Source of the DNA: Lentisphaerae bacterium WC36 | GTDB lineage: Bacteria; Verrucomicrobiota; Lentisphaeria; Victivallales; SZUA-371 | Length of the DNA stretch: 64,000 nucleotides | Direction: 5' to 3' | Assembly (NCBI GenBank): GCA_020683205.1 | Contig: CP085689.1 | Coordinates: 1-64,000 of the forward strand | Shown: positions 1-64,000 of the stretch, piece by piece | Layout of the letters: each line of letters opens with the position of its first letter | How positions within the stretch are numbered: position 1 is the stretch's first letter | Made by a program: the position numbers and the translations under genes | Notes under the pieces: model-generated | The model's input: the letters and a program-made list of their open reading frames with translations, nothing else | Database searches by the model: none | What the model was told of the DNA's origin: nothing

Positions 1-1057
1 TAATAGGATACCCAGTAAATTTGTCGCCCTCTTCAAGTTTGAAATTAGTAATAATGCCGTTTGTTTCAGCTGAAAAACGCACAATAAAAGTTTTTAAATT
101 GCTGTTAAACTCTGGAATGTCAAAAGTTACGGAATTATCACTATTAAGCGTGCCGTTTATAATTGTTTCAGTATTTGAATTGTCTACTAAGACAATGTTA
201 ATAGTATGATCAAAATTGCACGCCATTTTTGCGGTTGCTTTAGCTCCATAAATTCGATGCTTAATCAAATCTGCTGCATCAAATTTTTGCTCTAATTTCC
301 ACGGATAACCCCCTCCGCTGTCAACGGTGCGTGCGCCTGTTGTTGGATTCCATGTGATACTGCCCTCATCAGTTATTTCCCAAAAATGACGGTCAATATA
401 ATAGCGGCTTGACTGGTGAATAAATTGCTTGTTCGTGTCATAAGTGTTGATTAATCCCTCACCATTAATTAAAATATTCTCATTAATTCCACCTGTCGCC
501 ATATCGTCATGAGTGTGATTAATAGCCGCATAAAGTTCATTATGATGGTGGTTTTTTAACGGATAACGCTCATCATGCGTATGAGTTGTAAGGGCGTACA
601 AGTCGCCAATTAGCTGGCTTTCATCAGCTGCTATTGTGACATTGGCCAAACTTTTAATACTGGTATATTGAATGGCAAAATTTTTGCAGAGGGTATTTCC
701 TAAAATATCGTTGACTGTCTTTTTCTTTTGAACTGTTGGAACATGAGAAACCGCTATTAATGTATCATGATCAGAACAGTATAAACCAACCCAGTTGTAA
801 GAAAAGTCGCCAATAGTCGTATCAAGACGATTAGAATAAATAATTGTTTGATCGTCCACATAGCCTACTTTTGTCAAAGTTGCTGTATAAACAATATTGC
901 TTTCTTCTGGTTTAGTAGAATTTGCAGATGGTTCACTGTTTATATCTAAATTTTCAATATATCCATAAATGAATTGGTCAATGTTAATTGATTGGTTTTG
1001 ACTCTGTAAATTTGCTAAAAGAGCCATTCCAGCTGTGGTTATAATTGCATTGCTCAT
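1..1057 (-). CDS. H: Phage tail fibre / tail-collar protein (P2 gpH-like), 3' part cut by window edge
   Basis: The open frame starts at an ATG at 1055-1057 and runs without a stop off the left edge, giving at least 352 residues. The N-terminal ~150 residues (MSNAIITTAGMALLANLQ...) match the style of the P2-type tail-collar fibre N-terminus that attaches to the baseplate. After it comes a histidine-rich stretch with repeated HTHD / HHHNELY / HTHDD motifs at about residues 165-195. Such HxH patterns in T4-type fibres bind metal along a trimeric needle; that role here is inference. The distal receptor-binding part begins after this. It lies 1 nt downstream of the gpI gene and is last of the visible tail operon, as H is in P2. 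The C-terminus and any chaperone gene (gpG) lie outside the window. Confidence 0.8.
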   Translation of the reverse strand, partial: MSNAIITTAGMALLANLQSQNQSINIDQFIYGYIENLDINSEPSANSTKPEESNIVYTATLTKVGYVDDQTIIYSNRLDTTIGDFSYNWVGLYCSDHDTLIAVSHVPTVQKKKTVNDILGNTLCKNFAIQYTSIKSLANVTIAADESQLIGDLYALTTHTHDERYPLKNHHHNELYAAINHTHDDMATGGINENILINGEGLINTYDTNKQFIHQSSRYYIDRHFWEITDEGSITWNPTTGARTVDSGGGYPWKLEQKFDAADLIKHRIYGAKATAKMACNFDHTINIVLVDNSNTETIINGTLNSDNSVTFDIPEFNSNLKTFIVRFSAETNGIITNFKLEEGDKFTGYPI

Positions 1058-1058
1058 T

Positions 1059-1610
1059 TTATTCATTCTCTCCAGTATTCGGTTGCTTGGCAATTGAATT
1101 AATTGCTAAATAGTTATAATTAAAAGTTCTAATTCCAAGATCAATATTTTGTTCAGTGACAAATTCATATCTTCGGCACGTTCTGCCATATTTACGAATA
1201 ATTTCATTCATCAATTCGTTGTTGTTGCTAATGTCAGAATTACTCAATACTAGTTGAATAACATCCCAGTTTTCAACGTCAATACGTTCATTTTGTGCTA
1301 CGCTACCAAGTTTTAAGCGATTCCAAATATTTTCAAATCCAGCCACACTGCCAGCATCAAGGGCATTGGCCAAGGCATGTTTTACACGAAGTCTGAACAT
1401 CTCTTCTGGTTCATTTTTTAGTCTGTCAATATCACGCCCCCAAGCAATTAATTTGACGATTGTTAATGGCGCAGTTTCTACATCAGTCGCATTTGGCAAC
1501 CACATTAAGTATTCTTGCATTTTATTCCACCACCCATCAAATAACTTTGCAATCTTGCTTAAATCCTCTTTGCATTGCCAAAATTTTAAGTTTATTTGTG
1601 GTCGCTTCAT
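1059..1610 (-). CDS. I: Phage tail protein I (baseplate wedge, P2 gpI-like)
   Basis: A 183-residue protein between the portal/J genes and the tail fibre gene. It has the gpI pattern: an N-terminal region with W-rich segments (residues ~9-40), then LPxATDVETAPLTIVKLIAWGRD, then a C-terminal domain. In P2 gpI joins gpJ in the baseplate and links it to the fibre gpH. Its ATG overlaps the portal stop codon as ATGA (1607-1610), so translation is probably coupled. P2 gpI is of similar length (about 176). I am fairly sure from position and sequence style, though the family is poorly conserved. Confidence 0.78.
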   Translation of the reverse strand: MKRPQINLKFWQCKEDLSKIAKLFDGWWNKMQEYLMWLPNATDVETAPLTIVKLIAWGRDIDRLKNEPEEMFRLRVKHALANALDAGSVAGFENIWNRLKLGSVAQNERIDVENWDVIQLVLSNSDISNNNELMNEIIRKYGRTCRRYEFVTEQNIDLGIRTFNYNYLAINSIAKQPNTGENE

Positions 1611-2653
1611 GAGATAACATCATCCAAAATTTTAAATTGAAGTCTTTTATTTTTAGGTAAACGCTCATTAATTTCACAGAACGTTTGAGCCATTGCTCTT
1701 ACTTCAATATCAATGTAATTTTCTTTTGCTTCAGTCGGCTTTGAAAATCCACCAACATTTTCTGGGATAACTCCCATTAATACTGGTTGGATGCGATGAG
1801 CAATCAAAATATCAGTTTCAGTAATATTTTTGATTTTTTCAAATTCATCCTTTTGGGATATGTCGCCCACTGGAATAATTTTTATTGAATCGGGATTGCC
1901 GTTGGCAATATGTAAAAACATGCTAGAAAAGTTCCCAACGCCTTTACCTTGTTTAATATTTTCTTGCAATTTTTTTTGTGCAGATTTACTCAATTTTGCG
2001 TCCGTACTATAAAAAATATAGCCAAGATGAGCCCCATTATTAAAATATTTACGTCTAAAAAGAGTCGCATCTTCAGCTAATAACGCACTTTGCATACTTC
2101 CCAACCAATCTGGAATGCCATACACATTTTGTGCCGCATCATATTCATAAATGTGAATGATTTCTCCAGGCATAAATTCAGTAATCTTACCGTCAGATTG
2201 TAAAAAACAGTATTGATTAGGCTTGGTCATGCGTCTAACATTCAATGCTGGAACGTGTTTATATTTATAAACTTCACCATTACGCAATCTTAATTCTTGT
2301 AAATAGGCATTGCCAAAAGTCAAAAAATCAAGGTTGGCCGCTTTAAAATCTTTATAACTAATAATATTAGTACGAACTAAACTATTGCTAAGCATATTAC
2401 GTCTAAAATAAATGCAACTTCCGTGATGACCATTAGCACGGTTCATTTTACTTAAGCCTCTTAAATCAACTGGGGGCAAATAATACTTACCATTAACATC
2501 CGTAACAACATTCAAATAATCAGTAAAATTACTTTTATGTACCTGTACTGGGTCGCCAAAGCTTAAATCTACAGTCTGTTCAATATTTTCAGCAGTCATA
2601 TTAATTTGTGCTGCTTTTTTATTTCGTTTTTTATTTTGTCTTTTCTTACCCAT
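1607..2653 (-). CDS. Q: Phage portal protein (P2 gpQ / PBSX-family)
   Basis: This 348-residue protein would form the dodecameric portal at the capsid vertex through which DNA is packaged and to which head and tail join. Recognisable features are a lysine-rich N-terminus, LPPVDLRGLSKMNRANGHHG (residues ~58-77), a long central segment ending in IYEYDAAQNVYGIPDWLGSM, and the C-terminal region RIQPVLMGVIPENVGGFSKP. P2 gpQ is 344 residues, so the length fits. The position is odd. In P2 this gene is beside terminase P, far from the tail genes, but here it sits between baseplate genes J (3 nt upstream) and I (4-nt overlap). I see no sign of decay. Confidence 0.88.
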   Translation of the reverse strand: MGKKRQNKKRNKKAAQINMTAENIEQTVDLSFGDPVQVHKSNFTDYLNVVTDVNGKYYLPPVDLRGLSKMNRANGHHGSCIYFRRNMLSNSLVRTNIISYKDFKAANLDFLTFGNAYLQELRLRNGEVYKYKHVPALNVRRMTKPNQYCFLQSDGKITEFMPGEIIHIYEYDAAQNVYGIPDWLGSMQSALLAEDATLFRRKYFNNGAHLGYIFYSTDAKLSKSAQKKLQENIKQGKGVGNFSSMFLHIANGNPDSIKIIPVGDISQKDEFEKIKNITETDILIAHRIQPVLMGVIPENVGGFSKPTEAKENYIDIEVRAMAQTFCEINERLPKNKRLQFKILDDVIS

Positions 2654-2655
2654 TT

Positions 2656-3882
2656 TTACTCCCCTTCAACTGTAACTGTTAAACTATTTAAGCGTGGTAC
2701 ATCCATATCTGAAGCTATTTCGCTTTTATTCCATTTGTAATTTTTTACGCCAATAAAAGTGTTGTGCAGTTCTTGATCAAGTCGACTGAAAGAAAAAATA
2801 TCAAATGCCGTTGCTTGAGTTACATTCTCTTTATAATCACTATTTTCACGAAATGCGCAACGAATAAAGTCAGTTATTTTTTGCTTTAAAATTGTTTGTT
2901 CTTCAGTTCCAAGGTCATTAGAAAAATTAATTGTTACCTCAACGTCGTGCAGTGTTGCTGGCAATATCTTTATTTGTAAGTCATCACCATGCCCATGATT
3001 GCCTTCTGTATTGATATAATCGTTTAATTGTGCTATAAATTGACTGCTTGGTGCAGTTGCATCAAAAAGAATATAAGCATCAGCACTACCAGGTCCACGT
3101 GGAATATTATGATCAAAGAAAATATTACTTGGACTAATTCCAGCCACTTTACTAATAATTGCCTTGTATTTGGCATCACTATGCCAATTGCTAACGGCTG
3201 TAAATTGATTTCTTAAACGCTCTCTAAAGTCATTGTCATGTTCAGAATCAGCACCAACAATTGTTAAATAATCCTCTTCATTAGTTACGCTTGTTACTCC
3301 TGGAATACTTTCTTCAAGAATCGAATAATAATTTGTTGCCAAATTGTAAGCACTGCCACTTTCTAGAGCTGTGGCCAAAACTTTTACCTTATTTTCATTA
3401 ATTGGAAAACTCACACTTTGTATTGTTTTCATGCGGTAAATTTTATTGTTTATAGCAATAGTTCTCACAACTGTATTTGCCGTAATTTCAAGTTCTTGAC
3501 CAATTGAATCACGATAAAAAGTTAAATAACCAACGGCTGTTGTTGCTTTTTTACGTTCCAAATCATAACCAAATGCCAAAAGATCAAGAAAAGCACCTTT
3601 TGCAGTTTTTACATAACAATTTGGCATTACTTCACGAACTAAAAACGCAGTCAACCAGTTAAATGGTTTTACAGCAATTGCCGTGATTAATTGCCAAAAT
3701 GGCGAATAACTACTGGTATTAGTTATTTCAATTCCAGCCCCTTTGGCCATAAGATCAAATTCATTTTTAAGCTGTTCTTCAGTTATTGGAATGTTTGCAA
3801 CTTCAAGAGCATTTTTAAATTCAGTTTCTTCAGCTGTTAAATTTTCAAAATTTAAATTTGTTGTTGTGCTACCGTTGTCCAT
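2656..3882 (-). CDS. J: Baseplate assembly protein J
   Basis: A 408-residue protein with a typical baseplate J layout: N-terminal helical part, a central segment around DLERKKATTAVGYLTFYRD (residues ~104-122) followed by a VxVxAxExGxxYN-like strand region, and GVTSVTNEEDYLTIVGADSE-FRERLRN (residues ~196-225). It forms the baseplate wedge with gpW and gpI. It overlaps the 3' end of W by 14 nt, so W-J translation is likely coupled. It is longer than P2 gpJ (302 residues), chiefly at both ends. Confidence 0.9.
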   Translation of the reverse strand: MDNGSTTTNLNFENLTAEETEFKNALEVANIPITEEQLKNEFDLMAKGAGIEITNTSSYSPFWQLITAIAVKPFNWLTAFLVREVMPNCYVKTAKGAFLDLLAFGYDLERKKATTAVGYLTFYRDSIGQELEITANTVVRTIAINNKIYRMKTIQSVSFPINENKVKVLATALESGSAYNLATNYYSILEESIPGVTSVTNEEDYLTIVGADSEHDNDFRERLRNQFTAVSNWHSDAKYKAIISKVAGISPSNIFFDHNIPRGPGSADAYILFDATAPSSQFIAQLNDYINTEGNHGHGDDLQIKILPATLHDVEVTINFSNDLGTEEQTILKQKITDFIRCAFRENSDYKENVTQATAFDIFSFSRLDQELHNTFIGVKNYKWNKSEIASDMDVPRLNSLTVTVEGE

Positions 3883-4225
3883 TATTAACCTCTAAGTTTA
3901 GATTTGCAAAGCCATATTCATAAGTGAAAGCAGTCAAACTCCAAACCCCACTATTATTTATAAAATTGTCACTACTTGCTGTAATTTGTACCGTCCCAGG
4001 AATGATGCGTTCATCATCTTCAACCAAGCGAATTATTCTTTGAATGTAAAGCTGTCTTTGTTCCTGGCTACGTTCACCAATAATTTCAACAAGATAGCCG
4101 CTTTCTCTGATCATGTGTTTTATATCCTGAACAATACAATCCAAATCACTAACAAATAATGCTTGACCATCGCCATCAACTGCTAATGTGTCTTCAGTTA
4201 TTTTTAAATCAACATATTTTTTCAT
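3869..4225 (-). CDS. W: Baseplate protein W (gp25-like wedge)
   Basis: A 118-residue protein with the gpW/T4 gp25 signature: an N-terminal LAVDGDGQALFVSDLDCIVQ region, then RQLYIQRIIRLVEDDERI, then a beta-rich C-terminus. It is a lysozyme-related wedge subunit needed for baseplate assembly. The length matches P2 gpW (115). Here it directly follows the tape measure gene (16 nt); in P2, genes V, U and D lie in or near such positions and none is seen here. Confidence 0.85.
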   Translation of the reverse strand: MKKYVDLKITEDTLAVDGDGQALFVSDLDCIVQDIKHMIRESGYLVEIIGERSQEQRQLYIQRIIRLVEDDERIIPGTVQITASSDNFINNSGVWSLTAFTYEYGFANLNLEVNNGQR

Positions 4226-4241
4226 AATTTTAAATTGCTCC

Positions 4242-6302
4242 TTAACTGGTCATCAACGTATATTCTTCAATCTGTCCAGCACTTGGCGCATTACTTGAAT
4301 TAATATTGATACTGTCAACATAAGTTGTATTGTTGGTGTTGCTTAAATTCTGAGTTGCGCCCCCTGGAGTAATATCACTTTTAACGCCAGTTACTCCACT
4401 ACTGCTGCCATCAGAATTCATACCTTTTATTGTCACATTATCAGCTGTTGCATCTTTTAATTTGTCATAAGTCGCTTGTATTTTTTCTCCAATAATCGGC
4501 AATTTTGTGAGTTTTTCAAAAATCCAGTTTATTTTACTAAAAATCCAGCCAACTACAGTGGTAAAAATGCCCTTAATAAAACCAAAAATTGAAAAGAAAA
4601 GATTTTTAACTCCAGTAAAAAAACCTGTAATTCTATTCCATATTCCAGTAATAACCGTTAAAAACAAATCTTTAATCCATATAAAAATGGGTTTAATCGC
4701 TTCCCACAATGAACTTACCCATGGGCTAATAAGCTTCCATAGCCATGTTAATGTTGACCAAATTAATTTTACTCCCTCAATTACTGCACAAACAATCCAT
4801 GTTATTGGCAAAGACCATATTACCATAGTTATTAATTTTCCAAATTTCCCCACAAACCAACTACCAAAACTTTTTAAACAATTCCAGCCCCATTGAAATA
4901 CTCCTGTAATCTTTTTCCAATAAACAACACAAAGTGCAATTACGGCAATTAAGCCAATGATTAATCCAACAATCCATGTAATTGGATTTAGCCATAATGC
5001 AGCATTAAATAAATGAGTTGCGACAGTGGCTAAATGCGTTGCAATTGATAAACTTTTAAAGACAAGAATTGCCGATTGAACCATTTTAACAAATTCCATA
5101 ACAGCAATAAAAGCACTAAAGGCAGTGGTCAAAGCAATAATTCCAACAGCGATAGCCCCAATACCAGTTGTTAAAGTTGGATGCTTTTGCATGAACAAGG
5201 TGATTTTTTCTAAAATTTTACTGCCATACTGAAGAACTGGTTTTAATGCGGTATTTGCCCCTTTGCTGATATTTTTCCATAACACGCCAAGTTTTCCAGT
5301 AAAAGCATCAAGGACATCAGTACGATTTAGAGCCATTTTTTCAGCGATAGAACTATCTTTAATATTGCTTAATTCGTGTACTGATTTTTTTAGTGTTTCC
5401 GTCTTGCTAAATAAATTCATTACCGCTTTTGCTCCCTCTTCACCAAAAGCTTTATTCAGTTTTGCTACTTGCTTATCTTTGTCAAGTTCACCCACAGAAT
5501 TTTTAATTTTTTCAATAACACTATGCATTGGCAACATGTTACCCTTAGCATCTTTAAAGCTTAAATTTAACTCTTTTTGAGCTTGAGCAAATTTCCCCAT
5601 CATTGCTTTAAGTGCCGTACCAGCATTAGCTCCCCCCATAGTTCCTTGCAAAATACCTAGCGTGGCCATTTGTTGATCAATATCATACCCCATAATTGTG
5701 GCACTAGAACCAACATTAGTAAAAGCAGCACTAAGTTCCCCCGCATTAGTACTAAACATTTCAATAGCCTTGGCACTTTTGCCCGTTAATTGATCAACCC
5801 ATTTACTTTGCCCTATTTTATTGGCTTGTTTTTCAAAAATGTTGAACATAACACCAGTATATTTTGTAGTAATATCACTAGTACTTTTCCCAGCCTTAGC
5901 CAATAAGGCACTACTAGCAGTAAAAGTTCCCAATGCCTCATCTTTCAAACCTGTAATAGCACTTTGTATATCATAACCACTACGCACTATATCAGCACTA
6001 TTGCCACCATATTTACTAGCAAATCTATCTGCACTTGCTTCAAGCATTTTAAGAGCTTTGTTACTTGCCCCAACACTCTTGACATCGCCAAGAGCTTTAT
6101 TCATTTCTCTGCCAGCATTAGTCGCTTTGATTAAGGAATAGGCACTTCCAGCAACTCCAGCAATCCCTCCAGCCATCTGTTTAGCGCCAGACATTGCAAT
6201 TTTTTTAGCGTGTTGCATATTGCTGGAAAATTTTCCAAGTGGACCACTTGTTAAATCTTTCATTCCTATAACAAATTGTAATTTTTCGATTGCTGTTTTC
6301 AT
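4242..6302 (-). CDS. T: Tail tape measure protein (P2 gpT-like)
   Basis: This 686-residue protein would set tail length and act as a scaffold for tail tube assembly. The N-terminal ~350 residues are the TP901/P2-type tape-measure domain (GGIAGVAGSAYSLIKATNAG, then AGTALKAMMGKFAQAQKEL at about residue 225). Residues ~370-640 hold several long hydrophobic segments (ALTTAFSAFIAVMEFVKMV, WIVGLIIGLIAVIALCVVYW and others), as expected for a protein ejected into the host membrane with DNA. A strong Shine-Dalgarno (AAAGGA) precedes the ATG, just after the end of E'. The product is shorter than P2 gpT (815), implying a shorter tail. Confidence 0.9.
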   Translation of the reverse strand: MKTAIEKLQFVIGMKDLTSGPLGKFSSNMQHAKKIAMSGAKQMAGGIAGVAGSAYSLIKATNAGREMNKALGDVKSVGASNKALKMLEASADRFASKYGGNSADIVRSGYDIQSAITGLKDEALGTFTASSALLAKAGKSTSDITTKYTGVMFNIFEKQANKIGQSKWVDQLTGKSAKAIEMFSTNAGELSAAFTNVGSSATIMGYDIDQQMATLGILQGTMGGANAGTALKAMMGKFAQAQKELNLSFKDAKGNMLPMHSVIEKIKNSVGELDKDKQVAKLNKAFGEEGAKAVMNLFSKTETLKKSVHELSNIKDSSIAEKMALNRTDVLDAFTGKLGVLWKNISKGANTALKPVLQYGSKILEKITLFMQKHPTLTTGIGAIAVGIIALTTAFSAFIAVMEFVKMVQSAILVFKSLSIATHLATVATHLFNAALWLNPITWIVGLIIGLIAVIALCVVYWKKITGVFQWGWNCLKSFGSWFVGKFGKLITMVIWSLPITWIVCAVIEGVKLIWSTLTWLWKLISPWVSSLWEAIKPIFIWIKDLFLTVITGIWNRITGFFTGVKNLFFSIFGFIKGIFTTVVGWIFSKINWIFEKLTKLPIIGEKIQATYDKLKDATADNVTIKGMNSDGSSSGVTGVKSDITPGGATQNLSNTNNTTYVDSININSSNAPSAGQIEEYTLMTS

Positions 6303-6316
6303 TGCTATCCTTTATT

Positions 6317-6523
6317 TTATCCTTTAGCGCCAAGTGCTTTTGCTACGGCATTTTGAGTTATATTTTGCATTCTGCTATAAAAATCCTCTTCGAGAAACCA
6401 CGCTTCAGCCATTGATTCAATAGTCGGTTCACGTTCGCCATAATGTTTACGATGATAAACCATTATTAAGTCAAGTTCTGGTTCTTCACGTTGGGCTTTT
6501 AATTGCTCGAAACGGTCGTTGAC
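6317..6523 (-). CDS. E': Tail assembly chaperone extension E' (made by -1 frameshift from E)
   Basis: A 68-codon open frame with no start codon of its own, reading VNDRFEQLKAQREEPELDLI at its beginning and ending AKALGAKG-stop. It is in the -1 frame relative to E and can be reached by slipping at the AAAAAAG heptamer (6529 to 6523, minus strand). Slippage would give an E-E' fusion of about 256 residues. This is the same architecture as P2 E/E+E' and lambda G/GT, where the minor fusion product binds the tape measure protein. The next gene downstream is indeed the tape measure. Frameshift efficiency cannot be read from sequence. Confidence 0.85.
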   Translation of the reverse strand, partial: VNDRFEQLKAQREEPELDLIMVYHRKHYGEREPTIESMAEAWFLEEDFYSRMQNITQNAVAKALGAKG

Positions 6524-7086
6524 TTTTTTATTGTAAAATTCACCTGTGGCTTAAATTCTTTTAAAACAAGACCAGCAAATTCAACCTCATTAGCAATCAT
6601 TGCTTTTTCCAATTTTTGCAGTTTATTTTGATCTTTCAACGTTTTCTTTAAAAGTGTTTTTGAAGGGACAACAAAGTTGCCAATACGGCTGTCATTTTGA
6701 TAATTATGATAATCAGTAAGGCATACCTCAAACACAAAAGTTTGCTTCTTATCATCATTAACCATTACAGAAATTTCTTTTTTCATAGGAGAAATTTTTT
6801 CTACCTTAACAATATCAAAACGAACATTACCTTGATACTCTGCCATTATTTCAGCTGCTAAATCAATTTCATTGCCAGCCATAACATTTTCTAGTAGTTC
6901 AATGTCAGCTTTATCTTTTAACGTTCGCTTTAGTAATGTTTGGCTCGGTTTAACCATGTTACCAGGGCTGGTATCATCGGTAAAATTATGACAATCAATT
7001 AATGATATAGCAAAAACTAGATCTTTTTCTTTTTGTTCTTCAGTTAAAAAAAACTCTGGTACTGGAATAGTTATTTCTTTTTTCAT
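6499..7086 (-). CDS. E: Tail assembly chaperone E, internally duplicated
   Basis: A 195-residue protein in the position of P2 gpE, between the tail tube gene and the tape measure. P2 gpE is only about 91 residues; this one is twice that because it is two copies of one domain. Residues 1-92 and 101-187 align throughout. Both start MKKEI, both contain SLIDCHNF / CLTDYHNY, then PGNMVKPSQTLLKRTLKD / IGNFVVPSKTLLKKTLKD, then an EIDLAAEIMAEY / EVEFAGLVLKEF helix. The second unit even keeps the initiator Met (residue 101), suggesting a whole-gene duplication and in-frame fusion. The slippery site lies at residues 187-188. Confidence 0.82.
   Translation of the reverse strand: MKKEITIPVPEFFLTEEQKEKDLVFAISLIDCHNFTDDTSPGNMVKPSQTLLKRTLKDKADIELLENVMAGNEIDLAAEIMAEYQGNVRFDIVKVEKISPMKKEISVMVNDDKKQTFVFEVCLTDYHNYQNDSRIGNFVVPSKTLLKKTLKDQNKLQKLEKAMIANEVEFAGLVLKEFKPQVNFTIKKSTTVSSN
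6523..6529 (-). other. Programmed -1 ribosomal frameshift site (A AAA AAG)
   Basis: The minus-strand heptamer AAAAAAG is in the correct phase for the X XXY YYZ rule: zero-frame codons ATA AAA AAG occur eight codons before the E stop at 6499-6501. AAAAAAG is one of the most efficient bacterial -1 slippery sequences. The -1 frame stays open for 68 codons beyond it. I could not identify a convincing downstream stimulatory hairpin by eye. Confidence 0.85.
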
Positions 7087-7147
7087 TTTCTTACTCTCTT
7101 CTTAAATGTTTTAAATTTAAAGGACACTTTAATTTGTGTCCTATATT

Positions 7148-7603
7148 TTATTGTTCGACAAATTCAGCGTATGGCACGCCGTCAATTTTTACAAAATCTG
7201 GACTTGTAACATCATATTTGAGCGTAAAAGTGGTTTTATCACTGGAATTTTTATCAGCATCAAGCACGCTATCCATTTTGAACTTGCAACCGTATGCTTC
7301 AATTAAACATTCATCATTGCCAACTTTTGCATAACTAATAAGATTAAAAGTCGGCATTCCTTGCCATGATCCAGCCTTTTTAGCTTCTGCACTCATTTTT
7401 TTAAATTCAGTTCTGTCCATAGTAACTTCACCACTACCAGCCACAGCACCTTTTAGCCAACCATCTGGCAAACCATCTTTTGTTGCAACAGATCCATCGT
7501 CAGAAACGCTCAAACTCCATTTATCTGCTTTTATATCGGTGGTATTTAGCGTTAAATTGAACCCTAAACCATTCAAACGCATAGTTGAATTATTTTCACT
7601 CAT
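7148..7603 (-). CDS. FII: Major tail tube protein (P2 gpFII-like)
   Basis: A 151-residue protein immediately downstream (29 nt) of the sheath gene, as in P2 FI-FII. It has the tube-protein style: KDGLPDGWLKGAVAGSGEVTMD (residues ~38-59) then GSWQGMPTFNLISYAKVGND and DKTTFTLKYDVTSPDFVKID. It would polymerise into the hexameric inner tube. It is a little shorter than P2 gpFII (172) but belongs to the same tail-tube group by context. Confidence 0.8.
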   Translation of the reverse strand: MSENNSTMRLNGLGFNLTLNTTDIKADKWSLSVSDDGSVATKDGLPDGWLKGAVAGSGEVTMDRTEFKKMSAEAKKAGSWQGMPTFNLISYAKVGNDECLIEAYGCKFKMDSVLDADKNSSDKTTFTLKYDVTSPDFVKIDGVPYAEFVEQ

Positions 7604-7632
7604 TGCTATTTTTCCTTATTTTAAATATTTTT

Positions 7633-8778
7633 TTATTGAATAGTATTCAAATCCAATGCTAACCAAAGCTTGATGCTCTTTGGACACTCAAAAGGTGTTG
7701 CAGTGATGGCGATATTTACCTCGGTGCGACTTTGCCAAACAATATCAATGGCATTTTCTTCTGGTGGTTTAATCATTCCTGGGAATTCTTTTCCAGCAAT
7801 TTCAAAACCTTTACTTGCTTCACGCAATGGACGTGCAAAATCAATTTTGTTTACTGCAATGCTTTTTGAGGTGTTATTTAACGCACGATCCCCAATTTTG
7901 CCAATGGCAATTATGCGTACTCGCCTTGCTAAATAATCTAAAATTCGACGGTTTTCGTACACAAGGAAATCACCAGCTTCAACATCAAGTAAATGATGAT
8001 CAGCCCAGTACCAGCCGTCATAACCATTGTAATATTGTGGAACACTAAAACGTTGATCACTTAAATCTTTTAAATGTCCCATGTTTAATTCAACACTGTC
8101 TTTATCAACTGGGTTAGGACCTAAACCAATCAATGCACCAGTTTTAACTCTCATCGGAGTATCAGCAATTGAAACACCACAATCATTCAAGCGGCCACAA
8201 ACCACACCAAGATTATTGCCATGCAACTGTGGAACAACTGCCACACGATCAGCTGCAACATCAACTATTAATCCTTTTACTCTTGCTGTGTAATCGCTCC
8301 AAGTTTCATTATCTGCTTCTGTTGCTGAATCTATTTTTATTCCCTCACAACAAAGCATGACTGTAACAAACTTTGCATATTTACTCATAACAGCATAAGC
8401 AAAAAATTGTGCAGAAGTTGCATCATCTTTTTTTGTTATTGGGGTTATCACCACTACTGCTTCAACATTCAAATCGTTTGGTTTGTCTAGTGCTTCAAGA
8501 GCTTTCTCTTTCCAAGTTGCATCACTAGCAATGGGCAAGGCATACGCAAAAAAATTATCATCACGACTGTTGACTATTGCCTCTTTCAAATTTGTTTTTA
8601 AATCACTGTCGCCACTTCCAAGCAAGTCATCTAAATCACTTTGAGCAGTAATTGTTAAAATCTTATCTTTGTTTTTGTCACTATCAGATTTTCCAACATA
8701 CAAAAACGTCCTTTCTAATTGTTTAAATTCGCCTTGCATATTGTTTACTTGGCTAACTGTTACGCTTCCAACACTCAT
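7633..8778 (-). CDS. FI: Contractile tail sheath protein (P2 gpFI-like)
   Basis: A 381-residue sheath protein, close to P2 gpFI (396). Typical segments are the NCGVSIADTPMRVKTGALIGLG region (residues ~194-215), QRFSVPQYYNGYDGWYWADHH, and LLDVEAGDFLVYENRRILDYLARRVRIIAIGKIGDRALN, the conserved sheath core. It marks the phage as a myovirus with a contractile tail. A good Shine-Dalgarno (CTGGAG) precedes the ATG. Confidence 0.93.
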   Translation of the reverse strand: MSVGSVTVSQVNNMQGEFKQLERTFLYVGKSDSDKNKDKILTITAQSDLDDLLGSGDSDLKTNLKEAIVNSRDDNFFAYALPIASDATWKEKALEALDKPNDLNVEAVVVITPITKKDDATSAQFFAYAVMSKYAKFVTVMLCCEGIKIDSATEADNETWSDYTARVKGLIVDVAADRVAVVPQLHGNNLGVVCGRLNDCGVSIADTPMRVKTGALIGLGPNPVDKDSVELNMGHLKDLSDQRFSVPQYYNGYDGWYWADHHLLDVEAGDFLVYENRRILDYLARRVRIIAIGKIGDRALNNTSKSIAVNKIDFARPLREASKGFEIAGKEFPGMIKPPEENAIDIVWQSRTEVNIAITATPFECPKSIKLWLALDLNTIQ

Positions 8779-8803
8779 TTTATTTTCTCCAGGTTGTTTA
8801 TTG

Positions 8804-9505
8804 TTATTTTAATAAATGTTCATGATTTTTATAAGAAAATTTTTCACACATGCTATTCATTATCTCAATGCCAAAATTTTCAACTTGTTTTTCTGTAACA
8901 CCAAGAATTTGCCGTTTTGGCGTTGGAATATTCCATGAGTCATTATTACGATCTTGAACAAATTTTTTTGCATATCTTACCGTAATCATTTTTTGAATTA
9001 ATTTAGGGTCAGCAAATACTCCATTTACTAAATAGCCACATCTTACTAACTCCTTGGCTTGTTCTTCATTACACAACTTATTATCATTTCCAGAAAATAG
9101 AGATTCATTTATCTTTAATGAAAAATGTTGATTACTCCCATAATGGTGACGTTCTGCAATCATAGTTGCTTTACCAAAACTAACAACAGCACCCCAATCA
9201 TCTGCTTTAACACGCAAATAGGAACTTTTAACCATATCTACAAACATTTTTTTATGAGTTTTTTTCCAGCGTCTAAATTTATAATTGTTGTAAACAGCTC
9301 GTTGCTTAGGTGGTTTTCTCTTTCTTGGTTCCATTGGAGAGCCATCAACATTTTTTTGTTCTTTAACATTTTTTTTTGCTTGAGCAATAACCATTCTTGC
9401 AATTCTGGATACATAGAGTTTTCGCTCTCTAGGTTTCATTTTCAAACGTGACATATTATGTAACAAACTATCAACATTTTGCAAATCAAAAGTAATGTTA
9501 CTCAT
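8804..9505 (-). CDS. S: Phage virion morphogenesis / tail completion protein (P2 gpS-like)
   Basis: A 233-residue basic protein with the gpS/Mu G family hallmarks. These are the N-terminal helix LLHNMSRLKMKPRERKLYVSRIARMV, then KNVDGSPMEPRKRK, and GAVVSFGKATMIAERHHYG, the typical WG-V-x-FG...IAxxHQ-G motif. In P2 gpS is needed for tail completion and head joining. It lies between R (3 nt upstream) and the sheath gene. It is longer than P2 gpS (150), the extra being a C-terminal extension of about 80 residues. Confidence 0.78.
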   Translation of the reverse strand: MSNITFDLQNVDSLLHNMSRLKMKPRERKLYVSRIARMVIAQAKKNVKEQKNVDGSPMEPRKRKPPKQRAVYNNYKFRRWKKTHKKMFVDMVKSSYLRVKADDWGAVVSFGKATMIAERHHYGSNQHFSLKINESLFSGNDNKLCNEEQAKELVRCGYLVNGVFADPKLIQKMITVRYAKKFVQDRNNDSWNIPTPKRQILGVTEKQVENFGIEIMNSMCEKFSYKNHEHLLK

Positions 9506-9508
9506 TTT

Positions 9509-9982
9509 CTATGCTCCATTAACTGTTCCAGCTTCAGCAACGTCAATTGTAGCTGTACCCTCATCATATTTAATGCCATCTAACTCTATTGGTCCATTTA
9601 CTGTTTCTTGCAAATAAACCTCATCATGAAAAATTAATGTTATGACTAAATTCAATAATTTATTTTCACTTTTATCTTCAAGTTCGACAACTGTAATTTT
9701 AATTTCCGCAAAATCTCTTTCATTTTTACAATCATCATTTTGATATAACCAGCTTGAAAAATAAGCAATTAATAATGGTAAATATTGAGATTTTATATTT
9801 TCGAAATAATACCAACACTCTGTTTTAGTAGCACATAAAGATAACGAATTATCTTCATGATAAAAACCTGTTTGTATAATCTCAACATTAGCCATTGAGC
9901 TTTCAAAATTTTCTTTGTTCAAGTTCAATAACTTCAATTTGCCTTTTAAATGTTCAGTCAATTTGTAATGTTTCTTGCTCAT
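9509..9982 (-). CDS. R: Tail completion protein (P2 gpR-like)
   Basis: A 157-residue protein, the same length as P2 gpR (155), located L-R-S as expected. It has the N-terminal LTEHLKGKLKLLNLNKENF, a middle WYYFENIKSQYLPLLIAYFSSWLYQ resembling the gpR region before its WLRxxQP motif, and a C-terminal beta stretch AEIKITVVELEDKSENKLLNL typical of the family. Assignment rests on gene order plus this pattern; sequence identity to P2 is low. Confidence 0.68.
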   Translation of the reverse strand: MSKKHYKLTEHLKGKLKLLNLNKENFESSMANVEIIQTGFYHEDNSLSLCATKTECWYYFENIKSQYLPLLIAYFSSWLYQNDDCKNERDFAEIKITVVELEDKSENKLLNLVITLIFHDEVYLQETVNGPIELDGIKYDEGTATIDVAEAGTVNGA

Positions 9983-9986
9983 TTTT

Positions 9987-10415
9987 TTAGCAAAGTCCTA
10001 TTGTTACATCATCATCTTCAAGAATTAAATTGAGTGCTTCAAAAGCTAATTCATTGTATTTATCTTCTGTTTCTTCACTCGTTTTGGCTAAATTTTCAGC
10101 AACATCACGTCGTGCAATACTTTGTGTTTCTTTCAAGACATAAGCCTTAGCAAAACAACAAACTGCTTGAATGTAAAAATCTTCTTTAATGACTGGAAAA
10201 ATTTTATTTTCTGCAATTAAACTATTTTTAAATTCATCTAATTCACGGCAAACTTTAAAAGCCGCCATTTTCAAAAAGCGTACAAGCATCTTTTCTTGCA
10301 AGTCACTTGGGATTGAATAAGTTTCCTTAAAATCGCTCAATTGAATTGCTGGAAAAAATTCCTCTACAATAATTTCAATATTATTTTCTTGATTTTCGTT
10401 AACTTCGAAAGGCAT
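9987..10415 (-). CDS. L: Head completion/stabilisation protein (P2 gpL-like)
   Basis: A 142-residue protein after the small terminase gene. It has FFPAIQLSDFKETYSIP, a helical FLKMAAFKVCRELDEFKN and FYIQAVCCFAKAYVLKETQSIARRD, matching the P2 gpL arrangement (FFFPDID...YERAVCAMATASLYERYRG). The protein closes the connector after DNA packaging. It is separated from M by a 117-nt spacer with strong inverted repeats, the only large gap inside this operon. Confidence 0.72.
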   Translation of the reverse strand: MPFEVNENQENNIEIIVEEFFPAIQLSDFKETYSIPSDLQEKMLVRFLKMAAFKVCRELDEFKNSLIAENKIFPVIKEDFYIQAVCCFAKAYVLKETQSIARRDVAENLAKTSEETEDKYNELAFEALNLILEDDDVTIGLC

Positions 10416-10451
10416 TAGAAAAGTTCCTTAAATTTAAAAAGGGGATTAGGC

Positions 10452-10513
10452 TAAATTTACTGTTCTTTGACAGTCCGTTTTTTATATTTTTACTGTAGCT
10501 AACAGTAAATTTA
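10452..10513 (-). promoter_or_regulatory. Nested inverted repeats between M and L: possible attenuator or operator
   Basis: A perfect 13-bp inverted repeat, TAAATTTACTGTT at 10452-10464 and AACAGTAAATTTA at 10501-10513, encloses two local dyads: ACTGT-N6-ACAGT (10459-10474 area) and TTTACTGT-loop-ACAGTAAA-type (10490-10508 area). In RNA the long stem and the two local hairpins would exclude each other, as in attenuators. The stretch also contains an A-rich segment between the hairpins. Alternatively it is a protein-binding site of an internal promoter for L onward. No protein-coding content is seen. Confidence 0.5.
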
Positions 10514-10532
10514 TCCTTTTCCCCTGGGGGTG

Positions 10533-11345
10533 TTAATTTTGGTCTTTAAATTTTTCGCATTCAGCAATGCGTTTTTTGCATTTGATGCCATTTTTATCAG
10601 CAACATTAAATAATCTTAAAGCCTTTTTGTATTCACCAGCTTCAAAGAGTTCTTCACCAAAAGCTTTAGAAGCTTCAGCAATTTTTCCTTTAACTTTAAA
10701 TTTATTCTGTGCTAAATGGTGTAAAATTTTCAAAGCATCTTGATACTTGCCTTCTGTTACTAATTTATCAGCCTTTTCTTTTAGCCGTTCACCATAAAAA
10801 AAATTGTATTTTTCTTTCACGGCATCTGGTACTGGCCAATCTTTTAAACTTTCAAAGACATTACTAAAATACGGCTCAAATTCTTCACCATTTGCAACCG
10901 CATTATTAGAGTATTCAAGCACACTGTCAGCCACAAAAGTATGAGTATTACTTAAATATCTATCTGGCATTTCTTGATGCTGTTTTAAATAATTTTCAGC
11001 TAGCCACCAAAAATCCTTAATGTTACCAACGTCATAACTCCAGATCATGCATTGAACTAAAACAGGATTTTTGAATTCATCGTCACCATCAAGATATTCA
11101 AGTACTTTTGGCATAAACTCTGGTAACAATTGATTTTTTTTGAGATTTGTTCGCTCAATACCTTTTGGTAGACCGCTAATACGTTTTAAAGCGACATCTA
11201 AATTTGCTAACAATGCATTAAAAGTTTTATTAGCATCATTCAAATTTTGCTGTTTAGCGATTTCATTAGCCATTGCCTTTTCACAGGCAACGGCATTGGC
11301 TCTTTCTACTTGAATTCTTTTTTTGTGATCTAATGCAATACCCAT
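10533..11345 (-). CDS. M: Terminase small subunit (P2 gpM-like)
   Basis: A 270-residue protein between capsid gene N and L. The N-terminal part is helical and alanine/asparagine-rich with VALKRISGLPKGIERTNLKKNQLLPEF-type DNA-terminase M motif spread over residues ~50-80. Then comes DEFKNPVLVQCMIWSYDVGNI, equivalent to the P2 gpM segment NDVLVWMMVWHIDAGD. The C-terminus has TPR-like repeats (YQDALKILHHLAQ, YKKALRLFNVADKN) and ends with KKRIAECEKF, as in many gpM homologues that finish with L..C.KRI. It recognises the cos or pac site with gpP. Confidence 0.82.
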   Translation of the reverse strand: MGIALDHKKRIQVERANAVACEKAMANEIAKQQNLNDANKTFNALLANLDVALKRISGLPKGIERTNLKKNQLLPEFMPKVLEYLDGDDEFKNPVLVQCMIWSYDVGNIKDFWWLAENYLKQHQEMPDRYLSNTHTFVADSVLEYSNNAVANGEEFEPYFSNVFESLKDWPVPDAVKEKYNFFYGERLKEKADKLVTEGKYQDALKILHHLAQNKFKVKGKIAEASKAFGEELFEAGEYKKALRLFNVADKNGIKCKKRIAECEKFKDQN

Positions 11346-11366
11346 AATGATTAACCCCCTTAGCCT

Positions 11367-12371
11367 TTATTCAAAGACCACGTTTTCATGGTTAATCATT
11401 GCGATTGAATTAAAATCTTCAATCATGTAAGCATCATTTGAAGAAATAAAATCTTCAACTTGATTCTTTTTAGGATTATCGCAACTTTGACGGCGTACGC
11501 CACTTTCTTGGAAGTATAAATGCAAGTGTTTCAAATCACCAACAAAAATACCATGCTCTGGGAAACACGCACTTGTACGGCACTCAAAACCACCATAACT
11601 TTTTTCTAAAGTTTTGAATAAACTTCTTTCAGTTGGTGTTTGACCGTGAAGTTTTAGAATTTTACCAGTGTCTTGAGTAATTAACCCTTGGCCAATGATA
11701 GCAATTTCATTACCTGTACGGTGTTCTTGTGGAATCACGCTTGCAATATCATAAACTGCCTCATCAAGGTTTTCATAATCGCCACCAGCGCAAATGCGAA
11801 TCTTGCCAGCTGTTGCACCCTGTTCAATATAATGACTAGGATTATGCTCTTTTAATAATGCTGGCCAACCTTTATTTAAATCCTCTAACTTCGGATTAGC
11901 AGAGCGGTCACTGTTATCAGCCACTGTTTTCCCATACCAACCAATCAAAATTCTATCCAAGGCGATACGCACATATACCATTTGCATATAAAGTTGCTGG
12001 AAGTTAGGAAAACGTGCCATTGCATCCATGTCTTTATATTTAATTGCAACATCAAAGTCAGTTTGATAACAACGATATTCAATGTCGTTAAGATCTAAAA
12101 TATTTTGCGGGCTACGCTCTTTTGTACCATCATCTGTATTAGTTCGACTTGCCACTGTAGATGTCAAACTCATTGTAATAGGACGTCCGACAATATCAGT
12201 TACAGGCAGGACCGTAATGTCATTCAAGAATTCTGCTGATTTTTGAATTTCAGTCATAAGTTTAATTGCCTCTGGGGCTTCTGCTTCAAAACTTCTTACA
12301 TCGCCAACACCATAAGCTGCTGCCATAGCTGTTTGCAACGCACAAAATTTCTTAACGGTATCTCTTCTCAT
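11367..12371 (-). CDS. N: Major capsid protein (P2 gpN-like)
   Basis: A 334-residue protein (P2 gpN 357) with clear P2-family capsid features: MRRDTVKKFCALQTAMAAAYGV at the N-terminus, PVTDIVGRPITMSLTSTVASRT (residues ~56-77), ILIGWYGKTVAD, and a C-terminus with FEDFNSIAMINHENVVFE-like ending. The scaffold-protease O is directly upstream, as expected for a HK97-fold capsid matured by proteolysis. The Shine-Dalgarno is weak (TTGAGGTAAATAG before the ATG). Confidence 0.93.
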   Translation of the reverse strand: MRRDTVKKFCALQTAMAAAYGVGDVRSFEAEAPEAIKLMTEIQKSAEFLNDITVLPVTDIVGRPITMSLTSTVASRTNTDDGTKERSPQNILDLNDIEYRCYQTDFDVAIKYKDMDAMARFPNFQQLYMQMVYVRIALDRILIGWYGKTVADNSDRSANPKLEDLNKGWPALLKEHNPSHYIEQGATAGKIRICAGGDYENLDEAVYDIASVIPQEHRTGNEIAIIGQGLITQDTGKILKLHGQTPTERSLFKTLEKSYGGFECRTSACFPEHGIFVGDLKHLHLYFQESGVRRQSCDNPKKNQVEDFISSNDAYMIEDFNSIAMINHENVVFE

Positions 12372-12448
12372 ATTCTATTTACCTCAATTTAGGTGTTAAT
12401 ATTTTACTATTTTTATCTATTTCCCTATAAAAAATTTCTAACAAACTT

Positions 12449-13366
12449 TTAAATAAAAGTACTGTCAGATTCTCCACCAGTGCTTAAATCAACAGTTGTT
12501 GAAGCTCCTGGCTGTGCTCCGAATTTTTTTAAGTTCTCAACCATTATGTCCATTTTTTCAACTAAGCCGTCAACTTTTGCACTTAATTCAACATTTGCAT
12601 CGTCAGATTTAGTTTCTTCTTCTGAGCCTTCACCGCCTTTTTCATCGCCGTCGCCAGTTTCTTTGGCACTAAATTTTGCAACCAAGTTATCCACACTGTC
12701 TTTAAATCCATCAACAGCAGTTGACAATTCTGCAATTTTTTGCTCTTGCTCTTCAAACTTTTTAGTTTCTTCAGCCGTCATTCCCATTTCGTTTTCCTCC
12801 GGGGTTTCTTTATTGTTATTTGCTTTAAAAAATTTCATAAATTCACTACAAAAAGCCTTAAACGCATTTTCAGTTTTATCATCAGTTTCATTGTTAGTAG
12901 CCAATGCTAATGTTTGTGATTCTTCAGTAAATGCACAAAAACACTTTTTATTTTCATCACTAGAAAAATGTACTTCAGTTGTTCCAGGGCTTGCTGGATT
13001 GTCTGTTGATGCTAAGCCAATTAAATATGCTTTGCCACTATCTAAATAATTCAGATCAATTTCAGCAGAGAAAAACAAGCCATAACCAGCTTTATTTCGT
13101 GAAATAAAATCTTCATTAGGAGCAAGACGTGCTTCTAAAATTTTGCGATTCTTGGCATCGTCATTTAAACGAATTTCTCGAACTGTTCCAAGATTCCAAC
13201 CACGGAAATGTTCAATATTAATTGTTGCACAATGCGCTAATTTAGGGTCATAACTTTCCACCATATCAGAAAGGTGTTGTTCTGTGATAACAAAATTATC
13301 TCTTGTTCGTGTTTTTCCAGCTGTTGCAATCGTCAGCCAGTCAGTTAATAGTGCTGTTTTTTCCAT
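12449..13366 (-). CDS. O: Capsid scaffolding protein with serine protease domain (P2 gpO-like)
   Basis: A 305-residue protein from the ATG at 13364-13366. An upstream TTG could add five residues, but the ATG has the better-spaced GGA. Residues 1-~140 are the protease domain with a conserved NIEHFRGW (candidate catalytic His), GLFFSAEIDLNYLDSGKAYL (candidate catalytic Ser) and LASTDNPASPGTTEV, all matching P2 gpO. The rest is an acidic helical scaffold (EEQEQKIAELSTAVDGFKDS). It would assemble the N shell and cleave N and itself. It is the first gene of the leftward head-tail operon. Confidence 0.87.
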   Translation of the reverse strand: MEKTALLTDWLTIATAGKTRTRDNFVITEQHLSDMVESYDPKLAHCATINIEHFRGWNLGTVREIRLNDDAKNRKILEARLAPNEDFISRNKAGYGLFFSAEIDLNYLDSGKAYLIGLASTDNPASPGTTEVHFSSDENKKCFCAFTEESQTLALATNNETDDKTENAFKAFCSEFMKFFKANNNKETPEENEMGMTAEETKKFEEQEQKIAELSTAVDGFKDSVDNLVAKFSAKETGDGDEKGGEGSEEETKSDDANVELSAKVDGLVEKMDIMVENLKKFGAQPGASTTVDLSTGGESDSTFI

Positions 13367-13463
13367 GTTGATTTTTTCCAAGATTTAGTTATAATATTTA
13401 TTGCTTTCAATATCATTTTAACACATTAAAAAACTTTTCCAAGTCCTTTATTTTGTAGGTAAT

Positions 13464-13484
13464 TGTGATTTTATTTCTATCACA
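13464..13484. promoter_or_regulatory. Palindromic site between divergent O and P late genes
   Basis: A perfect dyad, TGTGAT-N9-ATCACA, sits in the 173-bp spacer between the divergent O (minus) and P (plus) genes, 56 bp upstream of the P start. P2 late promoters carry a dyad with TGT and ACA half-sites (TGT-N12-ACA) bound by Ogr/Delta; here TGT and ACA are separated by 15. An Ogr homologue is encoded at 19.7 kb, so a binding site for it is a reasonable inference. I did not find the exact P2 spacing. Confidence 0.45.
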
Positions 13485-13539
13485 AAAAAGAACAAAATAA
13501 AAAGCTTTATTTTTAAAAAATTGCAATTATTCTGTAAGT

Positions 13540-15081
13540 ATGAAAAATGAAATTACAGAAAAAGAGCAATTAAAAGCAAATGCTAGAAAATTATTTTTGA
13601 ATGGTACAAAAGTTCCCCAAATTTCAGAGGAATTATCTATTTCAAAAACAACCCTTTATAGCTGGATCAGAAAAGAACAATGGAATGAAGTCCTAACTGA
13701 TGCCAGTAGTCTTTTTGTTGCTCATAAACGCTTGCAATATCTTTTGGCCAAACCAACTAAAACCAGTCTAGAGCTTGACGAATTTGAAAAAATTTGCAAT
13801 GTTATTGACCGTTTAGAAAAAATTGAAGAGCGTAAAATCAAAGCGGCTGCTAAAGCCAAAGCAATTGAAGCTGGCGAATATTCAGAAAAAGGCAAACGTC
13901 GTAAAAAAGGTGGTAATAAACAAAATGATTTAAGCGAAATTGACCTTAGTACCGTTGAAGAAAAGGTAACAACTGGTCTTAAAGCCTACCAAATGGAGAT
14001 GTGGGCAATCCGTCACCATCGCAATAGACTTGTACTTAAAAGCCGTCAAATTGGCATGACGTGGTATTTTGCACGTGAAGCATTTGCTGATTTACTTTTA
14101 ACAGGGAAAAACAAAATATTTATCTCTGCAAGCTTAAAGCAAGTAGCAGTTTTCCGAAATTATATCAAAGGCTTTTGCCGTGAATGGTTTGATGTTGAAT
14201 TAAAAGGTAAAGAAGAAGTTTGCATTAAAACCCCTCACGGTGAAGCATATTTAATATTTTGTTCGACCAATATTTCAACTGCTCAAAGTTTCAACGGTGA
14301 TTTATATTTTGATGAATTTTTCTGGATTCCAAAGTTTGCCAGCTTAAAAACTACGGCTGGCGGTATGGCAACGCATAAACAATTTACAAAGACATATTTT
14401 AGCACACCGTCAAGCAAGGCACACAGTGCCTACCCATTTTGGAGTGGCAAAGATTTTATTGATAAAGAACGCAAAAAAGGCAATGGTCTAATTAAATGGC
14501 CAAGTGATAAAAAACTGCGTAAAGGTTGTGTTTGTCCAGATAAAATGTTTAGAGTAATTATTACTCTTGACGATGCAGAAACCAAAGGTGCTGACTTTTT
14601 CGACCGTGAACAATTAGAGTTAGAACATACTGATTATGAATTTGCATTACTCTATTTATGTCGATTTATGGACGATTCGGCCAGCATGTTTCATTTCAAT
14701 GAATTGGAAGACTGCATGGTTAATGCTAGCAATTGGAAAGATTTTGATTTAACTAAAAATAAACCATTCGGTAACAAACCAGTATGGATTGGTTACGACC
14801 CAGCACGCAGTTGCGATGGGGCGTGTATTGTCGTGGTTGCTCCACCAGAAAAGGTTAAAGGTAAATTCAGAGTGTTAGAGCGTATCACCTTAAATAATGT
14901 CAGATGGGATAAGCAAGCCGAAGCAATCAAAACCTTAACAGAAAATTACAATGTTGAATATATCGGCATTGACGTAACTGGTAATGGTTCAGCAGTTGCT
15001 GAAGCTGTGGAAAAGTTTTTCCCAGCCGTGACAAAATTATTCTATAATATTGAATTAAGGACTCATGGTACTAAAAGCTAA
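13540..15081 (+). CDS. P: Terminase large subunit, ATPase plus most of nuclease (P2 gpP-like), frame broken at 3' end
   Basis: A 513-residue protein. Residues ~10-50 form a helix-turn-helix (NGTKVPQISEELSISKTTLYSW). The packaging ATPase follows, with a Walker-A-like LKSRQIGMTW (residues ~166-175) and Walker B LYFDEFFWIP (~256-265). The nuclease region begins at VWIGYDPARSCDGACIVVV (first metal-binding Asp) and continues with VEYIGIDVTGNG (second Asp). P2 gpP is 590 residues. Here the frame ends FYNIELRTHGTKS-stop, while the homologous continuation MVLKAKQVIGD is in another frame (the next feature). The third nuclease Asp is therefore missing from this polypeptide unless a +1 shift occurs. Confidence 0.88.
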   Translation: MKNEITEKEQLKANARKLFLNGTKVPQISEELSISKTTLYSWIRKEQWNEVLTDASSLFVAHKRLQYLLAKPTKTSLELDEFEKICNVIDRLEKIEERKIKAAAKAKAIEAGEYSEKGKRRKKGGNKQNDLSEIDLSTVEEKVTTGLKAYQMEMWAIRHHRNRLVLKSRQIGMTWYFAREAFADLLLTGKNKIFISASLKQVAVFRNYIKGFCREWFDVELKGKEEVCIKTPHGEAYLIFCSTNISTAQSFNGDLYFDEFFWIPKFASLKTTAGGMATHKQFTKTYFSTPSSKAHSAYPFWSGKDFIDKERKKGNGLIKWPSDKKLRKGCVCPDKMFRVIITLDDAETKGADFFDREQLELEHTDYEFALLYLCRFMDDSASMFHFNELEDCMVNASNWKDFDLTKNKPFGNKPVWIGYDPARSCDGACIVVVAPPEKVKGKFRVLERITLNNVRWDKQAEAIKTLTENYNVEYIGIDVTGNGSAVAEAVEKFFPAVTKLFYNIELRTHGTKS

Positions 15082-15316
15082 ACAAGTTATCGGTGATAGA
15101 AGATTAGAATTTAGCAATGATGAAAGCCAAATTGTTCACGCTTATATGTTGGTTAAACAAACAGCGACATCAAACGATCGAATCACTTATAAAGCGGGAA
15201 GAAATAGTGAAACTGGTCATGGAGATGCCGCATTTGCCATTATGCACGTCCTCAACAATGAAGAATTAATCATCATTGAAGACGATGAAGAAGAATGCAC
15301 TCTAGTCTTCGGTTAA
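15065..15316 (+). CDS. P: Terminase large subunit C-terminal fragment (third nuclease Asp) in shifted frame
   Basis: An 83-residue frame beginning MVLKAKQVIGD and ending EEECTLVFG. It matches the last ~80 residues of P2 gpP, including RITYKAGRNSETGHGDAAFA, where GHGD carries the last nuclease metal ligand. It overlaps the preceding frame by 17 nt and lies in its +1 frame. Joining ...ELRT to MVLKAK would leave about one residue missing relative to P2 gpP, which suggests a 2-nt deletion or a 1-nt insertion. An AAGGA stands 3 nt before the ATG, so separate initiation is possible, though the spacing is short. Confidence 0.75.
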   Translation: MVLKAKQVIGDRRLEFSNDESQIVHAYMLVKQTATSNDRITYKAGRNSETGHGDAAFAIMHVLNNEELIIIEDDEEECTLVFG

Positions 15317-15642
15317 ACCAATACTGCAACGTGGCTTAATGTTTTTTCTTGTAATTCTTTTGAATGAGTTATAACCCAGACATCATAATTTTTTTGTAAA
15401 TTTAGCCATAAATCAACAGAAGTTTTTAGTGCTTTTGAAAACCTTAATGCCATTTCTGGAGTTACTCTTTTGTGCTGATTAATAATTGCTGAAATAGTTT
15501 TTCTTGATACATCAATAGCATCGGAAAAAGTTGTGATAGATATTTCTAAATCGTCCAAAAATAAATCTTTTAATATTTCACCAGGATGGCTAGGGCATAC
15601 CGTTCTTTCATGGACTGGGATTGTTTTTTCTGTATTATTCAT
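15313..15642 (-). CDS. higA: HigA-family antitoxin (XRE helix-turn-helix)
   Basis: A 109-residue antitoxin with the HigA signature HPGEILKDLFLDDLEIS (residues ~19-35), then the DNA-binding helices ISITTFSDAIDVSRKTISAIIN and KRVTPEMALRFSKALKTS-WLNLQKNYD. It follows the toxin by 11 nt in the toxin-first order normal for higBA. It would neutralise HigB and repress the pair through the palindrome upstream of higB. Its last codons overlap the convergent end of the terminase fragment by 4 nt. The module may stabilise the prophage or act against other phages. Confidence 0.92.
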   Translation of the reverse strand: MNNTEKTIPVHERTVCPSHPGEILKDLFLDDLEISITTFSDAIDVSRKTISAIINQHKRVTPEMALRFSKALKTSVDLWLNLQKNYDVWVITHSKELQEKTLSHVAVLV

Positions 15643-15653
15643 GATATTTACTC

Positions 15654-15932
15654 CTAATGATAATCTAAATAATTAACGATATAAACGTTGTTATTAATAA
15701 ATTTAAAAGTTATTCGCCAATTTCCAGAAACTGTTACAGCATAAATACTTTCATGTTTAGGTTCTAGAAGGTGCAATTTTAAAGCAGGGATGCGTAAATC
15801 CTCAATTTCTTCTGCTGCATCTAAATAAGATAAAATTATTTTTAATTTCTTACTATGTTTAGCTTGAATACCTTTTATTTTACCATGTTCAAAAAAGTTT
15901 TTTAATCCTTTGTGCTTAAAACTTTTAATCAT
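15654..15932 (-). CDS. higB: HigB-family toxin (RelE/ParE-like mRNA interferase)
   Basis: A 92-residue protein with typical HigB features: MIKSFKHKGLKNFFEHGKIKGI at the N-terminus, an ALKLHLLEP(K)HESIYAVTVSGNWRITFKF core in which the W-R-I/T-F segment carries the family's active-site Arg, and a YIVNYLDYH C-terminus ending in the usual His-containing tail. HigB cleaves ribosome-bound mRNA. First gene of the higBA operon. Confidence 0.92.
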   Translation of the reverse strand: MIKSFKHKGLKNFFEHGKIKGIQAKHSKKLKIILSYLDAAEEIEDLRIPALKLHLLEPKHESIYAVTVSGNWRITFKFINNNVYIVNYLDYH

Positions 15933-15977
15933 TAAATTAAAATCCTATTCTTATTGTTTTTATCTTTCTGTTATTAA

Positions 15978-16003
15978 TGTAACCCAAAAGGTTACAATGT
16001 CAA
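15978..16003 (-). promoter_or_regulatory. higBA promoter with palindromic operator
   Basis: TGTAACC at 15978-15984 and GGTTACA at 15990-15996 form a perfect 7-bp-arm palindrome with a 5-bp spacer, 46 bp upstream of higB. On the minus strand a consensus TTGACA (-35) lies at 16003-15998, and the palindrome falls between it and the expected -10. Binding of HigA here would block transcription, the normal autoregulation for this class. Confidence 0.7.
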
Positions 16004-16151
16004 GTTAGGTTTAATAAAAATTTTCAGCATTCATTAAGTCACCACTTAATATATGTACGGTTTTATCCGTGCGACAATATTGCATGAGCTAATAATTAGT
16101 TTTATATTGATTAGGTTGAAAAATTAAATTAATATGGAGGTTGAAACAGTT

Positions 16152-16772
16152 ATGAATGAAATCAAAATTAATGAGATAAATCAAATTATAACAGATTTAA
16201 AAAAGCTGGAAGCAAATAGAGTAATAGATCAATTAACAACTAATCTAGAAAATTTCAAAGAAGAAATTAAAAATGAAAATATTTCTGATTATTCATATAA
16301 ATTTCGCTTAGATTGCTATAAAATTGCCTATGAGAAAAATTATGATAATTTAAATAATGCAACTAACCATAACTATCGTGGTGTCTTTGATTTTGCTTTA
16401 CAAGCATTAAAAACGGGGATTTTAATTAATGGAGGTGCATCTGTAGCAATTTTTGCATTTTTGGGGCAAATAGTAAAAGAAGCTCCACAATTGGTATCTT
16501 CAATTTCCTGGGGATTGTTTTGGTTTACTATTAGTGTTGGGTGTATCGGATTAGCTTGTATATTTTCTTACTTATGTCAATACCATGTAGCATATATTAA
16601 AGAAAAATTTTTTGAAAGTCTTTTTAGATATATTGTGTTAATATTGGGTGTGTCAGCAATTTTACTATTTCTAGTCGGGAGTTGTCAAGTATTTTTTACT
16701 TTAAAAGATTTTTATAATCCTCAAATAAATAATATTGACAATATATTTATGATTCCTTTTTTTAAATTTTAA
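16152..16772 (+). CDS. Unknown membrane protein of the prophage
   Basis: A 206-residue protein. I place the start at ATG 16152 because GGAGG (16136-16140) is 11 nt before it; an ATG at 16134 would overlap that GGAGG. The first ~85 residues are charged and helical (ITDLKKLEANRVIDQLTTNL). Then come about three membrane spans: IFAFLGQI region (residues ~95-115), LFWFTISVGCIGLACIFSYL (~130-150) and YIVLILGVSAILLFLVGSC (~165-185). I recognise no family. It stands alone between higBA and convergent small genes and is closed by a terminator. Its plus orientation opposite to the neighbours suggests separately acquired cargo. Confidence 0.72.
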   Translation: MNEIKINEINQIITDLKKLEANRVIDQLTTNLENFKEEIKNENISDYSYKFRLDCYKIAYEKNYDNLNNATNHNYRGVFDFALQALKTGILINGGASVAIFAFLGQIVKEAPQLVSSISWGLFWFTISVGCIGLACIFSYLCQYHVAYIKEKFFESLFRYIVLILGVSAILLFLVGSCQVFFTLKDFYNPQINNIDNIFMIPFFKF

Positions 16773-16778
16773 TATAAA

Positions 16779-16808
16779 ACAACCCCATGATTAGGGGTTG
16801 TGGGTTGT
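16779..16808. terminator. Hairpin terminator between convergent genes
   Basis: ACAACCCC (16779-16786) pairs with GGGGTTGT (16794-16801) around a 7-nt loop, followed after a short GGGTTGTAG by TTTTTT. It lies just after the plus-strand membrane protein gene and before the end of the minus-strand small gene, so it may serve both. Confidence 0.65.
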
Positions 16809-16814
16809 AGTTTT

Positions 16815-17012
16815 TTATACTGCATTGAGTGCTTGTATTAATGCTTCTTTATCGGGGATTTTATTATTTTTGATGAACTTCCTTAATCGAGTGCGATATT
16901 TTTTGACGGCTTTCTGCTCAATCTCTGAAATTATATCTGGATCAATCTCTATATCGATGGTGGTTACATCGCCATCATCCCAATAAATAGTTTCTTTTCC
17001 CATATAACTCAT
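16815..17012 (-). CDS. Small acidic/basic hypothetical protein
   Basis: A 65-residue protein (MSYMGKETIYWDDGDVTTID...), acidic in the first half and basic helical in the second (KKYRTRLRKFIKNNKIP). The Shine-Dalgarno AGGAG stands 9 nt before the ATG. It is the last of three small overlapping minus-strand genes (84, 43 and 65 residues) that form one translational unit. I do not recognise it. Confidence 0.62.
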   Translation of the reverse strand: MSYMGKETIYWDDGDVTTIDIEIDPDIISEIEQKAVKKYRTRLRKFIKNNKIPDKEALIQALNAV

Positions 17013-17140
17013 GATAGAATTACTCCTATTATTGTAGTTATGATTAAGCCAATAAATGAAATTCCCATATAGTATGCGCTGTTTTCGATTTCTTTAGACG
17101 TATGACCGCAACCGCCTTTTACTAATTCAATATCTTTCAT
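17009..17140 (-). CDS. Small single-span membrane protein (43 residues)
   Basis: The ATG (17138-17140) overlaps the upstream stop as TAATG and the stop overlaps the next start as ATGA, so translation is coupled on both sides. The preceding gene's end supplies GAGGTGG as a ribosome site. The protein MKDIELVKGGCGHTSKEIEN... has one membrane span (YYMGISFIGLIITTIIGVIL) at its C-terminus. A holin-like or regulatory role is possible; there is no family match I can name. Confidence 0.6.
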   Translation of the reverse strand: MKDIELVKGGCGHTSKEIENSAYYMGISFIGLIITTIIGVILS

Positions 17141-17394
17141 TATGCCACCTCTTCGATATGTTTGGCGACTTCGACAATGCACGTTCTTTTTAGTTTTTCG
17201 ATTTCGTCAATTTCTTTTTCAATGAGTGATTTAATTTCTTGAACGTGGAAGTCTTCAGCAAAACAGCCTGCTAAATCTAATTGTTCTTTACTGCAGTTAA
17301 AGTTTGCGATTAGAGTGTCCATGCATCTAATCATGTGGTCAAAGTCGATTTGAGTGTTTTTGTTAGCTTTGTTGTTTTTAGTTGTTTTAGACAT
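17140..17394 (-). CDS. Hypothetical helical protein
   Basis: An 84-residue protein with a Lys/Asn-rich N-terminus and a long helical C-terminus (KSLIEKEIDEIEKLKRTCIVEVA). It contains three cysteines but no zinc-binding spacing. Good Shine-Dalgarno (AAGGAG). It is the first gene after the structured element at 17409-17514, which may be its leader. Confidence 0.6.
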   Translation of the reverse strand: MSKTTKNNKANKNTQIDFDHMIRCMDTLIANFNCSKEQLDLAGCFAEDFHVQEIKSLIEKEIDEIEKLKRTCIVEVAKHIEEVA

Positions 17395-17408
17395 TTTGAA
17401 TTGTCTCC

Positions 17409-17514
17409 TTATGCAAAAATATAAAAACCGCTTGCGGGTCGGTGTTCCTAGGCACCTTGCACTGGGTAGTTAATCCAGTACTTCACCGCAAACGGTAATA
17501 ATATCTTTGCATAA
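17409..17514 (-). ncRNA. Candidate structured RNA: long stem with two inner hairpins
   Basis: Arms of 29 nt (17409-17437 and 17486-17514) are reverse complements apart from about five mismatches, including TTATGCAAA / TTTGCATAA ends and CCGCTTGCGG-type cores. Inside are two hairpins: GGTG-N8-CACC (17441-17455, loop centred on CCTAGG) and ACTGG-N9-CCAGT (17461-17479). The fold is a three-way junction. On the minus strand the right arm ends with T-rich sequence (GCGGTTTTTATATTTTT) directly before the Shine-Dalgarno of the 84-residue gene, so it could be a leader, an attenuator or a short RNA. It is not a tRNA (no acceptor, D and T arms). The strand is inferred; a DNA-level role such as a recombination site is possible. 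Confidence 0.5.
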
Positions 17515-17884
17515 AAAAATTTACTTTTAGCGTCTTAAATTTGGGAACTACTCCAAATTGTAAATACTGACGTGTCGAGCTAGGAATCTCAACGATATTC
17601 AATTGTTTTACTAATAACCGTTAAAAAATGAAAAATCAAGCTAAAAAAACAAATAAATCTTAAATAATTCTAAATTATACAATTTTTCATTTGGTAAAAT
17701 TTAATAATATTTTTTTATATTATCTGTATCTTGACAATTATTAATTTTGGAGTATAATATAATTATACAATTTCTCACCTAACGATTTATGGATGGGCAA
17801 TTTTAAATGCGATATTGATACATATCACGAAGGTGAAATCAATGATTTTGCTAACGAGATTTTGCATCGGATATCGCTTTTTTT
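17515..17884. other. Gene-free stretch with a short coding remnant
   Basis: No complete gene seen. At about 17765-17885 the plus strand has a frame reading NFSPNDLWMGNFKCDIDTYH... to a stop, which looks protein-like but has no ribosome site and ends in the 3' tail of the SIR2 gene. It may be the broken end of a gene displaced by the SIR2 cargo. Confidence 0.35.
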
Positions 17885-19459
17885 TTATTTTTTATGATAT
17901 TTCAAAAAATCATAAATCTGAAGCAACTTTTTTATTTGAGAATTATGCTTTGAAGCAAACCAATCTGAATCCAATTCAACTATTTTTATTAAAGATTCTT
18001 TTAATAAATTAATATCAATTTCTTCTTCTTGTAATTTTAAGCAGTGAATAACAAATCCTTGTATATCTTCTTGTTTGTCAAGCGAGTGAATTGATAATAT
18101 ATTTTCAATTGAAAATGATGTTTTATTCTTTCTTGACTGCTCCATAGATCTTGTAATATAATCTTCAAAACTAGTTTTTAACTTTTCTTGAACCTTGTTA
18201 GGTAACTCATCTTCATAATGACGGCAGTATTTGTGCATTGGGGTACTTCCACTGAAATGTTTTATATGATCAGGGATTGTAAGTTCTACAATTTTGTTGT
18301 TGTCAAAATTTTTGTTATCATAAAGTAAATCTAAATATAAATCTTTCGGTTCTAAGGAACCATATCCTATTTGACTATGAACTCCAACCCCAATAACTAC
18401 TTCTAAGTCTTCAATATTATCAACATCTTCAATGCCTACAGCCCGCACCTTTTCTATAGGTTCATTAGTTTTTACTAATTCATAAATGTGCTGTTTTAAT
18501 GTTCTTAAAACTTGAGGTTTGAATGATTCTCTATTTTTTTGAATAGCTTTATAAACAAATTCAAAAGAGCTTGTTTTAAATAACTCGACATTAATTCTTT
18601 GCCCATTATCAACTGTAATAATATTATTTTGGTGTGTTGGGTCTTGACAATTTTCATCAAATTCTATAAAAATTAACCTTTTCCCTAATGATAATAACTG
18701 TTCATTTGTCAGTCCATTAGCAATAGCTCCAAATATTTTTTTTATATTTGGATCAGAAATAGAGTAACCTAGAAATATTATCGGATGTTCAATAAAAAAT
18801 GTAATTAATTTAGCTGCAAGGTAGGGATTTTTTTCATCAAATATTTTATAATCATCTTTGTTGATAATTATACTTTCTGGTTTACTACAACAGCCGTGAA
18901 TTTTATATATTTCTGCGATATTATATATGGGTTTGAATAACAAATCATTTTGACCAATATAAGTTGTAAAGTTTGGAAAACATTTTTCTAAAAATAAATC
19001 ATAATTTGTCGTAATAATACCCGCAATTTTATTTTGAATGCTTTTCAATAACTGAACTTCTGCAGTGTAATTATCATTAACTTCATAATAATCTTTTTTA
19101 AATTTTTCAGCAACTGCTATTTTAAATGGATCCACATCTCGACTAATTAAAGCGTAGTGTCTATTCCTAAAATCCTCCTCGTCAACATCTTCATATATTT
19201 TTTTTGAAAAATCATCAGAAATTAAAGATGCTATTGCTGGGAATTTTAAATATTCATTACTTCTATCTTCCTCTCTTAAATTTCGTTCATAAGATTTATA
19301 AGGTAAAGGTAAATGAGGTTTTATTTTTTGAGCAAAATCTTCCAATAAATTTTGCCAATTTGGAAAGTTTAAATATCTTCGACTTATTCCACTTCCTATA
19401 AATAGAAAAGGAAATGTTTTTGCATCTTTTAGTAGTAGTTGTAATTTTTTATCTGGCAT
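17885..19459 (-). CDS. SIR2-like domain protein, probable anti-phage defence effector
   Basis: A 524-residue protein. Residues ~1-290 are a SIR2-like fold: FLFIGSGISRRYLNFPNWQNL near residue 18 (NAD-binding), GIITTNYDLFLE (~148), KIHGC (~197) and FLGYSISDPNIKKIFG (~233). Proteins of this kind in Thoeris, DSR and related systems degrade NAD+ during phage infection. The C-terminal ~230 residues are not a domain I recognise and may sense infection; the segment VEVVIGVGVHSQIG-like at ~345 is followed by charged helices. It is a single gene with its own promoter region, flanked by small phage genes, as is usual for cargo of P2-like prophages. I infer defence, and no test can be made from sequence alone. 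Confidence 0.8.
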   Translation of the reverse strand: MPDKKLQLLLKDAKTFPFLFIGSGISRRYLNFPNWQNLLEDFAQKIKPHLPLPYKSYERNLREEDRSNEYLKFPAIASLISDDFSKKIYEDVDEEDFRNRHYALISRDVDPFKIAVAEKFKKDYYEVNDNYTAEVQLLKSIQNKIAGIITTNYDLFLEKCFPNFTTYIGQNDLLFKPIYNIAEIYKIHGCCSKPESIIINKDDYKIFDEKNPYLAAKLITFFIEHPIIFLGYSISDPNIKKIFGAIANGLTNEQLLSLGKRLIFIEFDENCQDPTHQNNIITVDNGQRINVELFKTSSFEFVYKAIQKNRESFKPQVLRTLKQHIYELVKTNEPIEKVRAVGIEDVDNIEDLEVVIGVGVHSQIGYGSLEPKDLYLDLLYDNKNFDNNKIVELTIPDHIKHFSGSTPMHKYCRHYEDELPNKVQEKLKTSFEDYITRSMEQSRKNKTSFSIENILSIHSLDKQEDIQGFVIHCLKLQEEEIDINLLKESLIKIVELDSDWFASKHNSQIKKLLQIYDFLKYHKK

Positions 19460-19600
19460 AACAATTCTCGTTAATAGTTAATATTTTAGTATAAAATATA
19501 ACCAACTATTATGTTTTTCAATTTTATTTTATTTCTTAATCCCAACCCAAAAATAAACTGAAGCATTTTTTGAAAAATTATGCTAATTTTAAGGGTGTCA

Positions 19601-19643
19601 AGCTGAAATTCAGTTGGAAAATTCAGCTAAATTAATGTATATT
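19601..19643 (+). promoter_or_regulatory. Promoter with operator-like inverted repeat upstream of ogr
   Basis: TTGGAA at 19614-19619 and TATATT at 19638-19643 are spaced by 18 bp and resemble -35 and -10 boxes. An inverted repeat AGCTGAA (19601-19607) / TTCAGCT (19622-19628) overlaps the -35. The Ogr-like gene begins 36 bp downstream of the -10 with AAAGGAG as ribosome site. The repressor that would bind is unknown. Confidence 0.5.
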
Positions 19644-19678
19644 ATAAGTGAGCTAAATATTAAAGGAGAATAAAGCAA

Positions 19679-19945
19679 ATGATTAGTGTGAATTGCCCTC
19701 ATTGTGGAAGCAATGCCAGAGTTACCCATTCTGACACTAAGAGCAATAAAATTAAACATTTATATGCAGATTGCACCAATAAAGAATGCTACGCACGCTT
19801 TGTTGTTCGTATGAGTTACTCTCACGATATTACCCCATCACTAGCAACCCAATATGCTGCTATTCATGAAATGTTAGCTAACATGAATCCAACCGACCGC
19901 AAAAATTTATTAAACCAATACCAACAACCAAGTTTCAACTTTTAA
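19679..19945 (+). CDS. ogr: Ogr/Delta-family zinc-finger activator of late phage transcription
   Basis: An 88-residue protein with the family pattern: CPHCGSNARV (Cys 6 and 9), YADCTNKECYARF (Cys 32 and 37) and the SHDITPSLA tail, as in P2 Ogr and P4 Delta. These proteins bind a zinc ion and recruit RNA polymerase to the late promoters for head, tail and terminase genes. Start chosen because AAAGGAG is 7 nt upstream. It indicates that the structural genes here remain under P2-style late control. Confidence 0.93.
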   Translation: MISVNCPHCGSNARVTHSDTKSNKIKHLYADCTNKECYARFVVRMSYSHDITPSLATQYAAIHEMLANMNPTDRKNLLNQYQQPSFNF

Positions 19946-19957
19946 AGGGAATTAACA

Positions 19958-20080
19958 ATGAATAAAAAACAAATTTTACGCACAATTTTATTAATTGCAC
20001 TTGCTTCAACAATAATAACTTTTGTAACCATTTATGCTCAAAAAATATTAATACCTCCAAATATAACGATTCAAAAATAA
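19958..20080 (+). CDS. Small membrane peptide (40 residues) after ogr
   Basis: ATG at 19958 with AAAGGGA 7 nt upstream, only 12 nt after the ogr stop. The product MNKKQILRTILLIALASTII... has a basic start, one membrane span and a short outside tail ending QK. The shape resembles small lysis or type I toxin peptides, but that is only shape. Probably co-transcribed with ogr. Confidence 0.6.
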   Translation: MNKKQILRTILLIALASTIITFVTIYAQKILIPPNITIQK

Positions 20081-20150
20081 ACTATCATCTATTGTATATT
20101 TAAATTCTCATATTATTTTAATAATAAAAACAAATATGAGGGTTTAAATT

Positions 20151-20330
20151 ATGGAGTTAGTTATTGAGTGGCTTTAAAAAAACTACAAAATTATTGCAAC
20201 TATTATTTTTTCAATATTTACAATCACTTTATTTTTTATATCCGAGTATAATGATTGTCAAATTCTTATAGGGGTACTTTTTTCTACCAATTTCTTAATC
20301 ATTATATTATTTTCTTATTTTAATATTTAG
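20151..20330 (+). pseudogene. Small two-span membrane protein interrupted by an in-frame TAA
   Basis: A frame starting ATGGAGTTAG behind a good ribosome site (GAGGG) has TAA as codon 9 (20175-20177), yet stays open for 50 further codons encoding two membrane spans (IIATIIFSIFTITLFFI and LIGVLFSTNFLIIILF) before TAG. One base change would restore a 59-residue protein. Either the gene is recently inactivated, or translation restarts, or only the eight-codon leader is used. Function unknown; position beside another small membrane peptide suggests a lysis-type locus. Confidence 0.5.
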
Positions 20331-20342
20331 GGGGGTATCTCG

Positions 20343-20651
20343 GAAACGCATTACATTCATTACAGAATAACTAACTTGTTGATTTTGAACTTGTTATGTG
20401 TAATGAGTTACGCATTACAATTGATTACATAAAATAGCGAAATATTTATAAATGATTAATTATAAAAGATTAACAACTATTACATTTGTTATTAACTGTA
20501 ATAAATAATTTTAAAAATCACTCATTACATGTAATGTGTTTGTAATGCATTTGTAATGTTTTTAAACTTATAAAAATATTCCTCTAACCTTTTAATTATT
20601 AACAACTTATTAATGGTTATATAAAATTTGTAATGTTTGTAATGCGTTTTC
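20343..20651. repeat. Iteron array (CATTAC/GTAATG), candidate phage replication origin
   Basis: Ten exact copies of CATTAC or GTAATG lie in 302 bp, with CATTAC starting at 20349, 20358, 20413 and 20523, and GTAATG starting at 20400, 20531, 20542, 20553, 20630 and 20639. The outer copies form an inverted pair: GAAACGCATTAC (20343-20354) and GTAATGCGTTTTC (20639-20651). The interior is very AT-rich. Chance would give well under one copy. The array sits directly beside the 3' end of the primase-helicase gene, as origins of many phages do, so initiator binding is the best reading. Confidence 0.65.
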
Positions 20652-20716
20652 TGCATATACACCACTTTTTTAAATTCTGTACTTTTTAGGCAAAAAAAAA
20701 GAATAATTCCTATTTT

Positions 20717-23440
20717 TTAACTTAACTTTCTATTTTCATTATCATGACTTGAAAATACCCAACAATAAACTGGCTTGCACAATATTTGACTACGTACTGT
20801 CTTTTTACTTATAAAGCGATAACGACGGCTTTGTGGCAATAGTTTTTTTAATTCAGCTTCTGTTGGAAGTCGTTCGGTATGTTCTTCATTGCACACCTTA
20901 ATAAAGTGTTGAATATTAATTGCTATTTCATCTTTTTTATTACTATGGTTTAAATAAATTTTAGTTGTTTTATTTACTCGATCATATTGTTCGTTTAAGA
21001 AATCGTATTTTTCCCAGAAAATTTGTACTGTTGGGTGGTCAGCTCCTAATCGCTGTTGACGGCTAACTGCACGGCTATAGATATAATCTTCAATTTTTTC
21101 AACTTCAGCAAACGTCACTTTATTTTCAAATATTGTTGGCAAAGTCCATGCCCAGGCGGCAATCTTGGCATGAAGGGTAATTAATCGCATTTGCAAGCTA
21201 GGATTACGATTATAAAATTTGTCTTGTAATTCAGTAAATTTTTTAGTGTAGATATTAAAAAGTTCATTTTCTTTACTAAGTACCTGGTGCAGAAATCCAC
21301 AGCAATCTTCAACTGAAAGCTTCATCAATCGCTGAGTAGCCAATAAAGTTTCATTATTATGGTGTTGTTTAGTACAGTGACAGTGAATTATTCTTGATAA
21401 AACAGCATCGTCACCGTCAACTTCACTATTTTGACTGATTAATAAACCACCTTTAAATTTGGTCGTATTAACCCCATTACTGCCGTTTTTCTGTCCACGT
21501 GCACGAAGTTCGCCCCCATCTGCTAAACTTTTTAATTGTTCAAATCCAAATCCTTTATTGTGCGCATTTTTGTCGCCTAAAACTCTATCAGATTCAAGAA
21601 TAACCGCTGGCATATTACTAAGTTGATCAAGTTTATTTAACCAGGCAACTTTGGTGTCTTTGTTTGGGTCGAAACCCTCATAATTATCACGACCAAGGCA
21701 CTTCCATAAAAAGCCAATTTGGCAACTTTTACCAGCTCCTTGTTCTCCAGTATATTCAAGGAAAGGCCAGTCTTTACTATCAAGACGAATTTGTTCAGCA
21801 AAAAGCGTCCCAATCCACCAAGAAAGTAACACCATGCCGTTAAGGTTATTTGCCAGTTTCCAATCATCAATCCAGTTATTTTTAAAATTTGTATCGCTAG
21901 TTAAATGTAAATCTGATGTGCTTTTAATATTGCATTTATTAACATCAATAAATTTCATTTTATTTAATTCTTTACGTTGCCCATTATGATACCCAAAATT
22001 TGGGAAAATATAACTTTTGCTTTCGGTATCATAACCACAAAAATTCAAACTTCTTACTGACAAAATATGATGATCAAGCCATTTACTAACTAAATAACGC
22101 ATATCTCCAGCCGTGCCATCAAAGCGACCACCAGCAGTATTTTTTAGTAAAGCATCACCAAATGTTTTTGGACTATTTAAAGTGTCGCCAGTAACACCAA
22201 TATGTTCAGTTTTGCGTTGTTTATGTGGGAAATCAACACTAAAATAATATAACTGATCACAATCTGCATTAATTGGACGTTCGACATATAAAAAATTAGG
22301 GTAGCAATTTGCAATCTTTTCAGTCTTAACAAAAGTATTAAACTCTGCAACATGAATATTTACTTTATCGCCTTGGTTTAACCAGATATCTTCAAGAATT
22401 ACATCTTTTGCAAAATCTGAAGCAGCTTCTTTTTCTTCAATAGAATAACGGTAAAGCATACCGTTGTAATTAAAAATTGAATAGAATTGATTCTTTTTTA
22501 TCCAGGAAAAGAAAGCTTTTTTTGCTGCTGAATCTGCTAAATGATAAAGTCCACGCCAGTACGAATCACTGATATATTCTTCATTTAAAGCTTTTTTACG
22601 AAAAACATCGTCCCAGTCTTCATTTTTTGCTGGAAACATTACTTTATAGTGCTGCTTTAAATCTTTTAACTTTTGAATATGCTTTCTGGTGGCGTCAATT
22701 CCAGCAATATCAGAATCCATTGCCACTACCCAAGTGATATTTTTATCCTTATGCTCTTTAACAATATCAGTGCAAAAATTACCACATGAAAGTGTTGCTA
22801 TGCTCTTCATCGGTTTGTCATTGCTATCTTTTACATGTAAAAAACTCATGCTTTTAAAAATGCCTTCTGTAATGATAATTGTATCATTTTTTTCAAAAGT
22901 CATTTGTGGGGGAATCCAGCCAGAGCCTTTAAATCCTTTTTCGCTAATCTTATAAATTTTAGATTTTGCCCCATTACGAGCAACGTCACGACTATTTATA
23001 ATTCTTTTCCAATAGCAAGTGCTATTAATGATAATTTTAATTGCTGGGTAATATTCATTTTTTGTTTTGTGCTTAATTTTTTCTTGAAAAAATGTTTCTC
23101 CAATTACTTTTGGATCAAAGCCACGAACATCATACATATATGCTTTTGCGGCTTGATTTAAACTTTCCTCTTCAGTAAGTCGTTTATCTTGCAAAAAACG
23201 ATCAGTAATATTACTAAAGATATCTGGATATAATTCTCTAGTCGTTGCCGTCCACTGGCAATTATTTCTATGATTGCAAACTGCTACCCAAGGTTCATCT
23301 AATGAAATAAATACTGCTTTCCTTTCACACTTTGGACATTTACCATATCTTAATGAATTGCTACTTCTTTTAAATTGAAATTGCCCATCGTTTAGTAATG
23401 ATGAGCGAATTTCTTCTGTTATATAATTATTATCCCACAT
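20717..23440 (-). CDS. Phage replication protein: zinc-finger/Toprim primase fused to helicase-type ATPase
   Basis: A 907-residue protein. Residues 35-61 carry CPKC...CNHRNNC, a primase-type zinc site. Residues ~185-265 are a Toprim domain (DTIIITEGIFKSM and WVVAMDSDIAGID, with the Glu and DxD). A linker follows, then a P-loop GEQGAGKSCQ at about residue 570, a Walker-B-like NMPAVILESD and a sensor-like KGGLLISQNS. This is the plan of phage and plasmid primase-helicases that start replication at an iteron origin. It replaces the rolling-circle gpA of P2. The ATG follows CTGGAG. It is the largest phage gene and last of the leftward early operon. Confidence 0.85.
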   Translation of the reverse strand: MWDNNYITEEIRSSLLNDGQFQFKRSSNSLRYGKCPKCERKAVFISLDEPWVAVCNHRNNCQWTATTRELYPDIFSNITDRFLQDKRLTEEESLNQAAKAYMYDVRGFDPKVIGETFFQEKIKHKTKNEYYPAIKIIINSTCYWKRIINSRDVARNGAKSKIYKISEKGFKGSGWIPPQMTFEKNDTIIITEGIFKSMSFLHVKDSNDKPMKSIATLSCGNFCTDIVKEHKDKNITWVVAMDSDIAGIDATRKHIQKLKDLKQHYKVMFPAKNEDWDDVFRKKALNEEYISDSYWRGLYHLADSAAKKAFFSWIKKNQFYSIFNYNGMLYRYSIEEKEAASDFAKDVILEDIWLNQGDKVNIHVAEFNTFVKTEKIANCYPNFLYVERPINADCDQLYYFSVDFPHKQRKTEHIGVTGDTLNSPKTFGDALLKNTAGGRFDGTAGDMRYLVSKWLDHHILSVRSLNFCGYDTESKSYIFPNFGYHNGQRKELNKMKFIDVNKCNIKSTSDLHLTSDTNFKNNWIDDWKLANNLNGMVLLSWWIGTLFAEQIRLDSKDWPFLEYTGEQGAGKSCQIGFLWKCLGRDNYEGFDPNKDTKVAWLNKLDQLSNMPAVILESDRVLGDKNAHNKGFGFEQLKSLADGGELRARGQKNGSNGVNTTKFKGGLLISQNSEVDGDDAVLSRIIHCHCTKQHHNNETLLATQRLMKLSVEDCCGFLHQVLSKENELFNIYTKKFTELQDKFYNRNPSLQMRLITLHAKIAAWAWTLPTIFENKVTFAEVEKIEDYIYSRAVSRQQRLGADHPTVQIFWEKYDFLNEQYDRVNKTTKIYLNHSNKKDEIAINIQHFIKVCNEEHTERLPTEAELKKLLPQSRRYRFISKKTVRSQILCKPVYCWVFSSHDNENRKLS

Positions 23441-23498
23441 AAGGATTTCTCCAGTTTGTTTGACTTAATTAAAGTCAAATGTTATATTCTTTAAGGTT

Positions 23499-23573
23499 TT
23501 ATTTAAGTTCATTAAGAACTTGCTTTACTGTGGTAATTGCCGTTACTACAGTATTTTTTTTGCTCTTAAACAT
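23499..23573 (-). CDS. Possible 24-residue peptide
   Basis: ATG (23571-23573) preceded by AGAGGAAAG at good spacing and overlapping the end of the 72-residue gene by 8 nt; the peptide is MFKSKKNTVVTAITTVKQVL... Its ribosome site is as strong as any nearby. It is too short to assign and could be a leader for the replication gene 58 nt downstream. Confidence 0.35.
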   Translation of the reverse strand: MFKSKKNTVVTAITTVKQVLNELK

Positions 23574-23784
23574 TTTTCTTTCCTCTAATTACACATTTTG
23601 GTTTTTTTCCTAATGCTAGTGCCGTCATTATGCTATTTAAATCAGCAACGCAATAACGCTTTTTGCCTTTAGTTTTATTTCTTTGTACTTTTACCCAGCG
23701 ATTAATTTCCCACTCTTGTAATTTCTCTTTGCCAATTGCAAAAAAAATTTTTGCTCCTTGTCTATCAACCCATACTGGCGTCAT
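23566..23784 (-). CDS. Small winged-helix/excisionase-like protein
   Basis: A 72-residue basic protein (MTPVWVDRQGAKIFFAIGKE...). The pattern of an aromatic start, a helix (KEKLQEWEINRWV) and a basic hairpin (KTKGKKRYCVADLNSIMTAL) resembles MerR/Xis-type winged helices that bind DNA at att sites or origins. It could be the phage excisionase or an origin accessory factor. GGAGAAAAG precedes the ATG. Confidence 0.55.
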   Translation of the reverse strand: MTPVWVDRQGAKIFFAIGKEKLQEWEINRWVKVQRNKTKGKKRYCVADLNSIMTALALGKKPKCVIRGKKNV

Positions 23785-23798
23785 AGCTTCTTTTCTCC

Positions 23799-24269
23799 TT
23801 AAATAATTTTATTAAACTTCCCTGTTTCACATGCTAGAACGAATTCTTCAATAGCTCGCTTGCACGACTCCCATTTAGTTCTAATTTCATCAGCTTCAAA
23901 TTGTTCAATGATGCCGTCTTCATTTGCTTTGCCAATTTCATCAATTAGTTTTGCAAATTCTCCTAAAATTTTAGAAATTTGGCTAATTGCTGGCGAATCA
24001 GTTACTTCAAGGGCTGGATTTTTAACCATCACAAAACCGAAAAACTCAGTTAAATACTGCAATATTTCAAAACGTCCAGTGGTTTCGCTGGTAACTTCAA
24101 TAAGCGTTTGCACTCTATCAATTACATTTGGCGTTTCTCCTTTTGGAGGATAAGGCTTTTGTCCAGCAATCATGTTATTAAGATTGCCCTTGGTCATATT
24201 AATAGCTTTGGCAACTTTCTCACGATCGCAACCTTTCAATGCTTCCTTTAAAATTTTTGTAGTATTCAT
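23799..24269 (-). CDS. Phage regulatory protein of the CII / CP76 type
   Basis: A 156-residue protein with an N-terminal helix-turn-helix (CDREKVAKAINMTKGNLNNMIAG), a middle VIDRVQTLIEVTSETTGRFEILQYLTEFFGFVMV, and a helical C-terminus (IEQFEADEIRTKWESCKRAIEEFV). This is the pattern of the P2-like-phage CII-type regulators that choose between early and late programmes and promote replication. It follows the 110-residue gene by 3 nt and is part of the early leftward operon. Confidence 0.75.
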   Translation of the reverse strand: MNTTKILKEALKGCDREKVAKAINMTKGNLNNMIAGQKPYPPKGETPNVIDRVQTLIEVTSETTGRFEILQYLTEFFGFVMVKNPALEVTDSPAISQISKILGEFAKLIDEIGKANEDGIIEQFEADEIRTKWESCKRAIEEFVLACETGKFNKII

Positions 24270-24272
24270 TTT

Positions 24273-24605
24273 CTAACTCTCCTTTACTACAAAATCAGAA
24301 ATATCAAATTCAATATTGTCTAAGTCGTAAATATTAAGCACTTTATCTGCGAAAAAAATTGCTAATTCACTGTTAATAAAATTTTTATTCAACTCTTCTA
24401 GGTCAATATAAGTATTTGTAGTTTGACATTCTTTAAAAACTTTAAGTGCAATAAATTGTAATAATTCTTCTAAATCATTTGCTTCACCAGCTCCATAAGT
24501 ATCATTATATAGTTCTAGTCTTTTGATTATTTCTTTTGATTCATCAACTTCAATTGATACGCTCCATTTGTTATAGAACAATTCTATGTCATAAATTTTT
24601 TTCAT
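24273..24605 (-). CDS. Hypothetical acidic protein
   Basis: A 110-residue acidic protein (MKKIYDIELFYNKWSVSIEV...). It begins with a beta-type segment and then helices (EANDLEELLQFIALKVFKEC). It has a good ribosome site (GGAGATTTAAACA). Located in the early operon between a 50-residue gene and the CII-like gene. Not recognised. Confidence 0.6.
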   Translation of the reverse strand: MKKIYDIELFYNKWSVSIEVDESKEIIKRLELYNDTYGAGEANDLEELLQFIALKVFKECQTTNTYIDLEELNKNFINSELAIFFADKVLNIYDLDNIEFDISDFVVKES

Positions 24606-24622
24606 TGTTTAAATCTCCTCTA

Positions 24623-24775
24623 TTAATCAAATACATTGTATTCAATTTGAGCATTAATCGCATCTGGGCATTCACTCAATGCTTTGTGTTCTGCTTCAGC
24701 TAAAGAATTTGCTTTTGCGTAATAATTGCAAAATCTACCAAATTCATCTTCATAAATAAATTCATACATTTTCAT
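24623..24775 (-). CDS. Small hypothetical protein (50 residues)
   Basis: ATG at 24773-24775 behind a strong AGGAGG, overlapping the last codons of the Bro-N gene by 14 nt. Product MKMYEFIYEDEFGRFCNYYAK... ends YNVFD. The compact beta-beta-helix look (YEFIYEDE...AEAEHKALSE) is common among small phage proteins of unknown role. Part of the leftward early operon. Confidence 0.6.
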   Translation of the reverse strand: MKMYEFIYEDEFGRFCNYYAKANSLAEAEHKALSECPDAINAQIEYNVFD

Positions 24776-25271
24776 TACTTTCCTCCTTTTGGTTAAATAA
24801 TGTTGGTTGATTTAAGTTTATTTTTGCATGTTTGCATGAACGGAAATGTGGACGAACAGCAATTAATCTGCGATAATTGGTTTTATCGCTCATTTCTCCA
24901 TATTTAGCATCTGGAAAAAAATGTTGAATAAAATTTCTTATCTCCATTTCATCTTTTGTTGACAGATAAAAACCGTATTTGCGAATTGATGGCAAGACTT
25001 CACTTGTTACCCATTTTCTAAATTCTTTGGCAACTGGTTTTCTTGATTTAAAAATTAAATGATAAAGTCCAGATTCATTAACAACGTTTGTGAGTCCTTG
25101 ACGCCCTAACTTAAAGTTAGACCGTTCATCATCATCTAAACTACGTAATGCCTTTGTTGGATTTGATAGTTTTAGAATATCGCAAACGTCTTTTGCAACG
25201 AACCAAATTTGATTGTCTTTAAAAACGGTTCTGACATTTTGATTGTTAAAGTTGTGTAATTTGTTTTCCAT
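24762..25271 (-). CDS. Bro-N domain protein (phage antirepressor/regulator type)
   Basis: A 169-residue protein from ATG 25269-25271; a longer frame exists upstream, but it runs through the coding region of the next small gene, so I reject it. Residues ~8-105 are a Bro-N domain: VRTVFKDNQIWFVAKDVCDIL, LSNPTKALRSLDDDER, LYHLIFKSRKPVAKEFRKWV and TSEVLPSIRKYGFYL. The C-terminal ~60 residues are not a domain I know. Bro-N proteins in phages act as antirepressors or DNA-binding regulators. It lies early in the leftward operon facing the repressor. Confidence 0.83.
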   Translation of the reverse strand: MENKLHNFNNQNVRTVFKDNQIWFVAKDVCDILKLSNPTKALRSLDDDERSNFKLGRQGLTNVVNESGLYHLIFKSRKPVAKEFRKWVTSEVLPSIRKYGFYLSTKDEMEIRNFIQHFFPDAKYGEMSDKTNYRRLIAVRPHFRSCKHAKINLNQPTLFNQKEESNENV

Positions 25272-25293
25272 AGTTAATTTTCCACGCTGAATT

Positions 25294-25482
25294 TTAACCA
25301 TCCCTTTCAGTTTGTGAGTTCTCACTTTCAATATTACTTTTGACTTGAAGATAGAGAACATGAACTGCTTTACGCAATACTGCTGAGTTATTACTACATT
25401 CTGAATTTTCTTTAATAAATTCAATTTTATTTACTTCATCTGGTTTTGCATAAATGCTCATTTGTTTTGTTTTTTCTGTCAT
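25294..25482 (-). CDS. Small ribbon-helix-helix-like protein, first gene of the early operon
   Basis: A 62-residue protein MTEKTKQMSIYAKPDEVNKI... with a short strand (QMSIYAKP) and two helices (VNKIEFIKENSE, NSAVLRKAVHVLYLQ), the pattern of ribbon-helix-helix DNA-binding proteins. AAAGGAG is 8 nt upstream. Divergent from the XRE repressor gene across a 166-bp control region, it is in the place of Cox/Cro in P2-like phages and may do that job. Confidence 0.6.
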   Translation of the reverse strand: MTEKTKQMSIYAKPDEVNKIEFIKENSECSNNSAVLRKAVHVLYLQVKSNIESENSQTERDG

Positions 25483-25648
25483 AACGAGACTCCTTTTTAT
25501 TATTCTTTGAGTTTTAATAATATTCTCTCTGTTTTTATATTAAGACTTTTAAGAATAATTTTCAAGTAGTTTTATAAAATTTTTTGGAAAAAGTTAATAG
25601 ATAGTAGTATTTATATAATAAATAATCGTAATAGGACGCTATATATAG
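25483..25648. promoter_or_regulatory. Divergent control region between early operon and repressor
   Basis: This 166-bp AT-rich spacer must hold both the early leftward promoter and the repressor promoter. TATAAT at 25614-25619 is a clear -10 for the repressor, 30 bp upstream of its ATG, but I see no good -35 at the right distance. The repressor gene has a poor ribosome site (TAGGAC). No operator could be fixed by eye. Confidence 0.45.
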
Positions 25649-26008
25649 ATGACAGAAAAAGAAGTCTTAAACGCTATAAAAGTTGCTTGTCAGCTTGAAA
25701 AAAGTCAAAATGCATTTGCAAAGAAAATTAATATTAGCCAAACAGCTATTAATAAAATTGTTAATGGAAAAAGTAAGATTGGTAATATTTCAGTTGAAAC
25801 GCTTATGAAAATATTTCCCAATATGGAAATTGACTTTTTCAGCTCAAAAAATACTGATAATAGTGTAGTAGGAAAAATTAATAAATTTATTGCTAAACTC
25901 TCTGAAGACCAGCAACTGGAAGTTTTACTGATGCTTGGAGCTGAATTTCCAGAGATAGTTAAAGGTAATAAAGAAAAGGAGAATGACGCCCTCGAAAAAA
26001 CGGCGTAA
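25649..26008 (+). CDS. Phage repressor, XRE helix-turn-helix family (C-like)
   Basis: A 119-residue protein: residues ~8-60 are an XRE DNA-binding domain (SQNAFAKKINISQTAINKIVNGKSKIGNISV split over helices 2-4), and the C-terminus is a short dimer-type helix region (KINKFIAKLSEDQQLEVLLMLG). No LexA-like peptidase domain, so it resembles P2 C rather than lambda CI. It is transcribed away from the early operon and would maintain lysogeny. Confidence 0.8.
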   Translation: MTEKEVLNAIKVACQLEKSQNAFAKKINISQTAINKIVNGKSKIGNISVETLMKIFPNMEIDFFSSKNTDNSVVGKINKFIAKLSEDQQLEVLLMLGAEFPEIVKGNKEKENDALEKTA

Positions 26009-26128
26009 TTCCCGCATTTTAGCACGAAATAATAATACCGTGTACGTAGACTTCATCTCTCATTTTAATAATATATAGCCATTTAAAAATTCAAACCCCA
26101 ATCAAATAAATATTACTAAGGTGCTACT

Positions 26129-26485
26129 ATGCCATCCGAATATAAAACTTACTATATTGCTCATGCTGGTGGATACGAATCAGATATAATTTTTGAAGAT
26201 GATTTGATTAAAGATCCTTGCTTTTACGGCCTTTATTCTTGGAATAATAAAGATTATTTTTTAAGTCCAGCTGAAATTGGTGAACGTGATAAAGATCCTG
26301 TATTAAAATTAGAAAATGCTATTGAAAAAGAAAATTATTCCTATTGGGGATGGACTCCTGCAATTACCAATATTAATAAAGAAAAATATTTAAAATTATT
26401 AGATTTATATAATAAAGACAAAGCTGAATATAAAAAATATTACGATGAATTACTTACTGAAATTAATGAAGATTGGAATTGTTAA
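26129..26485 (+). CDS. Unknown protein, first gene of a three-gene cassette
   Basis: A 118-residue acidic protein with many Tyr and Trp residues (YSYWGWTPAITNINKEKYLKL). AAGG precedes the ATG at 8 nt. It ends 2 nt before the BRCT gene's ATG. I recognise no family. Being tightly joined to the BRCT and DUF4062 genes, it probably works with them. Confidence 0.6.
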   Translation: MPSEYKTYYIAHAGGYESDIIFEDDLIKDPCFYGLYSWNNKDYFLSPAEIGERDKDPVLKLENAIEKENYSYWGWTPAITNINKEKYLKLLDLYNKDKAEYKKYYDELLTEINEDWNC

Positions 26486-26487
26486 TT

Positions 26488-27279
26488 ATGATAAATAAAC
26501 AACAAGCCATTGAAGATTCTTTATCTTTATTTACTTATTCTTACGAAGAACAACATAATTTAGCAGAAAGGTTTAATGCTCCAATTCGTTATGAAAACGC
26601 TATTTCTCAATTGCAAGGTTTAGCTTATGCCATTGTCTTTGATAATATTATTAGTAATGATGAATTAAAAACTCTTTTATATTGGTTACATCATAATTCA
26701 GAGTTTTTAGAGCACTGGCCACTGAATTCAATTTGTGATATTTTTCTTGAAGCTAGAGAAAATAAAAGCTTCTCTAATGAGCAAAGAACTAAATTGTTTA
26801 GCCTGCTAGAAAAAATTGGCAAAGTTGATGACGTGTGTAACGCTATTTTTGATGATATAGATGAAAGTGACCATTTTTATTCAAAAACTGTAATTATTAC
26901 GGGAAATTTCAATGATTTAAAAAGGGCTGAAGTTTTAGAAAAATTATATGATTTTAATATTACGGCTCAAAATAAAGATGTTACTTTTGAAACAGATTAT
27001 GTTGTGGTTGGGGCTAAAGGATCAAGAAATTGGCGTTTCGGTAAATTCGGTCGCAAAATTGAAAAAGCTATTGAATATCGGGATCAAAGAGAAGTCCCAT
27101 TAAAAATTATTAATGAAGAAACATTTTTTAAGTTGTTGCAGAATAGACCAGCAAACTTAGAAACTATTAAAAATAATGAATTGCACCTTGAACAAATAGA
27201 AAAATTAAATTCGTTACTAGAGCAAAGCGTTTTAACTCAAGAACAATTTGATTCTGCTTTAGAAAATATTATAAGGTAA
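26488..27279 (+). CDS. BRCT-domain protein with N-terminal helical domain
   Basis: A 263-residue protein from ATG 26488; a TTG 15 nt upstream lies inside the previous gene. Residues ~1-125 are helical with the flavour of TerB-like folds (GLAYAIVFDNIISNDELKTL). Residues ~132-225 are a BRCT domain: KTVIITGNFNDLKRAEVLEKL, then FETDYVVVGAKGSRNWRFGKFGRKIEKAIEYRD, close to the BRCT of DNA ligase LigA and of PARP-type proteins. A C-terminal helix pair follows. BRCT domains bind phosphopeptides or DNA ends. Middle gene of the cassette. Confidence 0.78.
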   Translation: MINKQQAIEDSLSLFTYSYEEQHNLAERFNAPIRYENAISQLQGLAYAIVFDNIISNDELKTLLYWLHHNSEFLEHWPLNSICDIFLEARENKSFSNEQRTKLFSLLEKIGKVDDVCNAIFDDIDESDHFYSKTVIITGNFNDLKRAEVLEKLYDFNITAQNKDVTFETDYVVVGAKGSRNWRFGKFGRKIEKAIEYRDQREVPLKIINEETFFKLLQNRPANLETIKNNELHLEQIEKLNSLLEQSVLTQEQFDSALENIIR

Positions 27280-27288
27280 ATAGCAATA

Positions 27289-28275
27289 ATGAGTTTGAAC
27301 AAAAAATATCAAGTTTTCGTAAGTTCGACATATACAGATTTAAAAGAAGAACGAAGAAAAGTAATTCAAACTTTGATGGAGATGGACTGCATTCCTGCAG
27401 GAATGGAATTATTTCCGGCAATGGACGATGAACAGTTTAATTTTATTAAATCCGTAATTGATGATAGTGATTATTATTTACTAATAATTGGAGGGCGTTA
27501 CGGTTCTTTAAATCAAGAAGGAATTAGCTATACTGAAAAAGAGTATGACTATGCCATTGAAAAAGGTATGAAAGTCTTAGCTTTCGTTAATGATAATATC
27601 GAGAATCTACCTTCAAAAAATGTAGACTATGGAGATTTAAAGCAAAAGCTTGATGATTTTAAGAATAAAGTATGTACTGGTCGCCTTGTAAAATTTTGGA
27701 AAAATGCAAGAGATTTACCTGCATTGGTAGCTCTTAGTTTGAATAAGATCAGAACAGTTTATCCTGCAGTAGGTTGGAGTCGTGGTAGTTTTAGTAGCAA
27801 TACAGAATTGCTATCCGAAATAAATGATCTTAGAAAAGAAAATGAAAAACTTAAAAAACAGTTAATAGACTATAATAATGTAGAGAATTTTGGTAATTTA
27901 TCTAATGGGAATGATACTATAGAGTTGTTTGGGACTTGTAAACATGGGTATCCTTCCGTTTCTGCAGAATGGAAAGTGCAGGTTTCATGGAATGAAATTA
28001 TTGAATTAATTGGAGCAAAATTATTTGTTGCAAAAACTAGGCAAAGTATTAATGCAACGCTTAGTAGGTTGTTAGCTCAGAAATTTTATGATATTGTTCA
28101 TTCTGCGAAGTTAGATTTATCTATTTCTAATAAAATAGAACTCCAGCTAACAGCACTAGGTGTAATAAAAAGAGTTATTACGAACGATAGAGGTGGACAC
28201 GAAATAATAAAATTTATAATAACAACACAGGGTGAAAAATTGTTGAATGAATTAACATTGGAAACAAAAAAATAA
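27289..28275 (+). CDS. DUF4062 (TIR-like fold) protein with C-terminal winged-helix-like region
   Basis: A 328-residue protein. Residues ~7-110 are DUF4062: [49 protein letters not shown] and [22 protein letters not shown]. Its strand-helix order resembles TIR domains, and DUF4062 genes are common in defence islands. Residues ~175-195 form a coiled coil, and the last ~110 residues ([15 protein letters not shown] ... [17 protein letters not shown]) look like a winged helix. The gene is 9 nt after the BRCT gene and is closed by a hairpin. An NAD-directed effector with a DNA or partner sensor is my inference. Confidence 0.75.
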
Positions 28276-28285
28276 ATCGTCGATA

Positions 28286-28320
28286 AAGCTGCATATATTT
28301 ATTAATTTTATGTGCAGCTT
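28286..28320 (+). terminator. Terminator after the DUF4062 cassette
   Basis: AAGCTGCA (28286-28293) and TGCAGCTT (28313-28320) are exact inverted repeats around an AT-rich 19-nt loop. They are followed by ATTAAAATTTTAATTTT. It ends the cassette and, with it, the recognisable phage-borne genes. Confidence 0.55.
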
Positions 28321-28337
28321 ATTAAAATTTTAATTTT

Positions 28338-28357
28338 GTAACACAAACGTAACACAA
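28338..28357. repeat. Two direct GTAACACAA repeats one helical turn apart, near the prophage junction
   Basis: GTAACACAA occurs at 28338-28346 and 28349-28357, with starts 11 bp apart. The junction with truncated sulfatase sequence is only about 70 bp further right. Paired short direct repeats near an att core are typical integrase arm-type sites, but no integrase gene or duplicated core is visible here, so this is tentative. Confidence 0.35.
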
Positions 28358-28408
28358 TCAGAGGAAAGCAAAAACAAAATATATTGACCATAAACAACTT
28401 ATAAAAAA

Positions 28409-29170
28409 TCAGTGTATACTCCGGTTATGGACACCATATAATGACATATTTAAATAAAAGGGTTTATTATCTGAAACGGCTTGCTTTATCTGTTTTTTTG
28501 CTTCTAAAGTCAAGGCTTCTGTTAAATATATATCTTGGTTGTGGTATTTTGTTAATGAAGGAACGGCATTAATTTCTTTTCCCTTTATATGAAAAAATCC
28601 ATCAAGACCGTAGTAACTACCAGGTTTCCCCATATAGCCTCCCGCAATATTAACATCAAATCCTAAATTAAGGGGATTTTCTCCTTCTGAGCTTTTTGGA
28701 CCAAAGTGCCCTTTTCCGATATGAATTGTGAGGTATCCATTATTTTTTAACAGTCTAGGCAAAGTTATACTTTTAGTTGTCAACCCAAGCCAATTCCATT
28801 TTTTGGGACCGTAAGGACTCCTGTTGTTATCAAATGGATAAATCCATAAAGTTGTTCTATGCCGTGCGGAATTTTGCCCAGTTAAAATTGAAATTCTTGT
28901 AGGATAGCAAATGGAGTGTGCATAAAAGTTTGTAAAACATTGTAATTTTTTCCATGTTTGGAGTTTTATAAAAATCATTTAATGGTTGTCTGCATACATT
29001 ACCAGATTTGTCAGTAATGAATGGTACTGATGTATCCATTATTCCTAGATCATCCACTAAAAATATAATGATATTTAGTTGTTCATTTTTAGTACTTATT
29101 TTAGAATTAATATTGTCATTAATCGCATATGTAGCAAGTCCCGATAAAAAAATTTACTATATTTATTCAT
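28409..29170 (-). pseudogene. Type I sulfatase, truncated and frameshifted
   Basis: The remnant begins at ATG 29168-29170 (MNKYSKFF..., good ribosome site AAGGATG). One T lost from a T-run at about 29145-29151 shifts the frame out of what would be a signal peptide (FLSGLATYA). The next piece has IIIFLVDDLGIMDTSVPF (metal-binding Asp pair) and TPNMEK. A second shift near 28945-28960 then moves to FTNFYAHSICYPTRISILTG, the sulfatase active-site C-x-P-T-R motif. It continues through TLPRLLKNNGYLTIHIGKGH to NMSLYGVH. Homology stops at about 28427 and the C-terminal half is absent. The gene was probably cut by prophage or island insertion. Confidence 0.85.
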
Positions 29171-29233
29171 ATTCATCCTTTTTTAGAGTTGATCTTAGCT
29201 AATGTTTAAAAACGATAATAATTTAAAAATATT

Positions 29234-29281
29234 TTAGGGTAGCTGAAATAATTAATTTTTAAAATATTTCAGCTACCCTAA
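29234..29281 (-). terminator. Long perfect hairpin after the cytochrome/propeller gene
   Basis: TTAGGGTAGCTGAAATA (29234-29250) and its exact reverse complement (29265-29281) form a 17-bp stem with a 14-nt AT loop. It lies 18 bp beyond the stop of the minus-strand gene ending at 29300, with T-rich sequence following on that strand. It could also stop transcripts coming from the sulfatase side. Confidence 0.7.
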
Positions 29282-29299
29282 TTAAAAAATATAATTAGT

Positions 29300-32200
29300 T
29301 TATTTTTGCAGAGTTTTATCGTAATTTTTATTATTATTGCGTATTGCTTCACGATTTTTAGATTCACGATTCAGGAATTCTTTGTATCGTTTTTCACGAA
29401 GTAATACCTCTTTTGATGGTTTAAAGTTTTCCATATCTGCACGTGGGTTTTCTTCTAAACGTTTTGCTCCCGCTTTTATAATGTTTAAAATTTCTTTGTA
29501 CTCTGCAGAGTTTTTTGCAAATTTAGTCAATGCAGGACTCATTTCTGGACGATCAAAAGTAATTTGCGGTCCAACTTTTTGACGCATATTGTTAAAGCGA
29601 CTGTAATTAATTCCAGTTAATTTTGTCAAACGTTTTAACTCTGAATATGTTAATGGGCAACGTCCTCCTAAATTATTGCCATAATTACCATAATTATAAG
29701 TTTTATAATATGGTGCATTAATATCAATCCAAGTGATAATTTTGTTCATATCAGCGTCAGAAAGTTTAATATTTTTATGTCCTTTTTCTAACAGGCTGAT
29801 TAGTTTGCTTTTGTGTGCACCCCATGTGTATGGCTGTAAAATTTGAGCAGGTCCTGAACCAATTGCACGTACATACTTTTTCTTCCATAATTCATGATAT
29901 GAAATATTAAATACTAAAGATTTATCACGAGCTAAATTAAGTTTTTTACCAGCATTTTTGCCAAAATCATGGCATGAGACGCAGTTTTTGTCAAAAATAG
30001 GTTGTACTTCTTTTAAATAATTAAATTCAGCAATTTTGCCGTTGAAACCTGTTAATGCGTGAGGCGCTTTGCTTAAAGCTTTAACTCTTCGCTTAATTGG
30101 AGGAGCTTCATTTGTACGACTTTCATGGCAGCCAACACAGCCCATAATTTCACCACTTTGGAAAACTGTTCCACTACGCATTGTCTGAATCATTTTTTTA
30201 TTTTTATCCAATAATTGGAAAAATACAAATTTATCGGATGGAACCTTGAAATATGCCGAGCCATCTTCTTCAACAGGAACAGTTCCTAAAATCTTTTTTG
30301 TTCCTAAGTCGTGCCAATTCACTCCTGGAGCTTGTTCCCCTAGGCCATACCATGCTTGACGGCTCCAAGAACGTTTTTCTGGAGATTCAACTACACGTAA
30401 ATATTTAACATCACCACGTTTCACACCTTTCATGTGTGTTCCTATGTAAACATCTTGTACATATACTGTAGCGTCGCCATTTTCAAAGTTTCTACGAGAT
30501 GCAATTACAGGAGGTTTTTTACTTGGTTTGATTAACATTGGTTCAAATGCTCCAATTCCATCGCGAAGGATTTCTGCTTCATTACCAAATCTATCAAGTA
30601 AAACAATAAAAGTTTGATCTCCATCGCCAGTTGTTTTAGACGCTAGAATAAATTGACTATCAATTGGGAATGGATCCTCGTATTTGACTTTTAACTTATA
30701 TTTAAAGTTGTCCCAGCGTTCATTACCTTTCATAGAAACTAAATTAATTGCTTCTTTTGGCCAAATTTGTACTACTGCTTCAGGTCCATCGATCGCTTTT
30801 TTATTATCAATAATTGCAATTGCTCCCCAAGGACGATCATGGCATGATCCAAAGATACAAACCACTAAATCTGTGCCTGGAATTTGACGTGCATCAATTA
30901 CTGCCCCAGGAGTAGGAGTATTATTCCCCCAATATATGGCGTGGTTAGTTCCATCTTGATTTGTCACCCATAAAGCTTGAGCATCGCCAAAGTTACGGTC
31001 TACATATTCCCAGCGGTCGTAAATAATGCGTCCGTCTGAAAGCATTTGTGGACGGCCTTCAAATAATGTACTTTTACCTATTTGATGGATATTAGAGCCA
31101 TCAGTATTCATTTTAAATAAATTTACCATAATATGGCGGTTGCACATACAAAATTTTGGCTCTCGTGTTGAAGAAAAAACAATTGAATCATCTGGTAAAA
31201 ATACTGGGTCAATATCACTAACATAATCTGCTTTAGTTAATTGCTTAATATTTTTACCATTGGCATTCATCTTGTAAATATGATAATTACCATTTTTTCC
31301 TGTACGCATTGAGAAAACAATTTCTTTGCCATCGTAGCTAATTTCTGGATCTCGAGCTGCTGTATTAGCTCCTTTATCTAGAATAATTTTGGGAACAGGG
31401 TTTAATCCTTCACTAAAGTTAACTGTTTTAAAACTACTATTACCACGGAATTTATGTGTATTAATTTCACCTTTTTGGAATAGTGTTGCAGTATTATGAT
31501 GATCACTTAAATATTGTGCTCTTTGATTATAAAGCATCGGATATTGTTGCATGAATGGGTGTGATAACATTACTGTTTTTTGTAATGTTATAAATTCAGA
31601 AACATCTTTAACTGCAATTTTTTTTCCTTTTATTTTTGCTGCAAAACTATTAACTAATTTTAAATACTTCGTTTTATTATAGTTTGGATATTTATCTGCT
31701 AGGTAATTAATAGAATCACGTAATGTTTGAATATTGGCAATTTTTGATTGGTATTTTTTTATTTGTTTTTGCAATTTTGCTTGTTTAGCAATTTCTGCCA
31801 AGTCAACTTTTTTGCCTGGAAAAACTTTACCTTTGAATTTTACATCGGCTAATGTGATATGTCCCCAGCTACCGCTAGAACGGTCAAAAAGCATCATAAC
31901 TAGTTCTTGATTACGGTAGTCTTTTGGGTCAAAACTAAATTTTTTTAATGAAATATGCTTATGTCCTACCGCAGAATATATTTTTTCCCCTTTTAGGGTG
32001 TAAATTTCTAGTCCAACATTTTTATTACCGCCACCAAGCCAAAATTCTAATTTGCCATCTGTAATTTTGAATACTGGTGACATTAGTGTGATTTTTGGAC
32101 GGTCGCTTTTTCGTCCATTGACATAAAGTGTTGAAAGAATTGTGTCTTTTGTTGAATGTTTATAGTCGCGTTTTTTACTTCCATATACATTACCTTTTCC

Positions 32201-32317
32201 TTCAACAACTTTCCAATTGTGAAGTTGTTTATTGGTGAAATCCCAGTTAACTTCAGAGGCTCTTAACACCAACGACGAACTTAGAATTGCTCCAGTTAAA
32301 AAAAACTTTTTAAACAT
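29300..32317 (-). CDS. Secreted beta-propeller / c-type cytochrome protein (hydrazine-synthase-alpha-like family)
   Basis: A 1005-residue exported protein from ATG 32315-32317 (CAAGGGAA ribosome site) with a signal peptide (FFLTGAILSSSLVLRA). The N-terminal ~150 residues are a beta-sandwich. Residues ~300-550 hold TolB/PD40-type blades (ISYDGKEIVFSMRTGKNGNYHIY, DGRIIYDRWEYVDRN). Then comes PVEEDGSAYFKVPSDKFVFF with heme motif CVGCHES, and later a second heme motif CVSCHDFG. This layout is that of the HzsA-like proteins common in Planctomycetes and Lentisphaerae; most are not from anammox bacteria, so hydrazine synthesis should not be assumed. It stands beside a broken sulfatase and an IclR gene, suggesting a role in use of a particular polymer or substrate. 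Confidence 0.82.
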   Translation of the reverse strand: MFKKFFLTGAILSSSLVLRASEVNWDFTNKQLHNWKVVEGKGNVYGSKKRDYKHSTKDTILSTLYVNGRKSDRPKITLMSPVFKITDGKLEFWLGGGNKNVGLEIYTLKGEKIYSAVGHKHISLKKFSFDPKDYRNQELVMMLFDRSSGSWGHITLADVKFKGKVFPGKKVDLAEIAKQAKLQKQIKKYQSKIANIQTLRDSINYLADKYPNYNKTKYLKLVNSFAAKIKGKKIAVKDVSEFITLQKTVMLSHPFMQQYPMLYNQRAQYLSDHHNTATLFQKGEINTHKFRGNSSFKTVNFSEGLNPVPKIILDKGANTAARDPEISYDGKEIVFSMRTGKNGNYHIYKMNANGKNIKQLTKADYVSDIDPVFLPDDSIVFSSTREPKFCMCNRHIMVNLFKMNTDGSNIHQIGKSTLFEGRPQMLSDGRIIYDRWEYVDRNFGDAQALWVTNQDGTNHAIYWGNNTPTPGAVIDARQIPGTDLVVCIFGSCHDRPWGAIAIIDNKKAIDGPEAVVQIWPKEAINLVSMKGNERWDNFKYKLKVKYEDPFPIDSQFILASKTTGDGDQTFIVLLDRFGNEAEILRDGIGAFEPMLIKPSKKPPVIASRRNFENGDATVYVQDVYIGTHMKGVKRGDVKYLRVVESPEKRSWSRQAWYGLGEQAPGVNWHDLGTKKILGTVPVEEDGSAYFKVPSDKFVFFQLLDKNKKMIQTMRSGTVFQSGEIMGCVGCHESRTNEAPPIKRRVKALSKAPHALTGFNGKIAEFNYLKEVQPIFDKNCVSCHDFGKNAGKKLNLARDKSLVFNISYHELWKKKYVRAIGSGPAQILQPYTWGAHKSKLISLLEKGHKNIKLSDADMNKIITWIDINAPYYKTYNYGNYGNNLGGRCPLTYSELKRLTKLTGINYSRFNNMRQKVGPQITFDRPEMSPALTKFAKNSAEYKEILNIIKAGAKRLEENPRADMENFKPSKEVLLREKRYKEFLNRESKNREAIRNNNKNYDKTLQK

Positions 32318-32437
32318 ACTCAAATTCCCTTGTTTATAAATTACTTTAAATTTCTAGTTAACTATACAATAAATATAGGTTTAAGAGTGTTTAATTTTAA
32401 TTACAACTTCACTATCAGTTAGTTACAATGAAATATG

Positions 32438-33220
32438 CTAAAACACCTTATATCCCATTTTTTTAGAGATTTTTTCTGCTGCTTCAATGACTTGTTTGCC
32501 AAGTTGTTCAAAATTACTTTCTTTTAATCTAGAAGCAGGTCCTGTTACCCAAATTGCGGCAATAGGGTGACCGCCATGATTAAAAATTGGCGCTGCAATA
32601 CAGTGGCAATTATCAAATTCTTCTGCTCTATCAATGCCATAGCCATGCTCTTTTACAAAATCTAGTTCTTTTATAAAACCAGCTTTGCTTGTTATTGTGC
32701 GCTCATTGAATTTTTCAAAACTAAAAGAATCTAATAAGCCATTCAGTTCACGTTCAGGTAAATATGCCATAATAGCTTTGCCTGGCGCGGCAGTGTGAAG
32801 ATTAAATCTGGTACCAACACGTGCAACAAAACTAAATGGGTGCAAACCAGTCAAATTTTCAACAACAACACCTTGATTATCAAGAATTGAACCAACTAGA
32901 ACAGTTTCTTTTACCTTATCACGTAGTTCTCTCATAACATCAATTGATAATTCAATTAAGCTACCTTCGCCACAAGCTGTATAGCCAATGGAAAGTAATT
33001 TTCTACTAAGTGAAAACTTTTTAGAAGTTTCACAACGTTCTAAATATCCATTATTATATAAAGTCATTGTAATTCTAAATGCACTATTAACAGGAATCTC
33101 CAATGTACTGGCAATGTCACTAGAACTCATTCCATGATGATGATCTGCCAAAAGTTCAATAATTTTCAATGCTCGTTCCAAATTAGGAACATGGTATTTA
33201 CTTTTTTCTTGATTACTCAA
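32438..33220 (-). CDS. IclR-family transcriptional regulator
   Basis: A 260-residue regulator. Residues ~10-75 are the winged helix (LERALKIIELLADHHHGMSSSDIAS, IPVNSAFRITMTLYNNGYLE). Residues ~80-255 are the effector domain with AAPGKAIMAYLPEREL, YGIDRAEEFDNCHCIAAPIFNHGG and ASRLKESNFEQLGKQVIEAAEKIS. The start is TTG at 33218-33220 behind AGGAG. It lies upstream of the cytochrome/propeller gene on the same strand (120 bp apart) and probably controls it and its own transcription. The ligand is unknown. Confidence 0.92.
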   Translation of the reverse strand: MSNQEKSKYHVPNLERALKIIELLADHHHGMSSSDIASTLEIPVNSAFRITMTLYNNGYLERCETSKKFSLSRKLLSIGYTACGEGSLIELSIDVMRELRDKVKETVLVGSILDNQGVVVENLTGLHPFSFVARVGTRFNLHTAAPGKAIMAYLPERELNGLLDSFSFEKFNERTITSKAGFIKELDFVKEHGYGIDRAEEFDNCHCIAAPIFNHGGHPIAAIWVTGPASRLKESNFEQLGKQVIEAAEKISKKMGYKVF

Positions 33221-33423
33221 AATAAATCTCCTATAACTCTAAAATGTGAAAAACTATTTTTTAGAATAGAATGCACTTTTAGAATTGTTTTCTATATATT
33301 AAATGCTTTTCTATAAAATGTCAATATCAATAGTCAATAAATTAACAAAAAATTATTTGCATTAACAAAAAATTCTGTTATTTTAAATAGACATTAATTA
33401 ATTAAAAATAAAGGAATTGAATA

Positions 33424-33519
33424 ATGGGACAACAAACAAATAAAGTTCAAAAACGCCGTCGTCGTAAAGCTTACTTAGCAAGATGCAAAGCTCGTGCAAA
33501 CGCAGCTAAAAAAGCGTAA
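33424..33519 (+). CDS. Very basic 31-residue small protein
   Basis: ATG at 33424 with AAAGGAA 7 nt upstream; product starts MGQQTNKVQKRRRRKAYLAR and is about 40% Lys/Arg. It is closed by a strong terminator. I recall very similar short basic proteins as a conserved, unannotated family in the PVC group, probably binding RNA or the ribosome; this recollection is not checked. Too short for most gene finders. Confidence 0.78.
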   Translation: MGQQTNKVQKRRRRKAYLARCKARANAAKKA

Positions 33520-33594
33520 TTGTTTGATTATCTATCAACAATATTTAAATTGAGGTGATATTTTGCATGAATTGCATTATTAATTGCCTTTTGG

Positions 33595-33623
33595 AAATCT
33601 CAGTAAAACTGAGATTTTTTTTT
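33595..33623 (+). terminator. Terminator after the small basic protein gene
   Basis: AAATCTCAG (33595-33603) pairs with CTGAGATTT (33609-33617) around TAAAA, followed by a run of T. A classic intrinsic terminator about 75 bp beyond the stop codon. Confidence 0.85.
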
Positions 33624-33691
33624 GTCTTTTTAATATAAACATAAAAAGAAATTATTTCAATGAATACACTTTTAAAAATTCATTAAACAAG

Positions 33692-33730
33692 TACAAAAAA
33701 ATCCCTATTACTAAAAAGTAATAGGGATTT
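33692..33730 (-). terminator. Terminator after pckG
   Basis: AAATCCCTATTAC (33699-33711) and GTAATAGGGATTT (33718-33730) form a 13-bp stem with a 6-nt loop. On the minus strand it is followed by seven T. It stands 54 bp beyond the pckG stop. Confidence 0.88.
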
Positions 33731-33783
33731 ATATATAATTGGATTAATAAGTTTATTAACTTATTTTGTCCACTAGTTTAAAC

Positions 33784-35610
33784 TTAACCGTTTAAACGAG
33801 CTTCTAATCCAGCTAACTCATCTTTAAGAGCTTGAGGTAATTTATCACCAAATCTAGCATAATGCTCTTTGATATCCTCAACTTCTTTTTTCCATCCGTC
33901 GATGTCTAAAGATAATAGTTCAGCCATGTCTTCAGCTGTAACGTCAGTACCTTCAACGTTGATGTCTTCAGCTTTTGGTAGGATACCAATTTGAGTTTCA
34001 ACACCCTCAACTTTGTCATCGCAACGATCAAAAATCCATGCTAACACGCGGCTGTTGTCACCAAATCCAGGCCATAACCATTTGCCATCTTCAGTTTTAC
34101 GGAACCAGTTAACAAAGAATACTTTAGGTAATTTGCTTTGGTCAGCGTTAGCACCTAATGAAATCCAATGTTGGAAGTAGTCACCCATGTTGTAACCACA
34201 GAATGGTAACATTGCGAATGGGTCACGACGGATTGTGCCAGCTTTTAAGTCTAATGCAGCAGCAGTGATTTCAGAACCTACTACAGAACCCATGAATACG
34301 CCATGGTTCCAATCTTTAGCTTGGTGTACCAATGGAATAGTGCTTGGACGACGACCACCAAATAAGAATGCAGAAATTGGAACACCTGCTGGATCTTGCC
34401 ACTCAGAAGCAGCTGCAGGACAGTTTTCCATTTTAGCAGTGAAACGAGCATTTGGATGAGCAGCTTTTTCAGTAGCTGTAGCAGCTTCCCACTCATTACC
34501 TTTCCAGTCGATTAATTTACCTGGAGCATCATAACCCATTTCTTCCCACCATACATCGCCATCTTCAGTTAGAGCAACGTTTGTGAAAATAGTATCTTTT
34601 TCGATTGAGTGCATTGCGTTAGGGTTTGAATCCATAGATGTACCTGGAGCAACACCGAAGAACCCAGCTTCTGGGTTGATAGCATATAATTGGCCATCTT
34701 CACCGAATTTCATCCATGCAATATCGTCACCAATTGTTTCAACTTTCCAACCTGGAATTGTTGGGATTAACATTGCAAGGTTAGTTTTTCCACATGCTGA
34801 TGGGAATGCACCTGCAACGAATTTAACTTCGCCAGCTGGGTTAGTAAGTTTTAAGATTAACATATGTTCAGCTAACCAACCTTCATCATGAGCTTGAGCA
34901 GAAGCAATACGTAATGCTAAACATTTTTTACCTAATAATGCATTACCACCGTAACCAGAACCATAAGACCAAATTTGGCGTTTTTCTGGGAAGTGAGCAA
35001 TGTATTTATCTTCGATTGGAGCACAAGGCCATACGCCATTGTCAGATTCGCCTTCTGCTAATGGCTTACCAACAGTGTGTACACACTCAATGAACTCGCC
35101 TTCGTCGCCTAATACTTCTAATACTTTAGTACCAACGCGAGCCATGATGTCCATGTTGATTACAACGTATGCAGAGTCAGTTAACTCAACACCAATTTTA
35201 GCGATGTTAGAACCGATAGGACCCATTGAGAATGGGATAACATACATATTACGACCAGCCATGCAGCCATCATACATTTCTAACATTTTTGGTTTTAATT
35301 CGTTTGGATCGATCCAGTTGTTTGTAGGACCAGCAGCTTCTTGAGTTTCAGTCGCGATGTAAGTACGGCTTTCAACACGAGCAACGTCAGAAGGATCGCT
35401 GCGGAATAATAAGCTGTTAGGACGTTTTTCATCGTTTAGACGAGTTGCTAAACCACCGTCAACTAGTTCGTTGCACATTGCGTCGTATTCTTCTTGTGAA
35501 CCATCACACCAATATACACCATTAGGCTTCATGATATTAGCCCATTCTTCAACCCATTGAATCAACTTTTGATTCTTTGTAGGTACTTCGTTTAAGTAAT
35601 TAATACTCAT
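33784..35610 (-). CDS. pckG: Phosphoenolpyruvate carboxykinase, GTP-dependent
   Basis: A 608-residue enzyme (usual length ~600) converting oxaloacetate plus GTP to PEP, CO2 and GDP in gluconeogenesis. Signature segments are [19 protein letters not shown] (P-loop with the reactive Cys, residues ~268-286), [34 protein letters not shown], and [19 protein letters not shown], all of the GTP class rather than the ATP class. CAGGAG precedes the ATG. Single gene with its own terminator. Suggests growth on amino acids or organic acids, or anaplerosis. Confidence 0.97.
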
Positions 35611-35959
35611 TAAATAAGTCTCCTGTTATACTTTTAAGTGTTTAACTTAATTTTTGTTTTACCATTTATGTTAGTCGAACGACAATATTAAAAGTGCGTA
35701 TGTATTTTGTGCAATAAAATACTAAAGCGAAATTTATTGGCGTTCGCTGATATTTTTTGTAAAATCAGAATAATATAGCATTCTGAGATATAAATTCAAA
35801 TTAAAAGTTAATAAAAAATCAAAAAAAAATAACTTAGCTAATTATGTACTAATACTTTAGCAAAGTGACTGGAATATATGCAATAAAGCAGTTGTAATAA
35901 AAGTGCAACTATTAAGCCAGTAATTAGTTAAGGTAAAGAGGAGGAATTGTTTTCTTAAA
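35611..35959. other. Gene-free upstream region of pckG
   Basis: About 350 bp of AT-rich sequence without a coding frame. It should contain the pckG promoter and leader. I could not fix promoter boxes. Confidence 0.4.
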
Positions 35960-36904
35960 GAAAGGATTGGTTATTATTTTCTTTATGGTTGCTGATTTTG
36001 TTGAATTTTTTCCTGAGAAAGTATTTTGTTGTTGATATTGCCCATTTATAAAATTAGGGAAGTTTTTTCAAGCGCTTGTAAATAGCGATTATGTTCTCTG
36101 GTAAATTCAAATATTTTTTTGAGTTATTTCTTGATAATTTGCGTCGTCATCCATTTCCTTATAGCATATAACAACTAATAATGAGCGTTCAGGATTATAA
36201 TCATCAAATCTTGTATCATTTTTTTGAATTGTTTTGATATGAATAATATTGTTTGATAGTCTTTATAGCGTGTTGAGGCGTTAATTTAATAATTTCAATA
36301 GCTGCAAGGGTTGTACCATTTTTAGTCATTCGCATTAAAAATGAAAAGCTATTACTAGGACATTTTGATTTATTTTTATATTTTTTGTGTAAATACTACT
36401 AAATTTTTAGTTGCATCTTTTTGCATATTTCCTCCAAACTCACAATTGTATTTGAAGGCATTTGGAATTTTATTTTCTTTTTCACTGAAGCTAATTAAGT
36501 CAAATGTCCAACTATAATGTTATTTGATTAGTTTACAATTTTTTGATATAATTTTTCATTTTTCTTTTGCTTTTAACGTTTTTTGAAAATTTTAATAATA
36601 ACTTATAGTGGCAGTTATTTTGTCTATACTGTATTTGATAATGTTTATAGATATAATTATAATAATTGATTTTGAATTCATCAGAGTAATTAAAATTCCA
36701 GTGATCCAAATTAGTAACATTATTGATGTTATTAATTGCTTGATAAAAGTATTTCTTTGCTTTTTTGTGGTTATTGTTTTTATATAAAGTAACTTATTAA
36801 GTTTTTGTATGCCCGGCTATTTCCTGTTTTGATGTAATAATACTCCATATCCTTAGTCATGCCTAAACATTAAAATGAAATTGCTAAAGACCTAAGCTTT
36901 TCAT
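35960..36904 (-). pseudogene. Decayed gene of unknown function
   Basis: Minus-strand pieces in changing frames look like one old protein gene. After a ribosome site (AAAGGATC) and ATG at 36902-36904 come MEYYYIKTGNSRAYKNLISY, then in another frame YKNNNHKKAKKYFYQAINNI and YYNYIYKHYQIQYRQNNCHY, then WTFDLISFSEKENKIPNAFK with YNCEFGGNMQKDATKNLVVF, and then DTRFDDYNPERSLLVVICYK. At least three frameshifts or stops separate them. The first part has a TPR-like look. No modern family was recognised. Its decay shows recent gene loss in this genome. Confidence 0.55.
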
Positions 36905-36971
36905 GTGATCCTTTCTTTTATAATTTTATAATAAATCGATAGATTTAGCATAAGGTTCGTGTGTTGCAAAT

Positions 36972-37010
36972 AAAAAACCGTCATTGAAAAAATCAACAAC
37001 GGCTTTTTAT
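36972..37010 (-). terminator. Terminator after tkt
   Basis: AAAACCGTCATTG and CAACAACGGCTTTT (36975-37009) pair imperfectly and, on the minus strand, are followed by TTTTTTAT. It lies 22 bp after the transketolase stop. Confidence 0.7.
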
Positions 37011-37031
37011 TATTTGAAATTACTTTAAAAA

Positions 37032-39020
37032 TTATTTTAAGTAATCTGCAACTTTTGCTGTGATTTGGTCTGCCGTAAAACCGAATTTTTTCTGTAATAC
37101 AGAGAATGGAGCCGATGCACCAAAGTGATCAATTCCAATATTAATACCTTCATCACCAGTATATTTTGACCAACCAAAAGTAGACGCAGCTTCAACTGAA
37201 ATACGTTTTTTGCATGTTTTTGGTAGAACGCTCTCTTTGTACTCAGTACTTTGTTTCTCAAAAATTTCCCAAGATGGGAATGAAACAACGCGTAATTTTT
37301 TACCTTGAGCACGTAACGCATTCGCAGCTTTTAATGAATCGCGAACTTCAGAACCCGTTGCCATAATAATAGCTTCAAAGTCTTCATCATTGCTAAGAAC
37401 ATAAGCGCCACGCTCCAAGTCAATATTTTCTAATAGTTCTGTTGGTAATGGTTCTAAATCTTGACGAGTTAATAACATTGCCACAGGGCTATTCATTTTT
37501 AATGCTACTGCCCATGCATGCGCAACTTCGTTGCCATCTGCAGGACGAATTAAGGTCATATTCGGTAAGCTACGTAACATTGCAATTTGTTCGATAGGCT
37601 CATGTGTAGGACCATCTTCGCCAACGTAGAATGAATCATGTGTAAATAGGTAAATTTGGTGCAAGTTCTGAATTGCCGCCAAACGCATTGCAGGTTTCAT
37701 ATAATCACTAAAAACAAAAAATGTTGAAACGTATGGAATACAGTATTCGCTTAATGCCATACCGTTTCCAGCCATTGCCATTCCAAGTTCTCTAACGCCA
37801 AAGTGAACATTTCTGCCGCCATGATTTTCTGCAGTGTAGCTATCTTCGCAGTTAATTGCAGTTTTTGTAGATGGCGCTAAGTCAGCCGCTCCACCCATTA
37901 GCGAAGGAACTAATTCAGCAACTTTTTGTAAAATTAAACCACTTGACGCACGAGTCGCCATCTTTTTATTTTTTTGCACTACTGCTAATAATTCATCTAA
38001 AATGTTTGCAGGAATAGCCTTGTCTTGCATTGCTGATAGATATTCAGCTTGAGCAGGGTTATTAGCAATAAATTCTTGATAAATGGTATCCCATTGAGCA
38101 GCGTCCGCAGCTTTTTCGTTAGCTAAATTGTGAGTGAATTTATAAACGTCATTGCTTATAGAGAATGGCGCATCGTTGAATCCTAATGCTTTTTTAGTTT
38201 CAGCTAATTCTTCTTCACCTAAAGGTTCTCCATGACTTGATGCAGAACCTGCTTTTTTAGGAGCTCCAAAACCAATTGTTGTACGACCAATAATCAATGT
38301 TGGTTTGCCGTCAGAGTTAACAGCCTCTGCTAAAGCTTTATCACATTGCTCTACGTCGTTAGCATTAGCAACTTTGATTACTCTCCAGCCATATGCTTCA
38401 AAACGCATTTTTACATCTTCACTGAATGCTAGGTTTGTAGAACCTTCAATTGTAATTTCATTATCATCATAAAAACAGATGATATTATCTAATTTTAAGT
38501 GACCTGCTAACGATGCTGCTTCTGCAGTTGTACCTTCCATCATACAACCGTCACCAGCGATAACGTAGATTTTTGGTTTAGCTAACTTTGTTTTATTTAA
38601 TTCAGACTTTTCATACAAATAGTTTTGAGAAATAGCCATGCCAACAGCTGATGCAAATCCACTTCCTAGAGGACCAGTTGTGATGTCTACACCATCAGTG
38701 TGATTGTATTCAGGGTGACCAGGCGTTCTGCTATCCCATTGACGAAAGTTTTGAATCTCTTCCATTGGTAAATTGTAGCCAAAAAGATGTAGCAATGAAT
38801 ATTGCAACATTGAGCCGTGACCAGCCGATAGAATAAAACGATCTCTTCCAAACCATTTTGGTTGTTTTGGATTGAAACGCAAATATTTTGACCATAAAGT
38901 TACTGCAAAGTCTGCGCAACCCATAGGCATGCCAGGGTGTCCTGATTTAGCCTTTTGAATAGCTTCTGCAGATAAAATCCTAATAGTGTCAGCCGTGAGT
39001 TTAGTCAGCTGAGTGTCCAT
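37032..39020 (-). CDS. tkt: Transketolase
   Basis: A 662-residue thiamine-diphosphate enzyme of the non-oxidative pentose phosphate pathway, moving two-carbon units between sugar phosphates. Seen: AIQKAKSGHPGMPMGCADFA (N-terminal), RDRFILSAGHGSML, IAGDGCMMEGTTAEAASLAG (ThDP-binding GDG motif ~ residue 153), DNEITIEGST, and VSTFFVFSDYMKPAMRLAAI with VFTHDS-type LFTHDSFYVGEDGPTHEPIEQ. Full length, GGAGA before the ATG. Single gene with terminator. Confidence 0.97.
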   Translation of the reverse strand: MDTQLTKLTADTIRILSAEAIQKAKSGHPGMPMGCADFAVTLWSKYLRFNPKQPKWFGRDRFILSAGHGSMLQYSLLHLFGYNLPMEEIQNFRQWDSRTPGHPEYNHTDGVDITTGPLGSGFASAVGMAISQNYLYEKSELNKTKLAKPKIYVIAGDGCMMEGTTAEAASLAGHLKLDNIICFYDDNEITIEGSTNLAFSEDVKMRFEAYGWRVIKVANANDVEQCDKALAEAVNSDGKPTLIIGRTTIGFGAPKKAGSASSHGEPLGEEELAETKKALGFNDAPFSISNDVYKFTHNLANEKAADAAQWDTIYQEFIANNPAQAEYLSAMQDKAIPANILDELLAVVQKNKKMATRASSGLILQKVAELVPSLMGGAADLAPSTKTAINCEDSYTAENHGGRNVHFGVRELGMAMAGNGMALSEYCIPYVSTFFVFSDYMKPAMRLAAIQNLHQIYLFTHDSFYVGEDGPTHEPIEQIAMLRSLPNMTLIRPADGNEVAHAWAVALKMNSPVAMLLTRQDLEPLPTELLENIDLERGAYVLSNDEDFEAIIMATGSEVRDSLKAANALRAQGKKLRVVSFPSWEIFEKQSTEYKESVLPKTCKKRISVEAASTFGWSKYTGDEGINIGIDHFGASAPFSVLQKKFGFTADQITAKVADYLK

Positions 39021-39550
39021 TTACAAAAATCTCCATTTGTTACTTTTAGTTAATTCTTTTTATATGTTTACTTTTTGATATAGAATTAACTTTTTATTTA
39101 ATCTATACTTTTACTTAGAATCTACTAAATAACCATAAATCATTTAATTATAGCTATTTTTAACCCACATAGATGTACTTTTTTATCCTTATGTTGTGGG
39201 ATCTAATTCCTAAAAATAATTTTCCTTAATTAAACCAATTTTTTTAATAATAAAAAAATTTATAACTTCTTTGTATTGAAAAAGAAAATTAAAAATAAGA
39301 AATTTTTTTACAAATTCTCAAACCAAAAAACATTCTTGACTAATACTAATAACATTTTAATTAAAAAACAAAAATCAAAACTCACAAAAAAACGTTATTT
39401 TCTTTATAAAAAGCCATTTATCTGTATCAAAAGTAAAAATAAAAGTGTGAAACAGAGAAATTTTTTTGAAATGACATTCTTTTGGAGTATATTTTAATCT
39501 TAATTAATCACCATTAATTTTTTATTTCAAAAGAAGAATGAATTCAAATT
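39021..39550. other. AT-rich divergent spacer between tkt and ruvB
   Basis: 530 bp with long A and T runs. A 73-codon lysine-rich frame on the plus strand (39276-39497) has no ribosome site and a low-complexity composition, and I do not take it as a gene. Promoters for tkt (minus) and ruvB (plus) must lie here. Confidence 0.45.
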
Positions 39551-40600
39551 ATGACAGAAAGATTTATCAGTTCAACATTAAATAAACGTGATGAAGATAA
39601 AGAGACAACTCTTCGTCCGCAACATTTTAGTCAATTTCCTGGTCAAGATAAAATCAAGGAGCGATTGGACTTGTATGTTGCAGCGTCTAATGTACGTAAC
39701 GAACCACTGGGGCATTTATTACTAAATGGACCGCCAGGGTTGGGAAAAACTACCTTAGCGTACATTATTGCTAATGAAAAAGGTGCTGATATTAAAACTT
39801 CTAGCGGACCTGTCATCGAAAAACCTGGGGATTTGGCTGGACTTTTAACCTCTCTAGAGGAGGGAGATATTCTTTTTATTGATGAAATTCACCGTTTAAA
39901 TCGTACTGTTGAGGAGTATTTATATAGTGCGATGGAGGATTATTTTATTGATATTATGATTGATCAAGGTCCTGGCGCACGTTCAGTTAGGTTAAATATT
40001 CCACGTTTTACCTTAATAGGCGCAACAACTCGACAAGGGTTATTATCTTCTCCATTGAGATCACGCTTCCCATTAAGTTGTCGCCTTGATTATTATGATG
40101 CTGATAGTTTAAAAAAAATAGTTTTACGTTCGGCGGACATTCTAGGAGTGGATATTGAAGATGACGGTGCTTATGAAATTGCTTCACGTAGTCGTGGAAC
40201 TCCACGTATTACTAATAATTTATTGCGCTGGGCTCGCGATTACGCTCAGGTAAAAGCTGACAATGTCATTAGCAAAGATGTAGCATCAAATGCTTTAGAA
40301 ATGCTTAATATTGATACCAATGGTCTTGATGAAATGGATAATCGCATTCTTGAGACATTGATTTATAATTTTAATGGTGGACCAGTTGGTGGTAAAAATT
40401 TAGCTGTTGCTGTTGGAGAAGATGAGGGTACAATTAGCGATGTTTATGAACCATTCTTGATTCAAGAAGGGTATTTAATGCGGACTCCATCGGGTAGGGT
40501 TGTTACACCAAAAGCATGGCAAAGATTTAATTTAGAGCCGACCAAGCAATACATTAATAAACAGAAAAAGAAAAATGATGACCAGCCTACATTACTGTAA
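39551..40600 (+). CDS. ruvB: Holliday junction branch-migration ATPase RuvB
   Basis: A 349-residue AAA+ motor (usual ~340) that with RuvA drives branch migration. Seen: [19 protein letters not shown], Walker [13 protein letters not shown] (residues ~57-68), Walker [14 protein letters not shown], sensor [17 protein letters not shown], and the C-terminal winged helix [16 protein letters not shown] ... [20 protein letters not shown]. RuvA and RuvC are not next to it. Confidence 0.97.
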
Positions 40601-40690
40601 TTATAATTAACGGTCGAATTTTATTGTTGATGCTAATTAAAGAATGGTCTTTAATTTGAATTATAAAAATATAAAAATGTGAGATTTTTT

Positions 40691-43600
40691 ATGACAAAAA
40701 GAAAAAAAGGAAAAGTTGCAGTGGCATCTTTATTAGGGATGCTTGCTGGAATTGGAATGATTGCTAGTGCCTGTATTGACATGGACACTAAAGATTGTTC
40801 TAAAAAGACTGCTCGTTCGAAAGAATCGTTTAATGAAAATTGGAAGTTTGCTCGTTTTGGTCCATCACCAATCGCTGGAGGGGATTACATTGATGAACCT
40901 GGCGTAGTTAGAAAAGAGAGCAATTTCTTCAAAACGTGGGCTTCTTCAACTGAAGCGAGTCAAAAAACTGAGTACGCTGTTGATGGTGATAAAGATTCAC
41001 GCTGGTGCGCTAATGGTGCTAAAAATAATCAATGGGTAAAAATTGATTTAGGCAAAAAAATGGACATCAGCAAAGCGAAAATTGCTTTTGAATTTGCTGA
41101 CAAAAGTTATGCTTACAAATTAGAAGTTTCAAATGATGGTCAAAGTTGGGCACTGGCAAACAGCGGAAACGCTAAGGATCCTCAATTCGACTTAAACAAG
41201 GCTGCACGTTTTGTACGTTTGACTTTAACAGATGCCAATAAAAGTAGATGGGCTTCAGTTCGCGAAATTGAACTTTTTGACAAAAATGGCAACTTAATCA
41301 AACCTGAAAAGAAAAAAGAGAAAAAAGTTGTTTGTAAAATTAGCCCTTCTGAAATTAAATTTGATGATTCAAATTGGCGTAAATTAAACGTTCCACATGA
41401 TTGGGGTATTGAAGGTCCTTTTAGACAGGATTTACCAGGAAATACTGGAAAATTACCTTGGAAAGGCATTGGTTGGTATCGTAAAGATTTTAAAGTTCCT
41501 GCATGTGACGCGAACAAAAAAGTATTCATCGATTTTGATGGCGCAATGTCAAACAGCAAAGTTTACATCAACGGAAATTACGCTGGTGGTTGGGCATATG
41601 GTTACACTGCGTTCCGCATTGATGCGACTAAATTTATCAAATTTGGCGAAACTAATAAAATTGCGGTTCGTTTAGATACTGTTAATTGGGATTCACGTTG
41701 GTATCCAGGTGCTGGTATTTACCGAAATACGTGGATTGTAATGACTGATAAAGTACATTTGGATCACTGGGGAGTACAGGTGTTAACACCAAAAATTACG
41801 AAAAATTGTGGTGAAGTAAAAGTTGTAGCAACTGTTGATAATGAATCAGACAGCGCGGCAAAAGTTCAAGTAAAAACAGAAATTTACCCAATTGATAAAA
41901 ATGATGTTAAAGGGGGAAAAGTTGCAGAAAGTTGTTCAAAAACAATGAAAATTGCGGCTCAAAGTGGTCAGGCAACTTTAACAACAAATTTAAAGGTTGT
42001 TAATCCTAAATTATGGGATATTATTGCGCCAAATCGTTATGTTGTAACGACTAAAGTATTTAAAAATGGTAAATTAGTTGATGTTAAAGATACTAAATTT
42101 GGTTTTAGAATTTTAGAATTCACAAAACGAGATGGTTTTAAATTAAACGGTCGTCGTGTTGAAATTAATGGCGTATGTCAGCATCATGATTTAGGACCTT
42201 TAGGAGCGGCATTTAACGTGCGCGCTGCTGAACGTCAAATCGAAATACTTAAAGAAATGGGTGTGAATGCTATTCGTACATCACATAACCCAGCTGCAAC
42301 AGAATTTTATGAATTATGTGACAAAATGGGTGTTTTAGTTCAAGCAGAAACGTTTGATTGTTGGGATCGTGGTAAACGTAAACTTGATTATGGTAAAGAT
42401 TTTAATAAATGGTGGAAACGTGATATTGAGGCATTAGTTAAACGTGCGCGCAATCATCCATCAGTTTTTATGTGGTGTATTGGTAATGAGATTTTAGGTT
42501 TATGGTCACGAGATAAGGCTAAATTAGGTCGTCAAATTTCTGACCAGGTGAAAAAATTTGATATTACACGTCCTACGACAATTGGCTCCAACTATGGAGA
42601 AGCCTATAAAAAAGGTTTTGCTCAAGCTGTTGATGTATTTGGGTTTAATTATAATATTTGGCAATATGGGAAATTTAATAAATACTGTAAGAAACCAAAT
42701 GAAATGTATATGGGAACAGAAACTTCATCATGTATTTCTAGTCGTGGTGAATATTTTTTCCCAGTGACACGCAATAATAAAGCTAATTTTCAAATGAGTA
42801 GTTATGATGTTTCGCATCCAGGTTGGGGTTGTACTCCAGACACTGAATTTAAAGAATTAGATAAACACCGTGACTGCATGGGTGAATTTGTGTGGACGGG
42901 TTTTGACTACATTGGTGAACCTACTCCATATAATAATGATGCAACAAATTTACTAAATTTTACAGATCCAAAACAGAAAGCGGCAATGGCTGCAGAAATG
43001 AAAAAATTAGGTAAATTACAGGTTCCATCACGCAGCAGCTATTTTGGAATTGTTGACTTAGTTGGCTTCAAAAAAGATCGTTTCTATATCTATCAAGCTC
43101 GTTGGAGACCAAATTTACCAATGGCACATATTTTACCACATTGGACATGGCCAGAACGTGTTGGCAAAGTTACGCCGATTCATGTTTATACGTCAGGGGA
43201 TGAGGCTGAGTTATTCCTTAATGGTAAAAGTTTAGGGCGTAAAAAACGTGGCAAATATGATTATCGTTTGAAATGGGATGATGTAAAATATGTTCCTGGC
43301 GTAGTGAAAGTTGTCGCATATAAAAATGGTAAAAAATGGGCAACAGACACGGTAAAAACTTCGACTCCAGCAGTAAAAATTAATTTAACGGCAGATCAAA
43401 AAGTTATTAAAGCTGATGGCTATGATTTATCATTTGTAACTTGTGATGTGTTAAATGCTGAAAATGGCGTTGTGCCACGCAGCAGTAATTTAGTTAAGTT
43501 TTCAGTAGAAGGCGCAGGTGAAATTATTGCGACAGGCAACGGTGACGCAACAAATCATACAGTTTTCAGTTCTAAAAAGCGTAAAGCTTTTAACGGAAAA

Positions 43601-43705
43601 GTGATGGTGATTATTAGAAGTAAAAAAGGAGTAAAAGGAGCAATTAAGCTAACAGCACAAAGTGAAGGCTTAAAAGGAGCAACAATTACTCTAGAAGCAA
43701 AATAA
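40691..43705 (+). CDS. GH2 family beta-galactosidase-like lipoprotein with inserted discoidin (F5/8 C) domain
   Basis: A 1004-residue secreted glycosidase; ATG 40691 chosen, with GTG 40679 possible. Residues 1-28 are a lipoprotein signal ending IASAC (lipid on Cys28), so it is probably on the outer membrane. The GH2 sugar-binding domain starts FNENWKFARFG, is interrupted at ~75-200 by an F5/8-type domain (SQKTEYAVDGDKDSRWCANG ... ARFVRLTLTDAN), and resumes with KLNVPHDWGIEGPFRQD. The TIM barrel has WCIGNE (acid/base Glu ~600), MGTETSS (nucleophile Glu ~677) and FVWTGFDYIGEP. The end carries Ig-like domains (DGYDLSFVTCDVLNAENGVV). Likely attacks host or algal glycans. Confidence 0.9.
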   Translation: MTKRKKGKVAVASLLGMLAGIGMIASACIDMDTKDCSKKTARSKESFNENWKFARFGPSPIAGGDYIDEPGVVRKESNFFKTWASSTEASQKTEYAVDGDKDSRWCANGAKNNQWVKIDLGKKMDISKAKIAFEFADKSYAYKLEVSNDGQSWALANSGNAKDPQFDLNKAARFVRLTLTDANKSRWASVREIELFDKNGNLIKPEKKKEKKVVCKISPSEIKFDDSNWRKLNVPHDWGIEGPFRQDLPGNTGKLPWKGIGWYRKDFKVPACDANKKVFIDFDGAMSNSKVYINGNYAGGWAYGYTAFRIDATKFIKFGETNKIAVRLDTVNWDSRWYPGAGIYRNTWIVMTDKVHLDHWGVQVLTPKITKNCGEVKVVATVDNESDSAAKVQVKTEIYPIDKNDVKGGKVAESCSKTMKIAAQSGQATLTTNLKVVNPKLWDIIAPNRYVVTTKVFKNGKLVDVKDTKFGFRILEFTKRDGFKLNGRRVEINGVCQHHDLGPLGAAFNVRAAERQIEILKEMGVNAIRTSHNPAATEFYELCDKMGVLVQAETFDCWDRGKRKLDYGKDFNKWWKRDIEALVKRARNHPSVFMWCIGNEILGLWSRDKAKLGRQISDQVKKFDITRPTTIGSNYGEAYKKGFAQAVDVFGFNYNIWQYGKFNKYCKKPNEMYMGTETSSCISSRGEYFFPVTRNNKANFQMSSYDVSHPGWGCTPDTEFKELDKHRDCMGEFVWTGFDYIGEPTPYNNDATNLLNFTDPKQKAAMAAEMKKLGKLQVPSRSSYFGIVDLVGFKKDRFYIYQARWRPNLPMAHILPHWTWPERVGKVTPIHVYTSGDEAELFLNGKSLGRKKRGKYDYRLKWDDVKYVPGVVKVVAYKNGKKWATDTVKTSTPAVKINLTADQKVIKADGYDLSFVTCDVLNAENGVVPRSSNLVKFSVEGAGEIIATGNGDATNHTVFSSKKRKAFNGKVMVIIRSKKGVKGAIKLTAQSEGLKGATITLEAK

Positions 43706-43732
43706 TCATAATTATTAATGTGATATAAACAT

Positions 43733-43770
43733 AAAAACGCTTTAGAATGTTAAATTTCTAAAGCGTTTTT
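43733..43770. terminator. Bidirectional terminator between the GH2 gene and the propeller gene
   Basis: AAAAACGCTTTAGAA (43733-43747) pairs with TTCTAAAGCGTTTTT (43756-43770) around an 8-nt loop, with A-run and T-run on the two sides. It serves convergent genes ending at 43705 and 43790. Confidence 0.9.
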
Positions 43771-43789
43771 ATATTTTAAATTATCTAAT

Positions 43790-44764
43790 TTATTTTACAG
43801 CTGGATAAATTTCTTTACCATTTTCAGAAATTAATTGCACGCTGGTGATAGCATTTTTATATTTTTCTTTTGATAAACTCCAAACAATCTCTTTGCTTTT
43901 GGGATTAATTTCAATAATTGTATCAACGTTGCGATTGATCATTTGACCCCAATTTGCGACTAAAATATTACCATTTTGTAAGACATTTATGCCAGCAACA
44001 AAGGCTAATTTGCCACCTTTGAGGTTTCTGTTATTAATTTCCCAAACTTTGTCGCCATGTTCATCTACTTTAATTATAGTTGAATCTTCTCCTCCGCCAA
44101 TATAGGCAAATTGTTCACCGTTTTCAAAGCTTGGAACTACTGTGAATGGAGCATGGCGTACTTTTTTCATTGGAATTGTGATAACTTTTTCACTCTTAAA
44201 ATTAGTGATATATGCAGAATGCTGCTTAAATATACCGTAATAGAGGTTATCATTATCACCTAATCGGACTTGGCGAAATGTGTAGTGCTTGCCTCCATTT
44301 AATGCATTAGGGATTTCATAAAGTTTTTTCAGTTTATCTGGTAAAGTTAGAATGCAAATCATGCTCTGTTTTTGACCACTCATTCCTAAAAGAAATTTAT
44401 CTTTTGCCAATGGTTGGCAAGTTTGTATTTCAAAATTATTAGTTGTATTGTATTGCCATAGAATTTCTTTTTTGTTCTCTTTAGGAGCGCTAAAATTTAC
44501 CTTAACTGCTCTAATACCTTTTTTAAAGGACATTACTACATAATTAGTTTTATTTTGGTCATCTTTAACGAACCATGAATCATTTACTTCTTGTTTTTCT
44601 TTAAATGTCCATAATTCTTTGCCATTCTCATTAATTATTGCAACGCGATTGAAATGGGAGCCTGAAACTAACATCTTTCGTTCAGCTTTCTTTTCTTTGG
44701 CGATTAATAAAGTTGTATTTGTTGCTAAGATTAAGGTAAAAAATGATTTTAAAAATTTATCCAT
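43790..44764 (-). CDS. Exported PQQ-like beta-propeller protein
   Basis: A 324-residue protein with signal peptide (MDKFLKSFFTLILATNTTLLIA). It has repeated blades: VAIINENGKELWTF, GGGEDSTIIKVDEHGDKVWEI, INVLQNGNILVANWGQ and TIIEINPKSKEIVWSL, each ending in a W, as in PQQ-dependent or BamB-like propellers. Such small secreted propellers are common in Lentisphaerae and Planctomycetes. No catalytic site visible; a binding role is likely. Confidence 0.75.
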   Translation of the reverse strand: MDKFLKSFFTLILATNTTLLIAKEKKAERKMLVSGSHFNRVAIINENGKELWTFKEKQEVNDSWFVKDDQNKTNYVVMSFKKGIRAVKVNFSAPKENKKEILWQYNTTNNFEIQTCQPLAKDKFLLGMSGQKQSMICILTLPDKLKKLYEIPNALNGGKHYTFRQVRLGDNDNLYYGIFKQHSAYITNFKSEKVITIPMKKVRHAPFTVVPSFENGEQFAYIGGGEDSTIIKVDEHGDKVWEINNRNLKGGKLAFVAGINVLQNGNILVANWGQMINRNVDTIIEINPKSKEIVWSLSKEKYKNAITSVQLISENGKEIYPAVK

Positions 44765-44884
44765 AATTATACTCCGTCATGATTAAAAGATTGTCATAAT
44801 TTAATAATATAACGAGAGATAAATTTTTATCAATTAAATTATTGTTATTTAGAAATATTTTCTATATTTATAATAAAAAGAAAG

Positions 44885-44926
44885 CTCAACTTAATCTATT
44901 AAGATCAAATTGAGTAGTTAATATAT
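44885..44926 (-). terminator. Terminator after the DUF523-DUF1722 gene
   Basis: CTCAACTTAATC (44885-44896) and GATCAAATTGAG (44903-44914) pair with two wobble positions around a 6-nt loop. On the minus strand CTTTCTTTTTATT follows. Confidence 0.6.
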
Positions 44927-44947
44927 AATTTTTTTAAATGATAAAAC

Positions 44948-45898
44948 TTAAACTCTATTTCTTAAGCATAATTCATTTGGATATTGGAATAGATAATACT
45001 GTTCACTTAAATCAGATAGATTATATTTACGTACATAATGCTGCAACAAAACAACTGGAACAATTAGCGGAGCATAGCCTTTTTGATATACGTCAATTTG
45101 ATCAACGAGTTCGAGTTTTTCATCGTGGCTAAGCATCTGATTAAATGTGTCCATGATTTCATGCATAACACTAGCATTTTTCGTAGTTGATGTGTGAATT
45201 GACATTGTATACATTAACTTATGAAGGTATTTATCTTGAACTTCACTTAATGGCATATGGCGACCTTGATGAACAATATCATCTAACTCTAAAAATCCAC
45301 CTTCACTATGGGTAATTAGTAGGTATTTATGACGACGGTGGAATAATTCAAGCCCTGCGAAAGTATTGTCATCAGCAATATAATCTTGCCATCTCTTATA
45401 AACAAAAACTTGCTCAAGAAAGTTTTCTCGTAATTTTGCATCATGTAAACGACCTTCTTCTTCAACAGGTACATATGGAAACTTTTCTGTAAAAGCCTTA
45501 GCAAAAAGTCCCATACCATTTTTTACTGGAATTCCATTATCTTGATAAATTTTAACGTTTTTAAGTCCCGAGCTTGGAGATTTGCTTTTGAAAACAAAGC
45601 CGCTTAAGTCATATTGCTCTAATTTTTTCAACTTTTGGTTTATCCAGTTTTCCATCCGGTCGGTATGGTCAATATTAGTGCGCACTGTCACCAACCTTGG
45701 TGAATTAGAATCACCTATTAAGTGCATTGCCTCACGAGGAATAGGTAACCCGCATTCAACTTCGGGACATACCCCCACCCATTGTACATGGTGACCAAGG
45801 ACATTTTTGAGATAGTGATCAAGCTTATGCTGACCATCATATCGTACTTTTTCCCCCAATAGACAACTGCTAATTCCCATTTTAATTCTTTTGACCAT
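44948..45898 (-). CDS. DUF523 plus DUF1722 (YbgA-like) protein
   Basis: A 316-residue protein. Residues ~1-150 are DUF523 (GISSCLLGEKVRYDGQHK, VGVCPEVECGLPIPREAMHL, GFVFKSKSPSSGLKNVKIY). Residues ~190-310 are DUF1722/YbgA (FHRRHKYLLITHSEGGFLEL, EVQDKYLHKLMYTMSI, LLQHYVRKYNLSDLSEQYYL). The fusion occurs in many bacteria. DUF523 has conserved cysteines and may bind an iron-sulfur cluster; a link to tRNA or DNA photolesion handling has been suggested only by neighbours. GGAGTG precedes the start codon. Confidence 0.9.
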   Translation of the reverse strand: MVKRIKMGISSCLLGEKVRYDGQHKLDHYLKNVLGHHVQWVGVCPEVECGLPIPREAMHLIGDSNSPRLVTVRTNIDHTDRMENWINQKLKKLEQYDLSGFVFKSKSPSSGLKNVKIYQDNGIPVKNGMGLFAKAFTEKFPYVPVEEEGRLHDAKLRENFLEQVFVYKRWQDYIADDNTFAGLELFHRRHKYLLITHSEGGFLELDDIVHQGRHMPLSEVQDKYLHKLMYTMSIHTSTTKNASVMHEIMDTFNQMLSHDEKLELVDQIDVYQKGYAPLIVPVVLLQHYVRKYNLSDLSEQYYLFQYPNELCLRNRV

Positions 45899-46374
45899 TA
45901 GTTACACTCCATAATTTATTATTAATAAAATATTAAATTTAACTAGTTTTATAAAATAGTATATTGCTAAAAATAGCACCAATTTGCTAATTATAGTAAA
46001 TACCAAATTCCAGGATTGCTTTTGGGTTAAAATGTTACTATTTGTCATTAATTTAAAAACAACACAATATCAAAAAACAATCTTTACATTTTTTTAAAAA
46101 TTAAAAAAATAATCGTAAAAATTGTTTGTTACATATTTATCTAAATCACTACTTTATGAGTAGTTGTTTTGGTAATACCTCGCCAGAGAAATACCTTAAA
46201 ATTTTCTACTAATGAAAATTTGTATATATTTTTAAAATAAATTTGTCCCATCTAACCAAAGCAACTTGTAAAACTAACTGCTCCTTTCAAAAATACTACA
46301 CTAATAAGTATAAACGAAAATTTTAAAAAAAGCAATAGCAATTATTAAAAAATATACTAATAAATTTTTTACTG
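45899..46374. other. Gene-free AT-rich spacer
   Basis: About 476 bp without a coding frame. A small hairpin ACTACT-TTATG-AGTAGT is near 46150-46167. The promoter for the DUF523 gene should be at the left end; no other structure was seen. Confidence 0.4.
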
Positions 46375-46911
46375 TTATGTATTGAGAATTTTTGATACAA
46401 TATCTTGAGGATTTGCTAATTTTCCAGTGCCAAAATCCCCGCAAGCAACCACTCCCTTTGCTGGGTTAATAACTTTGTAGCCGTATTGAATTAAGGTATT
46501 AAGATTATTTTGTACGATAGGGTTTTCCCACATTCTTGGGTTCATAGCAGGTGCAATATAAATTTCTTTTCCGTGCATTGTTAATGCAAATGTAGAGAGC
46601 GCATCATCAGCAATGCCATGAGCAAGCTTGCCAATGATATTGGCAGTAGCGGGAGCGATAACTAATGCATCAGCACGTTCTGCTAAAGTGATATGCTCAG
46701 GTTCCCATGTTTCAACATTCCAAAGAGATGTTGTAACTTTATTTTGTGAAATTGTAAAAAAAGTTTGCGGAGTAATTAGCTTTAAGGCAGATTCTGTCAT
46801 AATAACATGAACATTACAGTCATTCTTTTTTAATAAACTACAAATTTCTGCGGCTTTATATGCGGCAATAGAGCCTGTTACACCAATTACAATACATTTT
46901 TTCTTAGTCAT
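46375..46911 (-). CDS. coaC: Phosphopantothenoylcysteine decarboxylase (stand-alone CoaC)
   Basis: A 178-residue flavoprotein that removes CO2 from 4'-phosphopantothenoylcysteine in coenzyme A synthesis. Seen: VTGSIAAYKAAEICSLLKK (FMN binding), LAERADALVIAPATANIIGKLAHGIADDALS split around residue 85, IAPAMNPRMWENPIVQNN (PAMNxxMW motif) and KGVVACGDFGTGKLA (active Cys). Most bacteria fuse CoaB behind it; here the protein stops after the CoaC domain. It overlaps gmk by 8 nt, so the two are co-translated. Confidence 0.92.
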   Translation of the reverse strand: MTKKKCIVIGVTGSIAAYKAAEICSLLKKNDCNVHVIMTESALKLITPQTFFTISQNKVTTSLWNVETWEPEHITLAERADALVIAPATANIIGKLAHGIADDALSTFALTMHGKEIYIAPAMNPRMWENPIVQNNLNTLIQYGYKVINPAKGVVACGDFGTGKLANPQDIVSKILNT

Positions 46912-47530
46912 TTAAGAAATCCTCTTTTAAACGAAGTCTTTTGCATTTACAAGCATTTAAGACATCACAAAATTGTTTAACAGCTACCTTTAGTGCATCG
47001 TTGACAATAATAAAGTCATACTCTTTCCAGTGACTCAGCTCATGTTTTGCCATGCTCAAACGCTTTGTTAGCTGTTCTTCTGTTTCAGTTTGACGGCCAC
47101 GTAATCGTTGCTCTAGCGTGCTTAAACTTGGTGGTGTAATCATCACAAATTCACAGCATTTCGCTAAAAATGGATCTTTAGTGATAGCCTCTTTTATTTG
47201 CATCGCTCCTTGAACGTCAATATCTAAGAAGACATTACTACCGGCTTCAACAATATGTATAACTTCACTTTTTAATGTTCCGTAATAGTTATCAAAAACC
47301 TGTGCATATTCAATAAATTCATTGTTTTCAATACGTTGTATGAAGTTTTCTTTTTCAATAAAATGATATGCTACTCCGTTTTCTTCGCCAGGTCGCGGAG
47401 ATCTTGTTGTACATGAAACAGAAAATTGTAAATCATGAAAATTTTCTTTTACTTTTTTCAAAATAGTTGATTTTCCTACTCCACTAGGTCCAGATACGAT
47501 AAAAATTGTTCCTAACTTGTTACTGCTCAT
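46904..47530 (-). CDS. gmk: Guanylate kinase
   Basis: A 208-residue enzyme (GMP + ATP to GDP + ADP). P-loop VSGPSGVGKSTIL (residues ~12-24), GMP site SVSCTTRSPRPGEENGVAYHF, FLDIDVQGAMQIK, and lid RLRGRQTETEEQLTKRL. Full length. Upstream of coaC as in many gmk-(rpoZ)-coaBC operons, but no rpoZ is present between them. Confidence 0.96.
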   Translation of the reverse strand: MSSNKLGTIFIVSGPSGVGKSTILKKVKENFHDLQFSVSCTTRSPRPGEENGVAYHFIEKENFIQRIENNEFIEYAQVFDNYYGTLKSEVIHIVEAGSNVFLDIDVQGAMQIKEAITKDPFLAKCCEFVMITPPSLSTLEQRLRGRQTETEEQLTKRLSMAKHELSHWKEYDFIIVNDALKVAVKQFCDVLNACKCKRLRLKEDFLND

Positions 47531-47545
47531 TTGAAATCCTTTTTA

Positions 47546-48859
47546 TTACGCTTTAAAAGTATTGTCTGCTGCTTTAAAAGCATTGCGTGTGTCAATAATT
47601 AATTTTGCATTTTGTTGTACAAAATCATAATCAACATTGTCATGATCTGTCGATAGCAATACTAAATCAAAATCACTAACTTTTTCGATTGGAGTCGATG
47701 GAATTTGATATAATTCTGGATATGCGCGCATTTTTGGAACTGTTGGACAATATGGGTCATGATAACTAACTACAGCTCCTTTTTCTTCTAGTAGTTTCCA
47801 TAATTTGAATGATGGACTTTCACGAGGGTCATCAACATTCTTTTTATACGCTAAGCCCAAAATTAAAATTTTACTATTTTTTAAAGATTTTCCTTGTTCA
47901 TTAAGTTCATTCATGCAGCGATCAATAACATAATATGGCATTTTGCTATTAATTTCTCCAGCTAGCTCAATAAAACGGGTAGCACAGTCAAATTCACGCG
48001 CTTTCCAAGTTAGGTAAAATGGATCAATAGGAATACAGTGCCCCCCAAGGCCTGGGCCAGGATAAAATGGCATAAAACCAAACGGTTTTGTTTTAGCGGC
48101 ATTAATAACCTCCCATACATCAATATTCATTTTTTCAAAAACAACTTTTAATTCATTTACTAATGCAATGTTAACACAACGAAATATATTTTCCATTAAT
48201 TTTGTTGCTTCGGCGGCATCAACGCTTGAAACAGGAACTGTTTCGACAATAATTTGATTATATAAGGCAACCCCTGCCGCTAAAGAATCTTTATCAAGAC
48301 CACCAACAACTTTAGGAATTGTTGCTGTTGAAAACTTTCCATTGTTAGGATCTTCGCGTTCTGGAGAATAGCCTACAAAAAAGTCCCTAGTAGCTTTAAG
48401 ATTATTTTTAGACTCAAGAATTGGTACTAAAACTTCACGAGTTGTTCCTGGATATGTTGTAGATTCCAGACAATAAAGTTGATTTTCTTTAACATAAGGA
48501 GCAAGTAGCTCTGCAGTATTAATAATATATTTCATGTCTGGTTCACGATGTTCGTTAAGTGGTGTTGGTACACACATTAAAATTGCATCGCATTCAGAAA
48601 TTTTTGAAAAATCACTCGTTGCATTAAATTTGTTATTGTCTACCATCATTGCAATAGCAGAGGATGGGATGTGATTTATATAGCTTTTTTTTGCATTAAG
48701 TTGATCATTTTTTTCTTGATCAATATCAAATCCAATTACGTTGAATTCTGCTTTTACAAATTCAATTGCCAATGGTAGACCAACATAGCCTAAGCCAACA
48801 ATACCTATAACTGCAGTTTTATTTTCAACTTTATTTTTAAACAAATTTAAATCTGTCAT
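47546..48859 (-). CDS. UDP-sugar 6-dehydrogenase (nucleotide-sugar dehydrogenase, WbpA/WecC type)
   Basis: A 437-residue enzyme from ATG 48857-48859 (TTGGAGAA ribosome site); a longer frame upstream adds 14 unlikely residues. NAD site GIVGLGYVGLPLAIEF (residues ~17-32), SPEREDPNNG, GLGGHCIPIDPFYL with the catalytic Cys, and the C-terminal RESPSFKLWKLLEEKGAVVSYHDPYCP. It oxidises a UDP-N-acetyl-hexosamine to the uronic acid for surface polysaccharide. The substrate (GlcNAc or ManNAc) is not certain. It is 15 nt upstream of gmk. Confidence 0.93.
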   Translation of the reverse strand: MTDLNLFKNKVENKTAVIGIVGLGYVGLPLAIEFVKAEFNVIGFDIDQEKNDQLNAKKSYINHIPSSAIAMMVDNNKFNATSDFSKISECDAILMCVPTPLNEHREPDMKYIINTAELLAPYVKENQLYCLESTTYPGTTREVLVPILESKNNLKATRDFFVGYSPEREDPNNGKFSTATIPKVVGGLDKDSLAAGVALYNQIIVETVPVSSVDAAEATKLMENIFRCVNIALVNELKVVFEKMNIDVWEVINAAKTKPFGFMPFYPGPGLGGHCIPIDPFYLTWKAREFDCATRFIELAGEINSKMPYYVIDRCMNELNEQGKSLKNSKILILGLAYKKNVDDPRESPSFKLWKLLEEKGAVVSYHDPYCPTVPKMRAYPELYQIPSTPIEKVSDFDLVLLSTDHDNVDYDFVQQNAKLIIDTRNAFKAADNTFKA

Positions 48860-48968
48860 TATATTCTCCAAAAATTGTATTCTTTTGATAATAATATCCA
48901 CGAATTAACTTAGCATAAAATCAAAATAAATAAAGGTCATATACAAAAAATTACTTTGTTAATAAAAT

Positions 48969-49334
48969 TTAGTTTTTTTTCTTAATTAACCTTCCACCAG
49001 CACATTCATTTTCCCAGTTGTCAAATTGCCAAAAGTGAGGGAAATTTTTACACTGTTGAGGTTTTACATCATTAATTAAGCATATTTCAATATTATCAAT
49101 ATTCTTAACAAGGAAGATGCAACTGCCGTCAGAGTGTTCATTTAATGATAAACCGCTACGATCGGCAGTTATTCTAGTGTGATTATTGATGAAATCATCG
49201 ATCGTTAAATTTAAAAATTCTGAAATTTTGTCAATTTCAGAATTTGTTAATCTAACATAGCCACTCCAACGACAACAGTTTCCACACATTTGACACTGAA
49301 ATGAATCAATTTTTTGATTGTTATTTGTTATCAT
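48969..49334 (-). CDS. YkgJ-family cysteine-cluster (Fe-S / metal-binding) protein
   Basis: A 121-residue protein from ATG 49332-49334; any longer start would run through the coding region of the preceding gene. Cys14, Cys17, Cys20 and Cys21 (CQMCGNCCRWSGYVRL) and later ICLINDVKPQQCKNFPHFW give the YkgJ pattern CxxCxxCC ... C...C. The family binds metal, probably zinc or iron, and its role is unknown. It overlaps the upstream gene by 14 nt, has no clear ribosome site of its own, and so is probably translated by coupling. Confidence 0.85.
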   Translation of the reverse strand: MITNNNQKIDSFQCQMCGNCCRWSGYVRLTNSEIDKISEFLNLTIDDFINNHTRITADRSGLSLNEHSDGSCIFLVKNIDNIEICLINDVKPQQCKNFPHFWQFDNWENECAGGRLIKKKN

Positions 49335-49971
49335 TTTTTTTTGTTTTATTCTTGTCCGTACTGCTAGATCCAGTGCCAGTTTTTTTTCTTTTATTTTTTT
49401 CTGCCGCCGCTTTTCTTTTAGCAATCGCTTCTTGACGCTTTTTGGCTTTAGCATAAGCTTTTTTTTGAGCATCATAAATTTTTTTATTGGCTTTAACTGG
49501 TTTTTTAATTGAGGCAAAAATTTCTTTAGCAATAGTTTTATAATCAGCTAAAACTTTTTTCCCTGCTTCTGTATCAAGTTTATCCTGAGAATTGAGTTCA
49601 AATATTTTGACACTTAGAGTGAATAGTTTTTCTGATTTTGAAATTATTCTTGTTGCCCATTTTTTTGATAATCTTGTATTATATTCAAAAAATTTCTCAT
49701 CTCTAATGTATAATTTCATTAAAATATTTTTTTTATTTAACGCTCTAAAACTATTACCTTTTTGTTTGTAATTATCACTAATTAAATCTTTAAGCTCTTT
49801 GAAATTTTCAAAAAGAAACCTTTGAGTTAATTTATTATTTTTGTAATAACTGATACTTTGACCATTTATTTTTGCAACAGTAGGCTTTCTTTTAGGTGCT
49901 GGTTCTTCACTATTTTTTGCAAAAAGAGAAGTTGAACAAAGAACTAAAAATAATATGCTTAATTTTTTCAT
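49321..49971 (-). CDS. Exported helical protein with Lys-rich tail
   Basis: A 216-residue protein from ATG 49969-49971 (GGAG 9 nt upstream; an ATG 15 nt earlier overlaps that site). Signal peptide KKLSILFLVLCSTSLFA, a central helical region (FFEYNTRLSKKWATRIISKS), and a C-terminal tail of K/A/R (KKRQEAIAKRKAAAEKNK) with TGTGSSST. No family recognised. It lies between the large pilin-like gene and ykgJ. Confidence 0.65.
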   Translation of the reverse strand: MKKLSILFLVLCSTSLFAKNSEEPAPKRKPTVAKINGQSISYYKNNKLTQRFLFENFKELKDLISDNYKQKGNSFRALNKKNILMKLYIRDEKFFEYNTRLSKKWATRIISKSEKLFTLSVKIFELNSQDKLDTEAGKKVLADYKTIAKEIFASIKKPVKANKKIYDAQKKAYAKAKKRQEAIAKRKAAAEKNKRKKTGTGSSSTDKNKTKKNDNK

Positions 49972-50001
49972 TTTTAATAACTCCATAATTATAAAAAATC
50001 C

Positions 50002-53000
50002 TTAATTTAATACTTGGTAATTAATAACTTCAAACTTTTTATCAAAACTGTCCCAGCGAATAATTGCTTGAACTTTTTGTGTTGAGTCAATCGTGTCGGC
50101 ATATGGGTCATACGCACCTAAGCGGGACCTTACTTCATAAACTGTGTTAGTACCAGAAACCTGCTTGACCACATCAGTTGAACCATCTTTTAAGTCTGTT
50201 ACAGTTTGTCCTAAATCTTTAGTAATCCAAACAGCGCCAGTGTTGCTGTTTGTTCCTACTTCTAAATCGGTTATTTTTTGTGCTACAATATTAATTTTAT
50301 AGTAAAAATATCTAGTTGATGATTTGCTAAATAATGAGCTAGTAAATAATTCAATATGTTGCTGACCAATATAACTAGGACCTTGTGCATTTATTGCTTT
50401 TTTTAATCCTGCAGTAATAATGTCAAGATCTTTTGTTCCATAAGCGTCATATCCTCTTTTTGCTTCATTTGTTCCAGAATCATATAAATTTTTACATCTA
50501 GTATTATCTGTGTCAAACTTGTCATATTCAGTAGGGAAACGTTGGTCAACAATTTGTTTTATAATGCTGCTAGGATCTGTATCATTATAATTTATAACGA
50601 TATCAATGTCATCGCCTTTGAAATTTTTAAAGATTTCATCAAAATTGGTCATTGCTGCATTCTGTATATTAATGAGAAGCACTTGCATTGCTGTAGGATT
50701 AAATCCTTTATGATTGTATTTGCTTGTGGTACAACCAATTAAATCATTAAATTTTAATTGACTTAAAATATTCGCATCGCCATCTTCATAGTTGCCTATT
50801 ACTCCATATGGATTGCATTTTGCAACATTTAAAGTTTGGAACGCTTTTGCTCGAGAAATATTTCCAATTACAGCTAAATCATTATAGTTTTCTAGTTTAT
50901 TTGGGAAATAGTGTCTAAGTTCTCCAAAATCATTAACAGACTCAAAATCTTTATTGATATTTGTTTTATAATCAGTGTTTATTCCATCTGCTTTATAATT
51001 GTTTTGTAAATCGCTCGAAACTTGATTATGGCGACCAATGTTATAACTATGGGTTTCTGCAATATCAGTGATGTTAACATTTGAATTTCTATGAATAAAA
51101 GCAGCACCTCCTGAAGTATTATTAGAACGAATAAAGCCATTGGTTGCTTGCGGTAACTTTGACCAAGAGTCGCTATTAAGATTGACTCTAGGGTCTCTCG
51201 CTTGAATCGTAAACAAGTGGTGACGTCCATTTCTTCGAACATATAAAGCTCTGTCTCTTTCTGACGCTGTAACATAATCTAATATGCTAATACCTTCGCC
51301 ATTGTGGTCAAATTTTATGTCACTTGTATTCCATTCTTTATCTGCTTTAACAAAATCTACAACTGTGTCAGTGCCAAAATCTCCATTTCGCGCATGCAGT
51401 CTAATATTTTTAATGGCAAATTTATCAACATTCAATTGTGCTTTTAGTGAACCGATAGAGGTAAGTTCATCAGTCTCTGAAAAAAGTGGACTATCCATTA
51501 CGTCTGTTCCTAAGATGGGAAAACCTGTGCCGTTTGTACCAGAGTATCTAATAATATAAGTATTGTTATCATTATCATTATTAAAGTCAGTACCTGTTTT
51601 AATATCAGATAATTTTACCCATTGGCTACTTATTGTAATTGAGTTGTTACTTTTAGACTTTGAGTCAGAGTAGATTCCTGTGCTTGATTCAGCTTTAATA
51701 GTATAATCAAAAATAATTTCTAAATCAATTTTATATTCTACGTTGGTAAATGCAGAATCATTTTCTGTACCGTAAATATCTGTTAGTTCAATAGCAGCAA
51801 ATGCTGTGGTATCGAAATAGGCCGTTCTTATTGGTATATTTAAAAAAGGAGTATGTCCAGTGGTTTGCTGTGTAGCAACTCCTCCAATTGCAATTGAAAC
51901 TTCGCTTATTTGAGGAACTTTTTCGTTTCCAAAGAAGAGAGGATTATCAGATAGTTGAGGGTTTGTAATGTTACATGTCGGGATGTAATCGTCGTCAAAA
52001 AAATCAAAAAAGTTTGCAGCAATTTGATTTTTACGGTCTAGCTGGGAATTAAAAGTAGCTCTATCTAATTGTGATGTGCTAGCGCTAAGGTCACTTGCAT
52101 TTGGAGTAAAGTACCCTATAACAGGGCTTGTTTGATTATCGCTTAGCTTTGAGTTTGGATCATATACCGTAGCATTATCCGTTAATTTTGTTTGATCTGA
52201 TATAAAACTATCTCTTAAAGCTTCGAATGTAGCTTCAGTTGCATTAAACTTGTGGAAGTAATTGTTTGCATTAGAATCAAAATATATTTCAGGTTCTTTA
52301 GTAAGGTTTGTAGAAAAAAGGTTGTTTGCCACTATTGCATGATCTGAATCAAAAGATTGCCTTTTTGCTAACTGTGAAAATGAAGTATATAGGAGATCTG
52401 TGTCGGCTGTGCTTGCATCTCCATCTTTAAATGTTCCTAAATACGCAGGCGCAGAATTGGTAAAATCTGGGGTAGCAGTTGGGTCATAAATTTTATCATA
52501 ATCTATAATTGCAAATTCTTTTTTCGTAGTATCTGAGATATTTTCTTTAACATCGTTAATGTCAAGTTTTCCCGTGATATCTTCAATTATATATGCATAA
52601 CGCCCTTTTATTGCTGCGTTATTGTACGCGTTAACGTCACCTTTTAACGGTTCCTCTTTTATATATGTCCAATTTAGGTAGTTTGTAATACCTTGAACAT
52701 TATTTGTACCGGATTTCCATACTAATAAATTAAGACCGTCTCGATCCTCTTGAAGCCCTTCTGTTAGCTCCTTTGCAATATAGGCGTCATACTTTCCGTC
52801 ATCGTCAGTGTCGCTTAATGGATTTGAAACACTCGGAGTTGACATTGGGTCTGAATCGCAAGGATCCAGTTTTATGCTAATCATTAATGGACGGTTTTTA
52901 ATATTGCTAGGCGCGCTTGTATCACTTTGTGGAATTGTTAAAAATCCTGTGTGTGAGGATATATATTTTGTTGGGAAATTGGTTCCCGGTGTATAATTCG

Positions 53001-53250
53001 CTGCAATTGAGCTTTGCAATGAGCCCATGACATGGCTAATTGCGCTGTCAGTTAAAAGTTTACTTTGTACTGTGCTACGGTTATTAATTGCTAGTTTACG
53101 TTCTAAAAGAGCAGAAGTAGCAAATGCTAATCCAACCATTAATAGTACACTTAAAAAACCAAGGGCGAAAATTAATGCCACACCATCTTCATTTTTATGG
53201 ACTTTTTTTGTACTAAAGTTCTTGTGTAGTCTTTTAATGTCTTTTTTCAT
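50002..53250 (-). CDS. Giant pilin-like / PilX-type protein with N-terminal membrane anchor
   Basis: A 1082-residue protein. Residues ~1-22 are basic, then GVALIFALGFLSVLLMVGLA (~23-42) and ERKLAINNRSTVQSKLL form the N-terminal hydrophobic helix typical of type IV minor pilins and PilX/GspK-like proteins, with the conserved Glu shortly after the span. The rest is a long extracellular region rich in Asp, Asn, Ser and Thr (DSDPMSTPSVSNPLSDTDDD). Large proteins of this design occur in Verrucomicrobia with a pilus-like cassette. Other cassette genes are not next to it, so secretion partners are elsewhere. GGGAGT precedes the ATG. Confidence 0.68.
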   Translation of the reverse strand: MKKDIKRLHKNFSTKKVHKNEDGVALIFALGFLSVLLMVGLAFATSALLERKLAINNRSTVQSKLLTDSAISHVMGSLQSSIAANYTPGTNFPTKYISSHTGFLTIPQSDTSAPSNIKNRPLMISIKLDPCDSDPMSTPSVSNPLSDTDDDGKYDAYIAKELTEGLQEDRDGLNLLVWKSGTNNVQGITNYLNWTYIKEEPLKGDVNAYNNAAIKGRYAYIIEDITGKLDINDVKENISDTTKKEFAIIDYDKIYDPTATPDFTNSAPAYLGTFKDGDASTADTDLLYTSFSQLAKRQSFDSDHAIVANNLFSTNLTKEPEIYFDSNANNYFHKFNATEATFEALRDSFISDQTKLTDNATVYDPNSKLSDNQTSPVIGYFTPNASDLSASTSQLDRATFNSQLDRKNQIAANFFDFFDDDYIPTCNITNPQLSDNPLFFGNEKVPQISEVSIAIGGVATQQTTGHTPFLNIPIRTAYFDTTAFAAIELTDIYGTENDSAFTNVEYKIDLEIIFDYTIKAESSTGIYSDSKSKSNNSITISSQWVKLSDIKTGTDFNNDNDNNTYIIRYSGTNGTGFPILGTDVMDSPLFSETDELTSIGSLKAQLNVDKFAIKNIRLHARNGDFGTDTVVDFVKADKEWNTSDIKFDHNGEGISILDYVTASERDRALYVRRNGRHHLFTIQARDPRVNLNSDSWSKLPQATNGFIRSNNTSGGAAFIHRNSNVNITDIAETHSYNIGRHNQVSSDLQNNYKADGINTDYKTNINKDFESVNDFGELRHYFPNKLENYNDLAVIGNISRAKAFQTLNVAKCNPYGVIGNYEDGDANILSQLKFNDLIGCTTSKYNHKGFNPTAMQVLLINIQNAAMTNFDEIFKNFKGDDIDIVINYNDTDPSSIIKQIVDQRFPTEYDKFDTDNTRCKNLYDSGTNEAKRGYDAYGTKDLDIITAGLKKAINAQGPSYIGQQHIELFTSSLFSKSSTRYFYYKINIVAQKITDLEVGTNSNTGAVWITKDLGQTVTDLKDGSTDVVKQVSGTNTVYEVRSRLGAYDPYADTIDSTQKVQAIIRWDSFDKKFEVINYQVLN

Positions 53251-53404
53251 CTTAAAAATACTCCCAAAATCAAATTATTAATGGTTTTTGCTGTAAACTA
53301 AATAAAACAAAAACTGCTATAAATTTTAACTGAAACACTCTTTCACTTAATAATATACAACTAAAAAATTGATAAATAAAGCTTCAACTTAGAATTAATT
53401 ACAA

Positions 53405-53450
53405 AAAAACACACCAAAAAGTGGTTGAATACTTTTTAGGTGTGTTTTTT
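53405..53450. terminator. Terminator after the aminotransferase gene
   Basis: ACACACC (53410-53415 region) with following AAAAAGT pairs with ACTTTTTAGGTGTGT, a long stem with one bulge, then TTTTTT on the plus side and AAAAAA on the other. It stands 32 bp beyond the minus-strand aminotransferase stop and could also stop plus-strand transcripts. Confidence 0.75.
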
Positions 53451-53481
53451 CTCCAAGATTTTTAAACTTGAGTATTATATT

Positions 53482-54678
53482 TTAGTTGTATTTGCCCATT
53501 ACTTTTAAAAATGCTTCGCGTGAACGTTCAATTACATCTTTTCCAACACAAAATGTTAAGCGAATATATCCAGAGAAGCCAAATCCACTACCAGGTACTG
53601 CTAAAATATTTTCTTTCATTAACTCAGCGCAAAATTCAACATCGTCAGCAATTGGTGATTTTACGAAAAAGTAAAATGCACCTTTAGGTTCATTAAATTC
53701 AAATCCAGCCTCTACTAAAATATTACGCATTGCTTTACAGCGTTCGCTGTAAATTGCAACATCGACCTGATTATCAAGCGATTTTGCTAATAGTTTTTGA
53801 GCAATAGCTGGAGCATTAACGAAGCCTAAAATACGGTTGGTTAAGATAATTCCTTGTAATAGAAGTTCTGATTCCTCCATTGCAGGGTTGACAGCAACGT
53901 AACCAATACGTGCGCCAGCCATTGATAAACTTTTAGAATATGAGCTAATCACCACGCTATTTTTATAATAATCAAATACACTTGGTAATTTACCTTCGCC
54001 ATAATATAAGAAGCGGTATGGCTCATCTGAAACCAAATAAATTGTATTCCCAAATTCAGCACTTTTCGCTTCTAGAAGTTCTGCTAATTGTTTAATTTCT
54101 TCAGCAGTATAAACTTGACCCGTTGGGTTGTTTGGTGAATTGATAATCATCGCACGAGTTTTTGGAGTAATAGACTTAGTAATAGCTTCAAAATCAAGTT
54201 CAAAAGTCATATCTTTGCTTTTTACTGGTATTAATTTTCCGCCAAAATTGCTAACGTAAAAATTGTACTCAACGAAATAAGGAGCAGGTACAACAACTTC
54301 ATCTTCAGTATTTAAAGTTGCTCGGAAAAAGGCATTCATACCTCCAGCCGCACCACAACTAATAACTACATTATTTGCAGGCGTTTCGACACCTTGTTCC
54401 TCTGAAACTTTTGTTGCAACAACGTCTCTAACATGTTGATACCCAGCATTTGGCATGTAGCCTAATGAAAAAGGTTCTGATAATTCATCAGCAATTTCAT
54501 GTAGGTTTTTTACTAATGATGTTGGGGGTGGTAGATCTGGATTTCCTAAACTAAAATCATATACATTTTCTGCACCAAATTTTTTCTTCAATTCAATACC
54601 GTTTTCAAACATCTTTCTGATGAATGAAGATTTTTCGATAAAACCATCAACTTGGTTTGCTAATACATTCTTGCTCAT
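53482..54678 (-). CDS. PLP-dependent class I/II aminotransferase (aspartate aminotransferase-like)
   Basis: A 398-residue enzyme. Seen: VYDFSLGNPDLPPPTSLVKN, ISCGAAGGMNAFFRATL, INSPNNPTGQVYTAEEIKQL (N in SPNNPTG binds PLP), YLVSDEPYRFLYYGEG (DEPY), and SYSKSLSMAGARIGYVAVNP with the Schiff-base Lys (about residue 236), plus Arg in GYIRLTFCV near the end that binds the substrate carboxylate. The exact amino donor cannot be fixed from sequence. Confidence 0.94.
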   Translation of the reverse strand: MSKNVLANQVDGFIEKSSFIRKMFENGIELKKKFGAENVYDFSLGNPDLPPPTSLVKNLHEIADELSEPFSLGYMPNAGYQHVRDVVATKVSEEQGVETPANNVVISCGAAGGMNAFFRATLNTEDEVVVPAPYFVEYNFYVSNFGGKLIPVKSKDMTFELDFEAITKSITPKTRAMIINSPNNPTGQVYTAEEIKQLAELLEAKSAEFGNTIYLVSDEPYRFLYYGEGKLPSVFDYYKNSVVISSYSKSLSMAGARIGYVAVNPAMEESELLLQGIILTNRILGFVNAPAIAQKLLAKSLDNQVDVAIYSERCKAMRNILVEAGFEFNEPKGAFYFFVKSPIADDVEFCAELMKENILAVPGSGFGFSGYIRLTFCVGKDVIERSREAFLKVMGKYN

Positions 54679-54712
54679 AATCTTAATCCTTGACTGTTTT
54701 TTAAGGTATTCT

Positions 54713-54750
54713 AAAAAAGAGCATTATTTTGATTTAATGCTCTTTTTTTA
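54713..54750 (-). terminator. Terminator after pyrG
   Basis: AAAAAAGAGCATTA (54713-54726) and TAATGCTCTTTTTT (54735-54748) form a 14-bp stem with an 8-nt loop and T-runs on both sides. It stands 50 bp beyond the pyrG stop and between it and the aminotransferase start. Confidence 0.88.
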
Positions 54751-54799
54751 TTTTAATATAATAATTTTTTAATTTATACTCTAAATATAAATTTGCAAA

Positions 54800-56446
54800 T
54801 TAATCTTCTTGTGGTTTGCAATTACCATCGCATTCACATTTTGTTTGTGCATTTTTTAATGATGCTCCAACAAAATCTTTAAATAATGGATGTGGTTTTA
54901 GTGGAGTGGATTGGAATTCAGGATGGAATTGGCATGCAACATACCATGGATGGTTTTTCACCTCAACGATTTCAACAATTAAATCGTCGTGGGACGTTCC
55001 TGCTATGGTTAAACCTGCTTGCTCAAGTTGTTCGCGGAATTTAGAGTTAAACTCGTAGCGATGACGATGACGTTCTGAAATCGCTTTTTCGCCATATGCG
55101 TCCAAACTCCATGTATTATTTTTTAAATTACATGGATATGCTCCTAGACGCATTGTTCCACCCATATTCAAGATGCTTTTTTGTTCTTCCATTAAGGCAA
55201 TAACTGGATATTTTGTTTCAGGTCTAAATTCTGTACTGTCAGCGCTTTCCATTCCGCAAACATTACGAGCGAATTCAATTACTGCGCATTGCATTCCTAA
55301 GCAGATTCCTAAGAATGGAACTTTGTTTTCACGTGCATATTGAGCTGCTAATAGTTTTCCCAAGACACCACGACTTCCAAATCCACCTGGTAAAAGAATA
55401 CCATCAACATCTTTTAATAAATCTAAACCATTTTCTTTTTCTAGATCTTCAGCTTCAATCATTCTGAATTGAACATCAACGCTATTTGAAATGCCTGCAT
55501 GAGTTAAAGCTTCGTAAATGCTTTTGTATGCATCTTTTAAGCTAATGTATTTGCCAATTACAGCGATTTCGATAGAACCATTTTTAGGGGAAATAATTGT
55601 ATCAACAACATTTTGCCAGTCTGTTAGATCTAAATCATTTTCTGGTAAATCAAAGAAATTTAAAATCTTTTTATCGACACCTTGTTTAGCAAGTTCGACT
55701 GGTACTTCGTAAATGTTATTTGCTACATCTTGCTCTTCAATCACTAATTCTTCTGGAATGTTGCAGAATAATGATAATTTTTTGAAGTGATCCTCTTCCA
55801 TTGGGCGTTCGCAACGGCAGATTAACATTTCTGGCATAATTCCAATACCACGCAGAATGCCAACTGATTGTTGAGATGGTTTTGTTTTCATTTCGCCAGC
55901 AGCTTTGATGTATGGTACCAGTGTTAGGTGAATAAATAAACTGTTTTTGAAACCGAATTCATATTTAAATTGACGAATTGCCTCAAGATATGGTAATGAT
56001 TCAATATCACCAGCTGTTCCACCAATTTCTGTAATAACAATGTCAGTTTCTTCATTGTCCATTGATACAATTGCTGATTTAATCTCATTAGTAATGTGAG
56101 GAATAACTTGCACTGTGCCGCCTAAATAACCACCTTGGCGTTCACGGTTAATAACTGTGCTATAAATTTTTCCAGTAGTGTAGTTTGATCTGCTTGAGCA
56201 AGTGATGCCCGCAAAACGTTCGTAGTGACCTAAGTCTAAGTCGGTTTCTGTTCCATCATTTGTTACATATACTTCACCATGTTGGTATGGAGACATTGTA
56301 CCTGGATCGACATTTAAGTATGGATCCATTTTTTGCATTTCAACTTTGTATCCACGTTTCTTTAAAAGTAGTGCAATTGATGCGGCGGTCAAACCTTTAC
56401 CGAGAGATGAAACAACTCCGCCCGTAATAAAAATATGTTTTGTCAT
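54800..56446 (-). CDS. pyrG: CTP synthase
   Basis: A 548-residue enzyme (usual ~540) converting UTP, ATP and glutamine to CTP. The synthetase domain starts [21 protein letters not shown], with [21 protein letters not shown] and [20 protein letters not shown]. The glutaminase domain has PGGFGSRG, the nucleophile in [20 protein letters not shown] and the His-Glu in [19 protein letters not shown]. The C-terminus has an added [12 protein letters not shown] tail with a CxCxxxC pattern that is unusual for the family. Confidence 0.97.
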
Positions 56447-56788
56447 GTTTAAGCCCGTTTATATCTTTAAAATTATATTTCTTATGTCTTAAAATTTACT
56501 TTTCAATAGTTAAATACTAAAATTAATTTTATTAGCAATGAAAAACTAATAAAGTAATATATTCACGGGATTTTAATATTAACCCATTTTACTAAAAAAA
56601 CAACCCTTTTCAAGTTTTTTTTGACATAAAAAGTTTGTTGTTAAAATTAATTTATTAAAAATAGCGTTTTGGAAATAATTCTTAAGCTCAATTGAATATA
56701 ATTTAACAAAAATACTATTATAATTTGATTATAGAATATTACTCTTTTTTTTGCAATAAGATGTGTTGAAAAATAAATGCTTGAAAAG
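56447..56788. other. Upstream region of pyrG
   Basis: 342 bp without a gene, AT-rich. On the minus strand TTGAAA and TAAAAT about 16 bp apart near 56587-56614 could be the pyrG promoter. The 3' end of the AraC gene is at the right border; no clear terminator for it was seen. Confidence 0.4.
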
Positions 56789-57601
56789 CTACTTTGGTTT
56801 TGTAATAAATTCACGCATATGTGACTTGCGGTATGCTCCAGGGGTAGTTTTTTGTCCTTTTTTAAAAACTCGGTAAAAAGTTTCGATATTATCAAAGCCG
56901 CATTGACTAGCAATTTCTTTAATTGGTAAGTCTGTAGCAGCAAGAAATTCCTTCGCTTTTTGGAGTTGCAAATTATGTAAAAAATTTAATGGAGTCACAA
57001 ATAGATTACTGCGAAAAAGATTGTGGAGCTGATTCATGCTAATGTTATTTGCTAATGCAATGTCTTTAACAGTAATTTGTTGCGAATAATTTTCATTAAT
57101 CCATTTTATTATTTTTGTTAAATTGTTAGGAATTTTATCATCAATTTCGTTACGTTCAGTCCATTCAACTTCCCAGCATAAACGTGAGTAAACGTAATGA
57201 CTTAAAATATCATTGTCAAAGCTTTCGCTGTGATATGCTTTAAAAATTTCTTTAATAAATTTTTCCATGTCTTCAAGATTTTTCCATCTGCCAACCCGTG
57301 GCATTGTTCGTTTTGAAGACTTATGAGTTTTAAAAATAAATGCCCATGCCTTGTACGGGCGCTCTTTTGGTGTTTTCCAGACAGTGAATTCTCCCGGTAT
57401 ATGCCAAAATATATGACCACGACCGTAAGCTTTTTCTTCAGAGTCATTATCTTCTCTAAAAAGCGCTTCACCATCAATAATTAATTCAATATGTTCAGTA
57501 TTTTCAAAAGTTAAATCTGGAGTAAATGGAAATTGTTTTTGCGCATCCCAATAGTACAATCTGTAAAGGGACTCCATATTATCAAACATCTCTTTTTTCA
57601 T
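56789..57601 (-). CDS. AraC-family transcriptional regulator
   Basis: A 270-residue regulator. Residues ~1-150 are a cupin-like sensor (LIIDGEALFREDNDSEEKAY, GHIFWHIPGEFTVWKTP). Residues ~165-265 hold two helix-turn-helices (KDIALANNISMNQLHNLFRS, IKEIASQCGFDNIETFYRVFKK) and the family tail TTPGAYRKS. Divergent from the fumarylacetoacetate-family gene, which it may control with carbon source as signal. Confidence 0.93.
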   Translation of the reverse strand: MKKEMFDNMESLYRLYYWDAQKQFPFTPDLTFENTEHIELIIDGEALFREDNDSEEKAYGRGHIFWHIPGEFTVWKTPKERPYKAWAFIFKTHKSSKRTMPRVGRWKNLEDMEKFIKEIFKAYHSESFDNDILSHYVYSRLCWEVEWTERNEIDDKIPNNLTKIIKWINENYSQQITVKDIALANNISMNQLHNLFRSNLFVTPLNFLHNLQLQKAKEFLAATDLPIKEIASQCGFDNIETFYRVFKKGQKTTPGAYRKSHMREFITKPK

Positions 57602-57654
57602 TTTTTAAACCCTGTCCTTAAAGTAAAATTTAGTATTAATTTTGAATAAACCCT

Positions 57655-57676
57655 ACATTAAAAATACATTAAAAAT
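57655..57676. repeat. Tandem ACATTAAAAAT repeat in AraC-FAH control region
   Basis: Two exact copies of an 11-bp unit, ACATTAAAAAT, at 57655-57665 and 57666-57676, lie in the 188-bp spacer between divergent genes. Tandem direct half-sites spaced by one helical turn are the normal operator form for AraC proteins, so this is a candidate site for the regulator next door. Confidence 0.4.
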
Positions 57677-57789
57677 AAAAGAAATACAAATTTTTGTTAA
57701 ATTTATGATTAAAAGATTGGCAATTTACTGTGGTGAATAGTTTATTATTTATTGTAAATAGTTTAATTTAACAAAGAAGGTCAAGTATT

Positions 57790-58437
57790 ATGAAAGTTAA
57801 TTATCAAGGGCAAAGTGTTGAAGTACCACGAGTGTTTTGTATTGGGCGAAATTATGTTGCACATGCGCATGAATTAGGGGATGATGTGCCAGATAATCCA
57901 ATAATTTTTTCAAAATTTAGTACATCTTTAGTTACCAATGAAATAAAAGAGATTAAATACCCGAGTTTTGGGGATGAATTACATTACGAAACCGAATTAG
58001 TAGTGTTGATTGGTAAGGAAGGAAATGCAGAAAGTGAAGACGAGGCGCAAGGTTTTATTGAAGCTGTTTCTTTGGGATTTGACTTGACGATGCGAGATGT
58101 ACAAAATAAGTTGATGGCAAATGGATTACCATGGGAAGTTGCTAAAGGATTTGATAATAGTGCTTTGATTGGGGATTTTGTAAGTGCCCGAAATTTGGAC
58201 TTATCAAAATTTGAATACACTGGGTTGATTAATGATAAAGTATGCCAAGAAGGAGACACTCAATTGATGATTTTTAGCATTACTCAATTGATATATGAAT
58301 TGAGTAAAGTTTGGAAATTGCGTATAGGTGATCTGATTTATACAGGTACGCCTGCTGGGGTAGGGGAAGTGCGACGAGGCGATAAATTAACTGCAAAAGC
58401 TAAAGAAATAGGTGAGTTTTCCTGGAATATTGTATAG
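57790..58437 (+). CDS. Fumarylacetoacetate hydrolase-family protein
   Basis: A 215-residue enzyme of the FAH superfamily: RVFCIGRNYVAHAHELGDDV, NPIIFSKFSTSLVT, GDELHYETELVVLIGKEG (E-x-E metal ligands), GFDLTMRDVQNKLMANGLPWEVAKGFDNSALIG broken around the Asp ligand, and YTGTPAGVGEVRRGDKL. It binds Mg2+ and acts on 1,3-dicarbonyl-type acids, such as oxaloacetate decarboxylase or acylpyruvase activity; the exact substrate is not fixed. AAGAAGG precedes the ATG. Confidence 0.92.
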   Translation: MKVNYQGQSVEVPRVFCIGRNYVAHAHELGDDVPDNPIIFSKFSTSLVTNEIKEIKYPSFGDELHYETELVVLIGKEGNAESEDEAQGFIEAVSLGFDLTMRDVQNKLMANGLPWEVAKGFDNSALIGDFVSARNLDLSKFEYTGLINDKVCQEGDTQLMIFSITQLIYELSKVWKLRIGDLIYTGTPAGVGEVRRGDKLTAKAKEIGEFSWNIV

Positions 58438-58463
58438 TATTTTAAAATATAATTATATTGTGA

Positions 58464-58500
58464 AAGTGTTGATTAAAAGAAGTAGTTAACACTTTTTTTC
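58464..58500 (+). terminator. Terminator after the FAH-family gene
   Basis: AAGTGTT (58464-58470) pairs with AACACTT (58488-58494) around a 17-nt loop and is followed by a T run. It is 27 bp beyond the stop. Confidence 0.6.
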
Positions 58501-58570
58501 GTGTATGAAGTTTGTAATAATATTTATTTGCAATTATTTTAAAATAAACAAGCTACACAGGAGAAGGTGA

Positions 58571-59845
58571 ATGAAAAAACTATATTTTGTATTTTTAGGA
58601 TTATTGTTGATAAGCGTGTGCGACGCTGGAATGAGTAACACAAAAAAGAAATCAAAGAAAGAGAATAAAATCTTTTTTAGGAAACCATTGGTAACTCAAA
58701 GTTCTAAAGCTTCATATGATGCCGTAAAAGCTATGAACTTGTTTAGTTTAAAAATTTTGAAGTTATGCACAGATAATGAACCTGATAAATATGCCGAAAA
58801 CCTGATAATTTCGCCACAATTAACATTTATGAATTTAAGTAAATTTTATATCGGTAGTGCTGGAAAAACTCGTTATGAGCTTGGCAAGGTGATGGGGTTT
58901 GATTCTGATAATGAACAGCTACTTAAAGGAATTAATTATGCGCAGTATTTACTCTATAAATCGGCTCAAAAAAGCAACGTTTATTTAAAGTTTGCTGATT
59001 CGCTGTGGGTTGATAAAAATGTCAAAATAGCTAAAGATTTTCAGAACATTATTAAAAATTACCTCTGTACAGAATATTACAAGGAAGATTTTTCAGATAA
59101 GAATAAGTTATGTAAGAAAATTAATAAATGGACGAGTTTGCGCACCTATAAGATGATTAAGAATATCATTTCGCCAGAGAGCTTATTAGATGATTTACGT
59201 TTAGTGTCAATTAATACTGCATTTTTCAAAGGTTTATGGACAAACAAATTCAACCATGCAATGACGGTGAAAAGGAATTTTTACGTTAATAAAGATACCA
59301 CGATAAAAGTTCCGATGATGCGCCAAAAAGAGGAATTCTTCTATCGCGAAAATGAATCTTATCAATTTGTGTCGCTACCATTTAGAGGTGAAGAGTTTGC
59401 AATGAATTTGATTTTGCCAAAAGAAAATTGTAGCATGAAAGAAATTATTAAAAGTTTAACAATCAAAGATTTGAATGAGCCATTAAGCTATAAAGATTTG
59501 TGCAATGTTTCATTAAGTTTACCACGGTTTGAAATTAGTCACTTTGTTGATAATAAACCTATGTTGGAGAAGTTGGGTGTTTCTGACGCATTTAATGTAA
59601 ACAAAGCGGACTTTTCACAAATGAGTCCAAACAGGGGTCTTTGCATTGCAAAAATATACCAAAAAGCATTTATTCGTGTTAATGAATATGGGGCAAAAGC
59701 TACCGCTGCTGACTTAATTGGTGCAGATGATTTTGGAGGTGCTGAAAAAAAAGTGACATTCAATGCTAATCGTCCATTTTTATTTTTTATTGTTCATAAA
59801 GATACCAACTTAATTTTATTTACTGGTTACGTTCTACAGCCTTAA
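58571..59845 (+). CDS. Serpin (serine protease inhibitor family), exported, copy 1
   Basis: A 424-residue protein with a signal peptide (KKLYFVFLGLLLISVCDAG). Serpin features: NLIISPQLTFMNLSKFYIGSA, SINTAFFKGLWTNKFN (breach motif), VSLPFRGEEFAMNLILP, LPRFEISHFVDNKPM, LGVSDAFNVNKADFSQM, and the C-terminal NRPFLFFIVHKDTNLILFTG. The hinge is VNEYGAKATAADLIGADDF: G at P15 and small residues at P12-P9 are compatible with an inhibitory serpin. The loop is about 3 residues longer than in copy 2, so P1 (Phe or a neighbour) is uncertain. Forms an operon with copy 2 (10 nt). Confidence 0.93.
   Translation: MKKLYFVFLGLLLISVCDAGMSNTKKKSKKENKIFFRKPLVTQSSKASYDAVKAMNLFSLKILKLCTDNEPDKYAENLIISPQLTFMNLSKFYIGSAGKTRYELGKVMGFDSDNEQLLKGINYAQYLLYKSAQKSNVYLKFADSLWVDKNVKIAKDFQNIIKNYLCTEYYKEDFSDKNKLCKKINKWTSLRTYKMIKNIISPESLLDDLRLVSINTAFFKGLWTNKFNHAMTVKRNFYVNKDTTIKVPMMRQKEEFFYRENESYQFVSLPFRGEEFAMNLILPKENCSMKEIIKSLTIKDLNEPLSYKDLCNVSLSLPRFEISHFVDNKPMLEKLGVSDAFNVNKADFSQMSPNRGLCIAKIYQKAFIRVNEYGAKATAADLIGADDFGGAEKKVTFNANRPFLFFIVHKDTNLILFTGYVLQP
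59756..59833 (+). repeat. 78-bp block identical to the end of the second serpin gene (copy a)
   Basis: From ACATTCAATG to GGTTACGTT, this block at the 3' end of serpin 1 is the same base for base as 60987-61064, including silent positions. The rest of the two genes differs strongly, so recent gene conversion or duplication of only this end is likely. Confidence 0.9.
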
Positions 59846-59855
59846 GGAGAATATT

Positions 59856-61076
59856 ATGAAATTAATAGCACAACTTTTTATTCTGACAGGATCGTTACTG
59901 CTACTTTCCTGTGATAAAAATAAAGAAATTACAACAATTAAGCCAGTAAAAATAGTACGTAGCATGCCAAAAATTAATATCGTTGAGCCCATTAATAATT
60001 TTAGCTTAAAGATTCTGAAAAATTTTGCTGAAATACCAACCAATAATTTAGTTGTTTCGCCACAATTAACATTTGTAAATTTAAGTAAATTTTATGTAGC
60101 AAGTAAAGGCGCGACTCGTGATGAATTACAAAAAGCTTGTGGTTTCGATACAGATAACATTGAATTGCTAAAAGGTATCAATTATAGCAATTATTTGTTG
60201 CAACAAACGGTTAACAGTAGTGCTGTTGATTATAAAAATGGTGACTCATTGTGGATTAGCAATAAAATTTTTCTTAAAGAACCATATTTAACGATGGTTA
60301 AAGATTATTTGCCAGTTGAGTTTTTTTATGAAGATTTTATAAATAAAAATGCATTATGTTTAAAGGTGAATTCATGGGCTGAAAAACAAACCAGTAATCG
60401 TATTAAAAATTTAGTTAAACCAAGCGATATTGATTCTTTAACACGCATTTTTTCAGTAAATACTGCATTTTTCAACGGCAGATGGCTGAATAAATTTGAA
60501 AAAGAATTAACTACAACCCAAGATTTTTTTATTAGCAAAGATAAAAAAATAAAAGTACAAATGATGTATCAAAAAAATGATTTTAAATTTAGCGAAAATA
60601 ATTATTGCCAAATAATTTCATTGCCCTTTAATGGTGATGAATTTGCCATAAATTTGATTTTACCACATGAAAATAGTGGCTTAAAAGATGTAATGGAAAA
60701 ATTGACACATGGTGAATTAACAAGATTATATTCTTCAATGAGAAATGACGAAATTGATTTATTTTTACCAAAATTCGAATTTGAATCATTTATTGATAAC
60801 AAAATAATTATGCAGAAATTAGGTGTAAAAGCTGCTTTTAGCGATAAAGCTGATTTTTCTGAATTAGCCACTGAATCTTTGTTTATTGACAAAATGTTTC
60901 AAAAAGCAGTTATAAAAGTTGATGAATACGGGGCTGAAGCAGTAGCGGCTGACACTATAGGTGTAAAGTGTTTGTCTATGCCATACACATTCAATGCTAA
61001 TCGTCCATTTTTATTTTTTATTGTTCATAAAGATACCAACTTAATTTTATTTACTGGTTACGTTGTTAATCCTTAA
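59856..61076 (+). CDS. Serpin, lipoprotein, copy 2
   Basis: A 406-residue serpin with a lipoprotein signal (QLFILTGSLLLLSCDK, lipid on Cys20). Same domain plan as copy 1: NLVVSPQLTFVNLSKFYVAS, SVNTAFFNGRWLNKFEKE, IISLPFNGDEFAINLILPHE, and a hinge VDEYGAEAVAADTIGVKCLS. Counting 15 residues from Gly15 puts P1 at Leu and P1' at Ser, and the loop length equals that of alpha-1-antitrypsin. That predicts a target with chymotrypsin-, elastase- or subtilisin-like preference. The last 78 bp before the final codons are identical to copy 1. Confidence 0.94.
   Translation: MKLIAQLFILTGSLLLLSCDKNKEITTIKPVKIVRSMPKINIVEPINNFSLKILKNFAEIPTNNLVVSPQLTFVNLSKFYVASKGATRDELQKACGFDTDNIELLKGINYSNYLLQQTVNSSAVDYKNGDSLWISNKIFLKEPYLTMVKDYLPVEFFYEDFINKNALCLKVNSWAEKQTSNRIKNLVKPSDIDSLTRIFSVNTAFFNGRWLNKFEKELTTTQDFFISKDKKIKVQMMYQKNDFKFSENNYCQIISLPFNGDEFAINLILPHENSGLKDVMEKLTHGELTRLYSSMRNDEIDLFLPKFEFESFIDNKIIMQKLGVKAAFSDKADFSELATESLFIDKMFQKAVIKVDEYGAEAVAADTIGVKCLSMPYTFNANRPFLFFIVHKDTNLILFTGYVVNP
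60987..61064 (+). repeat. 78-bp block identical to the end of the first serpin gene (copy b)
   Basis: Second copy of the identical block, covering the last beta strands of the serpin fold (NRPFLFFIVHKDTNLILF). The two copies are 1231 bp apart in direct orientation and could recombine to delete one serpin. Confidence 0.9.
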
Positions 61077-61084
61077 AAGATATC

Positions 61085-61435
61085 CTATGTTTTATCTTTG
61101 GATGTTTTATTGTTAGTAAGTTGCTCTTTTGCTGATACTAATAATAAAACTAGAACAATTAGTGTTATTAAAAGCTGTAACAAAAATGCATTAATGAAGG
61201 CGTTGCTCGTCGAAATATGAGTTTTGTGAAAAAACTTTAAATTTTCACCAGTAGTTTTGCCTAAAAATTTTTGATTGATTGGGACGAAATCATGATTTGC
61301 GGCGTATTCATCATATTCTCTAGATACTGCTGAATATGTTGCAGAATAATGAGTAGAGAATAATGAGTTATTAAAGAGTTGAAAATTACTTGCAATTAAT
61401 AGCACTAACGCAATGAATAAAACAATTACTTTCAT
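61085..61435 (-). CDS. Small membrane protein with two spans
   Basis: A 116-residue protein: one span at the N-terminus (VIVLFIALVLLIASNFQLF), an outside loop of about 55 residues, and a second span (LLQLLITLIVLVLLLVSA) near the C-terminus. Convergent with serpin 2 (8 nt between stop codons). GGAGAAAG precedes the ATG. No family recognised. Confidence 0.65.
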   Translation of the reverse strand: MKVIVLFIALVLLIASNFQLFNNSLFSTHYSATYSAVSREYDEYAANHDFVPINQKFLGKTTGENLKFFHKTHISTSNAFINAFLLQLLITLIVLVLLLVSAKEQLTNNKTSKDKT

Positions 61436-61462
61436 TTTCTTTCTCCATAATTTTCATATAAT

Positions 61463-62131
61463 TTAGTGAATAGCTTGACTTATTTGTTGAGCAATAATGC
61501 TTGCACCTTTTTTATTGGGGTGAATTTTATCTGGAAACATATTTTCTTTATAGCTTAAGGCTTGGTATAAATCAATCACTTGTGCACTTGTTTTTTCAGC
61601 AACAAGGTCAATTGCGGGAGTAATTTCCTCACGAATAATTTTATCGCTAATTGTCCAAGCATTGTCGTATGCTGGCACAGGATAACAGATATAAATTTTT
61701 GGCTTTGCTGGTAAATTTTGAAACTTTTGCACCATTTCAACATAATTTGTCATATAATCACGTTTATATTGCCAATTCACTGTTTTTGAATCGTTCGTTC
61801 CTAATTTTATAATCACAATATTGGGATTAAACTTTAATGCCTGAAAGAATTTTTTTTCATTCCAATATGGTTTATTACCTTTGCGCAACATTGTCGAACC
61901 TGAAACTCCAAAATTTCTAACATCATATTTATTCCCTGAAATTCGTCCCAATTGTGCTGGGTATGAATTATTTTTTCTATTTTGTATTCCATATCCGTAG
62001 GTAATGCTATCTCCAACGCATGCCACACGTACTGCTTTTGAATTATTACTATTATCTTGATTACAAGAATTATTAAAACTAATTATTATTAAAAAACTAA
62101 ATTTTAAAACTGTCTTGAAAACTGATTTCAT
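61463..62131 (-). CDS. SGNH/GDSL hydrolase lipoprotein
   Basis: A 222-residue protein from ATG 62129-62131 (GAGG 11 nt upstream; an upstream GTG lies within a terminator hairpin). The signal ends NNSCNQDN (lipid on Cys). Motifs are VACVGDSITYGYGIQN (nucleophile Ser), IIKLGTNDSKTVNW (block III Asn) and FPDKIHPNKKGASIIA (Asp-x-x-His). Such enzymes remove acetyl or other ester groups from carbohydrates. It is 27 nt upstream of the 116-residue membrane protein gene. Confidence 0.92.
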   Translation of the reverse strand: MKSVFKTVLKFSFLIIISFNNSCNQDNSNNSKAVRVACVGDSITYGYGIQNRKNNSYPAQLGRISGNKYDVRNFGVSGSTMLRKGNKPYWNEKKFFQALKFNPNIVIIKLGTNDSKTVNWQYKRDYMTNYVEMVQKFQNLPAKPKIYICYPVPAYDNAWTISDKIIREEITPAIDLVAEKTSAQVIDLYQALSYKENMFPDKIHPNKKGASIIAQQISQAIH

Positions 62132-62146
62132 AAATAAATTATCCTC

Positions 62147-62176
62147 AAAAAGCACCTTTTTATAGGTGCTTTTTTT
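62147..62176 (-). terminator. Terminator after the methyltransferase gene
   Basis: AAAAAGCACCT (62147-62157) and AGGTGCTTTTT (62164-62174) form an 11-bp stem, with a T run on each side. It directly follows the minus-strand gene ending at 62180 and overlaps the leader of the GDSL gene. Confidence 0.85.
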
Positions 62177-62179
62177 ACT

Positions 62180-63058
62180 TTAAATTGTGCTTATGCGTGA
62201 AAAAATTCCTGCAGGCAATAAATTTTCTGAATTATATTGTGGAATTATCATTTCGCCAGATGTTATAAAATTTCCTTGTGGGAAAAAGTCTTGAAGCAAA
62301 CGGCTCAAAACAATTGGCGAATATCCTGGAGAATGACAACTCAAAATAACAAAAAACTCATTATTGTAGTCAATTAATTGCTGTAAATTTGTCAATAAGG
62401 GATCTAAATGTTGTTCAATTTTCCATAATTGCCCATTTGCTCCACGACCAAATGATGGCGGATCTAAAATTAATGCATTGTATTTCGAGCCACGACGAAC
62501 CTCGCGTGCAGTAAATTTTTGTACATCGTCAGTAATCCAGCGAATGTTATTTGGTACATCGTCATTAATTGCTTGAATGTCTTTACCCCATTCTATCATA
62601 CCACGTGCCGCATCAAGGTGTGTTACTTGAGCACCTGCTTGTGCCATTGCCATTGAACCACAACCGCTGTAGGCAAACATATTTAATACTTTTACTTCAT
62701 TATTATGCTTGAGCATCTTTTGAATTGTTTCACGTTGCCATTGCCAATTCGTATACTGTTCCGCAAAAAATCCCAAGTGACCGAAATTCGTTGGTTTGAT
62801 AACAATATTAACACCACCCCAGCGACATGTCCATGAATCTGGAGTTCCACCATTTAACCATTGCCATTTTCCTGAATTTTTTCCAGTTGTCGCATTACGG
62901 GTGAAAATTCCATGAACATTCTTCCATTCACTCTGATTTAAACTTGGTTTCCATGCTGCATTTAATGCTGGGCGTACTAATCTATATTCACCTACTTGTT
63001 CTAATTTCTGCCAATTGCCAGAATCGAGCAATTTATATTCTTGAATCTTATTTTTCAT
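62180..63058 (-). CDS. Class I SAM methyltransferase (RlmI/RlmK-like)
   Basis: A 292-residue protein. The SAM site is VKVLNMFAYSGCGSMAMAQAG (residues ~123-143), then THLDAARGMIEWGKDIQ, the acidic DDVQKF, and YNALILDPPSFGRG, whose LDPPSF motif is typical of the rRNA m5C methyltransferase RlmI group and its DUF-related kin. The protein lacks an N-terminal PUA domain, and begins with a ~90-residue beta-rich region. It probably modifies rRNA; the site is unknown. It follows nagA by 21 nt. Confidence 0.88.
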   Translation of the reverse strand: MKNKIQEYKLLDSGNWQKLEQVGEYRLVRPALNAAWKPSLNQSEWKNVHGIFTRNATTGKNSGKWQWLNGGTPDSWTCRWGGVNIVIKPTNFGHLGFFAEQYTNWQWQRETIQKMLKHNNEVKVLNMFAYSGCGSMAMAQAGAQVTHLDAARGMIEWGKDIQAINDDVPNNIRWITDDVQKFTAREVRRGSKYNALILDPPSFGRGANGQLWKIEQHLDPLLTNLQQLIDYNNEFFVILSCHSPGYSPIVLSRLLQDFFPQGNFITSGEMIIPQYNSENLLPAGIFSRISTI

Positions 63059-63079
63059 TAATTTTATCTATACTTTAAC

Positions 63080-64000
63080 TTAATTTTTTAACTCTTCATT
63101 TACGTCAAAATCATGACCCGTTAACTTGTTTTCCGAATCGTAAACTATACGTCCACCGCTAATAGTCAAACGTGTTTTATTGTTTTCTTTATAGAAAAAG
63201 GAAATATCAGCTCTTTTGCCTGGTAAAAGCTCTCCTAAATGCTGCAATCCTAAATCATTTGCCGGATTCATGGTTACACAACGCGCCGCTTCAGTATCTT
63301 TAAGGTGTGAATAGGTTACCAAATAATGCCAACCATTTTCAAGGGTTAAAGTTGTTCCAGCTAACGCCCCATCAGCTGTTGTTGAGCGACCATTTTTAAC
63401 TTCGATTTGCGATTTACCTAAATGGTAATATCCATCACGTAAACCAACCGCTGCAATTGCATCGCTAATACCAATGATTTTATCCTTTGGTTTCGCTCTG
63501 CATACAAGGTCGATCATACGAGGGTCTAATAAAATACCATCAAGAATAATTTCAGTAGTCACACGGTCATCGGTTAATGCAACACTTGTTAAGTTAATAT
63601 TGCGTTGGTGTAACGGTGGCATTCCATTATATATATGTGTACAGCGGTCGGCTCCTGCATCTATTGCGCGAAGGACCGCTTTTTCATCAGCCAAACTATG
63701 CCCCATGGATGGGCGAATATTATTTTCTAAAAATAGTTCGATTAACTTGTCACTGTTCTCTAATTCTGGAGCAAAAGTACATAATTTTACATGACCTTTT
63801 CCAGCCGCTATTAGTTCGCGTGCGAACCCTAAATCAACATCTTTGATATCATCAAGAGTTTGCGAACCGTGCTTTTTACGATTAATAAATGGTCCTTCAA
63901 TATGAATCCCAACAGGTTGAGCTCCATTATATGAAACTTCTAATAAATCCGCCAAATAGCTTAAATTTGCCAACATTTTGTCTGCAGACATTGACACTAC
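63080..64000 (-). CDS. nagA: N-acetylglucosamine-6-phosphate deacetylase, 5' end outside the window
   Basis: The frame is open to the right edge, with 305-307 visible residues of about 380. Seen: GIHIEGPFINRKKHGSQT (metal-site Glu), MGHSLADEKAVLRAID (His), THIYNGMPPLHQRN (His), IIGISDAIAAVGLRDGYYH (catalytic Asp) and the C-terminal PGKRADISFFYKENN. The missing N-terminus would carry the first HxH motif. It makes GlcN-6-P and acetate from GlcNAc-6-P, either in amino-sugar breakdown or wall recycling. A GTG near 63997 is probably not the real start. Confidence 0.92.
   Translation of the reverse strand, partial: VVSMSADKMLANLSYLADLLEVSYNGAQPVGIHIEGPFINRKKHGSQTLDDIKDVDLGFARELIAAGKGHVKLCTFAPELENSDKLIELFLENNIRPSMGHSLADEKAVLRAIDAGADRCTHIYNGMPPLHQRNINLTSVALTDDRVTTEIILDGILLDPRMIDLVCRAKPKDKIIGISDAIAAVGLRDGYYHLGKSQIEVKNGRSTTADGALAGTTLTLENGWHYLVTYSHLKDTEAARCVTMNPANDLGLQHLGELLPGKRADISFFYKENNKTRLTISGGRIVYDSENKLTGHDFDVNEELKN

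Follow-up and report, generated by a model that had tools for sequence, protein, structure and literature searches.

How a P2-like temperate phage without gpA starts its replication is the question raised by a prophage in the 64,000-nucleotide stretch of contig CP085689.1 that we analyzed (the window). Just past the stop codon of a gene encoding a 907-residue primase-helicase lies a dense array of short repeats. We propose, with a probability of roughly 0.87, that this array is the theta-type replication origin of the phage and that the adjacent protein is its self-loading initiator; binding, melting, and a bidirectional start are the steps we infer.

The prophage and its missing gpA

Judging by its head and tail genes (major head phrog_70, scaffold phrog_73, small terminase phrog_74, portal phrog_68, tail sheath phrog_907), the prophage is a P2-type myophage. 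It is approximately 36.4 kb long, runs across the contig end (window 1-28408 plus L139 11800-19784), and carries virion genes (portal, capsid, terminase, tail sheath, baseplate) as well as an integrase gene (L139 11939-13021). Head, packaging, and ogr genes are shared with the Peduoviridae that use P2-type gpA replication; the differences are that gpA is missing here and that the proposed origin is not inside the initiator gene. A search for gpA (PF05840) gave no match in the whole genome, while the control search found gpA in E. coli. The initial annotation, which was made from the sequence alone, held that this phage had exchanged its gpA module. The absence of gpA beside a P2-type head agrees with this, but this phage is not unique in its exchange: replacement of gpA by this primase is already established in Peduoviridae (phi3, Dobby, Smp131, and ev239 in GenBank), and the known phages with a phrog_1139-type primase are mostly members of that family.

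Predicted domains of the 907-residue protein

The protein matched the phrog_1139 'DNA primase' profile over its full length (E 3.9e-169, residues 8-900 on 5-891 of 895). In the AF2 model (pLDDT 89.7, pTM 0.74), residues 91-302 matched the DnaG Toprim domain (Z 13.8), and residues 312-905 matched SCCmec Cch (5dgk, Z 25.2, 469 residues) and SaPIbov1 Rep (8tch, Z 21.3, 442 residues). For the helicase half, structure comparison gave a Z of 25 for Rep/Cch versus 13 for D5, and neither D5_N nor Pox_D5 matched the protein. The Pfam family DUF927 was matched by one of 49 homologues (E 0.0049), which was not the window protein. Taken alone, the winged-helix-like C-terminal domain had weak matches to Rep (Z 5.2) and Cch (Z 4.0) that were no better than that to a relaxosome accessory protein. 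From the model, the protein is predicted to be a DnaG-type primase fused to a helicase of the SaPIbov1 Rep/SCCmec Cch fold. Rep and Cch are initiators that act at iteron origins located immediately 3' of their own genes.

Composition and layout of the array

Ten copies of CATTACA and three ATTACA variants (13 ATTACA in all) occur in both orientations within 302 bp. The ten exact CATTAC/GTAATG hexamers (20349-20644) noted in the initial annotation were thus found again, and all ten extend to the longer shared unit CATTACA. Against an expectation of 0.18 hexamers per 302 bp, derived from shuffles of the whole window (mean 37.3 per 64 kb), the ten observed correspond to a Poisson P(≥10) of approximately 7e-15. 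Nowhere in the 64-kb window did another 6-mer occur more than seven times within 310 bp. Similar hexamer density elsewhere in the genome had been named as evidence against an origin; the hexamer is not dense elsewhere, and a scan for CATTAC pairs 2-12 bp apart found no second cluster in the 3.66-Mb genome, with a reversed-pattern control that was uninformative as the pattern reads the same backwards. The candidate phage origin next to a replication gene, as first suggested, is supported, with an array far above chance beside a Toprim primase-helicase.

The array starts 73 bp past the stop codon of the 907-residue gene, in non-coding DNA flanked by convergent genes (Table 1). No ORF of at least 60 aa was found inside it, and because it lies between the 3' ends of the primase and Ogr-type genes, no annotated gene reads out of it. 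Its layout, with iteron orientations as arrows and steps in bp, is >9>77>11>11>6<27>18<55<10<15>40<9<. The mirrored ends described in the initial annotation are real, with the left end exact (GAAACGCATTAC, 20343-20354) and the right end carrying one mismatch to the mirror image (AAAACGCATTAC, 20639-20650). Inside group A is a 14-bp palindrome (CATTACATGTAATG, 20523-20536).

A search of 19600-21000 against Rfam gave no match. GC skew, which had been proposed as a check, showed no switch at the array, a point against the proposed origin. A blastn search of the array against phages also gave no match, as would be expected because the iteron words change (see below).

Table 1. Features of the array and its surroundings (window coordinates).
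Feature	Position	Strand	Remarks
Ogr/Delta-type late activator	19679..19945	+	convergent with primase
Far-end outer box	20332..20348	+	GGGGTATCTCGGAAACG; by eye
Iteron array, candidate replication origin	20343..20651	.	10 CATTACA, 13 ATTACA, mirrored ends
Far end pair T2	20349..20364	+	CATTACATTCATTACA; two inward-pointing iterons 9 bp apart
Group C	20399..20429	.	iterons 20399(-), 20413(+), 20424(+); 10- and 15-bp steps as in homologues
Group A	20523..20558	.	three - strand iterons 11 bp apart plus one convergent
Spacer between T1 and A, candidate melting site	20559..20628	.	AT-rich (AT 0.85)
Near end pair T1	20629..20644	-	mirror copy of T2; CATTACAAACATTACA on - strand
Near-end outer box	20645..20665	-	GTGGTGTATATGCAGAAAACG on - strand; by eye
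907-aa primase-helicase, proposed initiator	20717..23440	-	Zn ribbon; Toprim 91-302; Rep/Cch-type helicase 312-800; C-terminal winged-helix-like domain 803-900
72-aa ORF	23566..23784	-	just upstream of primase; no family match

Arrays beside homologous primases

Homologue loci were collected from genome and viral contig collections by alignment-based scans. Single-protein pattern scans of genome and viral contigs found no relative, and a 16-bp array pattern gave only unspecific matches in viral contigs. Within 650 bp past the primase stop codon, most loci showed one strongly repeated 6-mer, usually well above the rest of the locus. Within these 650 bp, our detector required a word that forms a 9-bp direct pair at one end and recurs as the mirror image of that pair at the opposite end. 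By this measure, 82 of 125 homologues had a mirror-ended array past the primase stop codon, compared with 1 of 1,517 control windows and none of 630 shuffles; we place the weight on the control windows rather than on the count of 82 because the detector rules were set after the pattern had been seen, and the homologues are not independent samples. Locus L011, from a genome of the same order as the host, has an array identical in sequence to that of L013, from Victivallaceae. The absence of the array beside close homologues, which the initial annotation would have counted against an origin, was thus not what we found.

The standard array is missing downstream in about one third of homologues. 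Many of the loci scored negative hold partial or displaced arrays, such as that of L065 approximately 690 bp away. The whole Dobby/Smp131/ev239 clade of the primase family, with its relatives, has no such array, and therefore the primase can work without one. In a Pseudomonas saxonica prophage (L023), GTTACA occurs 11 times with an exact 8-bp period at ~8226-8576, 1.6 kb past the primase and apart from its origin-like array.

The iteron word differs by lineage, with ATTACA in the window, GTTACA in Victivallaceae, TTAACA, CTAAC in Microbulbifer, GGTAAT in Endozoicomonas, and CCGGAACA and TGGAAGG in Pseudomonas. Despite these changes of word, the position, the order of orientations, the 9-bp end pairs, and the phasing of about 11 bp are kept across lineages, and the mirror-image ends are the most conserved feature of the array. 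By eye, many but not all homologues have outer boxes resembling GTATNCCGGAAA beyond the two ends. The Victivallaceae array (>9>65>11>11>6<18>9>11>64<10<15>52<9<) includes the same group A pattern as the window (>11>11>6<), and group A lies 73-87 bp from T1 in most cases. Among 20 representatives, long-range distances between same-strand iterons were periodic at about 11 bp (mean cosine 0.377 versus 0.086, sd 0.032, for a null of jittered clusters), a periodicity that partly reflects shared ancestry. The spacer between T1 and A had a mean AT content of 0.69 versus 0.47 for the loci (34 less redundant homologues) and was weakly enriched in a few lineages.

Iteron words and domains of the proposed initiator

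Across 32 phages, similarity between iterons tracked the AAA and C-terminal domains of the primase-helicase once the remainder of the protein was allowed for (partial 0.38 and 0.40, respectively; p 0.002 each), but it did not track the Toprim domain (-0.12). The phage pairs are not independent, and two other segments also carry small partial signals. This covariation bears on whether the array could instead be an operator for a phage regulator (Ogr, a CII-like or a winged-helix protein), which we regard as very improbable. The iteron words are short and partly palindromic, as an operator might be, and other genes follow the array in Lentisphaeria-type relatives: ParB_N-domain genes in L013 (7337-8665), L052 (7425-8948), and L054 (6898-8277), and a winged-helix gene in L051 (6742-7053). 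Yet in the window the array sits where two genes converge with their 3' ends and contains no ORF of at least 60 aa, phages of many lineages have an array behind the primase, and its word tracks the helicase domains.

The same ParB_N genes could point to a centromere, at which ParB-like proteins would act in partition. We consider this the faintest of the alternatives, since the phage integrates, no ParB-like gene was found among the prophage proteins scanned, and Pseudomonas phages with arrays show no ParB among their annotated neighbors.

Comparison with known replication systems

Origins of SaPIs and PICIs are placed 3' of the initiator gene, with groups of iterons surrounding an AT-rich stretch (PMC6092414, PMC7581432), and SaPI Rep uses its C-terminal domain to recognize iterons that lie shortly past its own gene (PMC7581432). 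The window shares with SaPIbov1 (Rep-ori) and EcCICFT073 (pri-rep-ori) an initiator helicase of the same predicted fold, iterons directly 3' of its gene, and iteron sets (here T1 and A) flanking an AT-rich region, with the SaPI origins compared by description rather than by sequence. Unlike these satellites, the prophage is a full P2-like phage with virion genes, and its array of approximately 300 bp has mirrored 9-bp end pairs and several groups. Its primase is of the DnaG/Toprim type and fused to the helicase, whereas those of SaPIbov1 and SaPI5 are AEP primases (PMC7581432).

P4 alpha has the same order of Zn ribbon, Toprim, and helicase, and P4 has 8-bp iterons in both orientations with 9-11-bp steps. 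Its helicase, however, is of the D5 type (D5_N and Pox_D5 matches), a profile comparison with the window protein aligns only the Toprim part, and the P4 sites are two and separate, with ori ~4.5 kb from crr. P4 requires both ori and crr, and crr lies just 3' of alpha with type I iterons spaced 9 bp apart. By analogy, the window array could be a second cis-required region or a copy-control site, with the true start elsewhere. We judge this unlikely because neither the prophage nor the genome has a second CATTACA cluster and in SaPI-type replicons the only origin is the one 3' of the initiator (PMC6092414).

The initial annotation described the module as plasmid-like. A SaPI/P4-like module is the better description, given a helicase that folds like SaPIbov1 Rep/SCCmec Cch and a site 3' of the initiator gene, as in SaPI/PICI (PMC6092414, PMC7581432) and P4 crr and unlike plasmid RepA iterons.

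Also close are Peduoviridae with a phrog_1139 primase, such as Pseudomonas phages phi3 and PaBSM-2607-JFK, in which the primase is homologous and an array of the same architecture directly follows its gene. They differ in their iteron words (CCGGAACA, TGGAAGG) and in the protein itself (30-32% identity), and their origin is unannotated in the records examined. In open-access full texts, we found no published description of an array origin across this family.

A model for initiation

Because the window has the same parts in the same order as a SaPI-type system, we propose that the origin is bound and opened by the adjacent protein. The initiator would combine a DnaG-type primase (Zn ribbon and Toprim) with a self-loading hexameric helicase of the SaPI Rep/SCCmec Cch type, and its C-terminal domain would read CATTACA. 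Iterons 9-11 bp apart would sit on one face of the helix, and the mirrored end pairs together with the central convergent palindrome would place two assemblies in opposite orientation. These could then melt the AT-rich spacer on the side of the gene and start forks, for which the fused primase would lay primers.

More tentatively, and with chances we put slightly under even, a common origin grammar may hold across gpA-less P2-like phages. Initiator and iteron word would diversify together, while spacing, orientation, and mirror ends would stay fixed because two opposed initiator-helicase assemblies depend on this geometry for their placement; between coexisting prophages, the words could serve as replication-specificity groups.

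With this proposal, many gpA-less P2-like phages, including Pseudomonas aeruginosa prophages, gain an origin and an initiator that can be tested, and they would be linked mechanistically to phage satellites (SaPI, P4). The dozens of natural arrays share one geometry but differ in their words, and they can serve as a ready-made data set for studying how initiator helicases recognize origins and what places two of them head to head.

Other features of the prophage

Sulfatase-like fragments flank the prophage (L139 11413-11805 and window 28409-28978, by eye), which suggests insertion into a sulfatase gene; no strong att repeat was found, the longest shared stretch being 10 bp. The large terminase is split into two overlapping frames (window 13540-15081 and 15065-15316, +) that match adjacent parts of phrog_5909. 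This may be a frameshift or an assembly error, and because the terminase appears frameshifted, this prophage copy may be defective. The P2-type portal gene (window 1607-2653, -) lies within the tail/baseplate cluster and not beside the terminase. Three accessory ORFs at the prophage end (window 26129-28275, +) had no PADLOC match; one has a DUF4062 domain. Between terminase and ogr are a SIR2-domain protein (window 17885-19459, -) matching the candidate defence family PDC-S25 (E 1.5e-149) and a HigB-like toxin with an HTH partner (window 15313-15932, -), and by this gene content the interval is a putative defence cargo spot.

Follow-up and report, generated by a model that had tools for sequence, protein, structure and literature searches.

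A Swarozyc relative in the lysogeny region of a P2-like prophage, rather than a new three-gene defense system

Three tightly packed genes, which encode a small protein (P1), a BRCT protein, and a DUF4062 protein, lie at positions 26129-28275 of the window, that is, of the whole stretch of DNA that was analyzed, which forms the opening 64 kb of a contig 3.66 Mb long. Very probably, they are part of the lysogeny region on the plus strand of a P2-like prophage, which carries an abortive-infection gene of the Swarozyc type as cargo. In support of this explanation, both the DUF4062 and the BRCT families are found repeatedly at phage lysogeny-region addresses. A preliminary description had proposed that the three genes together form a new defense system. 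Instead, the defense gene present is a known one, at a position usual for prophage cargo, and the set is not a new three-gene system. The features discussed here are collected in Table 1.

Table 1. Features of the three-gene stretch, its flanks, and the prophage boundaries. Positions are those of the window unless preceded by L110, the sequence past the contig end.
Feature	Position	Strand	Remarks
Prophage's own portal gene	1607-2653		
HTH_3 (cI-like) repressor	25649-26008	+	Pfam HTH_3, E 9.5e-8; PHROG transcriptional regulators
Gene 1 (P1)	26129-26485	+	118 aa; coding signal in frame
Gene 2 (BRCT)	26488-27279	+	263 aa from ATG; 268 aa from upstream TTG
Gene 3 (DUF4062)	27289-28275	+	328 aa
Terminator-like hairpin with T-rich tail	28286-28330	+	Fold of 28276-28340: -16 kcal/mol, z -4.0
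Right prophage boundary	28423-28428		GGTTAT, common to the left boundary at L110:12012-12017
Host sulfatase, N-terminal part	28412-29180	-	PF00884, E 1.5e-13, for the part at 28412-28978
Host sulfatase, C-terminal part	L110:11629-12021	-	At the opposite end of the prophage, beside the tyrosine integrase

The three genes are separated by only 2 nt (P1 to BRCT) and 9 nt (BRCT to DUF4062), and the layout first described is borne out by the agreement between the open reading frames and the coding signal. The codon-usage scores are 0.51 for P1, 0.34 for BRCT, and 0.26 for DUF4062, each gene being positive in its stated frame only, while the scores of every other frame are negative. The HTH_3 repressor upstream of P1 marks the start of the plus-strand lysogeny region and, with the split sulfatase at the right end, it places the genes between a repressor and the phage junction, as had been described. 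A terminator after the third gene is also plausible in view of the fold energy, z score, and T-rich tail of the hairpin, which was overlooked by a simple terminator scanner because its loop is long. In a scan for sigma-70 promoters, 20 sites were obtained against 18.3 in shuffled sequences; this is not an excess, and no promoter is claimed. Expression of the DUF4062 gene in the lysogen probably relies on a transcript shared with the lysogeny genes, a co-transcription that we infer, and the tight spacing would also fit a functional coupling of the three genes. On the opposite strand, a BRO-N domain antirepressor-like gene (24762-25271) adjoins the repressor.

The phage genes of the window include matches to P2-like portal, sheath, baseplate, and tape-measure proteins, and the phage genes run on beyond the end of the contig to a tyrosine integrase (L110:12155-13237). 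Comparison of both junctions revealed that the reading frame of a host sulfatase is split by the prophage, with the N-terminal half ending at about 28412. The contig was treated as circular because the splitting of this gene across its ends supports circularity and, with the contig taken in this way, the prophage measures about 36.4 kb. In the circularized order, the repressor, P1, BRCT, and DUF4062 genes, attP, and the integrase follow one another on one strand. A long att core was sought at both junctions and was not found, as only the 6 bp GGTTAT are in common. The N-terminal half of the sulfatase also contains a frameshift near 28960, and the host gene is thus doubly broken. Elsewhere in the same prophage, a minus-strand gene (17885-19459) encodes a SIR2_2 protein of 524 aa that matches the PADLOC candidate PDC-S25 (E 1.5e-149), with a weaker match to ThsA. 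Counting the DUF4062 gene, two likely NAD-consuming defense genes are thus carried by the prophage.

In a preprint of May 2026, DUF4062 was described as a TIR-like NADase which, combined with a winged-helix AUX domain, constitutes Swarozyc, a single-gene abortive-infection system triggered by a phage portal protein; the KpSwz structures (PDB 10wc, 11cq, and 11cv) were solved with the mutation E97A (PMC13174449). The proposed defense role of the third gene is supported by its membership in this family, and its novelty is lost for the same reason. The protein matches Pfam DUF4062 (PF13271, E 5.7e-30) and, in a phmmer comparison, KpSwz (PDB 10wc) with an E value of 2.2e-72 across residues 2-295. 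Identity to KpSwz is 62% over the TIR-like residues 2-165 and 23% over the AUX residues 205-295. Three domains can be distinguished, namely, a TIR-like NADase domain at about 4-165, a coiled stalk at 172-196, and a winged-helix AUX domain at 210-323. Thus, gene 3 is a clear Swarozyc relative, as both its sequence and its fold show.

As to the fold, the AF2 model of gene 3 has a pLDDT of 87, and its N-terminal domain, aligned with VIA-align, matches the TIR domains of RPS4/RRS1 (Z 12.5), SPARTA (11.9), and SARM1 (11.1), in agreement with the TIR-like fold that had been anticipated. The model also matches the related nucleoside-hydrolase folds MilB/DNPH1 (Z 13.4). Modeled residues 210-323 have a winged-helix topology, with PadR-like Foldseek matches of about 90 residues, and stand where KpSwz has its sensor. 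The KpSwz structure is itself absent from the fold-search matches, the structure library reaching up to April 2026; consequently, the likeness to KpSwz comes from the sequence match to the PDB entry. Similarly, no model in PADLOC 2023 matches the DUF4062 protein because of the date of that library.

The residue E85 of gene 3 aligns with E97 of KpSwz, which is an alanine in the solved chain, and is the predicted catalytic glutamate. Both E83 and E85 are conserved in 90 of the 90 aligned homologues with a residue at these positions, and all the invariant residues of the family are kept. By homology to KpSwz, the protein would be an NADase that senses phage portals. The trigger may, however, be other than the portal, as identity to KpSwz falls to 23% in the AUX domain and the anchor Trp238 of KpSwz has no counterpart in the alignment.

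If the mechanism of KpSwz is transferred to this prophage, the DUF4062 protein would be held in the lysogen as inactive multimers. Upon infection by another phage, the portal of the latter, or a similar late structural part, would be bound by the C-terminal winged-helix domain, and this binding would realign the TIR-like domains. Hydrolysis of NAD+ through Glu85 would then yield ADP-ribose and nicotinamide, and cell death would precede phage release. It is known that P2-like phages carry defense hotspots (PMC9122126), and the location expected by the preliminary description, a slot for prophage cargo, is where the DUF4062 gene sits.

The neighborhoods of related genes are informative about the partners of DUF4062. 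With the gene 3 protein, 80 genomic and 12 viral loci were found, and the DNA inspected around each was usually ±8 kb in genomes and ±6 kb in viral contigs. Within the fetched DNA, a relative of BRCT or P1 was observed at none of 91 related loci, and no neighbor family is present at more than 5 of the 91. Moreover, no close neighbor on the same strand was seen at 52 of 85 loci. On the genomic side, these counts (over 91 and 85 loci) are those of a single-gene system, as Swarozyc was described. The viral contigs are mostly fragments, so that an absence in them is weak evidence for any single phage. Some neighborhoods have features of their own. For instance, four loci (L022, L031, L059, and L079) share an identical set of several large neighbor genes around DUF4062, which we presume may be type I restriction-modification genes. 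In four viral loci (L082, L084, L086, and L090), many neighbors of DUF4062 are encoded on the other strand, as for a typical moron, and several of the neighbors look like phage structural genes.

The second gene leads in turn to the lysogeny module. Although Pfam's own BRCT model does not match gene 2, its assignment as a BRCT gene holds indirectly, through matches to the BRCT regions of the NCBIfam models PRK06195 and LigA and to phrog_3989 (E 3.2e-30, residues 24-219). The protein is composed of a conserved helical N-terminal domain, the BRCT domain, and a weak SHOCT-like tail, and its relatives in phages and viral contigs are about 22-40% identical. Common ligands of BRCT domains are phosphorylated peptides and 5′-phosphate DNA ends. 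In gene 2, T138, G139, and K190 are kept. They correspond to the TG and K that typify phosphate-binding domains of this kind and, by analogy with other BRCT domains, would fit such a function.

In IMG/VR, short patterns from the BRCT query yielded nothing, while an alignment query gave matches. The neighbors of 34 representative viral BRCT loci include 14 S24-type, 13 HTH_3, and 5 CII (CP76) proteins; here, too, an HTH_3 repressor lies two genes upstream. Neither DUF4062 nor P1 was found within ±5 kb at any of 57 viral BRCT loci. In a phage with a similar replication primase (L112), the BRCT protein carries an N-terminal extension that reads, by eye, as a helix-turn-helix, and the record of this phage contains no DUF4062. 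The gene in question (L112:4722-6350, plus strand) encodes 542 aa, in which the apparent helix-turn-helix and the BRCT region are joined to additional C-terminal sequence, possibly ending in a membrane helix. BRCT proteins have also been listed among lysis-lysogeny modules of the DNA-damage type in a preprint of July 2026 (PMC13345283). Gene 2 is best read, from its address, as a lysogeny-control gene; it would serve phage regulation or be linked to DNA damage, and would not be a component of a defense system.

The first gene, P1, is a real but orphan ORF. Its product is acidic (pI 4.5), and no credible relative was detected in Pfam, PHROGs, NCBIfam, PADLOC, PDB, phages, plasmids, or an IMG/VR pattern scan, nor in 288 genomes of the phylum and 197 of the class; the matches obtained were at chance level (best E 0.018). 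A weak Pfam match to Shadoo fell under the cut-off of that model and was discarded. The AF2 prediction from the single sequence (pLDDT 55) is unreliable and too poor for a fold search. P1 may be a recent insertion between the repressor and the BRCT gene and, judging by its address, would be an accessory gene.

If gene 3 is triggered by portals, as KpSwz is, the prophage would carry a suicide gene while producing a portal of its own once induced, and the question arises of how self-activation is avoided. One answer would be that P1, BRCT, or both are phage partners, acquired to couple the NADase to the lysogeny switch. The NADase would then protect the lysogen, but induction of its own prophage would see it restrained or re-targeted. 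We consider this unlikely; if true, it would be a defense gene with phage-specific self-tolerance. More narrowly, P1 might inhibit the NADase or confer immunity to it, for example so that the prophage's own portal does not set it off at induction. Such a phage needs some way round self-activation, and P1 is small, acidic, and encoded in the same operon, yet no P1 relative stands beside any other DUF4062 gene, the phage-borne ones included. Since, in addition, the two genes are not adjacent and AUX specificity alone could account for tolerance, this role for P1 is quite improbable.

A single multi-component system made up of all three genes, in which BRCT or P1 would control the NADase or sense on its behalf, is very unlikely. 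The tight operon, the phosphate-binding-type residues of the BRCT domain, and the fact that some DUF4062 homologues are in operons with other enzymes (PMC13174449) are in line with that proposal. Nevertheless, DUF4062 has a sensor-like AUX domain of its own, and BRCT has an independent recurrent address adjoining repressors. Furthermore, co-occurrence of the genes elsewhere, on which the proposal had been staked beforehand, is not seen at the 91 DUF4062 or the 57 viral BRCT loci, and P1 has no detectable relative. In general, a tight operon and a defense domain by themselves are weak grounds for claiming a new multi-gene system. Also very unlikely is that DUF4062 survives here as a fossil or is carried along without activity. 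In favor of this, the prophage lies in a sulfatase that also has a frameshift, and may itself be old; against it, the 328-aa frame is intact, with a good coding score and the invariant family residues in place.

The preferred explanation, a Swarozyc-type gene as cargo of the lysogeny region, places such an NADase in the cI-int slot of P2-like prophages, and does so in a host group far from the Klebsiella/Enterobacteriaceae proteins that have been tested. Compared with KpSwz, gene 3 has the same order of domains (TIR-like, helical stalk, and winged-helix AUX), a TIR-like domain that is 62% identical with the catalytic Glu conserved, and the character of a stand-alone gene. In contrast to KpSwz, its AUX domain is divergent and without the Trp238 anchor, and the gene belongs to a P2-like prophage, where two phage genes share its tight operon. 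A full-length match to phrog_15411 (residues 3-325 of 328, E 5e-97) indicates that phage-borne versions are already in sequence collections, although PHROGs v4 gives this family no function.

The cI-int slot is used independently by DUF4062 in another P2-type phage. In the viral contig IMGVR_UViG_3300049783_001738 (L087), a replication nickase and Cox are encoded on one strand, and a cI-like repressor, a DUF4062 gene, and an integrase on the other. This DUF4062 gene is 61% identical to gene 3 over residues 3-192. The contig differs from the prophage described here in having neither BRCT nor P1; therefore, Swarozyc genes enter the cI-int slot of P2-like phages alone. The converse arrangement is seen in Vibrio phage K139, where a homologue of gene 2, longer at its N terminus, stands in the order cI, BRCT (orf2), glo, int. 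There, P1 is lacking and the place of Swarozyc is taken by glo, which is annotated as a phage exclusion gene. The order in the lysogenic region of K139 otherwise corresponds to that of the circularized prophage: a repressor, a BRCT gene, an extra gene, and an integrase, all on one strand.
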